Assembly: GCA_903849645.1 (NCBI GenBank)
Contig: CAINJJ010000036.1
Location: 1-64,000, forward strand
Direction: 5' to 3'
Length of the DNA: 64,000 nt
DNA from: an uncultured Acidobacteriaceae bacterium
GTDB taxonomy: Bacteria > Acidobacteriota > Terriglobia > Terriglobales > Acidobacteriaceae
Below, piece by piece: positions 1 to 64,000 of the stretch; the stretch's first letter is position 1; the number at the start of each line of letters is the position of its first letter. Below the pieces are notes generated by a model, which saw nothing but the letters and a program-made list of their open reading frames with translations, was not told the origin of the DNA and made no database searches. The translations under genes and the position numbers were made by a program.

Positions 1-139
1 GATGGTGATGCCCGGCGACAACGTGCAGCTTGTGATTGAGCTGATCACGCCGGTGGCTCTGGAAAAGGGACTCCGGTTTGCGATCCGCGAAGGCGGCCGC
101 ACGGTGGGCGCAGGCACGGTTTCTGAGATTGTGAAGTAA
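1..139 (+). CDS. tuf: Elongation factor Tu, C-terminal end (truncated by window start)
   Basis: Frame from nt 2 reads [45 protein letters not shown], the EF-Tu C-terminus; followed by rpmG, tRNA-Trp, secE, nusG. Confidence 0.95.
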
Positions 140-140
140 G

Positions 141-240
141 GAAGACAGTGAAGGAAGTGAAACCGTGAAGAAGTGAAACAGTGAATCGGCAAGGCGCAGG
201 TTGTTCACTGATTCACTTTTTCACTGAATCACTTCCTTAC
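141..240. repeat. Two-arm inverted short-period repeat between tuf and rpmG
   Basis: Left arm has gtga at 148,157,165,173,181; right arm has tcac at 205,213,221,229 (8-bp steps). Arms are in inverted orientation. Confidence 0.7.
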
Positions 241-261
241 TGAAGTTGAAAGGATTTTGAA

Positions 262-411
262 ATGCGGGAAATTGTCACATTGCAGTGCACTGAGTGCAAG
301 GAGCGCAACTACACGACGACGAAGAACAAGAAGACGACCACGGGCCGTCTCGAGTTCAAGAAGTTCTGTAACCGCTGCCGCAAGCACCAGCCGCACAAGG
401 AAACGAAGTAA
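262..411 (+). CDS. rpmG: 50S ribosomal protein L33
   Basis: 49-aa [52 protein letters not shown]; too short for the ORF track; conserved context. Confidence 0.95.
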
Positions 412-413
412 CG

Positions 414-528
414 ACAGTGGTCAGTGAACAGGGCACAGTGGTCAGTTAGGGTCTTGGCTGGTTAGTCAATCAGGCTGCACTCGGAAGAAAGAAACTGATC
501 ACCGTCCACTGATTACTGTTCACTGCCT
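414..528. repeat. Two-arm inverted heptad repeat between rpmG and tRNA-Trp
   Basis: Left arm acagtgg|tcagtga|acagggc|acagtgg|tcagtta (414-448); right arm accgtcc|actgatt|actgttc|actgcct (501-528), same motif on the opposite strand. Confidence 0.7.
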
Positions 529-530
529 TT

Positions 531-606
531 AGGGGCGTAAGCTCAACGGCTAAACTGTCGGTCTCCAAAACCGAACTTGGGGGTTCGAATCCCTCCGCCC
601 CTGCCA
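531..606 (+). tRNA. tRNA-Trp (anticodon CCA), 3' CCA encoded
   Basis: Acceptor AGGGGCG/CGCCCCT, anticodon loop CTCCAAA, T-arm GGGGGTTCGAATCCCTC, terminal GCCA; directly upstream of secE. Confidence 0.96.
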
Positions 607-657
607 GATTGAGAACGGATGCGCCGGGCATGACGCCTGGCGCGAAGGAACAGAAGT

Positions 658-963
658 ATGGGAACGAAAGTAACAATCGTGAACGGGGAACAGCGGCCCT
701 CGCAGGCAAAGAAGCCGGCCGAGAGTTCATTGACCAGGTGGACGGCCAGCCTGCAGACCTCATGGAGTGACTTCCGTCGCTTCCTTGAAGATGTCCGGGC
801 CGAGATGCGCAAGGTGGTGACACCGTCGCGCAAGGAAGTCCAGGCAACCACCACGGTGGTCATTGTGGCTGTGTTCATCTTCGGGGTTTACTTCTTCCTG
901 GTGGATGGGATTTTCTCCTACGGCATGAACCGGCTGCTGCAAAAGCTGGGCGGGCTGCAGTAG
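658..963 (+). CDS. secE: Preprotein translocase subunit SecE
   Basis: C-terminal FLEDVRAEMRKVVTPSRKEVQATTTVVIVAVFIFGVYFFLVDGIF; upstream of nusG. Confidence 0.93.
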   Translation: MGTKVTIVNGEQRPSQAKKPAESSLTRWTASLQTSWSDFRRFLEDVRAEMRKVVTPSRKEVQATTTVVIVAVFIFGVYFFLVDGIFSYGMNRLLQKLGGLQ

Positions 964-987
964 TTCAGCCGAGCGCGAATCGAGAGC

Positions 988-1575
988 ATGATGGCAGAAG
1001 AACTGGAACAACCCGTCGAACCGGTAGTGCCGGAGCGCAACGAGCGCTTCAAGTGGTACATCCTGCACGCCTACTCCGGTTTCGAGCGCAAGGTGCGCGA
1101 GTCCATCCAGAGCCGGATTGAGGCCTTCGGGCTTCAGGAAAAAGTTGGCCGGGTGATGATTCCCACGGAGCCCGTGACGGAGATTGTCAACGGCAAAAAG
1201 CGTACCGTGGAGCGGGTCTTCCTCCCCGGCTACGTTCTGGTGGAGATGGAGCTGGACAACCACCTGTGGCACGTTCTCAAGGACACGCCCAAGGTGACCG
1301 GCTTTCTGGGCACCGGCGACAAGCCTGTGGCCCTGAGCGAAGAAGAAGTCAGCGGCATCCTCTTCCGGTCCGAGACCTCCAAGGACAAGCCGCGGCTCAA
1401 GATCAAGTTTGAAAAGAACGAGCAGGTCCGCATCACCGACGGGCCCTTTGCCAACTTCAACGGCGTGGTGGACGAGATCAACGAAGATCGCGAGACCCTC
1501 AAGGTGATGGTGACCATCTTCGGACGCTCCACCCCGGTCGAGCTCGAGTTTGGCAAAGTCGAAAAGATTGAGTAG
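988..1575 (+). CDS. nusG: Transcription termination/antitermination protein NusG
   Basis: [29 protein letters not shown]...[19 protein letters not shown]...[19 protein letters not shown] is typical NusG with KOW motif. Start may be ATG 988 or 991. Confidence 0.97.
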
Positions 1576-1583
1576 TTGGTTTT

Positions 1584-1618
1584 AGCTGTCAGTTATTAGC
1601 TTTCAGCTTCTAGCCGGC
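1584..1618. repeat. Heptad array after nusG
   Basis: agctgtc|agttatt|agctttc|agcttct|agccggc, 7-bp phase, starting 9 bp after the nusG stop. Confidence 0.6.
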
Positions 1619-1743
1619 CTTGCCTCCCTGGCGGGCGCCGGTTGCGAGCGAACGCTGCGGCGCCAACACCAAAATTTGAACAGGAAATGTCCAGCGGGCG
1701 GGCAAAAGCCAGGAACCCGCAGCTGGTCCTGAAGGAAGAGATC

Positions 1744-2181
1744 ATGGCACCTCCGAAGAAAGTAACAGGGTACGTCAAGCTGCAGATCGTCGCCGGCAAG
1801 GCGACCCCGGCTCCTCCGGTTGGCCCCGCACTGGGCCAGGCGCAGGTCAACATCATGGAGTTCTGCAAGCAGTTCAACGCGCGCACCTCCAACAAGGAGA
1901 TGGAAGGGCTGGTCATTCCGGTCGTCATCTCGGTGCATGCCGACCGCAGCTTCAGCTTTGTCACCAAGACGCCTCCGGCCGCGGTGCTGCTCAAGAAGGC
2001 TGCCGGCATCGCCAAGGGCTCCGGCACGCCCAACAAGGAAAAGATCGGCAAGGTGACCGAAGCGCAGGTGCGCGAGATCGCCACGCAGAAGATGCCCGAT
2101 CTGAATGCCGCCTCCGTCGAGACGGCCATCAAGAGCATCAAGGGTACCGCCCGCTCCATGGGTATTGAAGTCGTCGCCTAA
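1744..2181 (+). CDS. rplK: 50S ribosomal protein L11
   Basis: [53 protein letters not shown]. The ORF-track start at 1642 adds an unlikely extension. Confidence 0.97.
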
Positions 2182-2200
2182 GCAGCAGCCTCCTGCAATG

Positions 2201-2238
2201 GCACAAAGGCCTTCCCCTGCGCGGGAAGGCTTTTGTGC
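2201..2238 (+). terminator. Strong intrinsic terminator-like hairpin after rplK
   Basis: GCACAAAGGCCTTCCC-CTGCGC-GGGAAGGCTTTTGTGC: 16-bp stem with one G.T wobble, 6-nt loop, T-run in the 3' arm. Confidence 0.88.
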
Positions 2239-2341
2239 GTATGGACGCGCTATGCTTCAGAGCCATCTCCGCACCGCCCGACCCTCGATTGGCCATCCCG
2301 CCGGATTGACGCGCGGGGGCGTGCGCCGTAGGCTCAAAGGT

Positions 2342-2917
2342 ATGGAATTCACGATCAGCGAGCTGGAACAGGAACCGATAGAGTTTGAACTGGAGTTGGC
2401 GCCGGGGGCGGTGGATCTGGGCCAGGAGGCGGAGCAGGAAGGTCCCCTGGCGGCCAGTGGGCAGGCGGAGGTGCTGCACGAGCACCGGGGGCCCAAGGAC
2501 ATTGTGGCCGACATCCGGCTCAAGGGGCACTTTGCGGGGAAGTTCCAGGTGCCGTGCGCGCGGTGCGTGGAGCCGGTGCTGCTGCCCATCGCGGCGGACT
2601 TTGACCTGATTTTCAGGCCGGCGGCGGCGGATGCGGAGGCCACGGAGCGTTCGATAACGGCGCAGGAGACAGAAATCGGTTATTATCAAGAGGACAGTCT
2701 TTCGCTTGAGGATGTGCTGCGCGAGCAGGTGCTTTTGTCTCTGCCGGTCAGAACGCTATGCAAGCCGGACTGCAAGGGACTTTGCCCGCGCTGCGGTGAA
2801 AACCGCAACAGCCAGACGTGCAACTGCGAAGTGGGTCCGAGCGACCCCCGCTGGGAAGCGCTGGCCGGACTCCGCGGCCGGTTGGAGTCCAAGGACAACA
2901 GCCCCAAGAGAAATTGA
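2342..2917 (+). CDS. DUF177 (YceD-like) protein, predicted 23S rRNA accumulation factor
   Basis: VPCARCVEPVLLPIAADFDLIF...REQVLLSLPVRTLCKPDCKGLCPRCGENRNSQTCNC, immediately before rpmF. Start taken as ATG 2342; upstream ORF-track extension overlaps the terminator and rplK. Confidence 0.88.
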   Translation: MEFTISELEQEPIEFELELAPGAVDLGQEAEQEGPLAASGQAEVLHEHRGPKDIVADIRLKGHFAGKFQVPCARCVEPVLLPIAADFDLIFRPAAADAEATERSITAQETEIGYYQEDSLSLEDVLREQVLLSLPVRTLCKPDCKGLCPRCGENRNSQTCNCEVGPSDPRWEALAGLRGRLESKDNSPKRN

Positions 2918-3011
2918 AGGTGCTGAAGCCCGTGCCGCAAGGCAGCCGGGACCCCGCATGGCCAAAGCGGCCGGGGACCGGGAGCGGGCCGAGACACGAA
3001 AGGAATTTGCC

Positions 3012-3200
3012 ATGCCTAATCCGAAGAGGCGCCACTCGACGCGCCGCACCGCACTTCGCCGCTCTCACGATTTTCTGACCGCCGTGGGCGTCTCCGAGTG
3101 CCCCAGCTGCCACGAAAAGAAGCTGCCGCACCAGGCCTGCCCCAAGTGCGGGGCGTACAAGGGCCGCGCGGTTCTGGACATCAAGGAAGCAGCCAAGTAA
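3012..3200 (+). CDS. rpmF: 50S ribosomal protein L32
   Basis: MPNPKRRHSTRRTALRRSHDFLTAVGVSECPSCHEKKLPHQACPKCGAYKGRAVLDIKEAAK; CxxC pairs; between yceD and plsX. Confidence 0.95.
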   Translation: MPNPKRRHSTRRTALRRSHDFLTAVGVSECPSCHEKKLPHQACPKCGAYKGRAVLDIKEAAK

Positions 3201-3212
3201 ACTTCGGCACTC

Positions 3213-4271
3213 ATGCTCATCGACATTGTGCTCGACGCAGTAGGTTCGGATAAGGCTCCAGAACCGGAGATCCGGGGAGCCATCCTTGCCTGCAAAGCTC
3301 TGCCTGTGCGGGTCCACCTGGTTGGGCCGGAGGCGGAGCTGCGCGACCTTCTGGACGAACACCTGGGGAACGAAGATCTGCCGATCGTGATCCACCATGC
3401 CTCCGAGAGGATTGGGATGGAGGAGAAGGCGGCTCATGCCGTGCGCACCAAGAAAGACAGCTCGATGCGGGTGGGTCTGAAGCTGGTGCGCGAGGGCAAG
3501 GCTGCGGGTTTTGTGACGGCGGGGAACACGGGCGCGGCCATGGCGACGGCCAAGATGGTGCTGGGCGCGCTGCCGGGCGTGGACCGTCCGGCGCTGGCCA
3601 CGCCAATGCCAAGTTCGACCGGAAACCCCTGTGTGCTGCTGGACGTGGGCGCGAACGTGGACTGCAAGCCGACCAACCTGGCGCAGTTTGCGGTGATGGG
3701 CGAGATGTATGCGCGGACGGTGCTCAAGATTGCCGAGCCGCGGGTGGGTCTGCTGTCCATTGGCGAAGAAGAGACCAAGGGCAACGACCTGACGCGGGAG
3801 GCTTTTCCGCTGCTGAAGGCGCTGCCGATCAAGTTCATTGGCAACGTGGAGGGGCGGGACATCTTCAGCGGGCTGGCGGACGTGATTGTGTGCGACGGGT
3901 TTGTGGGCAACGTGGCGCTGAAGACAAGCGAGGGCGTAGGGCGGTTTGTGCGCGATGTGCTGCGCGAGTCGCTGACGCGGACGGTCACCGCCAAGGTGGG
4001 CGCGCTGCTCTCGCGGCAGGCGTTCAACGAGTTCCGCCACCGGCTGGACTACCGCGAGTACGGCGGCGCGCCGCTGCTCGGGGTGCGCGGCATCTGCATC
4101 ATCGGGCACGGATCGTCGAACGACCGGGCCATTTTCAATGGCATTCGCGTGGCCTACGAGTTTGCCAAGGCGGGCACGACGCAGCAGATTGAGGCGGGGT
4201 TTGCCAGCCGGGCGAAACTGAGCGGGGCCAACGGCTCGGGCGATGCGGCTTCCGGCGCGGCCGAGCAGTAG
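3213..4271 (+). CDS. plsX: Phosphate acyltransferase PlsX
   Basis: [22 protein letters not shown]...[20 protein letters not shown]...[24 protein letters not shown]; follows rpmF. Confidence 0.96.
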
Positions 4272-4277
4272 GCGGCG

Positions 4278-4463
4278 ATGCCTGCGGAATCCAACAATAT
4301 CCTGATATTGGACGCGGCGGTGCTGGGCCAACTGGCCTGTCCCGTGTGCCTGGGGGAGCTGCGCCTGGAAGCAGCGGGGCTGCTGTGCGCGGGCTGCGGA
4401 CGGAGCTACCCGGTGGTGGATGGGATTCCGGTGCTGATTGCTGAGCGGGCGACCAAAGGTTGA
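4278..4463 (+). CDS. Trm112 family (YcaR-like) zinc-ribbon protein
   Basis: 61 aa: LGQLACPVCLGELRLEAAGLLCAGCGRSYPVVDGIPVLIAERA. Confidence 0.85.
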   Translation: MPAESNNILILDAAVLGQLACPVCLGELRLEAAGLLCAGCGRSYPVVDGIPVLIAERATKG

Positions 4464-4524
4464 GGCTGCCCGGCGTTTCAGGCGGCTGAGGCCGCTCGAG
4501 ATCAGCGCAAATCAGGTGCTTTCT

Positions 4525-4555
4525 CCCTGACTTGAATCAGGGCCGAGTCTTTTTT
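4525..4555 (+). terminator. Probable terminator after plsX/Trm112
   Basis: CCCTGA-CTTGAA-TCAGGG hairpin followed 7 nt later by TTTTTT. Confidence 0.5.
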
Positions 4556-4679
4556 ACAAAAAAAGTCCAAGTGAAAGAAGGGCCGCGCCTGAAGGCTGGC
4601 CCGATTGAGCCTCTGCGTTGAGGGGCATCCATGGTCCGCTGAGGTCGCTCCATGAAGGGCCCGCGTTTGCCGCGGGCTC

Positions 4680-6692
4680 TCACGGCACGATGCGCAGGAT
4701 TGCATGCACATGCAGATCCGGCAGGATGCCGTGCCAGTGGCCGTCTTTGTATGCGCCCGACAGGACCGTGGCTCCCGGATCGAGGATCACCGCGGAGGGC
4801 TTGGCGGCGAGGCGGATGCGGAGCGGGATGGGGCCGGTGGCAGGCACGATCCCGCTGTGGCGGAACTGGCCTGTGACGGGTGCGCCGGCGGTGTTGACCA
4901 GGTGGATGAGGGTCTGTCCGTTCTTGACGCGGAGCACAATTTCCAGCTCGGGGTGGGCCCCATCCAGTCGAACCATGGGGGCGCGCAGCGACTCGAGCAG
5001 GGGGCGCAGGACGGAGCGCAGGACGGGCGAGTTCGCGCCGGCATGGAGCGAGGCCAGGGGACCGGGGCAGACGAGGACCTCGCCCTTGCCGCGAGGCTGA
5101 CGAACGGCGAGCGGGAGAGCGTCCAGGCGCGCATCGGGTGAGCGCCAGGCCTGGGCAGCCAACTGGGCAGGCGCAGCTTCAAGCTCGATCCAGTTGCCGG
5201 GAGCCTCGGCAAAGCCGGAGTCATCGGCGACGAAGAGCGTCTGCTGGGCTGCTGGGCTCTTGATTTGGAGGCCAAGGGCGGGGGCGAAGAGGGCGGCGTT
5301 GTCCGCGCCGAAGGTGAAAAGCCTTCCGCCTTCCGCCGCGTACTTTACGAGCGCGGAGAGTGCCTCCGGGCCGATGTCGCTCCAGTCGGGGAGAACGACG
5401 AGGGGATAGCGGGCGAGGGATTCGGCGGCCTGCCAGTCGGGGATGAGATCGACAGAGTAGCCGCAGGCGAGGAGCAGGTCAACAGCTCCGGCGGCGGGGT
5501 CTTCGGCCGCGCCCCAGCCGCCAAAGGGACGGTTGGCGGTGCGATAAAGGGTGCGGCCGGAGTAGAAGACACCCGCTTCCGGCAGGGTTTCAGAGCCATG
5601 GGACCAGAGCTGGCGCTTGCGGCAAAAGCCCGCCACTTCGGCCCCGGTGGCGACGATGCGGTCATCGATCCATCCGGCGCGAGTGGGGACGTAGTAGATC
5701 TGGTAGCCGCCGCCCTGGGCGAGGACGATGGCTGCCTCCTGTTCGAGCTCGACGGCTGGCTTGGCGGACTGGCGCTGGAAGTGCTCGTCGGACTCGAAGC
5801 CCCAGGACATCAGATCCCAGGGCTTGCCGCAGCGGGAGAGATAGCGGGCCTGAATGCGGGCCTGGCGGAGCGCGGCTTTATCCGCAATGTCGCCGGAGAG
5901 GTAGTCGAGCGGCAGGGTGGGGCGCTCGGGGGCAAAGGTGGAGTACATCCAATTGCTGGTGATCTGGTAGCCGGGGCGGGCGCGGTGCAGGGCGTCGGCG
6001 TAGCGGGCGACGTATTGGCGGAAGGCTTCGCGCTGCAGTTCAAGGAAGTCCAGCCAGCCGGGGTCTTCAGGCTTGCGGGGCAGCGCGGCCAGGCCCGTCT
6101 TCCGCTGGAAGGCCTGGCGGGCGGGCTCTGAGTAGTCGGGCTGCACGGCCCAGGCGTCGCCATCGACCCAGGATCCGTCGAGGTCGTAGTTGACGGCTGC
6201 TTCAAGCAGCTCGGGAATCATCAACTGCTGCTCGTAGGGGCCGAAGAGGCTGGTCTGCTGCGGGTCGGGCCTGCCGTCGGGACCAACGCGCGCCCAATCG
6301 GGGTGCCGGGCCGCCGCGAGGCCGTCGAGGACACCGGAGAAGTGGTTGTAGAGGGCGACGCCGCGCGCGGCGGTGACGCGCCGCCAGAGCGCGAGCGAGT
6401 CCTGGACGATGCCGGGGGCGGAGTTGCCTGTTTTGGAGGGAAAGCCGAGGTAGCCGGGGTGGCCCTTCGAGTCGTACTGGATGAAGTCGGGTCCGCAGCG
6501 GTCGAGGAGGCGCGCGATCATCTGCTCGGTCAGGTCGCGGCCGAGGGCGGTATCTTCGGCGGTAGGGTGGAGGTCGAAGTGGAAGCCAAAGAAACAGTCC
6601 TTGCGGGCAGGGCGCGCAGGCGCGGCGAGGGCAGGGGGAACGAGGGTGGCAGCGGCGGCTGCGGCAAGAAACTCGCGGCGGGAAACCTGCAT
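4680..6692 (-). CDS. TAT-exported putative glycoside hydrolase with beta-galactosidase-trimerisation-like domain
   Basis: N-term MQVSRREFLAAAAAATLVPPALA (TAT-like); TIM-barrel-like region FGFHFDLHPTAEDTALG...DLDGSWVDGDAWAVQPDYSEPA; GATase-like YPLVVLPDWSDIGPEALSALVKYAAEGGRLFTFG. Family uncertain. Confidence 0.55.
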   Translation of the reverse strand: MQVSRREFLAAAAAATLVPPALAAPARPARKDCFFGFHFDLHPTAEDTALGRDLTEQMIARLLDRCGPDFIQYDSKGHPGYLGFPSKTGNSAPGIVQDSLALWRRVTAARGVALYNHFSGVLDGLAAARHPDWARVGPDGRPDPQQTSLFGPYEQQLMIPELLEAAVNYDLDGSWVDGDAWAVQPDYSEPARQAFQRKTGLAALPRKPEDPGWLDFLELQREAFRQYVARYADALHRARPGYQITSNWMYSTFAPERPTLPLDYLSGDIADKAALRQARIQARYLSRCGKPWDLMSWGFESDEHFQRQSAKPAVELEQEAAIVLAQGGGYQIYYVPTRAGWIDDRIVATGAEVAGFCRKRQLWSHGSETLPEAGVFYSGRTLYRTANRPFGGWGAAEDPAAGAVDLLLACGYSVDLIPDWQAAESLARYPLVVLPDWSDIGPEALSALVKYAAEGGRLFTFGADNAALFAPALGLQIKSPAAQQTLFVADDSGFAEAPGNWIELEAAPAQLAAQAWRSPDARLDALPLAVRQPRGKGEVLVCPGPLASLHAGANSPVLRSVLRPLLESLRAPMVRLDGAHPELEIVLRVKNGQTLIHLVNTAGAPVTGQFRHSGIVPATGPIPLRIRLAAKPSAVILDPGATVLSGAYKDGHWHGILPDLHVHAILRIVP

Positions 6693-6839
6693 GGACGTGC
6701 CTCTCAGGGGTCAGCCAGGCCGCTCGGAAACCAGAATCAGGCGGTGACTAAGAGTCTAAACCGGGGGCGCCGGAGTCCGGCTCCGCCTTGCCCGGCAGAA
6801 GCGTGTTCCCTGCCGGCTCACCCATTTGGCCGCTTCCGC

Positions 6840-7307
6840 TCAGGAACGCTTCGAGAGCCGCGGGAAGCCATAGCCGGCCAGCAGTACCAACAAGATGTAC
6901 ACAATCTGGGCCACGGTGCGGGGAACCACGCCCGGCATCTGTGTGCCGCCGATGACTTTGCCCGCGGCATAGATATTGGCCGGGAAGACGGCGACCATCA
7001 TGATGGCGATCCAGAGCGCGGCGGAGCGGTGGAAACGGGGCAGGAACAGGCCGACGGCGCCGGCGATCTCCAGGACTCCAGTGAGCAGCACAAGGGCCTG
7101 CGGAGCGGGAAAGCCGGCGGGCATCATGGCTGTGGTGGAGTCGAGGCGGACGAAGTGGAGGAAGAAACCGGAGGCCAGCAGGGGCAGCGCCACGAGCACG
7201 CGCAGGAGCCACTGCGTGACGCCGAAGCCGGCATAGCCTCCGCGCCCGATGGCGAACCAGGCAAGGATGGTGAGAACGAGCAGCAGAAGGGGAACGGCGT
7301 AGTTCAA
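6840..7307 (-). CDS. DoxX family membrane protein
   Basis: Four hydrophobic segments; GVLEIAGAVGLFLPRFHRSAALWIAIMMVAVFPANIYAA. Confidence 0.75.
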   Translation of the reverse strand: MNYAVPLLLLVLTILAWFAIGRGGYAGFGVTQWLLRVLVALPLLASGFFLHFVRLDSTTAMMPAGFPAPQALVLLTGVLEIAGAVGLFLPRFHRSAALWIAIMMVAVFPANIYAAGKVIGGTQMPGVVPRTVAQIVYILLVLLAGYGFPRLSKRS

Positions 7308-7322
7308 GCGGGAAGGCTCCTT

Positions 7323-7499
7323 TTAGCGGCGGCTGTGAAAAGGGCGGACGATGAGCAGGGCAAAGGCCACGGCCAGGGCGAAGGCGAGGGCGAGGAAGCC
7401 AAAAAGAAGTTTGAGACTGGGGCCGGGAGAGGGTTCGTCCGGCTCCTGCCTGGCGGGAGGGGATGCGGGGGCGGGGGGCAGAATCTCCGGATCATTCAT
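7323..7499 (-). CDS. 58-aa single-TM small protein overlapping the ABC permease stop (not in the ORF track)
   Basis: Reverse strand reads MNDPEILPPAPASPPARQEPDEPSPGPSLKLLFGFLALAFALAVAFALLIVRPFHSRR*; start overlaps the permease stop as ATGAATGA. Confidence 0.5.
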   Translation of the reverse strand: MNDPEILPPAPASPPARQEPDEPSPGPSLKLLFGFLALAFALAVAFALLIVRPFHSRR

Positions 7500-8766
7500 A
7501 TTTCAGGGACTCCACGGGGTCCATCTGGGCGGCGCGGGTGGCGGGTACGGTGCCGAAGACCACGCCCACCAACAGGGCCGAGGCAAGGGCGATGAGCACC
7601 GACCAGCCGGAGATGGGCAGGGCGTAGTCGGTGAAGAAGCGGATGGAGAGGGGCACGCAGAGGCCGACAAAGGTGCCCACGATGCCTCCGGCAAGGGAGA
7701 TGATGACGGCTTCGGCCAGGAATTGCAGCTTGATTTCGCGGTAGGTGGCGCCGAGGGCCTTGCGGATGCCGATCTCGCGGATGCGGGAACGGACGTTGGC
7801 CAGCATGATGTTCATGATGCCGACGCCGCCTACGGCGAGGGTGACGGCCGCAACCAGCACGAGAACCGCGGTGAGGGCGTTGGCGATGACCTCGGCGGTG
7901 GTGAGCAGTTCCTTGAGGTTCTGCGCGTGGTAAACGGAAGCCGGCTTGTGGCGCGAGGTGATGACGCGGAGGACCTCGCGGGTGGCGTCTGGCACCTCTT
8001 CCATGCTGCGCACGGAGAAGTAGAGCTGCTTGACCGAGTCAGTGCCAGTGAAATAACGGGCGACGGAGTAGGGGATCAGGATGGTCTGGTCGGAGATCTC
8101 GGTCTGGCCGAAGGTGTCGACGCTCTCCTTGAAGGTGCCGACGATGGTGAAGGGGATGCCGGTGATCTGGAAGGTCTGCCCGATGGCGGAGTCCGAGGAG
8201 CCGAACATCTCGCGGGCAAATGGCTCTGTAACGACGGCGCACTTGATGTGGGCGTTCTCGTCTTCGTCGTCGATGGAGCGGCCGCTGAGAACGATGAGGT
8301 TGCGGACGTCCTTGTACTGAGAGCTGACGCCGAGGACGAGCGTGTCCTTCACCACGCCGCCGCCGAAGCTGATGCGGTCATGGGTTTCAAGCACGGGTGA
8401 CGAAGCGAGAACGCTGGGGACCTGGGCGAGGACCGCCTTTTCGTCTTCGCGGGTGAGGTAGTCGTTGTAGAGCAGGCGCTCGGCGCCAGTGGCCCCGCCG
8501 CCGGAGTACTCGACCTCCACCTCGTTGGTGCCGATCTTTTGGATTTCGTTGAGAATGAACTGCTTGCCGGTGAGGCCGATGGTGACCACGAGGATGACAG
8601 AAGCTGTGCCGATGACCATGCCGAGGGCGGTGAGGGCGAAGCGGAGCTTGCTGGAGCGGAAGCTGTCAATGGCCAGCTTGAGAATCTCGCTCAGCAGCAT
8701 GGTGCGGCGCGCGCTGAGGAGCGTCTGCTGAAAAGCGTGATTGCGGGCCTGTTCGGTCTGGTTCAT
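7492..8766 (-). CDS. ABC transporter permease, MacB/FtsX type
   Basis: ALTALGMVIGTASVILVVTIGLTGKQF...VGGVGIMNIMLANVRSRIREIGIRKALGATYREIKLQFLAEAVIISLAGGIVG...ATRAAQMDPVESLKYE. Confidence 0.93.
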   Translation of the reverse strand: MNQTEQARNHAFQQTLLSARRTMLLSEILKLAIDSFRSSKLRFALTALGMVIGTASVILVVTIGLTGKQFILNEIQKIGTNEVEVEYSGGGATGAERLLYNDYLTREDEKAVLAQVPSVLASSPVLETHDRISFGGGVVKDTLVLGVSSQYKDVRNLIVLSGRSIDDEDENAHIKCAVVTEPFAREMFGSSDSAIGQTFQITGIPFTIVGTFKESVDTFGQTEISDQTILIPYSVARYFTGTDSVKQLYFSVRSMEEVPDATREVLRVITSRHKPASVYHAQNLKELLTTAEVIANALTAVLVLVAAVTLAVGGVGIMNIMLANVRSRIREIGIRKALGATYREIKLQFLAEAVIISLAGGIVGTFVGLCVPLSIRFFTDYALPISGWSVLIALASALLVGVVFGTVPATRAAQMDPVESLKYE

Positions 8767-8776
8767 TCGTTCCTTA

Positions 8777-8832
8777 ACAGTGGACAGTGGACAGTGGACT
8801 AGGGACTAGGGACTAGGGACTAGGGACTAGTT
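8777..8832. repeat. Heptad array: 3 x acagtgg, 4 x actaggg, then actagtt
   Basis: Eight consecutive 7-bp units in phase; five CTAG tetranucleotides. Confidence 0.9.
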
Positions 8833-8930
8833 GGTAGATGCCTCAGAGGCGGCTGCGGTTCACTTTCGCGAGGAGCGTCGGGGGCTGTGGCCAATGGCAA
8901 TTTCCACCCACGTCTTAAGGACCGACTTGG

Positions 8931-8965
8931 CCCACTGCCCACTGTCCACTGTTCATTGTCCATCG
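8931..8965. repeat. Heptad array overlapping the 3' end of the S9 peptidase gene
   Basis: cccactg|cccactg|tccactg|ttcattg|tccatcg; inverted relative to 8777-8832; gene stop (tca at 8953-8955) lies inside a unit. Confidence 0.8.
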
Positions 8966-11088
8966 TACTTTTCCAGCCATTTGAGTTCTTCGCGGACCTT
9001 GATGTAGCCGTGCCAGGGGTTCTTGGCGAGCGGGTGGCCCTCGCCGGGAAAGGTGAGGAAGGTGTGCGGAATGCCGAGCGACTGCAGGGCGCGCTCCATC
9101 AACACCCCCTCCAGATAGCTTACGCGCACGTCGGCCCCGCCCTGAACAAGGTGGGTGGGGGTTTTTACCTTGTCGAAGCGGAAGAGGGCGGCTTCGTCCT
9201 GATAGAGGGCGGGGTTTTCCCAGGGGCGTCCGCCGAGATACCAGGCGTCGTCGCGGGTAAGGTCGTCGTTGCCCCAGTTGGCGGCGTGCTCCACGGCTCC
9301 GGCGCCAGTGACGGCGGACTTGAAGCGGGTGGTCTGGGTGATGAGCCAGTTGGTCATGTAGCCGCCGTAGCTGTAGCCGCCGATAGCGAGGTGGTCGGGG
9401 TCGGCGTAGCCGTCCTTGACCAGGGCATCGACGCCGGCGAGGATGTCGCGGCCGGGTTTGGAGACCAGGTGGGGCTGGATGCCGAGCATGAAGTCGTCGC
9501 CGTAGCCGACGGAACCGCGGTAGTTGGGGCGAAAGACCAGCCAGCCGTTGGCTGCGGCCAGGGTGGCCCAGTCATACCAGTTGGCGCCGAAGCGGTCGCC
9601 ATCGGCGTCGGCGGGCCCGCCATGGATGAAGGTGAAGAGGCGGAGATGCTTTGCGCCTTTCCTGCCGGGGGGAAAGATGAGGTGGCCCTCGACGGTGCGG
9701 CCGTCGTCGGCGGTCCAGATGTAGGGCTGGCCCTCGGGCTGGGCGCGCTCGGCAAAGAGGGGATTGAAGGCGGTGAGCGGGGTGAGCTTGTCAGGGTGGA
9801 GGGGGTCCGCGGCGAGGTAGACCTGGGTGGGCCTATTGAGAGAGGAGTGGCGGAGCAGCAGGGCAGAGCCGGAACGGGGCGCGTCAAGCGCGGCGTAGCT
9901 GCCGGGGAGGCCGGGGAGCCGGGTGACCTTTGCGCCTTCGACCAGATAAAGCTGCTCTTGAGTGCCCTGGAGGGCGGCGGCGATGAGGCGGCCATCGGGG
10001 AGCAGGGTGGAGTGGTCGAAGGAGCCCTGGAAGGCAGTGCCGAGGCGCTCGGGGGCGGCGGCCGCGCTGGCGGTGTCGAGCCGATAGAGCCGGCCCTGCA
10101 CGTCGCGGTAGGGGCCCTCAATGGAGCCGGCGGCGGCAGCGACCTCAAAGTGGAGCCAGCGGCTGCCGGGCGCCCAGCGGAGTTCGGATTCAGCGCCTTC
10201 ATTGCGGGTGAGCTGGCGGGTTTCGCCCCCGGCGGCGGGGACGAGGTAGATCTCGCAGTCGCCGGGGTTCTCGGTGCGGTGGTGGACGGGGCCGGTGACG
10301 AAGGCCAGGGATTTGCCATCGGGAGAGGGGGCGATCTCAGTGATGGAGAGGGCTGATCTTGAAATCGTTTCTACGCCGGGGGGCAGAGCGGCCGGGGCCT
10401 CCTTTTCAGAGGAATTGCCAGTTGCGGGGACCGGCTGTTTGGCGGGAGGCTCGACGGCCAGGGCGTGCTGAAGGGCCGGGGCAAGGGGGAGCTTGAGCAG
10501 CAGGTCGCCGCGGTGCTGCTCGCGCCAGCGGATGACGTCTTTCCACTCGGTTTTCTGCGCGTCCTGCTGTTCCGGGGACAGGGGTTCCGTGGCGGAGAAA
10601 TAGAGTGCTGCGCCGTCTGCGGACCAGGCGAAGGCGTGGACGTCGAGCTTTTCGCGGTAGAGGGGGAGGGCCTCGCCGCCGGCGACGGGGATGAGCCAGA
10701 GGCGGTCGGATTTGGCGGAGTCGCTCTCGGGTTCGCCGTCCGACGCGGCGGCCTCGCCGGGCAGGGCGCGGTCGGTGACAAAGGCGATCCATTTGCCGTC
10801 GGGGCTCCACTGGGGGCTCTCTTCGCTGCCGGAGTGGGTGAGGGGGCGCAGGCCGGAGGAGGCGGTCCACAGCCAGAGGTCATGGCGGAAGATGCTGTTC
10901 TTCCAGTCGGGCGACTCGGTGGCGATGACCGCGGCCGTGCCGTCGGGAGAGATGCGCGCATCGGTAATCTCGGTGGCGCTGAGGAACTCGTCGAGCGAGA
11001 TGGCGGGCCTGGCGGCCTGGGAGAGGGCGAGGGCCGGAAACAGGCAGGCGGCGGCTGCGAGGGCAACCCGGGAAAGGTGAGAGCGCAT
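8953..11088 (-). CDS. S9 family prolyl oligopeptidase-type peptidase, secreted
   Basis: Signal peptide, WD40-like TolB-type repeats, HGGPADADGDRFGANWYDW, catalytic GGYSYGGYMTNWLITQTTRFKSAVTGAG. Confidence 0.93.
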   Translation of the reverse strand: MRSHLSRVALAAAACLFPALALSQAARPAISLDEFLSATEITDARISPDGTAAVIATESPDWKNSIFRHDLWLWTASSGLRPLTHSGSEESPQWSPDGKWIAFVTDRALPGEAAASDGEPESDSAKSDRLWLIPVAGGEALPLYREKLDVHAFAWSADGAALYFSATEPLSPEQQDAQKTEWKDVIRWREQHRGDLLLKLPLAPALQHALAVEPPAKQPVPATGNSSEKEAPAALPPGVETISRSALSITEIAPSPDGKSLAFVTGPVHHRTENPGDCEIYLVPAAGGETRQLTRNEGAESELRWAPGSRWLHFEVAAAAGSIEGPYRDVQGRLYRLDTASAAAAPERLGTAFQGSFDHSTLLPDGRLIAAALQGTQEQLYLVEGAKVTRLPGLPGSYAALDAPRSGSALLLRHSSLNRPTQVYLAADPLHPDKLTPLTAFNPLFAERAQPEGQPYIWTADDGRTVEGHLIFPPGRKGAKHLRLFTFIHGGPADADGDRFGANWYDWATLAAANGWLVFRPNYRGSVGYGDDFMLGIQPHLVSKPGRDILAGVDALVKDGYADPDHLAIGGYSYGGYMTNWLITQTTRFKSAVTGAGAVEHAANWGNDDLTRDDAWYLGGRPWENPALYQDEAALFRFDKVKTPTHLVQGGADVRVSYLEGVLMERALQSLGIPHTFLTFPGEGHPLAKNPWHGYIKVREELKWLEKYDGQ

Positions 11089-11161
11089 AGGAAAACTATA
11101 ACTGCGCCAGGCAGGGCATTTGCAGGCGGAGAACCGGGGGCGCTATGGTTTCGGCAGGATG

Positions 11162-12421
11162 GGGCATTGGAGACAGCCCGGAGTGTGGCTGCTGGCGGTG
11201 GGGCTGGCGGTCGCGGCGTGCCTGCCGGCTGCCGCGGCGCAGGCGGGCGGCGAGGGGTTTGAGGCGCTGCTCAAGCAGGGATTTGAGCTGCACAAGCAGG
11301 CGCGGTTTGCGGAGGCGCTGGCAGTGCTGGAGCGGGCGCGGCGGCTGGAGCCGGGCGACTATTTTGCCAACCTGCTGCTGGGAATCGACCTGCTGCGGCT
11401 CGGCCGTCCGGCGGAGGCGGTGACCAGGCTGAGGGCTGCCTCCAGAGCCAATTCCGAGGACGAGACCGCGGAGGACTACCTGGGCGAGGCGGAGGCTGGG
11501 CTCGGGCACTATGCGCTGGCTGTCGAGGCCTATCAGCGGGCGAATCAACGCGGCAAAGGGTCGGAGGAAGCGCTGAAGGCCTGGGCGGGGTTCGCGCTGG
11601 AGCGGTTCCACGACATTGGCGCGGGACTCCGAGCCTCGGAGCCGGGCATGGCGGCGGCGCGTCGGCTGGCGGCTGCGACCACAAGCGGGGCCAAAGCGGT
11701 GTGCGCGGGGCCGATTGCGGGGCTGGAGCGGCGGCTCGCTGCGGCCGGCGAAGCGGCGGCCGCGGCGGAGGAGGGCTATCAGCTCTCGGTCTGCTATGCG
11801 CTGGAGGCCGGCAAGGCGGCGGAGCAGTTGCAGGTTTCAGCCGCGGACCCGGCAGGCGTTGACCGGCTGCGCGGCGATGTGCTTCTGCGGCTCAAGGAGG
11901 ACGCTTCTGGAGCTGCGGCGGAGTACCGGGCGGCGCTGCAACTGCGCCCCGGCGACCCGGCGCTTCTGGAGCGGCTGGCGGAGGCACAGTTGGCGGCGGG
12001 AGACGGCGAGGGCGCGCGGCAGTCGGCGCAGGCAGCGCTGGCCGCGGACCCGCACCGGCGGGAGGCGCTGCGGACGCTGGCGTCCCTGGCGATGAGCAAC
12101 CGCGAGTATGAACAGGCGCTGCCGTGGCTGCGGCAACTGGCCAGGGAAGCTCCCGGCGACCGTTCGGTGCAAGTGGAGCTGGGCCGGGCTCTGGCGCAGA
12201 CGGGAGAGGCCGCGGAGGCGCTGCACTGGCTTGGTCCCGCTTTGACAGCGGGCTATCCGGATGAAAAAGGGGCTCTCCACGCGCTGGTGGCGCGGCAGTT
12301 GCACAAGCTGGGCCGGGACGTGGAGGCAGCGAAGGCGGAGGCCGAGGCGCGCAGGCTGTCAGACGCCTTCCAGGCAAAGGCGGCGCAACCGGAGCACGAG
12401 AAGCCCGATGCGCACCAGTAG
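11162..12421 (+). CDS. Secreted TPR-repeat protein
   Basis: Signal peptide MGHWRQPGVWLLAVGLAVAACLPAAAAQA then repeated TPR motifs. Start inferred; ORF opens at 11120. Confidence 0.82.
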   Translation, partial: GHWRQPGVWLLAVGLAVAACLPAAAAQAGGEGFEALLKQGFELHKQARFAEALAVLERARRLEPGDYFANLLLGIDLLRLGRPAEAVTRLRAASRANSEDETAEDYLGEAEAGLGHYALAVEAYQRANQRGKGSEEALKAWAGFALERFHDIGAGLRASEPGMAAARRLAAATTSGAKAVCAGPIAGLERRLAAAGEAAAAAEEGYQLSVCYALEAGKAAEQLQVSAADPAGVDRLRGDVLLRLKEDASGAAAEYRAALQLRPGDPALLERLAEAQLAAGDGEGARQSAQAALAADPHRREALRTLASLAMSNREYEQALPWLRQLAREAPGDRSVQVELGRALAQTGEAAEALHWLGPALTAGYPDEKGALHALVARQLHKLGRDVEAAKAEAEARRLSDAFQAKAAQPEHEKPDAHQ

Positions 12422-14096
12422 ACGGGATTTGCTGAAGGCCGCGCCGGGGTTGCTGGCTGCCGCGCTGGTGGGAGGGCGGTCGGGCCGGGCGCTGGCGCAG
12501 ACGGCAGCGGCACAGGCATCGCGCATCCGGCTGGTGAACGGCGCGGGGGCGGCTGGGCTTGACTTTGTGCTGCGCAACGGTGCGCAGGGGCGCAAGTACC
12601 AGGTGGAGACGCTGCCGGGCGGGCTGGCCGTCGTCGACTTTGACGGCGACGGCTGGCCGGACCTTTTTTGCACCAACGGGGCGTCGCTTCCGGGACTGGC
12701 AAAGACGGGCCCGGAGCACTGGAACCGGCTCTACCGCAACAATCGCGACGGCAGCTTCAGCGATGTGACGGTAAAGGCCGGTTTGCAGGGCGCGGGCTAC
12801 TCGATGGGCGTGGCCGTGGGGGACTACAACAACGACGGCCACGAGGACCTGTTTGTGGTCGGAGTGCACGGCAACCACCTCTACCGGAACAACGGGGACG
12901 GCACGTTCAGCGACGTGACGGCGGCGGCGGGGCTGGCGGGGCCGGGTTCGCTGGGGCTGCCGGCGTGGTCGGTGGCGGCCTGCTGGATGGACTACGACAG
13001 CGACGGGCGGCTGGACCTTTTCATCTCAAACTATTGCGATTGGGAAGCGGGAACGGACCCTCTGTGCGGGGGCATGGCGGAAGCGGCGCGGGCCTATTGC
13101 CACCCCGACAAGTACCACGCCGAGCCGATGCAGTTATTCCACAACAACGGGGACGGGACGTTCAAGGAGATTACCCGCGCCGGAGGGCTGCCGGACCTGC
13201 TGGGCAAGGGGATGGGCGTGGCCATGGCGGACTTTGCGGGCGACGGGCGGCCGGGGCTGTTTGTGGCCAATGACAATGCGCGCAACCTGCTGCTGCGCAA
13301 CCGGGGCAAGGGTCTGGAGGAGGTGGGCCTGGAGGCCGGGGTGGCCTATAACGGCGACGGGCGCAACATCTCGGGAATGGGCGCGGACTTTGGGGACATC
13401 GACGGCGACGGGCGTCCGGACATTGTGATGACCGGGCTGAAGAACGAGACCTATGACGTGTTTCTCAACCAGGGCAAGGGCGCGTTTGACGACGGCAGCG
13501 CAAAGAGCGGGCTGCTGGCGCTGAGCCGGAAATGGAGCGGCTGGGGATGCGGCCTGGTGGACCTGGACAACGACGGGTGGCTGGACCTGTTTGTGGCTGC
13601 CGGGGGGCTGGACACGCAGGACGCGCAGACCAACCGGGTGTTTCAGAACCGGGGCGGTCGGTTTGAGGATGTTTCTGACGCGGCGGGAACGGGGCTGGAA
13701 CCGGCGGCGCTGCACCGCGGGGTGGTGTTTGCGGACTTTGACCGGGACGGACGGATTGACGCGGCGGTGACGGCGCTGAACGCGCCCATTGAGCTGTGGT
13801 GGAACCGCAGCCCGCGCGACAACGGGGCGCACTGGCTGCAACTGCGGTTGACGGGGCGGCAGAGCAACCGGTCGGCCCTCGGGGCGGAGGTTCGCTGCCG
13901 GGCGGGTGGGCGGCTGCAGGTGCGCACGGTCTCCGGCAGTGTGGGCTACGCCTCCACAAGCGACCTCACGGTGCATTTTGGCCTGGGCGGGGCAACCGAG
14001 GCGGCTATTGAGATTCGGTGGCCGTCGGGTCGGGTGCAGGCGCTGGGCGAGGTGGAGGCCGACAGGCGGGTCGAGGTGACCGAGCCGGCTGGGTAG
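12408..14096 (+). CDS. CRTAC1 family protein: FG-GAP/VCBS repeats plus ASPIC/UnbV domain, TAT signal
   Basis: MRTSRRDLLKAAPGLLAAALVGG; repeated DFDGDGWPDLF / DYNNDGHEDLF; C-terminal SVGYASTSDLTVHFGLGGATEAAIEIRWPSGRVQ. Overlaps the TPR gene by 14 bp. Confidence 0.9.
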   Translation: MRTSRRDLLKAAPGLLAAALVGGRSGRALAQTAAAQASRIRLVNGAGAAGLDFVLRNGAQGRKYQVETLPGGLAVVDFDGDGWPDLFCTNGASLPGLAKTGPEHWNRLYRNNRDGSFSDVTVKAGLQGAGYSMGVAVGDYNNDGHEDLFVVGVHGNHLYRNNGDGTFSDVTAAAGLAGPGSLGLPAWSVAACWMDYDSDGRLDLFISNYCDWEAGTDPLCGGMAEAARAYCHPDKYHAEPMQLFHNNGDGTFKEITRAGGLPDLLGKGMGVAMADFAGDGRPGLFVANDNARNLLLRNRGKGLEEVGLEAGVAYNGDGRNISGMGADFGDIDGDGRPDIVMTGLKNETYDVFLNQGKGAFDDGSAKSGLLALSRKWSGWGCGLVDLDNDGWLDLFVAAGGLDTQDAQTNRVFQNRGGRFEDVSDAAGTGLEPAALHRGVVFADFDRDGRIDAAVTALNAPIELWWNRSPRDNGAHWLQLRLTGRQSNRSALGAEVRCRAGGRLQVRTVSGSVGYASTSDLTVHFGLGGATEAAIEIRWPSGRVQALGEVEADRRVEVTEPAG

Positions 14097-14406
14097 CCAA
14101 ATGGAGTCACGGAGATGGGGCGCGAGGGGTGGATATCGCCGTCTGGCGCCCCGTCCAGGCGCAGAATTCCATAAAAGGCCATCCGGATCGAAAGCCATAA
14201 AACACAAGTAATATCGCGATCCCGCATAGACTGTCGTTTCTTGCGAGGAATATGAATGTGCAGTGTAGCGGCTTTCCTTCGCCTGAATCCGGGCCACAAA
14301 CCATGGGGCTTGAGACTGGATTGAAGAGCGGAGCCGCGCAAGGGACCGGTCAGGCAGGAAGAGAATTCCGCCCAGCCGGCAGTTCTTCTGGAGGCCTTGA
14401 GGAGCA

Positions 14407-17400
14407 ATGAAATCACAGTGGATACAAGCTGCACGGCGTTTGGGCATGGCCATGGGTTTGCTGGCGGTGCTCGCGATGCTCAGCCCGGCGATGCGCGCAC
14501 AGAGCTCGAACGCGCAACTGAGCGGACTGGTAACCGACACGACGGGCGCGGTGGTGGGCGGCGCGGAGATCAAGGCGCTCAATGAAGCCACCAACGTGCC
14601 TTACGTGACGGTTTCAAACGGGGCAGGCATCTATGTCTTGCCGGAACTGCAGCCGGGACCCTACGCGATCACGGTGACCGCTGCGGGATTTGGAACGGCA
14701 AAGCGCTCCGGACTGAAGCTGAGCACCGGCGATCACCTTTCGCAGAACTTTGCCTTGAAGCCGGGAACGGTGGTGGAGTCAGTGACGGTGACCTCGGCGG
14801 CGACCCTGATTTCGTCGGACGAGGCGAGCTCGGCCAACGTGCTGGACAACAACATGATTACGGAGCTGCCGCAGTTGAACCGCAACGCTCTTGACCTGAC
14901 GGGGACGACGCCCTCGATTCAGGGCAGCGGGCCGCCGGTGGACCAGATCGGCACACTGGGCAACGGGGCCTATTTGATTGCCAACACAGGCAACAGCTAC
15001 TCGGTCTCCGGCGGCCAGGTGAACGGCACCAGCATCAGCGTGGACGGCAACCCGGTGCAGGAGGCGGAGTTCAACGCCACCAACCGGTCGATTCCGACGC
15101 CGGACTCGATTGGCGAGTTTCGCGTGGAGAGCGGCGTGCTGACGGCCGACAAGGGCCGCTACGCGGGCGGCATCATCACCATGGAGACGCAGAGCGGAAC
15201 CAACGATTATCACGGGCGCGCGTTCTTTTACTTCCGCAATGAGAACCTGAACTCGAACGACTGGACGGACAACTCGCTGAACCAGGCGCGGCAGGCCTTC
15301 AGCCAGAAGAACTACGGCGTGGCCGGGGGCGGGCCGGTGCGGATTCCACACCTCTACAACGGTAAGGACCACACGTTCTTTTATGCGGCCTGGGAGGGGG
15401 AGCGCTTCTCGCAGGGCCAGAATATCGTGAGCACCATTCCGACGCTGCTGAACCAGCAGGGCGATTTTTCGCAGACGGTCATCAACTACAACAACCAGAC
15501 GCCGGTGTATGCCACGATCTACGATCCGTTCTACGGGGCCTACAGCTCCAACGCCGCGGATTGCACGGGCCCGCTCGCCGATCAATACGCTTCGCAGGGA
15601 AACTGCTGGGTTCGTCCGCAGGTGCCGGGCGCCAAGATTCCGGCAGCCTATGGCAGCGGCATCTCGGGGCAGAGCAAGCTGTTTGCCAACTATCTGGCAC
15701 TGTGGCCGCAGCCCAATCATGCGCCGGCGGCCAACAGCGATCACGTCAACAACCGCTATGACTCGATCAGCGTGACGCGGCCGACGGACAAGTACTTCTT
15801 CCGCATCGATGAGGCTCTGCGCAACAACCAGCACCTGGAAGCGACCGTAAGCCGGTCGATGCTGACCGACAAGATTCCCGCGCCGTTCAAACATGCGGCC
15901 GAATCGCTGACAACGGACGACGACTGGAGCGGCGGACTCATCTACTCGCTGACGGTGAACCCCAAGACCGTGGTCAATGTGCGCCTGGGCTTTGCTCTCT
16001 CTGACCTGTTCAGCAATGGCGTATCGGGCAACGGCTCGGCGGCCGATCCCAGCGTCAACACATCAAGCTGGCCGATGGACCCGCTGCTGCTCAACAACAA
16101 TGAAAAGTCCACCAAGGAGATTCCGCCGGTGATCAACATCGGCAGCAACGCGGGCGGCTATACCCACGTGGGCGGCAACGAGTTTGACAGCTTCATCACC
16201 CAATCGACCAACGGGTCAGTCTCGGTGACGCGGCTTCTGGGGCGTCACGCGTTGAAGGCCGGCTATGAGCAGTACTTCACCCGGTTTACCGAGCAGGGCG
16301 GCGACAAGACAGGCGTGGCGTGGGTTGGGTCCGGCGGCGGTTCCAACCAGTACTGGAACCAGAACGACGGCTTGACGGGCAGCTCAATGGCGGAGCTGAT
16401 GATGGGTTCGTCGAGCTACTTCAACTGGGGCAACTGGGACATCACGCCCTATGGCTGGAACCAGGCGGCCTACATCATGGACGACTGGAAGGTGAACACC
16501 AAGCTGACGGTGCAGATCGGCCTGCGCTGGGATCATGACGGCGCGCGGCAGGGCCGCCATGTGCCGGGCAGCCTGGTCTATGACATGAAGGCAAAAAACG
16601 TGCTTTCGGCCAACGCCAACTGGAACTGGGGCCAGGTAACTTCGACGGTTCCGGGACTGTCGAGCCTGCCGGCTCCGCAGTGGCTGTCGCAGGGAGCGAC
16701 GGGCCGTGTGGCCCTGATCGGCACGCCGGAATATCCGCAGAAGAACCTCTACACCACCAATGTGGCCAATCTGTCGCCCCGGCTGGGCCTGAGCTACGCG
16801 CTCAACGACAAGACGGTGCTGCACCTGAGCGCGGGCACGGTAGACCAGGGTCTGAATGGGCTGTCGACCGACTGGCTGAGCTTCTACTACAACTCGAATA
16901 CGTTCAACCAGGTTTCGACGCTGGACGGCCAGCACTGGCTGAGCGAGTTTGGCACGGATCACGGACTGGGCGCGTTTCCGGCGCTGCCCGGCGGAGGGAA
17001 CCTGGGCTGGGTGCCGCCCATCACCAACAACAAGGACTACTGGTATGCCAGCTACGGCGGCGCAGGCAACTTTGACCAGACGGGCACAACCATCGGCCAC
17101 TTTGACACACCAACCGACTACATGTGGACCGCGAGTGTACAGAGGCAGCTGACGCCGAACTGGGCGTTGACGGCCGAGTACCAGGGAGTCAAGGGCGTCC
17201 ACCTGCTGACCAACGTGTGGGGCTGGAGCCTGAACAACGTGCCGACGAGCTACTACCAACTGGGCACGCACCTGAGCGATCAGGTTCCGAACCCGTTCTA
17301 TGGCCAGTCGCAGACCTTCTCGGCGCAGCCTACGGTTTCGCTCAGCCAGTTGCTTGGGTTGTCGCCGCAGTATGGTGGCACCAACTCGACGACGCCCGGC

Positions 17401-18222
17401 CAGGCGACATGGGGCAAGTCGTTCTCTCACTTTGCCAACTTCCAGATCCAGTCGCGCGACTATCACGGACTGGCGCTGCTGGCTTCGTACTCCATCCGCA
17501 AGACGCTCACCAACACCAGCAGCACCGATATTCACCAGTTCGGCGCGACGGCGGGCGCATTGCAGAATCCGCACAACCTGATGGAAGGCTACGGCGTAGC
17601 CCCCTACGAAATGCCTTCGACGCTGAAGCTGAACTACTCCTATGATCTGCCTCTTGGCCGCGGCCGCCAGTGGCTGGCGCATCCTGACGGGGTGAGCGGG
17701 CACGTGGTGGACGCGATTGCCGGAGGATGGTCTGTGGCCGGCATCACCACCTGGAGCCCGAAAGGAACGCCGGTGCAGGTGCCGCAGATATCGTCGGGCG
17801 GCAATCAGGCGCCGGGCGCGGCACTTCGCTGGTCTTTCCTGAACAAGAACTTCAGAAAGTCGGGAGTGAGCTACAAGGACGCGCTGGTGGTCAACGGAGC
17901 CTGGGCGAACCAGGGTGGGGCGGGCGTGCTGAACCTCAGCTCCTTCTCGCGTACGCCGGACTTCTCGTTCGCCAACTCACCAGTGTTTTTCTCTAACCTG
18001 CGCAATCCGGGCAATTTCACAACGGACGCCAGCATCCTGAAGAAGTTCTACCTGACGGACAGCAAGAGCCGCTACTTCGAGGCGCGCATCGAAGCGTTGA
18101 ACATCCTCAACCATCCGGTGTTCGGCAACATCATTGCGGACCCGTACAACACCAACTTCGGCGGCATCAACGGCAAGAACGGTCAGCGCGTCATGCAGGC
18201 AGGCGCGCGGTTCTTCTTCTAG
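14407..18222 (+). CDS. TonB-dependent receptor with N-terminal carboxypeptidase-regulatory-like domain
   Basis: Signal peptide; AQLSGLVTDTTGAVVGGAEIKALNEATNVPYVTVSNGAGIYVLPELQPGPYAITVTAAGF; plug and beta-barrel; C-term FGGINGKNGQRVMQAGARFFF ending in Phe. Confidence 0.93.
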   Translation: MKSQWIQAARRLGMAMGLLAVLAMLSPAMRAQSSNAQLSGLVTDTTGAVVGGAEIKALNEATNVPYVTVSNGAGIYVLPELQPGPYAITVTAAGFGTAKRSGLKLSTGDHLSQNFALKPGTVVESVTVTSAATLISSDEASSANVLDNNMITELPQLNRNALDLTGTTPSIQGSGPPVDQIGTLGNGAYLIANTGNSYSVSGGQVNGTSISVDGNPVQEAEFNATNRSIPTPDSIGEFRVESGVLTADKGRYAGGIITMETQSGTNDYHGRAFFYFRNENLNSNDWTDNSLNQARQAFSQKNYGVAGGGPVRIPHLYNGKDHTFFYAAWEGERFSQGQNIVSTIPTLLNQQGDFSQTVINYNNQTPVYATIYDPFYGAYSSNAADCTGPLADQYASQGNCWVRPQVPGAKIPAAYGSGISGQSKLFANYLALWPQPNHAPAANSDHVNNRYDSISVTRPTDKYFFRIDEALRNNQHLEATVSRSMLTDKIPAPFKHAAESLTTDDDWSGGLIYSLTVNPKTVVNVRLGFALSDLFSNGVSGNGSAADPSVNTSSWPMDPLLLNNNEKSTKEIPPVINIGSNAGGYTHVGGNEFDSFITQSTNGSVSVTRLLGRHALKAGYEQYFTRFTEQGGDKTGVAWVGSGGGSNQYWNQNDGLTGSSMAELMMGSSSYFNWGNWDITPYGWNQAAYIMDDWKVNTKLTVQIGLRWDHDGARQGRHVPGSLVYDMKAKNVLSANANWNWGQVTSTVPGLSSLPAPQWLSQGATGRVALIGTPEYPQKNLYTTNVANLSPRLGLSYALNDKTVLHLSAGTVDQGLNGLSTDWLSFYYNSNTFNQVSTLDGQHWLSEFGTDHGLGAFPALPGGGNLGWVPPITNNKDYWYASYGGAGNFDQTGTTIGHFDTPTDYMWTASVQRQLTPNWALTAEYQGVKGVHLLTNVWGWSLNNVPTSYYQLGTHLSDQVPNPFYGQSQTFSAQPTVSLSQLLGLSPQYGGTNSTTPGQATWGKSFSHFANFQIQSRDYHGLALLASYSIRKTLTNTSSTDIHQFGATAGALQNPHNLMEGYGVAPYEMPSTLKLNYSYDLPLGRGRQWLAHPDGVSGHVVDAIAGGWSVAGITTWSPKGTPVQVPQISSGGNQAPGAALRWSFLNKNFRKSGVSYKDALVVNGAWANQGGAGVLNLSSFSRTPDFSFANSPVFFSNLRNPGNFTTDASILKKFYLTDSKSRYFEARIEALNILNHPVFGNIIADPYNTNFGGINGKNGQRVMQAGARFFF

Positions 18223-18249
18223 CGCCGGACTGAGCAAGGGAGTGCGGCG

Positions 18250-18283
18250 GGCGGCTGCGGGCAGATGACGCAGCCGCCTGTTT
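18250..18283 (+). terminator. Intrinsic terminator after TonB receptor
   Basis: GGCGGCTGCG ... CGCAGCCGCC (18250-18259 / 18269-18278) followed by TGTTT. Confidence 0.65.
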
Positions 18284-18375
18284 CAATCGGACCAGGTACG
18301 GGGGGATTTTTAGCTGGAAGCCTGCGGGGAGCTGAACGGTCTGCGGAACAACTGCATTGGATCTGGCTTTGTAAC

Positions 18376-18440
18376 AGGGCTCGACTTCAGTCGTGCCGCT
18401 AAAGCCAATTGAATCTGAGGGCTTTAGCCCCTGAGGGACG
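18376..18440 (+). repeat. REP-like two-hairpin element, copy 1
   Basis: GGCTCGACTTCAGTCGTGCC hairpin (18378-18397), spacer, GGGCTTTAGCCC hairpin (18419-18430). Confidence 0.75.
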
Positions 18441-18608
18441 GTTTTGAACGGGCCTGATCGCCAGGCAGCCCATGTTACAGCAATCTCTTGAGCCCACACT
18501 TTCGCAGCGCGGCCTGCAAGTCCCCGCCAGATTGCAGCAGTACTCGCGGTACAACTGGAGTGTTGGCCTTCAGCGGGGGCATTTTTTTTGCGATTTGCAG
18601 AGGTCCTG

Positions 18609-20813
18609 ATGAAAACGTTTGAATTCGGAAGAGCGGTTTGCGGCGTGGCTGTCGTGGTTGCGCTGGGCCTGGCACATGGCGGGACGGCTCAGGCAGTGCC
18701 GGTGAACCTGCTGGTTTCAAATGGAAGCCTGTCGGTTGGGCTCAGCGCAGAAGGCGCAGCGCCGCAACTGGAGTGGATTCATGGCGCGGGCGGGCTTGAG
18801 CTTTCCAACCAGGCAGAGGAGACGCTGCCGGCTTCGGTCGAAGTGGGCGGGGCCCCTGTGGCGTTGAAGTGGGAGCACAAGGCGGCGCTGGACAGCGGAA
18901 CCGGGCGGCGCGCGGAGATTGTGTACGAGTCGGACAAGCCGCATCTGCGGCTGCGCTGGGCCTGGGAGGAGCGGGCGGACTACGGGCCGGTGGAGCATCG
19001 CGTCACGGTCGAGAATCTCGGCGCCGAAGAGGTCTGGCTGCCGATGGTGGACTCCCTGCGGCTGGATGCGGGGGTGCGGGCTTCGGACGCGCTGAATGTC
19101 TTCTACGTTGAAAAGGGCGCGGACTCGCCTTCGGCCCAGGGGACCCATCTGGAGACGATGGGCGAAGGGTTCCACTGGACGGGGAAGAGCTCGACCTACG
19201 CCTTCCCGGAGAAGGGCGAGGCGCGGGAGATCATTCCGGCGGAGGTGGTGTTTTCGCCACAGGGCGAAGAGGCGGGGCTTTATCTGGGAATCGAATTCAG
19301 CGGACGGACGCGCATCAGCCTCGAGCGCGCCGGGAACAGCGTGAAGACTGTGCTGGGGTTGAATCCAGAGCCGGGGCCGTTCAGGACGCGGATCGAACCG
19401 GGGGGGAGTTTTGAGACGCCGGCGGCCTTCCTGGGCGCGTTCACGGGCGGGGTGGACGGAGCGGGGAACCAGTTGCGGCCGTGGGTGCGCGCGGTGCTGA
19501 ACAACCCGCTGACCTGGAAAGACGCGCAGTATCCGCTGACGGTGAACAACAGTTGGGGTAGCGGGATGCAGGTGGACGAGGCCCTGGCGCTGCGCATGAT
19601 CGGCGAGTCAAAGGAACTGGGCCTGGAGATGTTCCACATCGACGCGGGGTGGTTTCGCGGGGTGGGCGACTGGTATCCGGATGCGAAGAAGTTTCCCCAC
19701 GGTCTGGCGGCCATCGCGGACGCTGCTCATAAGCAGGGACTGCGCTTTGGCATCTGGGTGGACTGGACGCAGGCGGCGCTGGACACGGAGCCGGGGGCGC
19801 TGAATGTGCGCGACCCCAAGGTGCGCGACTGGCTGGTGAGCGACCTGAAGCCGGACTGGAAGCCGGAGGATTTCAAGGGAGAGACGATCGACATCGGGGC
19901 CCCGGCGGCGCGGGAGTATGCGGCGCGGGAGGTGAAGCGGATTGTCGAGGACTACAAGCTGGACATGATTGAGCACGACGGCTACCTGGTAGCCAAGGGC
20001 TGCGTGCGGACGGACCATCCTCATGCGGCGCCGGAGATGAGCACCACGAAGATCATGCACGACTGGGGCTCGGATTTCGTGATGGGCGCAAATTCCACGG
20101 ACGTCAGCTACCACGCGGTGCGGGCCTACTACAGCATCTATGAGAAGACGCGCCGGGAGCATCCTGGGCTGCTGTTTGAGATCTGCAACGACGGCGGGCG
20201 GATGGTGGACTTTGGGTCGGCCGCGCACGGGGACTACTTCTCCATCACCGACACCTACGATCCTCTGTCGAACCGGCGGGCGTTTTTTGACACCAGCCAC
20301 CTGCTGCCGGCGGCGATGCTGGAGAGCTACGTGGAGAAGTGGCCCACGCCGAAGATCGAGAACTTCCGCTACATGCTGCGCAGCGGCATGATGGGCTGGA
20401 TGACGATCATGCTGGACACGACACAGTGGACACCGGAGCAGCACGCAGCGGCGCGGGCGGCGATCAGGCTCTACAAAGAGCAACTGCGGCCCCTGATCCG
20501 GGATGCGCAGCTCTACCACGTGTCGGAACGGCCGGATGGGCTGCGCTGGGATGGGGTCGAGTACTGGGACCCGGCGGGGGCCAGGGGTGTTGTGTTTGCG
20601 TTCAGAGGCAGCGTGGCCGGCGAGACGGAGCATCGCTTTGCGCTGGCGGGGCTGGACCGGTGGAAGCGCTACAAGCTGCATTTTGAGGACGGAACCTCTC
20701 CGGACATTGTGGTTGCAGGCGCGGATTTGATGGGCGCTGGGCTGGCCGTCCGTTTGCCGGAGCCGAACAGTTCGGAGCTGGTTTTTTTGAGCGAAGCTGC
20801 GGCCAGGGAATAG
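18609..20813 (+). CDS. Alpha-galactosidase, GH36-like, secreted
   Basis: NNSWGSGMQVDEALALRMIGESKELGLEMFHIDAGWFRGVGDWYPDAKKFPHGLAAIADAAHKQGLRFGIWVDW; signal peptide. Start ATG 18609 preferred over 18588. Confidence 0.88.
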   Translation: MKTFEFGRAVCGVAVVVALGLAHGGTAQAVPVNLLVSNGSLSVGLSAEGAAPQLEWIHGAGGLELSNQAEETLPASVEVGGAPVALKWEHKAALDSGTGRRAEIVYESDKPHLRLRWAWEERADYGPVEHRVTVENLGAEEVWLPMVDSLRLDAGVRASDALNVFYVEKGADSPSAQGTHLETMGEGFHWTGKSSTYAFPEKGEAREIIPAEVVFSPQGEEAGLYLGIEFSGRTRISLERAGNSVKTVLGLNPEPGPFRTRIEPGGSFETPAAFLGAFTGGVDGAGNQLRPWVRAVLNNPLTWKDAQYPLTVNNSWGSGMQVDEALALRMIGESKELGLEMFHIDAGWFRGVGDWYPDAKKFPHGLAAIADAAHKQGLRFGIWVDWTQAALDTEPGALNVRDPKVRDWLVSDLKPDWKPEDFKGETIDIGAPAAREYAAREVKRIVEDYKLDMIEHDGYLVAKGCVRTDHPHAAPEMSTTKIMHDWGSDFVMGANSTDVSYHAVRAYYSIYEKTRREHPGLLFEICNDGGRMVDFGSAAHGDYFSITDTYDPLSNRRAFFDTSHLLPAAMLESYVEKWPTPKIENFRYMLRSGMMGWMTIMLDTTQWTPEQHAAARAAIRLYKEQLRPLIRDAQLYHVSERPDGLRWDGVEYWDPAGARGVVFAFRGSVAGETEHRFALAGLDRWKRYKLHFEDGTSPDIVVAGADLMGAGLAVRLPEPNSSELVFLSEAAARE

Positions 20814-20826
20814 GGAGAAGAGGCGA

Positions 20827-21624
20827 ATGCAAAAGCAGAAGCCCCAGTTGAGCGTTGAGTTTGCGGGCCAGGTCGCGGTTGTGACCGGGGCGGCGCAGGG
20901 CATCGGGCGCGCCATTGCGGAGGAGCTGCAGAGGCGAGGTGCGCGGCTGATTCTGGTAGACCGCAACAGGGAAGGGGTGGCCGCTGCCGCTGAATCCATG
21001 CGCGCCTCGCAGGGGTCGCAGGTTGATTCCCTGGTGGCGAACCTGGCCGAGCCGGCCGAGATTGACGCACTTGCGGCGAGGGTTCAGGGTCTAGCGCGGC
21101 AGGTGGACGTGCTGGTGAACAACGCAGGCATCGAACTGGATTTGCCCCTGGGACAGATAACGGCCGAGAGCTTTGACCGGGTGATGGCGGTGAATCTGCG
21201 CGCGCCCTTGCTGCTTTCGCAGGCGCTGGCCGGGCAATTTCCCGCCGGGGGCGGGGCGATTGTGAATATCAGTTCGATTCACAGCAGCCACGCGTTTGCG
21301 AACGCGATTCCCTATGCCTGTTCGAAGGCGGGGCTGGTGGCGCTCACGCGCAACCTGGCGCTGGAACTCGCATCGCGGCGGATTCGGGTGAACGCGGTGT
21401 GCCCTGGGTATATTGATACGCCCCTTTGGGATGAGTGGCTGCGCGGGGCAGCGGACCCCGCGGCGCTGGCGGAGCAGACCGAGGCATTGCATCCGCTGGG
21501 CCGGCGCGGCGTGCCGGCCGATGTGGCCTCCGCGGTGGCCTTTCTGGCCAGCAGCCAGGCTGGGTGGGTGACGGGGACGCACCTTGTGGTGGACGGAGGA
21601 CTCACCGTTCGCGCTCATCCGTAA
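20827..21624 (+). CDS. SDR family NAD(P)-dependent oxidoreductase
   Basis: VAVVTGAAQGIGRAIAEEL, VLVNNAGIELD, YACSKAGLVALTRNLALELASRRIRVNAVCPGYIDTPLW. Confidence 0.93.
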   Translation: MQKQKPQLSVEFAGQVAVVTGAAQGIGRAIAEELQRRGARLILVDRNREGVAAAAESMRASQGSQVDSLVANLAEPAEIDALAARVQGLARQVDVLVNNAGIELDLPLGQITAESFDRVMAVNLRAPLLLSQALAGQFPAGGGAIVNISSIHSSHAFANAIPYACSKAGLVALTRNLALELASRRIRVNAVCPGYIDTPLWDEWLRGAADPAALAEQTEALHPLGRRGVPADVASAVAFLASSQAGWVTGTHLVVDGGLTVRAHP

Positions 21625-21733
21625 ATTGCGCCGATATGCCGATGATCGGCAGGAAAGCCGGAAAAGGCGCGCGCGTTAAGTCGATCATTGGTGCGAGTAT
21701 TGCGGTATTCAGGCCTGTGCCCCGCAGCGTACC

Positions 21734-23710
21734 ATGAATTTTCAACATTTTCGATCCTGGGGCCGCGCAATGAAACGACAGAAGGCAGACCTGAGCGAGA
21801 CGCTCAAGCAGGAGTTCAAAAAGGACCTGGAACTCTTTGAGTACTTTCTTGTGCTGCTGAACGACTCCAGCCCCATTCGCAACGTGGAACTGATGTGGGC
21901 CGAAGATCTGGAGCTGTTTGACCCAGCGCAGCGGCCCAAGCTGAATACCGGTGACGCGCTGATCGAGTTGCAGGCTGCGGGAGCGGACCGGCCGGCCCGC
22001 ACGTCGCCCAGCCCATCGACCCATTTCTGCGACCTGGTGCACGGGTTTGGCGCGCACGAAGAGCAGACCTGCGCGCGCAGCGATAAGCCGGCAAAGGAGC
22101 GGTGCCGGGCGACGGGGCGCAGCCAGGTGTACCCCTGCCATGTGGGGCTCACGGACATCGCGGTCCCGGTGGTCTGCGAGGGACGGTACCTGGGGACGCT
22201 GTTCAGCGGGCAGGTGCTGACTGCGCCGCCCACAGCGGAGGGATTTGCGGCCGTAAGCGCAGCTCTGGAAGGTCAGCCGCACATCGACATGGCCCGGCTG
22301 GAGGAGGCCTACTCCCGGGTGCCCGTGGTGACCAGCGCGCAACTGGCCGAAATGGTGCGGATGCTGGAGGTCTTTGCCCGCTACCTGGGTAATGCGTGGA
22401 AGCGGCTGGAGATCATGAGCGAGTTCCAGCAGATGCGGGAGCGGGAGTTGGCGCTGGACCGGCGCGAGCTGGCGGAGATGCTGCTGGCGGGCAAGGTGGG
22501 CGGGGGTGCGTCAGGCAGCGAGCAGGAACTGGCCAGGCTGGCGCGCAAAGTGGGGCTCGACCGGCTTCCGGACCGGGTGCTGGTGCTGCGCATGCAGAGC
22601 GGGCAGGAGGATGCGTCGGGACCTCTCCCGGCCGGGCCGGCAGGGCAGGGGCCGGCGGAGGCCATCGGAAGCCATCTGACCCTGGGGCGGGTTGCGCACA
22701 TGATCGAGAGCCGCTGCCAGAGCTGGCCAAACACGCTTGCGGCAGTGATTACGCCGGGGGAGATGTGCATCTTTACGGCGCAGAAGTCGCGCACGCCGGC
22801 GCAGGAGCGGATGCTGCTGGAAGAGATGGGACAGACGCTGCTGCGCACGGCGCGTTCGCAGGGGATGCCCCTGGCGCGGATCGGCATCAGCGGGTTGCAT
22901 CAGCAATCGACCGAGTTGCTGCGGGCTTATCACGAGGCTTCGTCAGCCCTGGACGCGGGCCAGTCGACAGTGAACTGGTATGAGTTGATGCCGGAGCGCG
23001 ACCATCAGCCTTCGGCGGCGCTGGGGCGGGTGCTGAAGGCTCTGCAGAGCGCGGATTCGAGCGCGATATCCGCGGCGGTGCGGGAGTTTCTGGCGGCCGG
23101 AGCGCCGGCGGCGACGACGACCGCGCAGTTGCAGCAGGCGCGGGGGCTCTTGACCTGGGCCTGCGAGCACCTGGCGCGGGAACTGGCCACACTCGGGACC
23201 AGCGGGGTGGCCGTGGGCGCGGCCAAGGACCGGGCGGTGCAGATCATCGTGGGTTCACCGAGTTCCTTCGCGCTGGCCGAGGCATTCCGGTCGTACGTGG
23301 ACCAACTGCGGCAGCAGGTGGTGCAACTGTTCTCGCAGCGCGAGGAGAAGATCGTGATCGAGACGCACCGGCTGGTGCGGGAACTGGGGCCGGAGAAGGT
23401 GACGATCCAGGATCTGGCCCGCGACCTGAAGCTCTCGGCGGGGCACCTGGGCCGGGTCTATAGCCGGACCACCGGACATACGCTGGAGGAGTACCTGATT
23501 AGGCAGCGGCTGGAGATGGGCAAGCGGCTGCTGCTGGACCCGAGGCTTCATGTGGCCGAGGTGGCCGACCGATGCGGGTTCTGCAATCCGGCCTATTTTG
23601 CTTCTGTGTTCAAGAAGTACATGCACTGCACGCCGCGGGCCTACGCCAGCCAGCCGCAGCGTTGGGGAGCTCCGCAGGCCGAGGCCGTGGAGACAGGGCA
23701 GGCGGTTTAA
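21734..23710 (+). CDS. PocR ligand-binding domain / AraC-type HTH transcriptional regulator
   Basis: PocR-like FCDLVHGFGAHEEQTCARSDKPAKERC...YPCHVGLTDIAVPVVCEGRYLGTLFSGQVL; C-terminal AraC HTH LSAGHLGRVYSRTTGHTLEEYLIRQRLEMGKRLLLDPRLHVAEVADRCGFCNPAYFASVFKKYMHCTPRAY. Confidence 0.9.
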   Translation: MNFQHFRSWGRAMKRQKADLSETLKQEFKKDLELFEYFLVLLNDSSPIRNVELMWAEDLELFDPAQRPKLNTGDALIELQAAGADRPARTSPSPSTHFCDLVHGFGAHEEQTCARSDKPAKERCRATGRSQVYPCHVGLTDIAVPVVCEGRYLGTLFSGQVLTAPPTAEGFAAVSAALEGQPHIDMARLEEAYSRVPVVTSAQLAEMVRMLEVFARYLGNAWKRLEIMSEFQQMRERELALDRRELAEMLLAGKVGGGASGSEQELARLARKVGLDRLPDRVLVLRMQSGQEDASGPLPAGPAGQGPAEAIGSHLTLGRVAHMIESRCQSWPNTLAAVITPGEMCIFTAQKSRTPAQERMLLEEMGQTLLRTARSQGMPLARIGISGLHQQSTELLRAYHEASSALDAGQSTVNWYELMPERDHQPSAALGRVLKALQSADSSAISAAVREFLAAGAPAATTTAQLQQARGLLTWACEHLARELATLGTSGVAVGAAKDRAVQIIVGSPSSFALAEAFRSYVDQLRQQVVQLFSQREEKIVIETHRLVRELGPEKVTIQDLARDLKLSAGHLGRVYSRTTGHTLEEYLIRQRLEMGKRLLLDPRLHVAEVADRCGFCNPAYFASVFKKYMHCTPRAYASQPQRWGAPQAEAVETGQAV

Positions 23711-23720
23711 GGAGAAGGGC

Positions 23721-24710
23721 ATGCGCGCATTGGTCTATACGGCTCCGCACGAGGTAACTCTGGAGCATCGTCCCGAGCCGGCTCAGGTTGCCGGGGAGAC
23801 GCAGATTGCGGTGACGGCGGCGGGGCTCTGCGGCTCGGACATCTCGGGCTTTCTGGGGCACAGCCGGAGGCGGGTTCCGCCGCTGGTGCTGGGCCATGAA
23901 CTGGTGGGGCGGACGGCGGACGGACGGCGGGTGGTGGCCAATCCGCTGCTGAGCTGCGGGCGCTGCGCGGCGTGCCTGAGCGGGGCGCAGAACCTGTGCT
24001 CCAACTGGCGGCTGCTGGGGCTGGACCAGACGCAGGGCTGCTACCAGGAGTTTGTGTCGCTGCCGGTGACGCAGCTCTACGAGATACCCGACAGCCTGCC
24101 GGATGCGCGGGCCATCGCGGTGGAGCCGCTGGCCAACATTGTCCATCTGTTCCGGATTGCGGCGCCGCTGCCGTTTTTCCGCATGGGGATTGTGGGGGGT
24201 GGCACCATGGGCGCGCTGGCGCTGTTGACGGCCCTGCGGCTGGGGGTGCGCGAGGTGCTGGTCGAGGACGTAAGCGAGGTGCGCCTGGAGACGGTGCGGC
24301 GGATGGGCGCGACGCTGGGGGCCAATGTGTCCACCGAAGAGGGCCGGGCGGAGGCGCGGCGCTTTGCCGGCCACGGGCTGGACCTGGTGCTGGACGCCTC
24401 GGGAAGCACGGCGGCGCGGCAGGCGGCCTTTGACCGTTGCCGGCCGGGAGGCATGGTGGTGCTGCTGGGCATGGGCCAGGAGCGGAGCGAGATCGATTTT
24501 GTGACCAGCATCCGCAAGGAGCACCGGGTGACGATGTCGTTTGCCTATACGCCGGTGGACTTTGAGCGGTCGCTCAAGCTGCTGACGGCAGGGGAGGTGG
24601 ACCTGTCGCCGTGGACGGTGGAGATGCCGCTGGAGGCGGGACAGGCGGCTTTTGACAAGATGACCAAGGACCCCGGCGCGACGCTGAAGATGGTGCTGCG
24701 GGTGAGTTGA
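23721..24710 (+). CDS. Zinc-dependent medium-chain alcohol/polyol dehydrogenase
   Basis: GLCGSDISGFLGHSRRRVPPLVLGHELVGR, CGRCAACLSGAQNLC, GIVGGGTMGALALLTALRLG; RBS-like aggagaagggc before ATG 23721. Confidence 0.9.
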   Translation: MRALVYTAPHEVTLEHRPEPAQVAGETQIAVTAAGLCGSDISGFLGHSRRRVPPLVLGHELVGRTADGRRVVANPLLSCGRCAACLSGAQNLCSNWRLLGLDQTQGCYQEFVSLPVTQLYEIPDSLPDARAIAVEPLANIVHLFRIAAPLPFFRMGIVGGGTMGALALLTALRLGVREVLVEDVSEVRLETVRRMGATLGANVSTEEGRAEARRFAGHGLDLVLDASGSTAARQAAFDRCRPGGMVVLLGMGQERSEIDFVTSIRKEHRVTMSFAYTPVDFERSLKLLTAGEVDLSPWTVEMPLEAGQAAFDKMTKDPGATLKMVLRVS

Positions 24711-24814
24711 GGGTGCGGGCGGCGGGCGCTGGGTGGGAGTTGTGGATTCCCAGGTCTCGGAATCGGGACCCTTCGACTGCGCTCGCGCAGGAGCGCTCTC
24801 CGCTGAACCCCTCG

Positions 24815-24954
24815 GTGCAAGGGATGTCCGGGAACTCAACAAAACGCTTGATCTGGTCGAGAAGTTCCCCGGCCTGGGCAACCGAAACCCGCTGCGCGGC
24901 CCAGCCTGGCAAGCCGGCCAGCGAGATCAGCAATAGAAGGACGATCTTCCGCAT
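24815..24954 (-). pseudogene. Remnant 5' fragment of a secreted-protein gene
   Basis: Reverse strand from ATG 24954 reads MRKIVLLLLISLAGLPGWAAQRVSVAQAGELLDQ (clean signal peptide), then loses coherent sequence in IKRFVEFPDIPCTEGFSGERSCAS. Confidence 0.4.
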
Positions 24955-25083
24955 CGAACCCTCTCCACCAGAGGGAGAGAGATCGCTCCCCGGCCCCCGC
25001 AAACTCGGCCGGCCCAGTGCCTGCCCAATCGACGGAAATGCCGGTTTCAGAGGGATGGAAGGCTCACCGCCGCTCTGCAAGCC

Positions 25084-26154
25084 TCAGCTTCGCTTGCCCC
25101 TCGGCCGCCACACCCCCGGCGCCCCGGTCGACTCGCGCACCACCAGCTCCGGCAAAATCGGCACCGAGTCCGGAAAGCTGGCCTGTCCCCGAATCCGCTG
25201 CAACAGAATGCGCGCAGCCACCACCCCCATCTGGTTCAAAGGCTGGCGAATCGTCGTCAGGCTGGGATTGTGGAAGGCCGCGCTCTGAATGTCGTCAAAG
25301 CCCACCACCGAAATGTCCTCCGGCACCCGCAACCCGCGATCCATGCAGGCGCGAATCGCTCCAATGGCCGACTCGTCGTTGTAGCAGACAATGGCCGTGA
25401 AATCGACGCCCCGGTCCAGCAATTCATTGGCCGGCGCAAAACCCAGCTCCGGGGTCGAGATCTTCAGCTTCAGTTGCACGGTCAGCTCTTCCGGCACCTC
25501 GATCTTCAGATCCCGCGCCACCGTCATCAGGCACTCCCAACGGTCGTCCGCGTCTGAGCTGTGGCTGCCCCCGCGCATGAAGGCAATCCTGCGATGGCCG
25601 AGCTGCACCAGGTGCCGCAACGCCAGTTCCGCGCCCCGCCGCTGGTCCAGTACCACGTTGGTCACGCCCTCAAAACTCCGATGCCCGGCCACGCACACCA
25701 CCGGCAGCTTCATGCTGTGTTCCAGCACCGTGTCAATCAGGATGAACCCCTCCACGCTGCGGTCCATCAGCAGGCGCGGGTACTCCTCAATCAGGTCCGG
25801 CTTGCGGCGATGGCTGGCCGTCAGGTAGAAGTAGCCCTCTTCGATCAGGTACTCCTCCACGCCGGCAAGCACCTGCGCGGCATAGTGGTCGTTGAGGTCC
25901 GGCACCAGCACGCCTACGGAGAAGGTCTGCCGCTTGCGCAGTGAACGCGCATAGAAGCTGGGCCGGTAGTCGAACTTGGCCGCAGCTTCAATCACCCGGT
26001 CGCGGGTGTCCTGGGGGATGGAACGGACGCCGGGCGCGTTGTTCAGCACCAGGGAAATGGTGGCCGGAGAAAGATCCAGGTACTCACCCAGCGTGCGCAA
26101 GCTGATGGGCTGGTCGGGCTGCGGCGCAACCCCGGTTTTCTTTCGCGTAGCCAT
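25084..26154 (-). CDS. LacI family transcriptional regulator
   Basis: [82 protein letters not shown]. Confidence 0.95.
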
Positions 26155-26279
26155 GCATACCTTTTGTACCATCCGCGCCAGACTATGCGCTGTGATTTCA
26201 AGGGCTTTCGCGGCTCCCGCAGACCCTTGGATACCCCGCCATCAACGCGGCATTTCGTCCCATCCACAAGCGGCCGCGG

Positions 26280-27617
26280 TCAGAACGAGATGCCGTGCGG
26301 AATCAGGTGGTTCTCATACGCCTCCCGCTCCAGTTGCTCGCGAAAATCAGGATGCGCAATCGAGATCAGCGCCAGCGCGCGCTCGGCCACCGACTTGCCC
26401 TTCAGGTTCACGATCCCGTACTCCGTCACCACATACATCACGTCCGAACGCGGCGTCGTCACAATGTTGCCCGGCGTGAGGTTGAGCACGATGCGGCTGC
26501 GCGGCTCGCCCCGCTTGCAATAGGTGGAGGCCATGCAGATGAACGACTTGCCCCCCTTCGAAGCGTACGCCCCGCGCACAAACTGCAACTGTCCGCCCGT
26601 GCCGCTGATGTGACGGTGCCCGTCGGACTCCGATGCCGCCTGCCCCTGCAGGTCGATCTGCGTGGTGTTGTTGATGGAGACCACGCGATCGTTTTGCATG
26701 ATCATGTGGGGCAGATTGGTGTAGTCCACCGGCCGGGAATAGAAGTCCGGATTGCGGTGCGCGGCCCCATACATCGCGCTCGAACCCAGCGCGAACGTGT
26801 AAACGACCTTGCCTGGGTCCAGGGTCTTGCGCGCGCCCGTCACTCGGCCCGTCTTGTAGAGATCCGCAATGCCGTCCGTCAGCATCTCCGTGTGGATGCC
26901 GAGATCGCGCACACCGCTCTCCAGCAGCAGCGTGCACACCGCATTGGGCATGCCCCCGATCCCGATCTGCAGGCACGATCCGTCTTCAATCTCCGCCGCA
27001 ATGCGCCGCGCCACGGCCCGGTCAATCTCCGTAGGCTCCGGGTTGGGCAGTTCCGGGGCCGGGCTGTGATCGCCTTCGATTACATAATCCACCTCGCTGA
27101 CGTGCACGCCGTTTTCTTCCCCGAAGGCGTAGGGCAACCCCCGGCTCACCTCCACAATCACCGTCTTCGCCCGTTCCAGCACCGCGCGATGCCAGATGTT
27201 CGAGGCGCTGAAGTTGAAGTACCCGTTCTCGTCCATCGGGCAGGTCTTGAACACCACAACGTCCACCGGGTCAAGGAAGCGCCGGTAATAGTCCGGCACC
27301 TCGCCCAGGTTGAGCGGCATATAGTGGCAGCGCCCGGCGTCATGCCGCTTGCGGTCGTAGCCGGAAAAATGCCAACTGAAGAAGTAAAAGCTCTTGCCCT
27401 CCGGATCGCACTCCGCAACGGCGCGCGGCCGCATGGTCAGGCAGGAGCGGAACTTCACGTTCCCCAGCTCATCGCGCCGCGCGGCCAGCGCCCGGTCAAA
27501 GACCTCCGGCTGGCCCAGCCCCACCCCGTAATCAATCCACATTCCCGAGCGCACAAGACTCGCCGCCTGTTCGGCGGAGACAGTTTCAGCCGGGATGGAA
27601 GCAATCCTCCTGGACAT
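26280..27617 (-). CDS. Acetyl-CoA hydrolase / 4-hydroxybutyrate-type CoA-transferase
   Basis: MSRRIASIPAETVSAEQAASLVRSGMWIDYGVGLGQPEVFDRAL...LQIGIGGMPNAVCTLL...FICMASTYCKRGEPRSRIVLNLTPGNIVTTPRSDVMYVVTEYGIVNLKGKSVAERALALISIAHPDFREQL. Start ATG 27617; the 814-aa track ORF has a spurious extension. Confidence 0.9.
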   Translation of the reverse strand: MSRRIASIPAETVSAEQAASLVRSGMWIDYGVGLGQPEVFDRALAARRDELGNVKFRSCLTMRPRAVAECDPEGKSFYFFSWHFSGYDRKRHDAGRCHYMPLNLGEVPDYYRRFLDPVDVVVFKTCPMDENGYFNFSASNIWHRAVLERAKTVIVEVSRGLPYAFGEENGVHVSEVDYVIEGDHSPAPELPNPEPTEIDRAVARRIAAEIEDGSCLQIGIGGMPNAVCTLLLESGVRDLGIHTEMLTDGIADLYKTGRVTGARKTLDPGKVVYTFALGSSAMYGAAHRNPDFYSRPVDYTNLPHMIMQNDRVVSINNTTQIDLQGQAASESDGHRHISGTGGQLQFVRGAYASKGGKSFICMASTYCKRGEPRSRIVLNLTPGNIVTTPRSDVMYVVTEYGIVNLKGKSVAERALALISIAHPDFREQLEREAYENHLIPHGISF

Positions 27618-27850
27618 GCGATAGGCCTTTCCGTGTTGTCGCAGTCCTTGGAGCTGAGGAGCGATCAACGATCCATGAGCGTCATTGAAATCCCGCCCCG
27701 CCGCCCTGAGGGCAGGCAGGTTTCCGGCAGCCCGCGGCCGCCTTCCGGTTCCGGGAATTTCGCATTCTCTCCCACCGCATCCACGGGTGGCAAGTCTCAT
27801 TTTTCGCATCCAGCGCAGCGTGATCCGGATGGCGCGACCGCACCAAAAAC

Positions 27851-28627
27851 TCAGCGCCCCGTCCAGCAGGGCTTGCGCTTTTCCAGAAAGGCAGAGATAC
27901 CCTCCTGCGCGTCCTCGGCCAGCGCGTTCCGGCTCATCACCTCCTGGGCATAGGCATAGGCCCTGGGCTGGTCCAGATCGATCTGCGTGTAATAAGCCTG
28001 TTTGCCCAGCCCGATGACCAGTTCGCTGGCCCCGGCAATGCGCTCCGCCAGCGCCCGCGTCTCCTCCCGCAGCCGGTCCGCCGCCACCACCCGGTTCACC
28101 AGCCCCCACTCGGCCGCCCTGTGCGCGTCGATCATCTCGCCCGTCAGCAGCATCTCCAGAGCCCGCTTGCGCCCGATGGCGCGGCTCAGGGCCACCATCG
28201 GCGTCGAGCAGAACAAACCAATCTTCACCCCCGGCGTGGCAAACCCCGCCCCTTCCGCGGCAATCGCAAGGTCGCAGGTGGCCACCAGTTGGCACCCCGC
28301 CGCCGTCGCCGTCCCCTGCACCTCCGCAATCACCGGCTGCGGAATCGACTGCAGCTTGGTCATCAGCTCCGTGCAGACGCGGAACAGCGTCTGATACTCC
28401 TCCAGGTCCCGCCCCACCATCTGCGACAGGTCGTGCCCGGCTGAAAACACCTTGCCCTCCGCCGCCACAATCACCACGCGCACATCGCGCCGCCCCTCGA
28501 TCTCGCCCAGGCAGCGGATAAGCTCCTGCATCAGCGCCAGAGACAGAGCGTTGCGCCGCTGCGGACGGTTCAGGGTGATCCGGGCAATGCCGGCATCGGT
28601 CGCGAAGACGATGTTCTCGTAACTCAT
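27851..28627 (-). CDS. Enoyl-CoA hydratase/isomerase family protein
   Basis: ARITLNRPQRRNALSLALMQEL, FSAGHDLSQM, VIAEVQGTATAAGCQLVATCDLAIAAEGAGFATPGVKIGL. Confidence 0.93.
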   Translation of the reverse strand: MSYENIVFATDAGIARITLNRPQRRNALSLALMQELIRCLGEIEGRRDVRVVIVAAEGKVFSAGHDLSQMVGRDLEEYQTLFRVCTELMTKLQSIPQPVIAEVQGTATAAGCQLVATCDLAIAAEGAGFATPGVKIGLFCSTPMVALSRAIGRKRALEMLLTGEMIDAHRAAEWGLVNRVVAADRLREETRALAERIAGASELVIGLGKQAYYTQIDLDQPRAYAYAQEVMSRNALAEDAQEGISAFLEKRKPCWTGR

Positions 28628-28818
28628 CCCCACATCTTATGCCACATTCCGTCCGCCCGATTGGCCCGGTTTCCCTGCCGGAAGAGGCCCCCAAGGGCCG
28701 CTCCGCGCGCCCTCCCCTGGCCACCCCGCGCGGGAGTAAGATGGACCAGTCTGGAAAATCGTTTTAGGCCGATTGCGGGAAGAACTCGCCAGAGCGGGCC
28801 CGGTCCAATCGCGCAAAG

Positions 28819-31149
28819 GTGAGGGAGCAGATGCGGAGAATCGGCTGGCGCAGTGCGGCATGGCTTGCCTGCGGAATGAGCGTGACGTTGTCGGCTTGCG
28901 GCGGCGGGGGCTCATCCACACCGCCTCCCACCACCTACACGCTTACCGTCAACTCCACCAACCCGGCCAGCGGAGTCGCCATCGCTGTTACCCCCGCTGA
29001 CGCCAACAACGCCACCAGCGGCTCCACCAGCTTTTCCCGCACCTACCCTGCCAGCACAACCGTCACTCTCACCGCCCCGGCAACCTCCGGAGCCTACAAA
29101 TTCGCCTCCTGGGGCGGCTGCGCAACCGCCGTCGGCGCCGTCTGCACTGTCCCCATGACCGCCAACACCGTGATCACGGCTGCCTACGCCAGTGCGCCCG
29201 TCACCTCTGTCACCGTCACGCCCAACCCCGGCTCCGCCGTCATCGGGGCGCAGGCGCAGGCGCAGTTTGCAGCGCTGGTAGCCGGACCCGGCGTCACCGA
29301 CGCCACCGTCACCTGGTCGGTCCTTGCGCCGGCGGGCAGCACGCTCAGTCCCGGAACCATCGACAAGACCGGCCTCTACACCACCCCCTACCCCGCGCCT
29401 GCCTCGGTTACCGTGGTCGCCGCCAGCCACCAGGATCCAACCGTCACCGGCAGCGTGGTCGTTTCGCTCAGCCCGCCCGCCGCAGCCGCCGGCCCGGCGC
29501 TCACCGTCGACGTGGCCGCGCCCACCCACCCCATCAACCCCATGATCTATGGCATGAACGGCTATCAGCAGGACCCGGCCGTAGCCAGGGCCGCCGCGCT
29601 CCCTCTCGATCGCTGGGGCGGAGACTACACCTCCCGCTACAACTACCTGCTCGACGTATCCAACAGCGCCAGCGACTGGTACTTCGAAAACTCCAAGGCC
29701 GGAACCGGTGTGCAGGACACCGGCGCATTCAACACTCAGGTAGTTGCCGACGCCTCCATCGGGGCCAAAACCATGGGCACCGTGCCCGTCCTGGGCTGGG
29801 TGGCCAAGGACAGTTCCTCCTGCAGCTTCACCGCCGCGGCCTACCCCAGCCAGTACAAGTTCGACCCCAATAACGCCAACTGCGGCGACGGCGAACTGAC
29901 CAACCAGACCACCATCACGGGCAACTCCGCCACCCTCACCAGTGTCGCCGAGGGCCCCGCCTGGGTCGGCAACTGGGTCGCCTACCTCGTCACCAAATTC
30001 GGCACCGCGGCCAAAGGCGGCGTAGCCGTCTACGACCTCGACAACGAGCCAAGCTGGTGGGACGCCGTGCACCGCGACGTCCACCCCGCGCCCTTCACCT
30101 ACGACGAGGTCACCGGCAACGGCATCGCTACCGCGCTCGCTATCAAGACCGCCGACCCCACCGCTGAGGTCAGCGGCCCCGTCATGGACTACTGGTGGGA
30201 CTACTTCTACTCGAAGAAGGACGTCGAGTCCGGTTGGAACTCGGGCAGCCCCTGCTGGGAGCCCTGGAGCAACCCCGTCGACCGCAACGCCCACGGCGGG
30301 GCTCCGCTCATCGAGTACTACCTCCAGCAGTTCAAGAACTACGACGACGCCAACCACATCCGCCTGCTGGACTACGTCGACCTGCACACCTACTTTGTCG
30401 CCGGCTACCAGGGGGCGTCGCTCGGTTTCGCCCTGGCCGGGGACACCGGCGCGCAGCAGGCCCGGCTCAACTCCACCCGCGTCTTCTGGGACCCCGCCTA
30501 CACGGACCCCAACCTGCCCCAGCCCAACTACACCACCGACGCCAGCTACACCGCGAGCTGCGCCACGCCCCTCCAGGCGCCCCGCGTCATCCCCATGATG
30601 CGCGACTGGGTGGCCCGCGACTACCCCGGCACAAAACTCGCCATCACTGAATACAACTGGGGCGGCCAGGAGCACATCAACGGCGCCCTCGCCCAGGCCG
30701 ATATCCTCGGCATCTTTGGCCGTGAAGGCCTCGACATCGGCGCCCTCTGGGGACCACCCAGCCCCACCACCCAAATCCCCGGCCTCATGGCCTTTGAAAT
30801 CTTCCGCAACTACGATGGCGCCGGCGCCCGGTTCGGCGATACGGCCCTGACCTCCACCAGCGCCGATCAGGGCAAGCTTGCCGTCTATGGCGCCCTGCGC
30901 GCCGCGGACAGGCAAGTCACCGTGGTGGTCATCAACAAGACCTACGGCGACCTCTCCACCACTCTCAGTCTGGCCAATCTCGCCCCCAGCGGCCCCGCGA
31001 AGGTCTATCTCTACAGCGCCGCCCATCTGGCTGGCATCGTCTCCCAGCCCGACCTGCCCGTGACCCCGCCCGCCGGCGCCGGCCCCAGCACCCTCACTAC
31101 AACCTTTCCCGCGCAGTCCATCACCGTCCTCGTGGCGCCCCTGCCCTGA
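28819..31149 (+). CDS. Lipoprotein glycoside hydrolase, GH44-like
   Basis: Lipobox-like LSACGGGG; Ig-like repeats; GH44-like PINPMIYGMNGYQQDPAVARAAALPLDRWGGDYTSRYNYLLDVSNSASDWYFENSK, VYDLDNEPSWWDAVHRDVHP, KLAITEYNWGGQEHINGALAQADILGIFGREGLD. Confidence 0.88.
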   Translation: MREQMRRIGWRSAAWLACGMSVTLSACGGGGSSTPPPTTYTLTVNSTNPASGVAIAVTPADANNATSGSTSFSRTYPASTTVTLTAPATSGAYKFASWGGCATAVGAVCTVPMTANTVITAAYASAPVTSVTVTPNPGSAVIGAQAQAQFAALVAGPGVTDATVTWSVLAPAGSTLSPGTIDKTGLYTTPYPAPASVTVVAASHQDPTVTGSVVVSLSPPAAAAGPALTVDVAAPTHPINPMIYGMNGYQQDPAVARAAALPLDRWGGDYTSRYNYLLDVSNSASDWYFENSKAGTGVQDTGAFNTQVVADASIGAKTMGTVPVLGWVAKDSSSCSFTAAAYPSQYKFDPNNANCGDGELTNQTTITGNSATLTSVAEGPAWVGNWVAYLVTKFGTAAKGGVAVYDLDNEPSWWDAVHRDVHPAPFTYDEVTGNGIATALAIKTADPTAEVSGPVMDYWWDYFYSKKDVESGWNSGSPCWEPWSNPVDRNAHGGAPLIEYYLQQFKNYDDANHIRLLDYVDLHTYFVAGYQGASLGFALAGDTGAQQARLNSTRVFWDPAYTDPNLPQPNYTTDASYTASCATPLQAPRVIPMMRDWVARDYPGTKLAITEYNWGGQEHINGALAQADILGIFGREGLDIGALWGPPSPTTQIPGLMAFEIFRNYDGAGARFGDTALTSTSADQGKLAVYGALRAADRQVTVVVINKTYGDLSTTLSLANLAPSGPAKVYLYSAAHLAGIVSQPDLPVTPPAGAGPSTLTTTFPAQSITVLVAPLP

Positions 31150-31188
31150 GCCGCCCCGCCCTTTATACTTGAGACTTGCGCAAGGCAA

Positions 31189-32094
31189 ATGCGCGGGCCG
31201 GCCAGCGGCGCGCGCCACAAGGAGTGGGCTTTGGCTCAGGCGGAGATTGGCATCATCGGCGGCAGCGGGCTCTACTCCATGCCCGGCTTCACCAACGTAA
31301 GCGAAGTGCGCGTGGAGACGCCCTATGGCGACCCTTCAGACCCCTTTGTCCTGGGCGAACTCGAGGGCCGCAAGGTCGCCTTTCTCGCCCGCCACGGCCG
31401 CGGCCATCGCATCCTGCCCTCGGAGCTCAACTTCCGCGCCAACATCTACGCCTTCAAGAAACTCGGCGTCGAGCGCATCCTCTCCGTCTCCGCCGTCGGC
31501 TCGCTCAAGGAAGAGCACAAGCCCACCGACTTCGTCATCCCCGACCAGTTCATCGACCGCACCTTCCATCGCGTCTCCACCTTCTTTGGCGAGGGCATTG
31601 TGGGCCACATCAGCTTTGGCGACCCCGTCTGCGCCTCTGTCGCCACGGCAGCCGCGGCGGGCTGCGCGGCCGTCGGCGTCGTGGGCAAGCCCGGCGGAAC
31701 CTATGTCTGCATGGAAGGCCCCCAGTTCTCCACCAAGGCCGAGTCCAACCTCTACCGCAGTTGGGGCGCCGACGTCATCGGCATGACCAACCTCCAGGAG
31801 GCCAAGCTGGCCCGCGAGGCCGAGATCTGCTACGCCACCGTGGCCATGGTCACCGACTACGATTGCTGGCGCGAAGGCCATGACGCGGTCACCATCGAAG
31901 AGATCGTCGCCGTCCTCCACCAGAACGCCGCCAACGCCGCCCTAGTCGTCAAGGCCGCCGTCGCCGCCATGCCCCATGAACGCAACTGCGCCTGCGCCTC
32001 CGCCGCCAAATACGCCGTGCTCACCGCAAAGGATGCGATTCCTGCCGCGACCAAAGAGAGGCTTTCACTCCTCTTCGGCAAGTATTTGGGCTAA
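31189..32094 (+). CDS. mtnP: S-methyl-5'-thioadenosine phosphorylase
   Basis: [106 protein letters not shown]. True start may be TTG 31231. Confidence 0.93.
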
Positions 32095-32210
32095 CGAGTG
32101 GCGCGCGATTCAATTGGCTGTAGATGCGCGCCTCATCGCCCGCTTTGTAACGAGGGCACGGCGGGGTACCCTCTGGGTCCAGGGCCAGAAAAGCTGCAAA
32201 TGGAAACCGG

Positions 32211-32232
32211 GTTTTGCCTTCTGCGGCAAAAC
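32211..32232 (+). terminator. Hairpin after mtnP, possible terminator or repeat part
   Basis: GTTTTGCC-TTCTGC-GGCAAAAC, perfect 8-bp stem; no clear T-run. Confidence 0.35.
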
Positions 32233-32256
32233 GGCTACCGCGAGGCAAGAAGTGTC

Positions 32257-32315
32257 AGGGCACGACTTCAGTCGTGCCGCAAGAAGAACAAGAATGAAGC
32301 CGGGCTTCAGCCCAT
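32257..32315 (+). repeat. REP-like two-hairpin element, copy 2
   Basis: GGCACGACTTCAGTCGTGCC (32259-32278), spacer, GGGCTTCAGCCC (32302-32313). Confidence 0.75.
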
Positions 32316-32357
32316 GAATACCCGTCCAGTCTTTAGATTTGCGCGAAAGGAACAACC

Positions 32358-33296
32358 ATGGCAATCACCGTAGTCGGCAGCGTAGCCTTTGACTCCATCG
32401 AAACACCCGCAGGCAGGCAAGACCGCTGCCTCGGCGGCGCGGCGACCTACTTCTCGCTCGCAGCCAGCTTCTTTACCGACGTCCGCGTCATCGCCGTCGT
32501 CGGCGAGGACTTCGGCCCCGCCGAAGAAGCCGTCTTCAACGCCCGCCGCATCGACACCCGCGGCATCGAGCGCGCCGCCGGCAAGAGCTTCTTCTGGGAG
32601 GGCTCTTACCTCGACAACCTCAACGAGGCCAAGACCCACATCACCGACCTCAACGTCTTCGCCGCCTTCGAGCCCAAGATTCCCGACGCCTATCGCGACT
32701 CCGAGTTCCTCTTCCTCGCCAACATCGACCCCGTCCTCCAGCGCCGCGTGCGCGAGGCCATGCCCGATGTAAAGCTGGTCGCCGGCGACACCATGAACTA
32801 CTGGATCAAGGACCACCTCGCCGCGCTCAAGCAGGTCCTCAAGGGCCTCGACGTGCTCCTCATCAACGACACCGAGGCCCGGATGCTGGCCGGCAACAAC
32901 AACCTTGTCCAGGCGGCGCGCGGCGTGCTCGCCATGGGCCCCAAAACGCTGGTCGTCAAGCACGGCGAATACGGCGCAACGGCCTTCTTCTCTGACCGCA
33001 GCTTCTCCGGCAGCGGCGAAGCCCTCGTCTCCCATCCCTTCCGCGCTCCCGCCCTGCCTCTGGAAGAGGTCGTGGACCCCACCGGCGCAGGCGACAGCTT
33101 TGCCGGCGGCTTTTTCGGCTATCTGGCCTCGCAGAGCGAACTCACCCCGGCCAAGTTCCGCCGCGCCATGTTCTATGGCAGCGTCATGGGTTCCTTTGCC
33201 GTGGAGCGGTTTGGCACGGCGCGCCTCCAGGAACTCACCCGCCAGGAGATTGACGAGCGCTTTATCCTTTTCCGCGAGCTCACCCACCTTGACTGA
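32358..33296 (+). CDS. PfkB family carbohydrate/nucleoside kinase
   Basis: ITVVGSVAFDSIETPAG...LGGAATYFSLAASFF; DPTGAGDSFAGGFFGYLA signature. Confidence 0.92.
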   Translation: MAITVVGSVAFDSIETPAGRQDRCLGGAATYFSLAASFFTDVRVIAVVGEDFGPAEEAVFNARRIDTRGIERAAGKSFFWEGSYLDNLNEAKTHITDLNVFAAFEPKIPDAYRDSEFLFLANIDPVLQRRVREAMPDVKLVAGDTMNYWIKDHLAALKQVLKGLDVLLINDTEARMLAGNNNLVQAARGVLAMGPKTLVVKHGEYGATAFFSDRSFSGSGEALVSHPFRAPALPLEEVVDPTGAGDSFAGGFFGYLASQSELTPAKFRRAMFYGSVMGSFAVERFGTARLQELTRQEIDERFILFRELTHLD

Positions 33297-34917
33297 GGAA
33301 CCGCACCCCCGCGTCACGAGGCCGGAGGCGCTCGCCGTCCTGGCCTTGTGCGCCGCGGCCTCCGGCATCGCCATCCTGTGGAGCTGGCGCATCGGCGCGC
33401 TGCTCAACTACGGCGACGCCGTGGCCCACCTCCACATCGCCCGCCGGGTCTTTGACTCCCGCCTGCCCCGCCTCACCCAGCTTGGCTCCGTGTGGCTGCC
33501 CCTGCCCCATCTGCTCCTGCTTCCCTTTGTTCAGGTCTACAGTTGGTGGGCCACCGGGTGGGCCGCCGTCGTCCCCTCCGCGCTGGCCTATCTGGCTGCC
33601 TGCGCCGGCCTCTATCGCCTGGCGCGCCGCTGGCTGCGCCCCATTGAGGCAGCGCTGGCCCTGGCCTTCTTTGCCCTCAATCCCAACCTCCTCTACCTCC
33701 AGACCACGGCCATGACCGAGCCGCTGTTTGTCTGCGAGATGGTCTGGGTCGCCGTCCTTCTGGTGGAGTGGCGGGCCAGCCTCGCAGCCGGGCCAGCGCC
33801 CAAACCAGCGCCCAAGCCAGCCAAGCCCCGCCGCCTCCTCTGGGCCATCGCCGCCGTCCTCGTCGCCGCTGTCTTTACGCGTTATGACGGCTGGGTCCTG
33901 GCCCTCGGCGTCTGGACCGCCATCGGCCTTGCGCTCGCCCGCCGCGGCCGTCTGCGCTCGCCCGCCTTCTGGCTGGCCAGCGCGTTGGTGGTCGCCGCCC
34001 CCATCGCCTGGTTTGTCTATAACGCCATTGGCTTCCACGACTGGCTCTACTTTCAGCGCGGCCCCTACTCCGCCAGCGCCATCGAGTTGCGCACCGCGCT
34101 GCCCGGCTATCCGCCTCACCCCGGATGGCACAATCCCTGGGTCTCGTTCCTTTTCTTCGTCAAAGCCGCGGAGATGGACGCCGCCGCCCGCGCCTGGGGC
34201 AACACCCTCCTCGGGCTCAGCCTCGCCGGCGCACTCTGGGCCTCGTTCACCGCGAAGAAGCGGCTTTTCCGGTGGTCCCTGCTCCTCTGGTTCCCCGTCC
34301 CGTTCTACGCCTACTCCGTGGCCTACGGTTCGGTGCCCATCTTTCTGCCTCCCTGGTGGCCCCACTCCTGGTACAACACCCGCTACGGCCTTGAAATGCT
34401 CGCTGCCTTCGCGCTCGGCCTGGGCTTTGCCGCGCAAATCATGCTGGGCGCCGTCCGCGAGTTCAAGCCCCGGTGGGTCCGCCTCGCCGCCGCCATGCTC
34501 TTCGCCGCGGTCGCCCTCAACACCGTGCAAATGCTCCGCGAGCACCCGCTGGTCTACGTCGAAGGCCTCAAGAACATCGAGTCGCGGAGGCAGTTCGAGA
34601 TAGAGATTCCCGCCGCCCTTCGCGCCGAGTTGGCTGCCTGGCCCCAGGCCGCGATTCTCATGGACACCTCCGTCTATCCCAACCTGGTTGCCTTCACCGG
34701 AATCCCTCTGCGGCAGACCATCAACGAGAGCGATCTGGGGATCTTCGATGAGGCATTGCAGGCGCCCGCCGCCCATGCTCAACTCGTTCTTGCGTTCGAT
34801 GGTGATGCGGTGGATAAAGCTGTCAAAGCGCATCCGGAGGGACTGGTCCTCGTTCGCCATTTCACCGCCCACGGACAGGCTTCCGGGACCCTCTATCGGT
34901 CTTTCGATTTGCCGTAG
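33289..34917 (+). CDS. Multi-pass membrane protein, GT39/ArnT-like glycosyltransferase
   Basis: LLNYGDAVAHLHIARRVFDSRLPRLTQLGSVWLPLPHLLLLPFVQ with many TM segments. Start inferred as TTG 33289, overlapping the kinase stop. Confidence 0.7.
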   Translation: MTEEPHPRVTRPEALAVLALCAAASGIAILWSWRIGALLNYGDAVAHLHIARRVFDSRLPRLTQLGSVWLPLPHLLLLPFVQVYSWWATGWAAVVPSALAYLAACAGLYRLARRWLRPIEAALALAFFALNPNLLYLQTTAMTEPLFVCEMVWVAVLLVEWRASLAAGPAPKPAPKPAKPRRLLWAIAAVLVAAVFTRYDGWVLALGVWTAIGLALARRGRLRSPAFWLASALVVAAPIAWFVYNAIGFHDWLYFQRGPYSASAIELRTALPGYPPHPGWHNPWVSFLFFVKAAEMDAAARAWGNTLLGLSLAGALWASFTAKKRLFRWSLLLWFPVPFYAYSVAYGSVPIFLPPWWPHSWYNTRYGLEMLAAFALGLGFAAQIMLGAVREFKPRWVRLAAAMLFAAVALNTVQMLREHPLVYVEGLKNIESRRQFEIEIPAALRAELAAWPQAAILMDTSVYPNLVAFTGIPLRQTINESDLGIFDEALQAPAAHAQLVLAFDGDAVDKAVKAHPEGLVLVRHFTAHGQASGTLYRSFDLP

Positions 34918-34969
34918 GAACAGAGGCAGCCCACACCCTCACGGTGGTAGCATCGGGCAAGGAATTGAG

Positions 34970-35689
34970 ATGACGACGCTCCTGGCACAGTTCGCGCAGC
35001 CCTTCGACTTTGACCGCCTGCAGCAGATCAACGTGGTCAACGGCGCGGTTGGCCGCTTGCTCGTGGCCTGCCTTCTGGGCGCCTTCGTCGGCCTGCAGCG
35101 CGAAGTCAAGCGCAAGGCCGCCGGCCTGCGCACCAACCTGCTCATCTGCATGGGCGCGGCCTTCTTCACGCTGCTCTCCGCCGTGCTGGCCGGGGACGGC
35201 AATCCCGACAAGGGCCGCGTGGCCTCCAACATCGTGCAGGGCATCGGCTTTCTCGGCGCGGGGCTCATCATCCACAACCGCAGCCGCGTCAGCGGGCTCA
35301 CCAGCGCGGCCAGCGTCTTTGTTGTCGCCTCCATCGGCATGGCCTGCGGCGCGGGACTCTACGCCGCCGCCGTGGTGGCCACCATCATCGTCATCGTCGC
35401 CCTGGAGGCTGTGGGCTTCCTCGAGCGTACCGCCAACCTCAAGATCTACCCCCTCATGTATGAGGCGCGCGGCCGCGATCAGACCCAGATGCTGAGCTCG
35501 ATTCTGGACGCCATGGACAAGGCCGGCGAGCGCCTCACCTCCGTCGAGCGCGACGCCATTGGTGAGTTGCAGCGCGTCAGCTTTGCCCTCACCGCCACCA
35601 AAAAGCAGCATGAGCTGCTGAGCAAAAAGCTGCGCGGCGAACCTGCCATCGCAGCGCTGTTGACTTTCCGCGACCCGGAGGAAGATTGA
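34970..35689 (+). CDS. MgtC/SapB family membrane protein
   Basis: GRLLVACLLGAFVGLQREVKRKAAGLRTNLLICMGAAFFTLLSA...RVASNIVQGIGFLGAGLIIHNRSRVSGLTSAASVFVVASIGMACGAG. Confidence 0.93.
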   Translation: MTTLLAQFAQPFDFDRLQQINVVNGAVGRLLVACLLGAFVGLQREVKRKAAGLRTNLLICMGAAFFTLLSAVLAGDGNPDKGRVASNIVQGIGFLGAGLIIHNRSRVSGLTSAASVFVVASIGMACGAGLYAAAVVATIIVIVALEAVGFLERTANLKIYPLMYEARGRDQTQMLSSILDAMDKAGERLTSVERDAIGELQRVSFALTATKKQHELLSKKLRGEPAIAALLTFRDPEED

Positions 35690-36594
35690 TTCCCTTTGCA
35701 AAGGCGCATGCCTGCGGCAACGACTTTTTGATTGTGACCGAAGAGGACGCCGCCTCCTGCGACAAGTCCGAACTCACCCGCCGCCTCTGCGCGCGCAACA
35801 CCGGCATCGGCGCCGACGGCGTCGAGTTCTTCCAGTGGACCGGCGACTGGTCCGGCGCCATCCAACTTCACAACGCCGACGGCTCCATCGCCGAAATCAG
35901 CGGGAACGGCACCCGCTGCGTGGCCGCCTGGATGGCCGAGCAGCGCGATGCACAGCCCGGCGACGAGTTCTCCATCCAGACCGATGCCGGCGTCCGTGTC
36001 TGCACGATTGAGGAGTTTCGCGACTCGGAGCTGAACGGGCCCACCGTGCTGATTACCACCGACATGGATGTCCCCGAGTTCGAGAAGCGAACGGTAGAGT
36101 TGGCTGACGGAACCGAGATCGACGGCGTCTACGTCTCCATGGGAAATCCACACTTCGTCATCGTGCTCGATCCGCCCTCGCGGGACATGCCTGGCTCCGG
36201 CGACCCGCTCGACGCCAGCGAGCGCACCGTGGCCAGGCTCGACTTCTCCATCGGCGACCGCTCCTGGGAAGAGATTGGCGAAGAGATCTGCTTCCATCCC
36301 GATTTTCCCGATCAAACCAATGTTGAGTTCGTTCACGTTCTGGGCAGCGCGTCGGAGCCCATCCACCTGGTAGCCATTCGCATCTTCGAGCGCGGCGTGG
36401 GCCCCACCACCTCTTCGGGAACGGGCACATCCGCCGTCGCCACCGCCATGATCGGCGTCTATGGCGCAGCGAACGAACTGGAGGCGATTGCCCCCGGCGG
36501 CGCGCAGACCGTCCAGTGGCAAGGGCCCGGTGAAAAGCTCTACCTCACCGGACCCGCATCCCTCATCGCCCGCGGCGAGGCCTTTCAGGGATGA
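35686..36594 (+). CDS. dapF: Diaminopimelate epimerase
   Basis: FAKAHACGNDFLIV, LHNADGSIAEISGNGTRCVAAWMAE, PTTSSGTGTSAVA. TTG start overlapping the MgtC stop. Confidence 0.93.
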   Translation: MIPFAKAHACGNDFLIVTEEDAASCDKSELTRRLCARNTGIGADGVEFFQWTGDWSGAIQLHNADGSIAEISGNGTRCVAAWMAEQRDAQPGDEFSIQTDAGVRVCTIEEFRDSELNGPTVLITTDMDVPEFEKRTVELADGTEIDGVYVSMGNPHFVIVLDPPSRDMPGSGDPLDASERTVARLDFSIGDRSWEEIGEEICFHPDFPDQTNVEFVHVLGSASEPIHLVAIRIFERGVGPTTSSGTGTSAVATAMIGVYGAANELEAIAPGGAQTVQWQGPGEKLYLTGPASLIARGEAFQG

Positions 36595-37523
36595 CCTCCA
36601 TGCTCAAGCCGCGCTGTGTGCCGCGCGATGCCGCCGTGGCCGTCGTCTCCCCCGCCTCCACTCCGCAGCCCGACCGCATCGAGCGCGGCCTTGAAGCCCT
36701 CCGCACCCTTGGCTATGCTCCCCAGGCTGGCGAACACGCCCTCACCCGCGGCCCCCTCTACTTTGCCGGTACGCCAGAGATGCGCCTCCGCGACCTCCAC
36801 CACGCCTTTGCCGACGACGAGCTGCGCGCCGTCTTCGCCACCCGCGGCGGCTACGGGTCCAACTACCTGCTCGACGACCTCGACCTCGACCTCATCGCCG
36901 AGTGCGCCAAGCCCTTCATCGGCTACAGCGACCTCACCGCCATGCAGTTGTGGCTGCTCGACCAGTTGCAGTTGCCCTCGTTTTACGGCCCCATGCTCTC
37001 CGCGGACTTCGCGCGCCCCGACGGCGTCCATCTCCCCAGCCTCCAGGCCGCGCTCGGCGGAACGCCCTACACCGTGGGTGCGCCCGAGGGCCTGCGCACC
37101 CTGCACCCCGGCCGCGCCCGCGGCACCCTCTATGGCGGCTGCCTCAGCATCCTCGTCGCCCTGCTCGGCACCCCCTTCGAGCCGCAGACCGAGGGCAAGC
37201 TGCTCTTTCTTGAAGACGTCAGCGCCAAGCCCTACCAGGTCGACCGCATGTTGTGGCAACTGCAACACGCCGGCAAGCTTGAAGGAGTGCGCGGCATCGT
37301 CTTCGGCGAGATGCTCGACTGCGTCTCCCCCGGCGCGCCCCCCGAACTGCTCGACGAGGTCATCCTGCGCTGCTTCGAAGACTTCACCGGACCCATTGCC
37401 ATCGGCCTCCGCAGCGGCCACGTCTCCCGCCAAAACGTCACCCTCACGCTCGGGGTCGAGGCCGAACTGCGCGTCGACGAAAACGCCCAGCTCCGCATCC
37501 TTGAACCGGCGGTGACGCAATGA
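36591..37523 (+). CDS. LD-carboxypeptidase (S66, muramoyltetrapeptide carboxypeptidase-like)
   Basis: VAVVSPASTPQPDRIERGLEALRTLGY, ATRGGYGSNYLLDDLD, FIGYSDLTAMQLWL, LFLEDVSAKPYQVDRMLWQL. ATGA overlap with dapF. Confidence 0.92.
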   Translation: MTSMLKPRCVPRDAAVAVVSPASTPQPDRIERGLEALRTLGYAPQAGEHALTRGPLYFAGTPEMRLRDLHHAFADDELRAVFATRGGYGSNYLLDDLDLDLIAECAKPFIGYSDLTAMQLWLLDQLQLPSFYGPMLSADFARPDGVHLPSLQAALGGTPYTVGAPEGLRTLHPGRARGTLYGGCLSILVALLGTPFEPQTEGKLLFLEDVSAKPYQVDRMLWQLQHAGKLEGVRGIVFGEMLDCVSPGAPPELLDEVILRCFEDFTGPIAIGLRSGHVSRQNVTLTLGVEAELRVDENAQLRILEPAVTQ

Positions 37524-37681
37524 AGCTGCGGGTACCAAACCTCAAATCGCTCGTTGTTGTACCCAGGACGGGCGCCCCAGGTCCCTCGTATTTGGGAACC
37601 TGGGAAAGCACGAACTCAATGCACGCAGTCACACGGTCAGAGACGAAGGAACCAGAGGACTGAGGAGAGGCAGACGGACCA

Positions 37682-39130
37682 GTGACATCGGAGAAAAAAC
37701 ACATTCATCTGACAGGCATCTGCGGCACGGCCATGGCCTCCCTTGCCGGCCTGCTCCAGTTGCAGGGCCACCGCATCACAGGCTCTGACAAGGCCGCCTA
37801 TCCGCCCATGAGCGACCTGCTCGCCGCGCTCGGCATTCCCATCCTGGAGCCCTACGCCGCGGCCAATCTTGACCCCGTCCCCGATCTCGTCGTCATCGGC
37901 AACGCCCTCTCCCGGGGCAATCCCGAGGTGGAGCGCGTGCTCGACGAGCGCATCCCCTTCGCCTCCATGGCCGCCCTTCTCCGCGAGGAGTTTCTTCTCG
38001 GCCGCGAGTCGCTCGTGGTGGCCGGCACCCACGGCAAAACCACCACCACCAGCATGCTGGCCTGGATCTACCAGCATGCCTCGCGCCAAAACCCGCTGCT
38101 GGAGCCGTCGTTTCTCATCGGCGGCGTGGCGGAAAACTTCGGCGCCAGCTTCCAGCTCCGTCCCACCCGCACCTTCATCGTCGAGGGCGACGAGTACGAC
38201 ACCGCCTTCTTCGACAAGGGCCCCAAGTTTCTCCACTACTTCCCCGACGGCCTCATCCTCACCCACGTCGAGTTCGATCACGCCGACATCTACGCCGATC
38301 TTGAGGCCGTCAAGACCGCCTTCAAGCGGCTGGTCAATCTCGTCCCCCGCCGCGGCCTGCTGGTGGCCTACGACGGCAGCGCCAACGTCAGCGAGTGCAT
38401 CGAGCGGGCTTTCTGCCGCGTCCAGCGCTACGGCTTTCGGCAGGACTCCGACTGGCGCCTCGCCAATCTGCGCCACCAGGACGGGCTCACCCGCTGGGAG
38501 ATATGGCACGCCGGCGCACTTTGGGCCAGCGTCGAAATGACCCTGGCCGGCGAACACAACGCCCTCAACGCCACCGCCGCCGCCGCGCTCGCCGCCGGTC
38601 AGGGCATCCCCAAAGAGGCCATCGTCGCCGCCCTCGCCGGATTCAAGAGCGTCAAGCGCCGCCTTGAGGTGCGCGCCCAAATCGCCGGCATCACCGTCAT
38701 CGACGACTTCGCCCACCACCCCACCGCCATCCGCGAAACCCTCCGCGCTCTCCGCTCCGTCTATCCCCAGGCGCGCCTCTGGGCGGTGCTTGAGCCGCGA
38801 TCCAACACGCTCCGCCGCAAGGTTCTCGCGGCTGACCTCATTGAGAGCCTGCGCCTCGCCGACCGCGTTATCCTCGCCGGCGTCTATCAGCAGCAGCGCA
38901 TTCCCGAGCCCGAGCGGCTCCATCCTGAAGACGTGGTCCGCGCCCTCACAGACCGCGGAACCCACGCCATTCTCTGCCCTGACGCGGAGGCAATCGTCAA
39001 CGAAATCGCGCCCCAGCTCAGGTCCGGCGACGTCGTGGCCCTGCTCTCCAATGGCGGCTTCGACGGCATCTATGAGAAGCTGCCGGAACGTCTCAGAATC
39101 CTCCATCCGGAAGGCGGCGCGACCGCATGA
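37682..39130 (+). CDS. mpl: UDP-N-acetylmuramate:L-alanyl-gamma-D-glutamyl-meso-diaminopimelate ligase
   Basis: KKHIHLTGICGTAMASLAGLLQLQGHRITGSDKAAYPPMSDLL; VVAGTHGKTTTTSMLAWI; IDDFAHHPTAIRETLRAL. Confidence 0.95.
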   Translation: MTSEKKHIHLTGICGTAMASLAGLLQLQGHRITGSDKAAYPPMSDLLAALGIPILEPYAAANLDPVPDLVVIGNALSRGNPEVERVLDERIPFASMAALLREEFLLGRESLVVAGTHGKTTTTSMLAWIYQHASRQNPLLEPSFLIGGVAENFGASFQLRPTRTFIVEGDEYDTAFFDKGPKFLHYFPDGLILTHVEFDHADIYADLEAVKTAFKRLVNLVPRRGLLVAYDGSANVSECIERAFCRVQRYGFRQDSDWRLANLRHQDGLTRWEIWHAGALWASVEMTLAGEHNALNATAAAALAAGQGIPKEAIVAALAGFKSVKRRLEVRAQIAGITVIDDFAHHPTAIRETLRALRSVYPQARLWAVLEPRSNTLRRKVLAADLIESLRLADRVILAGVYQQQRIPEPERLHPEDVVRALTDRGTHAILCPDAEAIVNEIAPQLRSGDVVALLSNGGFDGIYEKLPERLRILHPEGGATA

Positions 39131-39837
39131 TCTCTTCACTCCTGCTGTTGGCCACCATTCTCGTCCTCGGCATCCCCACGGCGCTTACCACCATTCCCTT
39201 CGCCCTCGTCACCGGCAACGTCAAGCCCCTCTACTGGGCCTCGAAGATGATCGTCCGCATCGGCTATCGCCTCGCCGGCATTCGCGTGGTCGCCGAGGGC
39301 GCGGACAACGTCCCCCCCGGCAAGGCCTGCATCTTCATGGTCAACCACCTGTCCAACCTTGACCCGCCCGCCATCATTCCCCGCATTCCCGGCCGCACCT
39401 CGGCCTTCTCCAAGCGGTCTATCATGAAGATCCCAGCCCTGGGCTACGCCATGAAGCTGGCTGGATTCATCCCCGTGGACCGCGACGGCAACGCCGCCAC
39501 CGCGCAGGAGAGCGTGGCCGCCGCCCGACGCGTCCTCGAGAAGGGCATCCACATCACCACCTTTGTCGAGGGCACCCGCTCCAGAGACGGTCGCCTGCTC
39601 CCCTTCAAAAAGGGCCCCTTCTACCTCGCCATGCAGACCGGCGCGCCCTGCATCCCGGTCTCGCTCTATGGCACTGAAACCATGATGGCCAAGGGATCCC
39701 TGCGCATCAAGCCCGGAACCGCCCACATCGTCTTCCACCCGCCTGTCAACCCCGCCGATTACGCCACCCGCGAAGACCTGCTCCGGGCCGTGCGCGCGGC
39801 CATTGCCTCCGGCCTGCCAGAGTGGATGCGGGGCTGA
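39127..39837 (+). CDS. plsC: 1-acyl-sn-glycerol-3-phosphate acyltransferase
   Basis: CIFMVNHLSNLDPPAI (HX4D-type), FVEGTRSRDGRLLPFKKGPFYLAMQTGAPCIPVSLYGT. Confidence 0.92.
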   Translation: MISSLLLLATILVLGIPTALTTIPFALVTGNVKPLYWASKMIVRIGYRLAGIRVVAEGADNVPPGKACIFMVNHLSNLDPPAIIPRIPGRTSAFSKRSIMKIPALGYAMKLAGFIPVDRDGNAATAQESVAAARRVLEKGIHITTFVEGTRSRDGRLLPFKKGPFYLAMQTGAPCIPVSLYGTETMMAKGSLRIKPGTAHIVFHPPVNPADYATREDLLRAVRAAIASGLPEWMRG

Positions 39838-39924
39838 GACCCCATCCGGCTCAGGCCGGCTTCACCCATGCACTCTTCGTCCGTGCACTCAAGCTTGCGC
39901 CGCAAGTGGAGAAAGGCTCTCACG

Positions 39925-41463
39925 ATGAATGCCACCCGTCTCTCCCGTCGCACCTTTCTAGCCGGAGCCGGCCTCGCCGCCCTGGCGCTTCCAGCCCGTG
40001 GCCTCCTTGCCCTCGCCTCCACCACGCCGGTCACCGTCCGCACCCTCAACGGCACTCTGCGCGGCGAGCAGGCCGATGGCGTCAACGTCTTTCGCGGCGT
40101 TCCTTTTGCCCAGCCGCCCGTCGGCGCTTTGCGCTTCCGCCCGCCCGTCCCTCCGGCTCATTGGACCGGCGAGCGCGACGCCACCCGCTTTGCCGCCTCG
40201 GCCATGCAGGCCGCGGAGCCAGGCATCGAACACAGCGAAGACTGCCTCTATCTCAACGTCTGGGCGCCGCGGGGCAAAGGTCCTTTTCCCGTCTTCGTCT
40301 GGATTCACGGTGGCGGCTTCACCGGCGGTCACTCCTTCGAGCCCGTGTATGACGGCACGCTGCTGGCGCAGGCCGGCATTGTCTGCGTAACCGTGGCCTA
40401 TCGCCTCGGCGTCTTCGGGTTTCTCGACATCGAGCCCCTGCTCGGCGCGGACTACGCGGGCAGCGCCAACAACGGCCTCCGCGACCTCATCGCCTCGCTC
40501 CAGTGGGTCCAGGAGAATATTGCCGCTTTCGGTGGCGACCCGTCGCGCGTCACCGTCGGCGGTCAGTCCGCCGGCGCCAAGCTCACCGACATCCTTCTCG
40601 GCGTCCCCTCCGCGCAGCCCCTCTTCCATCAGGCCATCTCGGAGAGCGGCGGAGCCGAGCGCGTTTGGAACCGCGCCCAAAGCGCCGACGTCGCCCGCGG
40701 CTTCGCGGAGACCTGGCGCTCTCTCACCGGCCAGGAACCCTCCAGCCTCCTCACCGCTCCCGCCTCCGCCCTCATCGCGCCGCAAGTGCGCTTCATCCAG
40801 CAGTGGCCGCGGCACTTTCCCCTGCGCGCGGAGATCGACGGCACGCTCCTGCCGCTCCGACCCGTCGAAACCATCGCCGGCGGCGGCAGCCGCGGCAAGC
40901 GCCTCCTCATCGGCAACACCCGTGAAGAGAGCTCCGCCTTCCTCGGGCCGCATCCCGCCCACGACGCGGGAGCCGCGGACCTCGGCAACCTGCCCGTTGA
41001 CCGCTTCGCCGAGGTCTATCGCAAGTACCGCGACATCTACCCGCAGATGAACGAAGAGCAGTTGCGCATCCGCGCCGTCACCGCCGAGGAGTACTGGATT
41101 CCCACCGTGCGCGTTGCCGATGCCTGCCTCCAGGGCGGCGGTTCTGCCTGGATGTATCGCGTGGACTTTCCTGAAGGCGCTGGCCTCCTGCGCGGCTTCG
41201 CCCATCACTCCATCGACATTCGCCTCTTCTGGGACCGGCCCTCCCCCACGGACGAAAACGCCGCCGCCGAAGCCGCCCTCGCCCTCCAGATGCACCACGC
41301 CTGGCTGGCTTTCCTGCGCGGTGAGGTGCCCGTCCTTGAAGGCATCGGCCCCTGGCCCGCATACCGCGCCGAAACCCGGCCCACCCTGGTCTTCGACAGC
41401 AACATCCACGTCGAGCAGGCCCCGCAGGAGAAGGAACTCCGCCTCTGGGACGGCGTTCTCTGA
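39925..41463 (+). CDS. Type B carboxylesterase/lipase, TAT signal
   Basis: MNATRLSRRTFLAGAGLAALALPARG; FRGVPFAQPPVGALRF; EDCLYLNVWAP; VTVGGQSAGAKLTDILL. Confidence 0.92.
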   Translation: MNATRLSRRTFLAGAGLAALALPARGLLALASTTPVTVRTLNGTLRGEQADGVNVFRGVPFAQPPVGALRFRPPVPPAHWTGERDATRFAASAMQAAEPGIEHSEDCLYLNVWAPRGKGPFPVFVWIHGGGFTGGHSFEPVYDGTLLAQAGIVCVTVAYRLGVFGFLDIEPLLGADYAGSANNGLRDLIASLQWVQENIAAFGGDPSRVTVGGQSAGAKLTDILLGVPSAQPLFHQAISESGGAERVWNRAQSADVARGFAETWRSLTGQEPSSLLTAPASALIAPQVRFIQQWPRHFPLRAEIDGTLLPLRPVETIAGGGSRGKRLLIGNTREESSAFLGPHPAHDAGAADLGNLPVDRFAEVYRKYRDIYPQMNEEQLRIRAVTAEEYWIPTVRVADACLQGGGSAWMYRVDFPEGAGLLRGFAHHSIDIRLFWDRPSPTDENAAAEAALALQMHHAWLAFLRGEVPVLEGIGPWPAYRAETRPTLVFDSNIHVEQAPQEKELRLWDGVL

Positions 41464-41488
41464 GCAGAATGCGGTTTTTTGCCCGCCG

Positions 41489-42142
41489 CTACTGCAACAC
41501 GGCGTTGTAGCCGTCGCCCAGCAGCTTTTGTCGCCACCGCGCGGCCTCTTCGCGTGTCGCGAAGGGTCCGATTCGTACGTGAATGAGCCCGTCGGCCGAG
41601 TCCCGCCGCGCGGCCACCGCATAGCCCCGCTTGCGCAGCGCTCCCACCAGCACATCGGCGTCTTCCTGGTGCGAGACCGCGGCAATCTGCACCATCAGCG
41701 CCAGCGCCGGAGTTGCCTGCGTGGCCTGCGAACTGCTTTGTGCAACGGGCTGCGGCGGCAGGGCCGGCTTCACCACCGGCGCAGCCTCCGCAAACGCGGC
41801 TGGCGCAGAGCCAGGGCTCAGCGCCGTGGAGGCGGTATTTGTGCCCGCGTCCCCCGCGGGAGGCGGCGGGACCGCCGCGTGTTGAGGATTCGCCCCGCTC
41901 TGCGCGGAGGCAGTGGGCTTTGGCTTGGCGCTCGCCGCAGCGGATTCCGCAACCGGCGTCTGCCCCGCGACCGCCGCTGGCCCTCCATGATGCCCCATCG
42001 AGTAGCCCAGCCCAAAGCACAGTCCGCACACCAGCACAAATGCGAAAAACAGCACCAGCAGCAACCCCGGACCCAGCGTCAACTCCGTGTCGCGCGGCCG
42101 CTCCGCCGGCTTGAACTCCCTCTCCTCGAAAACCTCGTGCAT
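41489..42142 (-). CDS. SPOR domain membrane protein
   Basis: N-terminal TM LTLGPGLLLVLFFAFVLVCGLCFGLGYSMG; Ala/Pro linker; C-term LMVQIAAVSHQEDADVLVGALRKRGYAV...IRVGPF-type SPOR fold. Confidence 0.88.
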   Translation of the reverse strand: MHEVFEEREFKPAERPRDTELTLGPGLLLVLFFAFVLVCGLCFGLGYSMGHHGGPAAVAGQTPVAESAAASAKPKPTASAQSGANPQHAAVPPPPAGDAGTNTASTALSPGSAPAAFAEAAPVVKPALPPQPVAQSSSQATQATPALALMVQIAAVSHQEDADVLVGALRKRGYAVAARRDSADGLIHVRIGPFATREEAARWRQKLLGDGYNAVLQ

Positions 42143-42212
42143 CCAGTGCCCTCAGACTTGCCTGCGGGATTCACAGCCCCATGGCCCGCGAATCCTTCTC
42201 GTCGTCCCGGCC

Positions 42213-43004
42213 CTACTTCTTCTCCGACTCCGCCTTCGCGGTGGCCGTCGCGCCCAGCTTGTTGAAGAGCGTCATCAGCTCAATCGGCAGCGGGAACACG
42301 ATGGTCGTATTCTTCTCCACGCCAATCTCGGTCAGCGTTTGCAGGTAGCGCAACTGCAGCGTGATGGGCTCGGTGGCCAGCAGCGCGGCCGCATCCACCA
42401 GCTTTTGCGCGGCGTCGAACTCGCCTCCCGCGTGGATCACCTTGGCGCGCTTTTCGCGCTCCGCCTCGGCCTGCTTCGCCATGGCGCGCAGCATCTGCTC
42501 CGGCAGGTCCACCTGCTTCACCTCAACCGAAATCACCTTCACGCCAAACGGTTCCGTCCGCTGGTCGATGATGGTCTGGATCTTCAGGTTGAGCTTGTCG
42601 CGATGGCTCAGCAACTCGTCCAACTCCACCTCGCCCAGCACCGACCGCAGCGTAGTCTGCGCAAACTGCGAGGTCTGGTAGACGTAGTTGGCCACCTTGA
42701 TGGCTGCGGCGTTGGGGTCCACCACATAGAGCGTCACCACCGCGTTCACCTTCAGCGTCACGTTGTCGCGGGTGATGACGTCCTGCGCCGGAACCTCCAG
42801 CACATCCTGCCGCAGCGAGATGCGCACCATCTGGTCAAACGGCCTGAAAACCAGGATGATTCCCGGTCCTTTCGGCGTCGCCAGCGCACGGCCCAGCCGG
42901 AAGATGACGCCCCGCTCGTACTCGCGGAGAATCTTCACGGAGTTCAGCAGATAAAGAACAACAATGGCGGCAAAGATCAGAACCGGTGTCATCGAATCAA
43001 ACAT
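42213..43004 (-). CDS. SPFH/stomatin-like (slipin) protein
   Basis: [97 protein letters not shown]. Confidence 0.94.
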
Positions 43005-43045
43005 TGGGCTTCCCTCACTCAGCACGGATTGTACTCCAGCTATGG

Positions 43046-44389
43046 TTACAGCGATGCCCTCGGCGGCTCCATCGGCTCCACCCGCAGCAGGTACTGTTCG
43101 TGGCCCACCACGCGCACCGTAGCCCCTGCCGGCACCGGCTCCGGAGCCACCGCGCGCCAGATCTCGCCCTCCACCAGCACATGGCCCTCCGGCGTCAGGG
43201 CCTCCATCGCCCGCGCCCGTTCGCCCACCATGGCGTCCACGCCCAGGCGCGACTTCATCTTGCGCGCCCGCACCGCCAGCCGCACCAGGAACACCGTAAT
43301 CCCACCGAAGGCCGCGCTCACCGCAAACGCCACCCACGGGCTCACCGCCATCTCCGGAACCGGCGCGGCCACCAGCGTCAGCGTCCCAAAGGTCAGGCAT
43401 ACGATCCCCGCGATCGCCAGCGCCCCGTGCCCGCCAAACTTGGCCTCCAGCAGCAGCAGAACCAGCGCCGCCGCCAGCAGCAGCACCGCTGTGTAGCGAA
43501 TCGGCAGCAGGTTCAGCGCAAACACCGCCAGCAATACCATCAGCGTGCCCAGCGCGCCGGGCACAATCGTCCCCGGCGTGTTGAACTCCAGATAGATCAG
43601 CAGCCCCCCGCCCACCAGGAACAGCAGCGCGATATTTGGATTCACCAGCCAGCCCAGCAACTGCTCCCGGAGCGTAGGCCGCAGCACCTCAATCCGCGCT
43701 CCCGCCAGGTGCAGCGTCAACTTGCTCCCATCCATGCGCGTAATCTCCCGGCCCTCCAGCGCGGTCAGCAACTCCCCGTCGCTCGACGCAATCACGTCGA
43801 TCAGGTGCTGATCCAGAGCCTCCTGCGCCGTGTAGGAGTGCGACGAATGCACCGCCGCCTCCGCCGCCTCCGCGTTGCGGTTGCGCCTGGTCACGTAGGA
43901 GCGCAAAAAGGCCTCCGTGTCGTTTTCAATCTTCTGGCTCATGGTGGCGTCGGGCTGCCCGCCAAACTCCAGCACCGGATGAGCCGCCCCCGCGTTCGTT
44001 CCCGGAGCCATGGCCCCAATGTCCGCCGACTCCAGCAGGAAAAATCCCGCGGACCCCGCCCGCGCGCCCGCCGGCGCAACATACACAATCACCGGAACGC
44101 GCGAGCTCAAAATCCCGCCCGCCATCGTCCGCGTCGAGTCCAGCAGGCCGCCCGGCGTGTCCAGCTCAATCAGCAGGGCGCGCGCGCCGTCCTGGTTGGC
44201 CCGCGCAATGGCCCGCACCAGTTGCCCCTCCGTGACCGGCTGAATGGTGTCGGAGAGCACCAGCTTGTCCACCAGCGGCTGCTGGGCCGCGGCACAGACC
44301 GATATGCCCAAAAAAACAGCTGCCGCGGCGCTCAACCAGCCAAATCCGGCCCTGACCCAGTGCTTGCGCTCAACCAATCCGTGATTCAT
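43046..44389 (-). CDS. NfeD family protein with ClpP-class serine protease domain
   Basis: [69 protein letters not shown]; multi-TM region; C-terminal NfeD OB fold. Confidence 0.93.
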
Positions 44390-44424
44390 GGGCTTGCTCC
44401 TTCAGGGCCTGTCCCGATGCGCCC

Positions 44425-46131
44425 CTACCTGCCTTGCCCCGCCTTGGCCTCGACCTGCCGCCGCAGTTCCAGGGCCGCCCTGCTCTGCGGCTCCAGCTTC
44501 AGAGCCTCCCCGGCTTCCTTGCCCGCCTCGTCCAGATGACCCGCCGCCAAATCCAGCCTGCCCAGAACCAGGTACGCACTGGCCTGCGGCTTCAGTTTCA
44601 GCGCGGCGTGTGCTTCCTTGCGGGCGGCCTCCGCATCTCCCGTGCGCTCCCGCACCTCCGCCAGCCCGGCATGAGCCTCGGGCAGCCTGCCATCCGTGGC
44701 CACCGCCGAGAGATAGAGCCGTTCGGCCTCCAGCAGCAAGCCGCGGTCAAGATACGCCCCGGCCTGCGCCGCAAGCTTCTGCGCGCGGTCCCCGGCCGGA
44801 AGCGCCGCCAGCCGCGAGTCGTCCACCTGGTCCAGCATCTGCGCCGCCTGGTGAAAAGCCGCCGCGTTAAACGTGCGCATGATGCGCTCCAGCGGGTCCA
44901 CTTTGGCCTCGGCCTCGTCGTCGGCCCCGAGCACCTTCGCACTCGCCTGCCCGCTCCACGCCCTCTGCACCGCCTGCGCTTCCGTGTCGTTGGGCCGCAG
45001 CCGCAGGCACTGCGCCAGCTCCGTCAGAGCCTCTGCTGCATTCCCCTTCCGCTTCAGGCTCACCGCCAGGTTGAAGTGGTAGTCCGCCGCGCTTGGGTCG
45101 GCGCCCACCGCCTGCCGGAACAGCGGTACGCCATCCATGCCCCGCCGCGCCAGTGAAACGCCCTGGTTGTTCATCACCTCGGCCAGCGGCAGCACCCGCG
45201 CCACCCCGGCAAACGCCCCCTCGGCGTTCGTGTAGTCGCCGGAAAACAGCAGCGCCAGTCCGCGATAGAACCCCGCCTCCAGGGCGTCGGGATCATTGCG
45301 TCCCACCTTGGCAAACGCCAGGGCGGCCTTCTCGTACTGCTGCCCCAGGTAGTCTTCCCGCCCCAGCGCCATCCACGCCGGACCAAAGTCCGGGCTCAGC
45401 AGAACCGCCTGGTTCAGGTGCCGCAGCCGCTCCTGCTGGTCCGGCTCCGTAATCCCGCGAATGTACTGCTCGAAGGCGTCCAGCCTGAGCCCCGAACCCG
45501 CCGCCACAAACGTCTCCTGCGCCACGCTGAATCCGGGGTCCATCTGTTTGGTCAGCTTCCACGCCAGCGTGTCAAAGACTGACACCAGCTCCCGCATCTC
45601 CCCGTGCGCCGTCACCGCCTCGCTCATCTTCAGGTGGTTTACATCCACCACCTGCGCCTCGGCCACAATCCCCGTGCCGTCCGTGATGTAGCTGCCTACC
45701 ACGATCGAATCGGCGTCCAGCGTCTCGGCCAGCTTCAGCGAACTGGCCCGCGACGGGTGAAACCCCTCCGGCAGCCCCAGGTGGTCCAGCGCATACATCC
45801 GGTCCGTCCGGCTCATCGGCTCAAAGCCCGCCGAACGGAACCGGCTGCTCAAAATCTCCGGCGCGGCCTCGCGCACCCACTCCAGGCTCGGCTGTCCCGT
45901 GCGGTTGTCAAACGGAAGCACAAGCAGAATGCGTCCGCGCGCTTCAGCGGGCGCGCTGTCGCCGGCCAGCGCCGGCAGAGTCGCGAAAGCCAGCGCAAAC
46001 GCCAGCGCGGCCACTGGCCGCAATCCGCGCAATCGGGATGAGAATGAGATAAGCACGACAAGCTGATTATAGGTCTGCGCCGTCCGCCCGCCCTTACCGC
46101 AACCGGTCCGGCTCCCGCAGCCGCGCCTCAA
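44425..46131 (-). CDS. Secreted TPR-repeat protein with N-terminal TolB-N/CsgG-like domain
   Basis: RILLVLPFDNRTGQPSLEWVREAAPEILSSRFRSAGFEPMSR...; SIVVGSYITDGTGIVAEAQVVDV; multiple TPRs. True start probably near 46050 (signal peptide LRPVAALAFALAFATLPALAG). Confidence 0.75.
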   Translation of the reverse strand: MRRGCGSRTGCGKGGRTAQTYNQLVVLISFSSRLRGLRPVAALAFALAFATLPALAGDSAPAEARGRILLVLPFDNRTGQPSLEWVREAAPEILSSRFRSAGFEPMSRTDRMYALDHLGLPEGFHPSRASSLKLAETLDADSIVVGSYITDGTGIVAEAQVVDVNHLKMSEAVTAHGEMRELVSVFDTLAWKLTKQMDPGFSVAQETFVAAGSGLRLDAFEQYIRGITEPDQQERLRHLNQAVLLSPDFGPAWMALGREDYLGQQYEKAALAFAKVGRNDPDALEAGFYRGLALLFSGDYTNAEGAFAGVARVLPLAEVMNNQGVSLARRGMDGVPLFRQAVGADPSAADYHFNLAVSLKRKGNAAEALTELAQCLRLRPNDTEAQAVQRAWSGQASAKVLGADDEAEAKVDPLERIMRTFNAAAFHQAAQMLDQVDDSRLAALPAGDRAQKLAAQAGAYLDRGLLLEAERLYLSAVATDGRLPEAHAGLAEVRERTGDAEAARKEAHAALKLKPQASAYLVLGRLDLAAGHLDEAGKEAGEALKLEPQSRAALELRRQVEAKAGQGR

Positions 46132-47713
46132 ACTGCCGGTTAAACCGGATCAGCGCAATCCACTGCCCCTGCTGCTCGCTCTTCCACACCAGCGCGCCTC
46201 CCAACTGATGCGCGATCGTCTCCGGCGGCAGATCGTGGTGCAGGCCAAAGTAGCGCTCGTCCATCGCCTCGCTCCTCGGCCCCAGGCTCAAAGGCAGCAC
46301 CGGCGGGTCGTACTTGGTTGAAAACACCAGCGCCGCCGAGTACTTCTCCGGCTCCTGCGCCGCCCGCCCAATCTGCTCCGCGGTAAAGTCCTCCAGCCGG
46401 TACACATCGTAGGGCTGCTTCAGGTAGCCCAGTTCCGGCCGGCTCAGCTCGTCCGTCACCGGCCAGGCCGACAGCACCGTCGAGCCCGCATAGCGTTTGT
46501 TCAGCTCCTCAATCCCCGCCTGGTGCATCCGGATCACCCGCGCATAGGCCAGGTTGTCCTCCGGCGCAAACCGGTAGGGCGGATTCACAAACAGCGCCAC
46601 CCCAAACGCCGCCGCGGAAAACAACGCCAGCCCATGCCAAAACGGGGCGCGCCGGTAAAACGTCGTCACCGCCACCAGCAGCACCAGCGGATACATCGGC
46701 AGCAGGTAGCGCGTCAGCAGCGCGCCCCCCAGCACGCTGAACAGCACTGCATTCGCCAGCAGCAGCAGAAAGATCCGCTTCAGCGCCGCCGCTCCAATTC
46801 CCTCCCGCGGCTGGCCGTCGCCATCCGTCCGCACCGCCAGCATCAGCGAGGCAATGGTCATCAGCACCGGCACAAACATGTGCATATGCGCCGTCAGGTG
46901 CAGAATCCTGTGCCCAAACGCCGCCAGCATCCGCAGCGGCTCCAGGTTGGCCTGCGCGTTGTAGCGCAAAAACTCCGGGTTCCCAAACAGAAACCCTGTC
47001 TTCCAGCGGTGGTAGCCATACCAACCCGCCAGCGGCAGCGCGCAACTGCCCAGCCACGCCGCCTCCCGCAGCAGCCTGCCCCGCGCAGGACCCGCCGTCC
47101 GCCATGCCTCCGCCACGCTCACCAGCGCCAGCGTCAGCGGAATCACAATCGCCGTCTCCTTTGACAAGGCCGCCGCGGCAAACCACAGCGCCGCCACCCA
47201 GCTCTTGGGATGCCACTCCCTCCGGCTCCCCGGCAGCGCATACGCCAGCCCCCACAGCGTGCACGCGGCGGCAAAGATGTCAGCATGGGCCAGGGTGCTC
47301 TGCGCAAACCAGATGGGGTAAACCGCGGTCAGCACCACCGTCCAGAACGCCACCCACGGCTCCCCCGCCAGCCGCAGCGCCAGCCGCCAAACCCCCACCA
47401 GGGCAAACGCGGCCACGCACAGCACAGCCTCCCGTGTCACCTCCGGGAAGAACCCAGACACCTTCCACCACAGCGCCAGGTAAACGCTTGGCAGCGGCGG
47501 ATGCGCATTCGTCAGCGTCGTGATTGGAATCAGCGAGCCGGTACGGAAAAAATCCCATGCCGCCGGAATGTAGTACCCCGCCTCGTCCCAGTAGTAGGGC
47601 AGCCGCAGCAGCGTAAAGTGGCTCACGTACAGCGCCGTGAACACCACCGGAAAGATCATCCAGGCGGGAAGCGGCGCGTCGAGCCGCGGCTTGATCAGAT
47701 TCTTGAAGCCCAA
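46094..47713 (-). CDS. Glycosyltransferase family 39-like membrane protein
   Basis: LRLPYYWDEAGYYIPAAWDFFRTGSLIPITTLTNAHPPLPSVYLALWWK with about 10 TM segments. Confidence 0.82.
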   Translation of the reverse strand: MGFKNLIKPRLDAPLPAWMIFPVVFTALYVSHFTLLRLPYYWDEAGYYIPAAWDFFRTGSLIPITTLTNAHPPLPSVYLALWWKVSGFFPEVTREAVLCVAAFALVGVWRLALRLAGEPWVAFWTVVLTAVYPIWFAQSTLAHADIFAAACTLWGLAYALPGSRREWHPKSWVAALWFAAAALSKETAIVIPLTLALVSVAEAWRTAGPARGRLLREAAWLGSCALPLAGWYGYHRWKTGFLFGNPEFLRYNAQANLEPLRMLAAFGHRILHLTAHMHMFVPVLMTIASLMLAVRTDGDGQPREGIGAAALKRIFLLLLANAVLFSVLGGALLTRYLLPMYPLVLLVAVTTFYRRAPFWHGLALFSAAAFGVALFVNPPYRFAPEDNLAYARVIRMHQAGIEELNKRYAGSTVLSAWPVTDELSRPELGYLKQPYDVYRLEDFTAEQIGRAAQEPEKYSAALVFSTKYDPPVLPLSLGPRSEAMDERYFGLHHDLPPETIAHQLGGALVWKSEQQGQWIALIRFNRQFEARLREPDRLR

Positions 47714-47720
47714 TCGCCTG

Positions 47721-47790
47721 CTCCCTCGGTCCCTGGTCCCTGTTTCCTATTGCCTATTGCCTATTGCCTAGTCCCTAAGTCCCCAGTCCC
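47721..47790. repeat. Heptad array filling the gap between DUF3467 and GT39 genes
   Basis: ctccctc|ggtccct|ggtccct|gtttcct|attgcct|attgcct|attgcct|agtccct|aagtccc|cagtccc; last base coincides with the DUF3467 stop (cta 47790-47792). Confidence 0.85.
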
Positions 47791-48095
47791 TAATTGATCG
47801 GTCCCTGCGGAAAACTATGCGTCTGCGGCTCCAGGTTCAGCTCCCCAAAGGCCTGCTCATACTGGGCCAGGTTCTGCCCCAGCACATTCCATAACGCCTT
47901 GGCCTGCTGCGGGCTCAGGAAGATCGCGTTCTGGTTGCGGATCGTCACCTGGTCCGGCGCATCCGCCGAGGCCAGGCCAAAGACCAGTTGAAAGTCCCAC
48001 ACGCTCACCCGCACCTGCACGCTGTTGGCGTAGGACTCGCGGTAGTCGGGCGTTTGCACAAGGGTCATCTGCGGCTGCTGCACATTTTGGCTCAT
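47790..48095 (-). CDS. DUF3467 domain protein
   Basis: YANSVQVRVSVWDFQLVFGLA...VTIRNQNAIFLSPQQAKALWNVLGQNLAQYEQAFG. Confidence 0.85.
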   Translation of the reverse strand: MSQNVQQPQMTLVQTPDYRESYANSVQVRVSVWDFQLVFGLASADAPDQVTIRNQNAIFLSPQQAKALWNVLGQNLAQYEQAFGELNLEPQTHSFPQGPIN

Positions 48096-48168
48096 GGTCT
48101 CACCAGATTACTCCGGCCGGGGCGGGGAAGGCGCGCAATCAAGGCTCAGACAGCCGGGAGATGGAGTT

Positions 48169-48253
48169 TGGTGCGAAAGGGGGGACTCGAACCCCCATGG
48201 ATTGCTCCGCCAGATCCTAAGTCTGGTGCGTCTGCCAATTCCGCCACTTTCGC
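48169..48253 (-). tRNA. tRNA-Leu (anticodon UAG), CCA encoded
   Basis: Reverse complement GCGAAAGTGGCGGAATTGGCAGACGCACCAGACTTAGGATCTGGCGGAGC...GGGGGTTCGAGTCCCCCCTTTCGCACCA; long variable arm. Confidence 0.95.
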
Positions 48254-48438
48254 GCCTGACCTTCAATTTACCACCCGCCCAACCGCATCTTCGAGAGGCC
48301 CGCTTCCGCCCTCCCTCGCGCCTGGCCGCCCCCTGCGCCCCCAAGCCGGGAATCCGCACCTATCCTCCGTATTCCAGCCGTTTCCCACCTCCCCTTTCGT
48401 GTCCCGCCCGCTACCCTGTAACCTGCTGGAACCAAGCT

Positions 48439-49443
48439 ATGACCGACGCCACATTCTCCACCGGCTCCGCCGTCCACGGGCTCGATGCCATCCAACTGGA
48501 AAACCAATTTCTCCGCCTCGTGCTCCTGCCCCAGGCGGGCGCCCGCATCTGGCAGATCACCTACAAGCCCCTCGACGCGGACCTGCTCTGGCACAACCCG
48601 GCAGTCCCCCCCGCGCGCCACCCCCTCGGCGCCGCCTACGACGACGTCTGGAGCGGCGGCTGGGACGAGCTCTTCCCCAACGATGAATCCGCCATCCTTG
48701 ACGGCATGAATCTGCCCGACCACGGCGAGCTCTGGACCGGCAACTGGCAGGCCGAGCCCTTCCAGCAGGCAGACTGCGCCGGCGTCCGCTTCACCTTCAC
48801 CACCCCCGTCAGCCGCTTCCTCGCCGAGAAGACCGTCCTGCTCCACGCCGGCGCCTCCACCTTTGAAATCCGCTACCGCCTCACCAACCAGGGCGACCGC
48901 CCCTTCCCCTTCCTCCAGAAGCTCCACCCCGCCTTCGCCGTCTCCCCGGACCACCGCATCGACTTCCCCCCCATGACCGTCCTCCGTGAGCCGGAGTTCC
49001 CCGGCACTCTCGGCGAGGCGCCCCTCAGCTTTCCCTGGCCGCACGCCAACCTCGGCAATCGAACCCTCGACCTGCGTCCGGTGCCCGACGCCTCCTCCGG
49101 CGCGGTTCATTTTTTCTATGGCGCGGAGATGGCCGGGGGCTGGTGCGGCCTCACCAACCGCGCCACCCGCCTGGCCTGCGCCCTGCGCTTTGACCCCGCG
49201 GTCTTCACCAGTTGCTGGCTCTTCGCCACCCACGGTGGCTGGAAGGGACTCAACGTCGCCGTCCTCGAGCCCGCCACCGGCTACCCCTTCAGCATTCACT
49301 CGCTCATCGAACAAGGCCGCGCCCGCTGGCTCGCCCCCGGCGAGACCCTGGAAACCACGGTCCTCTTCTCCGCGCAGCAGGGGCTCACCTCCATCGGCGG
49401 CGTCCTGCCCGATGGAACCATCCTGCCTGGCTCCGAAGAGTAA
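48439..49443 (+). CDS. Aldose 1-epimerase-like / DUF5107-type sugar mutarotase fold protein
   Basis: IQLENQFLRLVLLPQAGARIWQITYKPLDADLLWHNP...WSGGWDELFPNDE...FEIRYRLTNQGDRPFPFLQKLHPAFAV. Start ATG 48439; upstream ORF-track extension crosses the tRNA. Confidence 0.75.
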   Translation: MTDATFSTGSAVHGLDAIQLENQFLRLVLLPQAGARIWQITYKPLDADLLWHNPAVPPARHPLGAAYDDVWSGGWDELFPNDESAILDGMNLPDHGELWTGNWQAEPFQQADCAGVRFTFTTPVSRFLAEKTVLLHAGASTFEIRYRLTNQGDRPFPFLQKLHPAFAVSPDHRIDFPPMTVLREPEFPGTLGEAPLSFPWPHANLGNRTLDLRPVPDASSGAVHFFYGAEMAGGWCGLTNRATRLACALRFDPAVFTSCWLFATHGGWKGLNVAVLEPATGYPFSIHSLIEQGRARWLAPGETLETTVLFSAQQGLTSIGGVLPDGTILPGSEE

Positions 49444-49562
49444 GGCGCTTTCGGATTGACTGCGGACTCGGGTGCCTTATCCCTTGCGCGCATTTCGGCG
49501 CAATGGGTGGGACGCCTGTAAAGTTCCCGTCAGCACAATTCTGGAAAATGCTTCAGCCAGCC

Positions 49563-50000
49563 TCAGGCCTCCGCTTTGGGCGGCGCCTCCAGTGACAGCA
49601 GGATCGCCGCGCCAATCGCCGCCACCGCCCCCGCACCCTGCATCCACGTCAGCCGCTCGTGCAAAAACACGATGGCCAGCACCACCGTCAGCAGCGGAAA
49701 CAGCGAGATCAGAGAGATCACGATCGACGCCTTGCCTCCCGACTCCAGCGCGCGAAAGCTCGTCCAGGCACCCAGTCCGTTCAGCGCCCCGCCGGCCACC
49801 GAACACACCACCACCAGCGGCGCCAGCCCCCAATGCGGCCGCGCCAGCCCCGCCACCACTGCTGACAGCGCCACCATCGCCCAGCAGAACCACAAAAACG
49901 ACCGCTCGCTCGATATGCGGTTCGTCGACAGCTTCTGCGTCACTCCCGTAATGCCCCATAAAACCAGCGCCAGAACCGCGTAACCCAGCCACACAACCAT
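49563..50000 (-). CDS. Half-size EamA/DMT superfamily transporter (partner B)
   Basis: 145 aa: MVVWLGYAVLALVLWGITGVTQKLSTNRISSERSFLWFCWAMVALSAVVAGL...SFRALESGGKASIVISLISLFPLLTVVLAIVFLHERLTWMQGAGAVAAIGAAILLS. Confidence 0.85.
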   Translation of the reverse strand: MVVWLGYAVLALVLWGITGVTQKLSTNRISSERSFLWFCWAMVALSAVVAGLARPHWGLAPLVVVCSVAGGALNGLGAWTSFRALESGGKASIVISLISLFPLLTVVLAIVFLHERLTWMQGAGAVAAIGAAILLSLEAPPKAEA

Positions 50001-50014
50001 GCTTTCCCTCCGAT

Positions 50015-50476
50015 TCAGGCGTTCAAGAGATAAATGGCCACAAACGCCAGTCCCAGGCCAATCCACTGCACCCGGCCCAGCCGCTCCTTCAGAAAGATCA
50101 GCGCCAGCAGCACCGTCACCATGGGAAACAGCGCCGTCACCGGCGTCACCACGGACGCCTTGCCGCCCTTCACCATCGCCTCAAAGTAGGCCATGTTGCC
50201 CACTCCGCCCAGGATCCCCGTCAAAAACGCCCAGAAGACGCCCCGGCCCCTGCCCCCCGCCGTCTCGCCCGGCCCCGGCCCCTGGCGCGCTACCTTCCAC
50301 CCCACAAACACCAGCAGCGGCGCTATCCCCAGCGTGAACAGCAACTGGTTCACATAGGCGTCCACCCCGTCGGAGGCGATCTTTGATACCAGCCCCCACG
50401 TCCCCCACAGCACAATCGTGACCAGCGACCACAGCAACCACAGCGGCGGCTTGCGCCCCCCAGCTTTTTCCGTCAT
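50015..50476 (-). CDS. Half-size EamA/DMT superfamily transporter (partner A)
   Basis: 153 aa: MTEKAGGRKPPLWLLWSLVTIVLWGTWGLVSKIASDGVDAYVNQLLFTLGIAPLLVFVGWKV...YFEAMVKGGKASVVTPVTALFPMVTVLLALIFLKERLGRVQWIGLGLAFVAIYLLNA. Confidence 0.85.
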   Translation of the reverse strand: MTEKAGGRKPPLWLLWSLVTIVLWGTWGLVSKIASDGVDAYVNQLLFTLGIAPLLVFVGWKVARQGPGPGETAGGRGRGVFWAFLTGILGGVGNMAYFEAMVKGGKASVVTPVTALFPMVTVLLALIFLKERLGRVQWIGLGLAFVAIYLLNA

Positions 50477-50637
50477 GCTTCCCGTCCTCAACGCTGGGCC
50501 GAGCATACCCGCCGCGCTCCACCGCGGGCAACCCCGCATTGCCCCTGTTTAGCGGTTCTTTCTTTCGTCCTGCGCGCATCCCGCTTACCCCCGGCCGCGG
50601 CCGCCCGTTATCCTTCCCCTTGTACGGGGAGAACCCC

Positions 50638-51771
50638 ATGAAAATCACCGCCGTTGAAGCCATCCATTTGCGCGCCGAAGACCCCCTCATCGAGCTCTTC
50701 GACGGCTCCTATGACGACTGCGTTCTCGTGGTCCACACCGACTCCGGCCTCACCGGCATCGGCGAAACCGAGTCCATGGCCCCCGCCATCCAGGCCATTG
50801 TCCGCGGGCCCTCGGCTCACAACCACGCCCGCTCCCTCTCCGCCGTCCTCGTCGGCCAGGACCCCTCCGACCCCGTCAGCCTCTGGCATCAGATGTTCGA
50901 GTCCACTGACTACGTGGGCCGCCGCGGCCTCGCCATGCATGCCATCGGCGGCGTGGACCTCGCCCTCTGGGACCTCGCCGGCAAGATCCAGGGCAAGCCC
51001 GTCCACGAGTTGCTCGGCGGCGCCAGGCGCGACCGCCTCCCCGCCTACGGCACCATCTATCCCATGGCCCAGACCCCCGAAGAGGTCCGCGACCAGGTGG
51101 CCGCCGGGCAGGCCCGCAACCTGCGCAACTTCAAGTTTGCCGCCGACCCCTGGTGGCTCGACGACATCGCTCTCACCGGCCGCCTGCTCAAGGCCGCCCG
51201 CCAGCAGGCCGGCGACCAGGCCCATCTCATCGTCGACGCCGCCCTCTCTTACCGCTCCGCCGCTGAAGGACTCCGTCTCTTCCCCGCTTACAAGGAAGTC
51301 GGCATCTGGTTCCTTGAGGCCCCCCTCCCCCTCGACGACGTTGAAGGCCACCTTGAAATGAGCCGCCACGGCATCCCCACCGGCGTCGGCGACCTCGGCC
51401 TCACCAGCGTCCGCGAGTTCATCGAGATGATGGACTTGGGCGGCGCCTCCATCTGCCAGCCCGACATCTCCCAGGTCGGCGGCTTCACCGGCATCCTCCA
51501 GGTGGCCGCCGCCGCCTATGCCCGCGGCAAGCGCGTCATCACCCACGGCTACAAAACCAACATCGAGATCGCCGCCAATCTCCACTTCCTCGCCGCCCAG
51601 CCCAGCGTCGAGCCTCTGGAGTTCTCGCTCTCCCACTCGCCCCTGCGCTGGCACACCACGCGCGAACACTTCCCCGTGGAAGAAGACGGCTGCGTCCGCA
51701 TCCCCCGCGCCCCCGGCCTCGGCGTCACCCTCAACCCCGAAACCATTGACCGCTACCGCTTCACCCAATAG
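50638..51771 (+). CDS. Mandelate racemase/muconate lactonizing enzyme (enolase superfamily)
   Basis: MKITAVEAIHLRAEDPLIELFDGSYDDCVLVVHTDSGLTGIGETES; AIGGVDLALWDLAGKIQGKPVHELLGG; LIVDAALSYRSAAEGLRL; WFLEAPLPLDD; ICQPDISQVGGFTGILQVAA. Confidence 0.93.
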   Translation: MKITAVEAIHLRAEDPLIELFDGSYDDCVLVVHTDSGLTGIGETESMAPAIQAIVRGPSAHNHARSLSAVLVGQDPSDPVSLWHQMFESTDYVGRRGLAMHAIGGVDLALWDLAGKIQGKPVHELLGGARRDRLPAYGTIYPMAQTPEEVRDQVAAGQARNLRNFKFAADPWWLDDIALTGRLLKAARQQAGDQAHLIVDAALSYRSAAEGLRLFPAYKEVGIWFLEAPLPLDDVEGHLEMSRHGIPTGVGDLGLTSVREFIEMMDLGGASICQPDISQVGGFTGILQVAAAAYARGKRVITHGYKTNIEIAANLHFLAAQPSVEPLEFSLSHSPLRWHTTREHFPVEEDGCVRIPRAPGLGVTLNPETIDRYRFTQ

Positions 51772-51812
51772 CAGCCCCAGGAAGCCGCGCAGATCCTCCA
51801 TGCAAAGCAAAT

Positions 51813-51837
51813 GGGGGAAGCCTGAGCGGCTTCCCCC
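51813..51837. terminator. Bidirectional terminator-like hairpin between convergent genes
   Basis: GGGGGAAGCC-TGAGC-GGCTTCCCCC, perfect 10-bp stem, 5-nt loop. Confidence 0.8.
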
Positions 51838-51862
51838 GTTTGGTTGTGCAGCGATGGAGGGG

Positions 51863-53941
51863 CTATTTGCCCTGGAGTTCGTCGGCCAGGGCGGTGGCGC
51901 CGTAGATCTTGCGCAAGCCCTCGATCATGCCGGCCGAGTGGACGGCGACGGCGCGGTTCTTGCCGCCTTCATAGACAAAGTCTCCGGCCAGCGACTCGAT
52001 GTTGCCGTCGAAGATGAGGCCCACCAGTTCGCCGTCCTTGTTGACCACCGGGGAGCCGGAGTTGCCGCCGATGATGTCGCCGGTGGAGACGAAGTTGAGG
52101 GGGGTGCCCAGGTCGAGCTTGCCGCGGGCCGCCACTTCCCTGGGGGTGAGGTCGAAGGGGGGGTGGTTGCCGAAGCTGATGGCGCGGTCATAGAGCCCGT
52201 AGAAGGTGGTGACGGGCGCGGCGACGGTGCCGTTATAGGGGTAGCCCGCCACGGTTCCATAGCTGAGGCGCAGGGTAAAGGTGGCGTCGGGATAGGCGTC
52301 CTTGCCATAGGCCAGGAAGCGCGCCTTGCCCAGCTTTTCCTCGGCCGGAGACAGGACGCTGGTCATGGTGTCGCGCATGCGGCGGTTGTTTTCACGCACG
52401 ATGGGGTCCACGCGGCGGGCGGCCACGATCATGGGGTCTGTGGAGGCGGCCACGGCCGCTTCGCCGCCATCGATCAGCGCCTTGCGCACGGCTGCGTCGC
52501 CGAGCTTGGTGCCGTCCACGAGGGCGTTGGCGGTGGCTTGCGGCTCACCGCCCTGCAGGATGGCGTGCACGAAGGGGTCGTCCTTGCCGAGCTTTTCCGC
52601 AGCCAGGTTGAGGGCCGCGGCCAGGAAGAGTTTTTCGGTTTCGACCGGGACGGGCGCGGGCGAAAGCAACTGGAATTTGAGCGAGTCGAGAGAGGCGTCG
52701 TGGTACTGGGGCAGGCGCTCCCCGTCGGGCTTTTTGACCTCGGCCGCCAACTGGACGATGGAGACCGCCATGCTGAACAGACGGCTGTCAGTGCGGCGGA
52801 AGATCTGGCCTTTCAACTCCGGCTTCACCTGGTCCTCGACCCTGGCGATGGTGTCCCAGGCGTCGCCATATTCCTTTTGCCACTCGGGATTGGCGGCGAC
52901 ACGGGCCTTGAAGTCGTCCTCCTCGGCTTGTTTCTTGGCGAGGATGGCCTTGTCGGCGAGCGCCTCGGAGCGTCCCAGGTAGACCTTGAGACTGTTTTGC
53001 AGCCCAAAGATGGTGCTGCCCACGAGGCGGGTTTCTTCCAGTCCCTGCTGCGCAAAGGCCTGCGCGGTGGCTATGCGCCGCTTGAGGTACTCGGTAATGG
53101 CGGGGCCGGAGACATCGCGCTGCACGAGGAGCTGCGCAACCGTCTGCTGGCGCTCGGTGGAGCCCGGATGGCCGGAGATGAAGATCAGCTCGCCGGGCGC
53201 GGCGCCCTTGGCGCTCCACTTGAGATAGTTGTCGGTCTTGAGTGGCTTTCCGTCCTCATAGACGCGGAACAGCGCCATGTCGAGGTCGTAGCGCGGGTAG
53301 GTGAAGTTGTCCGGGTCGCCGCCAAAGAAGGCCGCCTGCTGCTCGGGGGCAAACACCAGCCGCACGTCCGTGTAGGCCTTGTATTGGTAGAGCCAGTATT
53401 CGCTGCCGTTGTAGAACGAGACCACGTCGGAGCGGAGCCCGCCGGACTTTGCCTTGCCTTCCTTGGCAATGGCGGCGATTTCGGCGTCGCGGGCCTTGAG
53501 GGCCTTGGCCTCGTCGGTGATGCCTTTGGTAGCGGCCTGGACACGGGCGGTGACGTCTTCCATGGCCACAAGGACGTTCACTTCCAGATCGGGAGACTTG
53601 ATTTCGTGCTCCGCCGTCTCCGCCAGAAAGCCGTCGCGCAGGTAGTCGTGCTGGGCGGTCGAGTTCTTCTGCAACTGGCCGCGGGCCACGTGGTGGTTGG
53701 TGAGCAGCAGGCCGTTGGGGCTGACAAACGAGCCGGAGCCGCCGTCATTGAGCCGCACGCTGGAGAGGCGCAGATGGTCGAGCCACTCCTGGCTGGGCGT
53801 GAAGTTGTAGCGGGCCTTGAGTAGCTTCAAGGGCGGGTTGTCAAAGGTCCACATGCCTTCTTCGGCGTGGAGAACGGGGCCGGCGGCCATCAGCAGAGCA
53901 GCGGGCAGCAGGAGAGCGGAGCGGAGTTTGCGAGCGAACAT
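51863..53941 (-). CDS. S46 family dipeptidyl-peptidase (DPP7/DPP11-like), secreted
   Basis: GMWTFDNPPLKLLKARYNFTPSQEWLDHLRLSSVRLNDGGSGSFVSPNGLLLTNHHVARGQLQ; FVSTGDIIGGNSGSPVVNKDGELVGLIFDGNIES. Confidence 0.95.
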   Translation of the reverse strand: MFARKLRSALLLPAALLMAAGPVLHAEEGMWTFDNPPLKLLKARYNFTPSQEWLDHLRLSSVRLNDGGSGSFVSPNGLLLTNHHVARGQLQKNSTAQHDYLRDGFLAETAEHEIKSPDLEVNVLVAMEDVTARVQAATKGITDEAKALKARDAEIAAIAKEGKAKSGGLRSDVVSFYNGSEYWLYQYKAYTDVRLVFAPEQQAAFFGGDPDNFTYPRYDLDMALFRVYEDGKPLKTDNYLKWSAKGAAPGELIFISGHPGSTERQQTVAQLLVQRDVSGPAITEYLKRRIATAQAFAQQGLEETRLVGSTIFGLQNSLKVYLGRSEALADKAILAKKQAEEDDFKARVAANPEWQKEYGDAWDTIARVEDQVKPELKGQIFRRTDSRLFSMAVSIVQLAAEVKKPDGERLPQYHDASLDSLKFQLLSPAPVPVETEKLFLAAALNLAAEKLGKDDPFVHAILQGGEPQATANALVDGTKLGDAAVRKALIDGGEAAVAASTDPMIVAARRVDPIVRENNRRMRDTMTSVLSPAEEKLGKARFLAYGKDAYPDATFTLRLSYGTVAGYPYNGTVAAPVTTFYGLYDRAISFGNHPPFDLTPREVAARGKLDLGTPLNFVSTGDIIGGNSGSPVVNKDGELVGLIFDGNIESLAGDFVYEGGKNRAVAVHSAGMIEGLRKIYGATALADELQGK

Positions 53942-54074
53942 GTGAGTCCTCATCGGTTGGGTCGAGATGTTTTTCATGTGGCAAACCGGGCATTTCCGGT
54001 GTTCAAAAGAGCGGGGGTCAAAATGATGGAACAGTTGCTTAGCCCTGAACAAGTCCATTTTGCAATCCGGCATT

Positions 54075-54138
54075 CCCTCAGGGGCTAAAGCCCGTGTTTC
54101 AATCGGGTATCTTGCGGCACGGCTGAAGCCGTGCCCTT
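54075..54138 (-). repeat. REP-like two-hairpin element, copy 3 (minus orientation)
   Basis: GGGCTAAAGCCC (54082-54093) and GGCACGGCTGAAGCCGTGCC (54116-54135): same hairpin pair as copies 1 and 2, reverse complement. Confidence 0.75.
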
Positions 54139-54188
54139 TCAAAACATCGACTGAGAAAGCGACTCCTTCATCGCTATTCCCCTGGTCC

Positions 54189-56105
54189 CTATTTCATGAC
54201 CAGCACTTCCACGCCGCTGGCCGCATCCTTTTGACGGAAGACCTGCTCGGTAGCCTTCTGGAAATCTTCAGGCCGGGCGTTGGGTATGTCGGTAAAGGTC
54301 TGCGGATTGCGGTCGGAGAGCGGGAACCAGGAGCTTTGCACCTGGACCATGATGCGGTGGCCGCGGCGGAAGGTGTGGAAGAGGTCCGGCATGGTGAAGT
54401 TGAGGTCGGCCTCTTTGCCGGGCGTGAGCGGCTCGGGCTTCTCCCAACTGTTGCGGAACCTGGCGCGGAAGGGCTCGCCGCGCAGCAGTTGCTGATAGCC
54501 GCCCATGTGCAGCGGCGGGGCCTCAAGAATGCGTTTGTTGCCGCGGGAGGCGTCCTCGGGGTCGGGGAAGTCCTCGGGGTAAACGTCAATGAGCTTGACG
54601 TCGAAATCAGAGTCGGTGCCGGTGCTGGCAATCTTCAGCTTGGGCGCGATGGGGCCGGCGATGGTCACGTCCTCTTCAAGCGGCTCGGTCTGATAGACCA
54701 GCACGTCAGGCCTGTAGCTGGCGAAGCGCTGGTCGTCGACCATGTAGCGCTGCGGCACGGTGTCCGTGGTGTAGCCCACAAACGGCACGGGATGGGCGGG
54801 GTCGCTGAGGTACTCGTCGACGCCCTTTGGCTCGGTGGGCGCATCGAAGCTGAGCTTGCCGCCGGCGTGGAAGTAAAGCGTTTTTGGCTCGGCGGCCTTG
54901 GGCGGCCAGGAGTCGAAGCGACGCCAGACGTTGGTGCCGGTCTCAAAGACCACGGCCTTGGGCTGCGCGGCGCCCTTGCCCTTGAGGTAATGCTCGAAGA
55001 AGGGCCACTGGATGCTGGAACGGAAGTACTCGCCGGTTTTGGCATTGAACTGGACGTCGCCGAGGCGGTCGCCGTCGCCGCGCGCCCAGCCGCCATGGAC
55101 CCAGGGACCCTCGACCAGCGTGGTGGGGGTGTCGGGGTTGAACTTGTTGATGGCGTAGAAGGTACGGTAAGGGCCGCTGAGGTCTTCCGCGTCATACCAG
55201 CCGCCCACCACCAGGACCGCGCACTTGACGTTCTTCATGTGCTGGGAGAGGTCGCGCGCCTTCCAGTAGGCGTCGTAGCTGTTGTGTTTGGCCTGGTCGG
55301 TGAAGAGCCAGTTGGAGCCCTTGAGGTAGAGCTTGTCGAGGTTGTTGATGTTGCCGGCCTGGAGGTAGAACTTGTAGCTGTCGGGGGTGCCGAAGTCGAA
55401 GTTCACCGAGGGCTTGGGCGTCTCGGGATTGTGGCTGGGCTTGAAGAAGACATAGAAGCCGAAGTTGGCCGAGAGCATGAACGCGCCGCCGTGGTAGGCG
55501 TCATCGCCCAGGAAGAGGTCGGTCATGGGCGCCTGGGGGCTGGCCGCCACCAGCGCGGGGTGGGAGTCAATGATGGAGGCCGAGGTGTAGAAGCCGGGAT
55601 AGGAGATGCCCCAGATGCCCACCTTGCCGTTATTGCCGTCCACGTGCTTGAGCAGGAACTCGATGGTGTCGTAGGTGTCGGAGGCGTCGTCCACGTCGGC
55701 GGGGGACTTCTTCTCGTCGATATGGGGGCGCATCTCGGCAAAGTCGCCCTCGCTCATCCAGCGCCCGCGGACATCCTGATAGACGAAGATGTAGCCGGAC
55801 TTCTCGAACTCGTCGGAGGGGCCGAGGTGGCGCGGATACTGGTCTTCGCCATAGGGGCCCACGCTGTAGGGGGTGCGGTCCATGAGGAAGGGGTAGGGGC
55901 CGCCGGTGGGGTCCTTGGGCACATAGACCGCGGTGAACAGCCTCTTGCCGTCGCGCATGGGGATACGAAACTCATATTTTGTGTAGTGGGCGCGGACGTA
56001 GTCTTCCTTGGGAGCGTCCGAAGCCGGTTGCTGGGCGCGAACCACGGGGAGGGCAAGGGCAAAAAGGGCCAGCAGGGCCAGCCGGGAGGGGCACAGTTTC
56101 CGCAT
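54189..56105 (-). CDS. CocE/NonD family (S15-type) hydrolase, secreted
   Basis: RIPMRDGKRLFTAVYVPKD; YIFVYQDVRGRWMSEGDF; GKVGIWGISYPGFYTSASIIDSHPALVAASPQAPMTD. Start ATG 56105 chosen for the signal peptide. Confidence 0.93.
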   Translation of the reverse strand: MRKLCPSRLALLALFALALPVVRAQQPASDAPKEDYVRAHYTKYEFRIPMRDGKRLFTAVYVPKDPTGGPYPFLMDRTPYSVGPYGEDQYPRHLGPSDEFEKSGYIFVYQDVRGRWMSEGDFAEMRPHIDEKKSPADVDDASDTYDTIEFLLKHVDGNNGKVGIWGISYPGFYTSASIIDSHPALVAASPQAPMTDLFLGDDAYHGGAFMLSANFGFYVFFKPSHNPETPKPSVNFDFGTPDSYKFYLQAGNINNLDKLYLKGSNWLFTDQAKHNSYDAYWKARDLSQHMKNVKCAVLVVGGWYDAEDLSGPYRTFYAINKFNPDTPTTLVEGPWVHGGWARGDGDRLGDVQFNAKTGEYFRSSIQWPFFEHYLKGKGAAQPKAVVFETGTNVWRRFDSWPPKAAEPKTLYFHAGGKLSFDAPTEPKGVDEYLSDPAHPVPFVGYTTDTVPQRYMVDDQRFASYRPDVLVYQTEPLEEDVTIAGPIAPKLKIASTGTDSDFDVKLIDVYPEDFPDPEDASRGNKRILEAPPLHMGGYQQLLRGEPFRARFRNSWEKPEPLTPGKEADLNFTMPDLFHTFRRGHRIMVQVQSSWFPLSDRNPQTFTDIPNARPEDFQKATEQVFRQKDAASGVEVLVMK

Positions 56106-56227
56106 CGTAAGGTATCGTCTCCTGAGCAATCAGACTACTCCAAACGGGCAGGTTTTTGGCAGTCCCCGGCGGTTTGGGGCGTGGCAAGGGCAGGAGATGG
56201 ACAGCGATCTGCATCGTGGCTTCCGTG

Positions 56228-56245
56228 TCATATTGTGAAATATGA
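56228..56245. promoter_or_regulatory. Dyad upstream of the glutamine synthetase homologue
   Basis: TCATATT-GTGA-AATATGA perfect 7-4-7 palindrome in an AT-rich patch 129 bp before ATG 56374. Confidence 0.4.
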
Positions 56246-56373
56246 ATTTTCTTACGCGCTCTTTACGATTCCCCGCGTTAACCTAGTTCCGAGTCCTCAA
56301 ACTGCCGCTGGCTGCTGTCAACGCCGTGGCTGTGTTCATTTATCGCCAAACGACCGCCCACAAAAGGAGAACC

Positions 56374-57804
56374 ATGTCCACAGATTTCCGCAATTTTCTG
56401 GCTCTTTCGTATGAAGAGCTTGAAGAGAAGAACCTTGAAGCCAAAGCCGACCGCGTGGCCCGCGTCTCGGCGGACGAGATTCGCGAGAAGCGGCTGAAGT
56501 ATCTGACCGACGAGAAGCGGATCAAGGCCGTGACGGTGCTGTTCTCTGACCTGGAGGGCCGTCTTCACCTGCTGGACTACGACAAGAAGTTCCTGCTTGG
56601 CGCCTATGAGAACCTGACGTTTGACGGCTCATCGATCCGCGGCTTCACGGCGCAGAAGGAGAGCGACCTGCGGCTGGGCATCGACTGGAGCGCCTTCTAC
56701 TGGGTGCCGGCCGATGTGTTCGGCAACGGCAAGGTGCTGGTGTTCGGCACGGTGATCGACAAGGACGGCACTCCCTACTCCGGCGACCTGCGCGGAGTTC
56801 TGAAGGCCTATAGCGACAAGCTCTACAAGGAGCACTCCTACACGCTGAACGCGGCCAACGAGATTGAGGGCTTCCTGTTTGCCGGCAAGGACGCCGAGCG
56901 CCATTATCACGAGACCCACAAGTTCGAGTTCATCAACACGGGCGGCTATTACCATGTGCTGCCGCTGGACCCGCTGCGGCAGTTCATTGACACCGCGGCC
57001 GAGGTGCAGCGCGCCATGGGCTTCCAGAACGAGAAGGACCACCCGGAGGTGGCTCCCTCGCAGTTTGAGATCAACTACAGCTACTCCGAAGTGGTGGCGG
57101 CGGCCGACCAGATCCAGCTTTACAAGCTGCTGACCCGCCAGATCGCCAACAACATGGGCTACACGGCCAGCTTCCTGCCCAAGCCGGTGGTGGGCGTCAA
57201 CGGCAGCGGCATGCACACCAACGTGTCCATCTCCAACGGCAAGACCAACCTGTTCTGGGACGCGCAGGGGCAGGAGCAGTTGTCGGCCTTCGGGTGGGAT
57301 TTCATCGACCGGATCCTGACCTATGCGCTGGACATCTGCCTGATCCTGAACCCCAGCGTGAACGCCTATCGCCGGCTTGACCCGCACTTCGAGGCTCCGA
57401 ACCAGATCAAGGCCTCGGCCACGGATCGCGGATCGATGGTGCGCGTGCCCATCGGCAACGCGCGCTCGATGCGCGTCGAAGTGCGCTCGGTGGCCCCCGA
57501 CGCCAACCCCTACCTGACCCTTTATTCGATCTTCAAGACCGGCATCGACGGGACCAAGGCCGATATCGACAACCTGCGCCAGGCGCAGCGCTACCTGCCG
57601 GACCACATCCAGGCCGCGATTGAGGACTTCAAGAGCTCAAGCTGGATCGCCGACATCCTGGGCGCGGACGTGCAGGGCCGGTTTGTGGACCTGAAGCAGG
57701 CGGCCGCGAACCGCTCGCCGCGGGAACTTGGCACGTTCGTCAAGGGCTCCGAGGTGCAGTACCACCACGAGGTCTACAACCAGTCCCTGTGGAGCAAGTT
57801 CTAA
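56374..57804 (+). CDS. Glutamine synthetase family protein
   Basis: VLFSDLEGRLHLLDYDKKFLLGAYENLTFDGSSIRGF; KPVVGVNGSGMHTNVSISNGKTNLFWD (GS ATP-binding signature); EAPNQIKASATDRGSMVRVPIGNARSMRVEVRSVAPDANPYLTL. Confidence 0.93.
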   Translation: MSTDFRNFLALSYEELEEKNLEAKADRVARVSADEIREKRLKYLTDEKRIKAVTVLFSDLEGRLHLLDYDKKFLLGAYENLTFDGSSIRGFTAQKESDLRLGIDWSAFYWVPADVFGNGKVLVFGTVIDKDGTPYSGDLRGVLKAYSDKLYKEHSYTLNAANEIEGFLFAGKDAERHYHETHKFEFINTGGYYHVLPLDPLRQFIDTAAEVQRAMGFQNEKDHPEVAPSQFEINYSYSEVVAAADQIQLYKLLTRQIANNMGYTASFLPKPVVGVNGSGMHTNVSISNGKTNLFWDAQGQEQLSAFGWDFIDRILTYALDICLILNPSVNAYRRLDPHFEAPNQIKASATDRGSMVRVPIGNARSMRVEVRSVAPDANPYLTLYSIFKTGIDGTKADIDNLRQAQRYLPDHIQAAIEDFKSSSWIADILGADVQGRFVDLKQAAANRSPRELGTFVKGSEVQYHHEVYNQSLWSKF

Positions 57805-57830
57805 GGGGCAGCAGTAACGGGCAGAACAGG

Positions 57831-57862
57831 GCGGCGCGGTCAGGGATGGCCGCGCCGCTTTT
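57831..57862 (+). terminator. Intrinsic terminator after the GS homologue
   Basis: GCGGCGCGG ... CCGCGCCGC stem followed by TTTT. Confidence 0.82.
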
Positions 57863-58077
57863 CTGCAATTTGGGCGGAACCCTGCACTGGAGGCGCAGGC
57901 CTCCTTTCCTCATGCCTCCCTTACGTCCCATGTGTTAAAAGCTAAACAACGGGGTTGATGCGTCCGGGGCTCGGAAGGCTGAGCAGGGAATCCGGTTTCC
58001 GGGGCAACCTGCAAGGCCGCTGTCTCCCACTTTGTGCCTGCCCTGAAATCGCGTTTCAAGGAAGTCCCCAGCCCCTC

Positions 58078-59538
58078 ATGAGCGCCGGCCATCAAGTCGA
58101 AGTTGACTCCCTCTTCGGAGACTATCCGCTCGACCAGGCCTTTGATGAGATGCGCCTGCCCAACGGCGAGCTGCGGCCCCACTATCGGGCGCTTGCCGAG
58201 TCGCTGGCCAGCCTGCCTCCCGATGAACTGCAGCGCCGCAAGCAGTCGGCCGATCTCTCCTTTCTTACCCAGGGCATTACGTTCACCGTTTACGGCCGGG
58301 ACGAGGGCACCGAGCGCATCTTTCCCTACGACCTGCTGCCGCGGCTGATTACGGCGCAGGAGTGGGACCGGATAGAGCGCGGGCTCACGCAGCGCATCAC
58401 CGCGCTGAACCTTTTTCTGCGCGACGTCTACTCCGACGCCAAGATTCTGGCCGACCGCGTGATTCCGCGGGAACTGGTGTATAGCTGCAAGCACTATCGC
58501 CGCCAGATGCGGGGGCTGCAGGTGCCGCGCAACGTCTATATCGCGGTGGTGGGTTCGGACCTGCTGCGGCTCAATACGGGCGAGTTTGTGGTGCTGGAAG
58601 ACAACCTGCGCGTGCCCTCCGGTGTGAGCTACATGCTGACCAACCGCCGGGTCATGAAGCGGACATTTCCGCAGCTCTTCACCAGCTATGGCGTGCGGCC
58701 CATCGAGCATTATCCGCAACTGCTGCTGGCCACGCTGCGCTCGCTGGCGCCCGAGGGCCGTCCCGAGCCGAACATTGTGCTGCTCACGCCGGGCGTGTTC
58801 AACTCCGCCTACTTCGAGCACACCTACCTGGCGCGTCAGATGGGCATTGACCTGGTGGAGGGCCGCGACCTGGTCACCCACGACAACATTGTCTACATGC
58901 GCACGACGGACGGGCTGAAGCGCGTAGACGTGATCTACCGGCGCGTGGACGACGACTTCAGCGACCCGCTGATCTTCCGTTCGGATTCGGCGCTGGGCTG
59001 CGCGGGGCTCTTCAACGCCTATCGCGCCGGCAACGTGACGGTGACCAACGCTTTTGGCACCGGCCTGGCCGACGACAAGGCCGTCTACGCCTACGTGCCG
59101 CGGATGATCCGCTACTACCTGAATGAAGACCCCATCCTGCCCAATGTGGAGACCTTTCTGCTGAGCGAAGACAAGGAGCGGCAGCATGTGCTGGCCAATC
59201 TGGACAAGCTGGTGGTGAAGGCGGTGGGCGAGAGCGGCGGCTACGGGATGTTGATCGGGCCGCACTCGACGGCGGCCAAGCGGGAGGAGTTTGCGCGGCA
59301 CATTGTGGCCAACCCGCGCAACTACATTGCCCAGCCGACTCTGGATTTCTCCCGCGCTCCCTGCCTCATCAACGACCACATGGAGCCGCGCCATGTGGAT
59401 CTGAGGCCCTACATTCTCTTCGGCGACAAGGTGAACATTGTTCCCGGAGGCCTGACCCGCGTGGCGCTTGAAAAGGGCTCGCTGGTGGTGAACTCCTCGC
59501 AGGGCGGCGGCAGCAAAGACACGTGGATTCTGGAATAG
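58078..59538 (+). CDS. Circularly permuted type 2 ATP-grasp protein
   Basis: [97 protein letters not shown]...[27 protein letters not shown]. Confidence 0.95.
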
Positions 59539-59593
59539 AGATTTTTGTTCTTAAATCAGGCACACAACTACGGAGTTCGGGAGAGTATTTTCG

Positions 59594-60556
59594 ATGCTAT
59601 CGCGCGTTGCCGACAGCCTCTACTGGATGAGCCGCTACCTGGAGCGGGCAGAGAATACAGTGCGCCAGCTCGATGTGACCATGAGCCTGATGCTGGACCC
59701 CGGCGGCACAAGCGCGGAGACCCGCTGGAAGCGGCTGGCCGCCTCGCTGGGCAAGGCTACGGATCTGGACTGGAATGGCGACATGGACGCCATGGCGCGC
59801 ATCCTGGTTTTTGACAATCTGAATCCCGCCTCGGTGACCTTCTGCGTAAACGGCGCGCGAGAGAACGCGCGGCAGGTGCGCGAGGAGATCTCCAGCGAGC
59901 AGTGGCAGCGGCTCAACCGGCTGTTCCACCAGATGCACTCGCCGCACGCGCAGAGTCAGTTCAGCGCCAACATCAACGACTCGCTGACGGCGGTGATTGA
60001 CGGCATCCACCTTTTCAAAGGCGTCAGCGACACGACCATGATTCACGGCCAGGGATGGCAGTTCATCCGCCTGGGCCGCTATCTGGAGCGGGCCTACGCG
60101 ACGGCCACCATGCTGGAGGTCTACCAGCCTTTTCTCTTCAACAAGGACGAGGGCGAGAACTACGGCTACCAGTACCTGGAGCTGGTGGGGCTGCTGCGCT
60201 GCTGCACTTCATTCGAGGCTTACTGCCAGGTGTACACAGCCGATGTGACGGCCGACCGCATTCTGGAGTTCCTGCTGCTCAACCGCGATTTTCCTCATGC
60301 CATCCGCTATTGCGTGGACGGCATTCGGCACGCCATCGAATCGGTGCAGCGCACCGGCGGGCGGCGTCCTCCGGATGAGCTGACCGCGGTGATTGGGCGG
60401 CTTCACGCCATGCTGGGCTACTCCACCATCAACGAGATTCTGGCCGATGACGCAGCCGGATTTCTGCACTTGATCCGCGAGCAGTGCATGCGCATCCATG
60501 AGCTGATTTACCGCTACTATGTGCACTATTCCATCCAGTCCGCGCTGGCCAGCTAA
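59594..60556 (+). CDS. Alpha-E domain protein
   Basis: MLSRVADSLYWMSRYLERAENTVRQLDVTMSLMLD...WQFIRLGRYLERAYATATMLEVY; next to CP-ATP-grasp and transglutaminase-like genes. Confidence 0.95.
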   Translation: MLSRVADSLYWMSRYLERAENTVRQLDVTMSLMLDPGGTSAETRWKRLAASLGKATDLDWNGDMDAMARILVFDNLNPASVTFCVNGARENARQVREEISSEQWQRLNRLFHQMHSPHAQSQFSANINDSLTAVIDGIHLFKGVSDTTMIHGQGWQFIRLGRYLERAYATATMLEVYQPFLFNKDEGENYGYQYLELVGLLRCCTSFEAYCQVYTADVTADRILEFLLLNRDFPHAIRYCVDGIRHAIESVQRTGGRRPPDELTAVIGRLHAMLGYSTINEILADDAAGFLHLIREQCMRIHELIYRYYVHYSIQSALAS

Positions 60557-60568
60557 CGGGGAGCGAGC

Positions 60569-61561
60569 ATGAATTTCTATTCAATCCGGCATCTGACGCG
60601 CTTCCGCTACTCGCAGCCCATCTCCGAGAGCATCATGGAGACGCGCATGCATCCGCGCTCCGACACCAACCAGCACTGCCTGACGTTTTCGCTCTCCGTG
60701 AGCCCGCGGTGCCGGGTCTTCAGCTATCGCGACCACCAGGGCAACAATGTGCAGCACTTTGACATCCCCGGCGAGCACAACCAACTGGTGATTGTGGCCG
60801 AGTCGGTGGTGGAGCAGCAGGTGCTGCCGGACGTACCGGCGTTTCTGTCGCCCGACGCCTGGGGCGCGCTGGACGACCTGGTGGAAGCCGGCGACTACTG
60901 GGAGATGCTGCTGCCCTCGACGTTTGCCGTGGAGACCCCGGCGCTGATCCTGCTGGCCCAGCAGATGGGCGTTACGCGGCGAGACGACCCGCTGATGCTG
61001 GTGCAGGAACTGAACCAGCGGCTGTTTGACTATTTTGACTACGAGCCGCGCTCGACGCGGGTGGACTCGCCCATTGACGAGGCGATTGTCAGCGGCAAGG
61101 GCGTATGCCAGGACTTTGCCCACACCATGATCGCGCTGCTGCGCCATGTGGGCATTCCGGCACGCTATGTCTCCGGATATCTTTACCGCAGCCGGGAGGA
61201 CCACGACCGGTCCACGCCCGACGCTACTCACGCCTGGGTGGACGTGCTGATGCCGCACCTGGGGTGGGTCGGGTTTGACCCCACCAACAACCTGGTGGCC
61301 CATCATCGCCACATCCGCACCGCCGTGGGACGCGATTACGCCGACGTGCCGCCGACGCACGGCGTGTTTCGCGGCCTGACCGACAGTGAACTGTATGTGG
61401 CCGTGCAGGTGGAGGCCGGCGACCAACCGCCCGCCCTTGACCGCAAACTGCCCATTCCAGAGGACTGGTCGGTTTTGGTGGAGCGGGCTCAGCAGCCGCC
61501 GGCGCGGCCCATTCAACTCATCGATTTGCAGCAGATGCAACAGCAGCAACAGCAGCAGTAG
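60569..61561 (+). CDS. Transglutaminase-like protein with poly-Gln C-terminus
   Basis: MNFYSIRHLTRFRYSQPISESIMETRMHPR; catalytic SGKGVCQDFAHTMIALLRHVGIPARYVSGYLY...DATHAWVDVLMPHLGWVGFDPTN; ends LIDLQQMQQQQQQQ*. Confidence 0.94.
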   Translation: MNFYSIRHLTRFRYSQPISESIMETRMHPRSDTNQHCLTFSLSVSPRCRVFSYRDHQGNNVQHFDIPGEHNQLVIVAESVVEQQVLPDVPAFLSPDAWGALDDLVEAGDYWEMLLPSTFAVETPALILLAQQMGVTRRDDPLMLVQELNQRLFDYFDYEPRSTRVDSPIDEAIVSGKGVCQDFAHTMIALLRHVGIPARYVSGYLYRSREDHDRSTPDATHAWVDVLMPHLGWVGFDPTNNLVAHHRHIRTAVGRDYADVPPTHGVFRGLTDSELYVAVQVEAGDQPPALDRKLPIPEDWSVLVERAQQPPARPIQLIDLQQMQQQQQQQ

Positions 61562-61905
61562 CCATGGCTGGAGCCGCGCAAAAGATCGCCGGCGCCGTTC
61601 AGTCCACCGGGGAAACGGAGAAACTTGTTGAATCTTTCGTCAATATCGGACAAGATAAGAGCTACTTCATTTGTGGCGCTTCTCCCCGAAGGCGCCCGAT
61701 ACATGATTTTTCGCTCCGAGCCCATGGTTCAATTTTCCGGGCACAAGTCCTTGCAGCGGAGCAGTCCTTTTCCAACGGTCAGAACCGTGGCCAAGGCAAA
61801 AGCAACCTAAACTCAGGCCTCACCCAGACACGCACACGGGAGACCTGCACAGAACTGCATTTTTATCACAGCAGCGCAAAGCAAGACTTTCTTGGAGGAA
61901 CAGCC

Positions 61906-64000
61906 GTGAAAAGATCCCTGTGGGGATGGATGCTGCTCTGCATCCTTTCCGTCGCCACCCTCGCATCTGCCCAGACTGCAACTACCTCACTTCGCGGCCT
62001 GATCAAGGACTCCAGCGGCGCGCTGGTCCCTGGGGCTTCCGTCACCTTGCTGGACAAAGCCACCGGCAAGTCCTACAACACGGTTTCCAACGCCTCGGGT
62101 CTCTACATTTTCCCCGTTCTGACGCCAACCCGGTACCAGATCACGGTGACATCGCCAGGTTTTGCCACGCTGAACCGGACGGCGGAGTTTCTGGTCAGCC
62201 AGCCGGCCACCATTGATTTTGCCCTCAGCATCAAGGCGGAGGCGGTGACGGTGGACGTGAGCGCGACGGCGCAGACGCTGAACACCACCGACGCCACGCT
62301 GGGCGACTCGGTGGGCAATGAGACCATCCAGGCGCTTCCCATGGATGGGCGCGATCCAATTTCGCTGCTGAGCCTTCAGCCCGGCGTGTTGTTTCTGGGC
62401 GAGTCCATTGACCTCACCGCCAAGACCTCTCCGGGCACGCAGGACAGCCGCCAGGGTTCGGTCTCCGGCAGCCGTTCCGACGAGGGCAACGTGACTCTCG
62501 ACGGCATCGACGACAACGACCAGATCAACGGCTACGCCTTCAATGGGGTGCTTCGCTCCACGCTTGATTCGACCGAAGAGTTCCGCGTGACCACGTCGAA
62601 CGCGAACGCCGATGCGGGCCGCTCGTCGGGCGCGCAGGTCTCGCTGGTGACCAAGAGCGGCACCAACAAGTTCCACGGCTCGCTCTACGAGTACAGCCGC
62701 CCCTCCAACACGGTGGCCAACGACTGGTTCATCAAGGAGCAGCAGCTCTCTTCGGGCCTCCCGAACCGGCCCACCAAGTACATCGTGAATACGTTTGGCG
62801 GCAGTGTCGGCGGTCCGGCGCTGAAAGACCGCCTCTTCTTCTTCTACAACTACGAAGGGCAGCGACTGGCCACCAACCAGACCGTGTCGGCCATTACGCC
62901 CTCGGCCACCTTCCTCAACAAGCAGCTCGGCTATTTTGCCCAGGACGGCTCGACCGTCATGCTGGATGAAGCTCAAATTGCCAAGCTGGATGCCGGCTGC
63001 ACACTGTGCGCAACGCCTGGCGTGAATCAGGCCATCCTCTCCTATCTGGGAACCGAGCCCGCGGCCACCGTCCTGGGCGGCGGGGACGGCATCAACAACG
63101 GCTCGCTCAACTTCAGCTCGCCCGCACCGCAGAGACTGAATACCAACATTGGAAAGATCGACTACAACCTGAGTTCCAAGTTGCATCTGTTTGTCCGCGG
63201 CAACCTGCAAAAGGACGTGGCCACGGGCGCGCAGAATCTGCCCGGCCAGCCCGCCTCTTCCTTCCTTGAGGACAACACGAAGGGCATCGCGGGCGGCGCG
63301 ACATATACGCCCACCTCCTCCATCGTCAACGACCTTCGCTACGCGTACACGCGGCAGGGCTACTCCAGCGCCGGCGTGGGCAAGGGCGACTATGTCTTTG
63401 TCCGCTTTCTGCAGCAGCCCACTTCGCACTCCCGCAGCTCGATTGTGGCCGTGCCGCTGAACACCATTGTGGACAGCCTGAGCATTACCAAGGGAAGCCA
63501 CAGCATCTCGCTGGGCGGTAACTGGCGGATGGTCGAGAACAACACCAGCAACGACACCAGTTCCTATGACGGCGCCAGCACCAATCCCTCCTTCCTGAGC
63601 GGCACAGATGCCCCCAAGCCCAACAAGACGCTGGGCCTGCCCGCGGTGGCCAGCGGCTATGTAACATCGTTCAACTACGCCTATGCCACCATCGTCGGCG
63701 ATGTGGCGGAACGTGACGCTGTTGCCAACTACGTGGTGACCGGGGCAACGCAGGCAACTGTCCTGCCGGATGGCAAGGCCATCAGCCGCCACTTCAAGTC
63801 CAACGAGTTTGAGTACTACCTGCAAGACTCCTGGCGCATCCGGCCGAACCTCACCATTACCGGAGGCATCCGCCACTCCCTGCTGCAGACTCCCTATGAG
63901 ACCAAGGGACAGCAGATTGCGCCCACGGTCGACACGCACAAGTGGTTCCTGGACCGCGGAGCAGCCGCAGCCAAGGGCCAGGTGAACCAGCCCGACCTGC
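61906..64000 (+). CDS. TonB-dependent receptor with carboxypeptidase-regulatory-like domain (truncated by window end)
   Basis: Open frame to window end, so absent from the ORF track. GTG start reads MKRSLWGWMLLCILSVATLASAQTATTSLRGLIKDSSGALVPGASVTLLDKATGKSYNTVSNASGLYIFPVLTPTRYQITVTSPGF; RBS-like ttggaggaa. Confidence 0.9.
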   Translation, partial: MKRSLWGWMLLCILSVATLASAQTATTSLRGLIKDSSGALVPGASVTLLDKATGKSYNTVSNASGLYIFPVLTPTRYQITVTSPGFATLNRTAEFLVSQPATIDFALSIKAEAVTVDVSATAQTLNTTDATLGDSVGNETIQALPMDGRDPISLLSLQPGVLFLGESIDLTAKTSPGTQDSRQGSVSGSRSDEGNVTLDGIDDNDQINGYAFNGVLRSTLDSTEEFRVTTSNANADAGRSSGAQVSLVTKSGTNKFHGSLYEYSRPSNTVANDWFIKEQQLSSGLPNRPTKYIVNTFGGSVGGPALKDRLFFFYNYEGQRLATNQTVSAITPSATFLNKQLGYFAQDGSTVMLDEAQIAKLDAGCTLCATPGVNQAILSYLGTEPAATVLGGGDGINNGSLNFSSPAPQRLNTNIGKIDYNLSSKLHLFVRGNLQKDVATGAQNLPGQPASSFLEDNTKGIAGGATYTPTSSIVNDLRYAYTRQGYSSAGVGKGDYVFVRFLQQPTSHSRSSIVAVPLNTIVDSLSITKGSHSISLGGNWRMVENNTSNDTSSYDGASTNPSFLSGTDAPKPNKTLGLPAVASGYVTSFNYAYATIVGDVAERDAVANYVVTGATQATVLPDGKAISRHFKSNEFEYYLQDSWRIRPNLTITGGIRHSLLQTPYETKGQQIAPTVDTHKWFLDRGAAAAKGQVNQPDL

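Follow-up and report, generated by a model that had tools for sequence, protein, structure and literature searches.

Facing heptad-repeat arrays at intergenic gap edges in Acidobacteriaceae switch repeat family in both arms together

Between species of an acidobacterial genus, the two facing arrays of heptanucleotide repeats that frame an intergenic gap switch repeat family together while the stem between them is kept. We call such a pair of arrays a heptad bracket and describe its anatomy, its placement at gene edges, its CAG-first order, its lineage-specific insertion, the match in family between its arms, the switching of that family and its gain and loss of sequence in 7-bp steps. The description starts from the window, that is, the 64,000-nucleotide stretch of DNA at the start of contig C36 in the 4.54-Mb assembly of an uncultured Acidobacteriaceae bacterium. 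To our knowledge, heptads in bacterial gaps have been noticed for decades with no function attached to them.

The bracket between the S9 peptidase and MacB-like genes

At the window locus (Table 1), two arrays occupy the edges of the gap between an S9 peptidase gene and a MacB-like permease gene. The first-pass annotation had read eight in-phase heptads on the left and five of the same motif, on the opposite strand, on the right; both unit sequences and coordinates hold, and Tandem Repeats Finder reports period 7 in each of 8777-8799, 8796-8830 and 8932-8962. On the plus strand the right arm reads CCCACTG twice, then TCCACTG, TTCATTG and TCCATCG, and the TGA stop codon of the S9 gene (8953-8955, minus strand) does fall within a heptad, the fourth unit of this arm. 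The left arm precedes the MacB-like gene, and on that gene's coding strand it appears as TAGTCCC...CCACTGT ahead of AAGGAACGA-ATG. The arms had been described as inverted, which is true of them as facing arrays on opposite strands, but pairing is limited to the left arm's three ACAGTGG units, which alone find complementary sequence in the right arm; nothing there complements the ACTAGGG units. Folding of the sense-strand gap is predicted at -77.9 kcal/mol, compared with -61.2 +/- 4.3 for shuffles (z -3.9). The left arm contains five CTAG tetramers, as had been counted, in a genome that avoids this tetramer (190 seen versus ~820 expected in 0.79 Mb of the genome). Rfam gave no match at E up to 1 (8500-9200), and there were no promoter matches at the locus.

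Table 1. Positions of the repeat arrays and neighbouring genes in the window
Feature	Coordinates	Strand	Description
tuf-rpmG gap bracket	131..244		7/8-bp units, GTGAAGAA... / TTCACTGAATCACTTT
rpmG to tRNA-Trp gap bracket	413..525		CAGTGRN arms; tRNA-Trp at 531-606
MacB-like permease gene	7492..8766	-	domains MacB_PCD, FtsX
Left arm	8777..8832	+	8 in-phase heptads, 56 bp: ACAGTGG x3, ACTAGGG x4, ACTAGTT
Spacer between arms	8833..8930		contains GCATC; probably the original S9-MacB gap
Right arm	8931..8965	-	five heptads, minus strand CGATGGACAATGAACAGTGGACAGTGGGCAGTGGG; overlaps S9 stop codon
S9 prolyl oligopeptidase gene	8953..11088	-	
Single drifting heptad array	47728..47790	-	fills gap between two minus-strand genes; plus strand GGTCCCT, ATTGCCT, AGTCCCT

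A stem placed between genes could be an intrinsic transcription terminator, and compact hairpins do occur in the convergent gaps of this genome, but we consider this reading of the brackets highly improbable. No terminator-like site was found in 8700-9000, the loops are large (median 45, about 134 at the S9-MacB locus), and the 3' arm abuts a ribosome site or a tRNA and is followed by no long T run; the large loop and the missing T run make a terminator unlikely at the window locus in particular.

The S9-MacB gene order is shared by 12 syntenic relatives, with gaps of ~77-185 bp, and none of them has arms. In most of these relatives a GCATC motif lies ~21-30 bp (about 24) before the MacB start and is followed by an AGGA-like ribosome site, whereas in the window genome it lies 75 bp before the start, displaced by ~50 bp, with the 56-bp arm between GCATC and AAGGAACGA-ATG. 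The displacement, together with the armless relatives, indicates that the arms were inserted at both edges and that the spacer very probably represents the former gap, the short-motif match being good but not absolute. The GCATC before the MacB-like start (window spacer; L241, L248-L257, L260) is itself a possible leader or promoter element. Among the named genomes tested, the closest by its S9 peptidase is 'Acidobacteriaceae bacterium isolate bog_218', which aligns in two pieces at 82% and 67% identity. A second case comes from a gap that was assigned to nusG-rplK by position only: here arms of the TAGCT family enclose a loop whose sequence several relatives have conserved. This loop (AATTTTGGTG...AGCGTTCGCT...AACCGG in L269_209, L273_164, L276_92, L279_152, L274_299 and L280_132) is perhaps a ribosomal protein leader. 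A mobile element with its own body between terminal repeats was rejected as an identity for the bracket, the old S9-MacB core apparently having been retained, as judged from the same short-motif match.

Period, unit families, order and edge placement

A period-7 scan and a comparison of intergenic with coding DNA, both suggested by the first-pass annotation, were carried out on 0.79 Mb of this genome and 0.4 Mb of a second one (G008). Windows matching at 12 or more of 14 positions were counted across 123 kb of intergenic sequence; there were 198 at lag 7 and 118 at lag 14, 43 and 64 at lags 8 and 16, and 0-5 at lags 9, 10, 11 and 13; autocorrelation in coding DNA peaked chiefly at multiples of 3, the 7/14 peak being generally absent from it. 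The 7-bp tandem period is concentrated intergenically, as in the STRR-like class of heptanucleotide repeats, and we find a genome-wide feature with further loci, neither confined to one locus nor at the level of shuffled sequence. A search with CACTGNNCACTGNNCACTG gave 57 matches in the genome and 0 for the reversed control, and the reversed control of the CACTG heptad search was empty across the whole genus. Of the 60 nearest genomes, 38 contain three linked CACTG heptads. When each species was represented by one genome, the scan found at least 116 stretches, and Acidobacteriota, Planctomycetota, Cyanobacteria, Chloroflexota, Bacteroidota, Verrucomicrobiota, Pseudomonadota and other phyla are represented among the matches listed.

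The proposal that the period is conserved and the unit is not turns out to be half of the matter: units do change, but in the main families YAGNNNN is also kept on the CAG side, where CAGTGRW, CAGTTNT, TAGCTNY and YAGGGAN all fit it. CAGTGGA units contain no stops, which rules out three-frame stop traps. In the few cases available, array length changes by whole units, G010 and G004 differing by 14 nt (two units) in one arm and by 7 nt (one unit) in another; with two units lost on one side, the remaining stem is re-registered. Octad (period 8) arrays form a smaller set beside the heptads, and the octad brackets at window 131-244 and at G000:C9 9099-9136 / 9579-9640 (AGTGAAGA... / TTCACTTC...) have the edge placement and order of heptad brackets. 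Single arrays with no partner are common and count against the reading favoured below. In G000:C37 3906-4039, 19 in-phase heptads drift almost completely in unit, from TTGGTTC to CTGGTCC to CTAATCC and CACGTCC, and in G008 (L212, ~2856-3071 and 5110-5215) CCAAGGG / CCGAGGG heptads lie in the middle of long gaps, partly repeating every 95 bp.

The order of the two arms is close to invariant. With R a CAGTG-type and Y a CACTG-type unit, both on one strand, R-R-gap-Y-Y matched 123 times in 22 of 60 relatives (the window's own genome being counted besides) and Y-Y-gap-R-R 0 times; overlapping registers inflate the 123 and leave the zero for the reverse order unaffected. A phylum sample of 297 genomes gave 84 CAG-first matches in 10 genomes versus one reverse-order locus, and among the matches listed from other phyla the counts are 20 versus 0. 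Looser units yielded 13 cases of apparent reverse order in the genus, 9 of which are the facing sides of adjacent brackets enclosing rpmG or tRNA-Trp. On the coding strand, arrays of the genus are CTG-type (Y) in 40 cases and CAG-type (R) in 1 near start codons, and CAG-type in 45 and CTG-type in 7 near stop codons; for other phyla, where gene calls were crude, arrays near stops still follow the rule (37:9) and at starts no rule is visible (18:18). Unpaired arrays also have an orientation bias, 21:1 at starts and 24:7 after stops, and the latter, which pairing does not explain, counts against a hairpin as the explanation. The weak enrichment of arrays in co-directional gaps (45/370 versus 15/201, p 0.09) likewise counts against a hairpin that separates cistrons.

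The first-pass annotation knew of no characterised family of this kind, a statement that was too broad: relatives exist in Xanthomonas, Nostoc, Beggiatoaceae, cyanobacteria and Bacteroidetes (PMC4692102, PMC4679880, PMC4476775). The GGGAATC heptads of Xanthomonas are ~90% intergenic and mostly <=50 bp from gene ends (Rehm et al. 2015, PMC4692102). They frequently form facing pairs on opposite strands, the pair type being preserved between species, and in Xanthomonas and Nostoc alike the repeats following a stop are on the coding strand and those preceding a start on the non-coding one; few facing pairs are reported for Nostoc GGGGA(C/T)T (PMC4692102). Our arrays resemble GGGAATC in being intergenic heptads at gene edges and in forming facing pairs, and the Xanthomonas-type architecture, though only the architecture, recurs here as opposite-strand arrays with the G-rich/CAG side first. 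Their words are different, and GGGAATC forms G-quadruplexes and has no reported two-arm word switching, whereas most families here cannot form G-quadruplexes.

G-quadruplex or i-motif elements, as in Xanthomonas and Nostoc, could be formed by the four GGG runs in the four ACTAGGG units of the left arm, and possibly by YAGGGAN, but the usual units CAGTGRW, CAGTTNT and TAGCTNY build an identical architecture with no three-G run. Most arrays do not have four G-tracts of >=3, ACTAGGG-type units alone qualifying, and the absence of GGG from most families argues against the G-quadruplex as the general reason for the architecture, leaving such elements a very slim prospect as its cause.

Cyanobacterial STRRs are degenerate tandem heptanucleotide repeats in gaps. 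They and Nostoc GGGGA(C/T)T share with our arrays the degenerate gap heptad and related words and differ in that two-arm switching is not reported there; STRR proper was not found, words and phylum being different, and CACTGNY occurs also in some cyanobacteria among the matches listed. REP and REPIN elements are likewise hairpins between genes, dispersed copies of one palindromic sequence, an identity that we rejected for the brackets, whose loop is not spread through the genome and whose word turns over between loci. TAACTGA repeats of Beggiatoaceae, cyanobacteria and Bacteroidetes are mostly direct and upstream of starts (PMC4679880). They resemble our arrays as intergenic heptads with 7-nt length differences between strains and a reverse complement, TCAGTTA, that is similar to CAGTTNT; unlike here, related heptamers are rare and there is one indirect repeat only in that genome (PMC4679880).

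Both arms switch repeat family together

Orthologous gaps were taken from the tuf-rpmG-tRNA-Trp-secE region. In the rpmG-tRNA-Trp gap, nearly every one of 26 genomes has a stem, built from a differing repeat word (CAGTG, CAGTT, TAGCT, CAGGG/TAGGG or TAGTTCG), which suggests that the bracket is maintained. The arms of this gap pair at a mean of -43.4 kcal/mol, compared with -24.4 when they are swapped between genomes, and agree in family in 17 of 22 cases (4.9 expected); 0 of 20000 permutations reached the observed pairing sum and 0 of 10000 the family concordance, counts that are not strict probabilities because related species share changes by descent. The tree of secE-nusG-rplK, on which the repeat family of this gap changes at least 8 times, addresses part of this dependence. 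In the tuf-rpmG gap, arm families agree in 7 of 11 cases versus 3.1 expected. When the arms of two adjacent gaps in one genome are exchanged, they pair less well than the true arms in 18 of 19 comparisons, or in 16 of 19 if a symmetric DNA score is used. A related behaviour is known from the Nostoc trnL(UAA) intron, whose P6b stem consists of complementary seven-nucleotide repeats of Class I or Class II, changes length by 7 nt and has switched class repeatedly with the stem kept (PMC4476775); that is a single stem in one group I intron, whereas here the switching involves many intergenic gaps in many genomes.

Switching of this kind bears on the idea that the repeats, when single-stranded, are bound by a protein that recognises RNA or DNA (of the cold-shock, S1 or CsrA type), as proposed for TAACTGA. 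Arrays at edges near starts and the CspB heptad binding discussed in PMC4679880 fit such a role, but a sequence-specific site would not allow the word to change across orthologous gaps with complementarity kept, and the word found on the coding strand ahead of starts is the opposite of the one found behind stops; we regard such a role as very unlikely.

Arms and loop may also have been replaced, or spread between gaps, by copying at the DNA level through recombination or template switching, as a mutational by-product or as mildly selfish DNA. Sister species G009 and G001 differ in both arms and in the loop, arm matching persists on the strand-symmetric score, and whole-region replacement has been inferred for the Nostoc P6b stem (PMC4476775). 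In a further genome, G019 (L288), the tuf-rpmG, rpmG-tRNA-Trp and tRNA-Trp-secE gaps carry related hairpins with a common loop segment, CGTGCANATGSAAGCCG; arms common to all three gaps and related loops (92% over 25 bp) point to copying between neighbouring gaps. This loop is, however, confined to one operon, with few, near-background and mostly one-mismatch matches elsewhere; at S9-MacB and nusG-rplK older core sequence apparently survives inside the bracket, which points to arms being added and not to whole units being inserted; and unit order differs between arms. DNA copying seems to us an unlikely account.

If the stem were selected base by base as RNA, a strong excess of G-U over A-C mismatches would be predicted. 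When 67 heptad stems from co-directional gaps were oriented by transcription, mismatches of the G-U type numbered 106 and those of the A-C type 95 (p 0.48), with no compensation, which counts against such selection. Nor was the order of unit variants matched between arms in an unbiased register test (mean rank 0.456 +/- 0.038, n = 34). Arm pairing in gaps was assessed by inverted-repeat alignment, duplex-energy z-scores on 90-nt gap ends having low power. By these counts the brackets do not belong with functional RNA stems under base-pair selection, and selection for an RNA hairpin is not proven. The arms agree in family core and not base by base, a pattern that fits arrays being turned over whole better than it fits stepwise compensation and that keeps both DNA copying and neutral slippage in play.

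Slippage, pairing and a possible role between cistrons

We tentatively favour the reading that brackets are built by slippage, kept for their pairing, and act in transcripts as cistron separators recognised by shape. In a bracket, two tandem arrays with a 7-bp step lie at both edges of a pre-existing gap, their CAG-type units pointing away from each gene; either strand then runs CAG-units, spacer, CTG-units and can fold into a long stem with the old gap as its loop. The arrays would grow by replication slippage. A gap with one family in both arms may be favoured because any register pairs, so that gain or loss of units leaves the stem intact. In the transcript of a co-directional gene pair the stem might separate the cistrons, as a putative shape-recognised processing site of the RNase III type or as a barrier to 3' exonucleases. 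The order may be fixed because CTG-type units before a start add neither Shine-Dalgarno-like GGA nor GTG starts; with pairing, CAG-type units would then be required after the preceding stop.

A close rival, and next after this reading, is neutral or near-neutral slippage, by which arrays would survive in the unconstrained strips at gene edges only in the orientation harmless to translation and 3' ends, each pair growing from one local seed and its pairing having no function. We hold it to be doubtful but a serious possibility. It accords with the absence of base-pair compensation, the unmatched unit order, the 7-bp length steps between close relatives and the passage of single arrays through the same orientation filters (24:7, 21:1). 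It also accords with the abundance of heptads, which are the most frequent of the longer repeats in many genomes and have been linked to slippage over a polymerase footprint (Mrazek, as cited in PMC4679880 and PMC4692102). More than slippage seems to be needed for repeated concerted switches of two arms at one gap and for the near-total lack of reverse-order pairs, and the presence of the rpmG-tRNA-Trp bracket in nearly all of the 26 genomes speaks for maintenance. Extending the cistron-separator reading to several phyla, as insulation of genes by CAG-first brackets at gap edges that is free of sequence, the word being replaceable on both sides, the stem kept and the period tolerant of slips, is rather unlikely on what we have seen.

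Heptads as such, their arrangement in facing pairs and a stem made of repeats that switches class had each been described before (PMC4692102, PMC4679880, PMC4476775). What appears new is the set of families in Acidobacteriota, an order that stays strict from phylum to phylum, arms that frame gaps already present, and switching in concert at orthologous gaps, and we found no description of heptad families, their order or their switching in Acidobacteriota in the open-licence literature. The CAG-first order, the edge rule and the two-arm switching are hard constraints on any explanation, neutral or functional, and the rpmG-tRNA-Trp gap provides a natural series of variants for direct tests.
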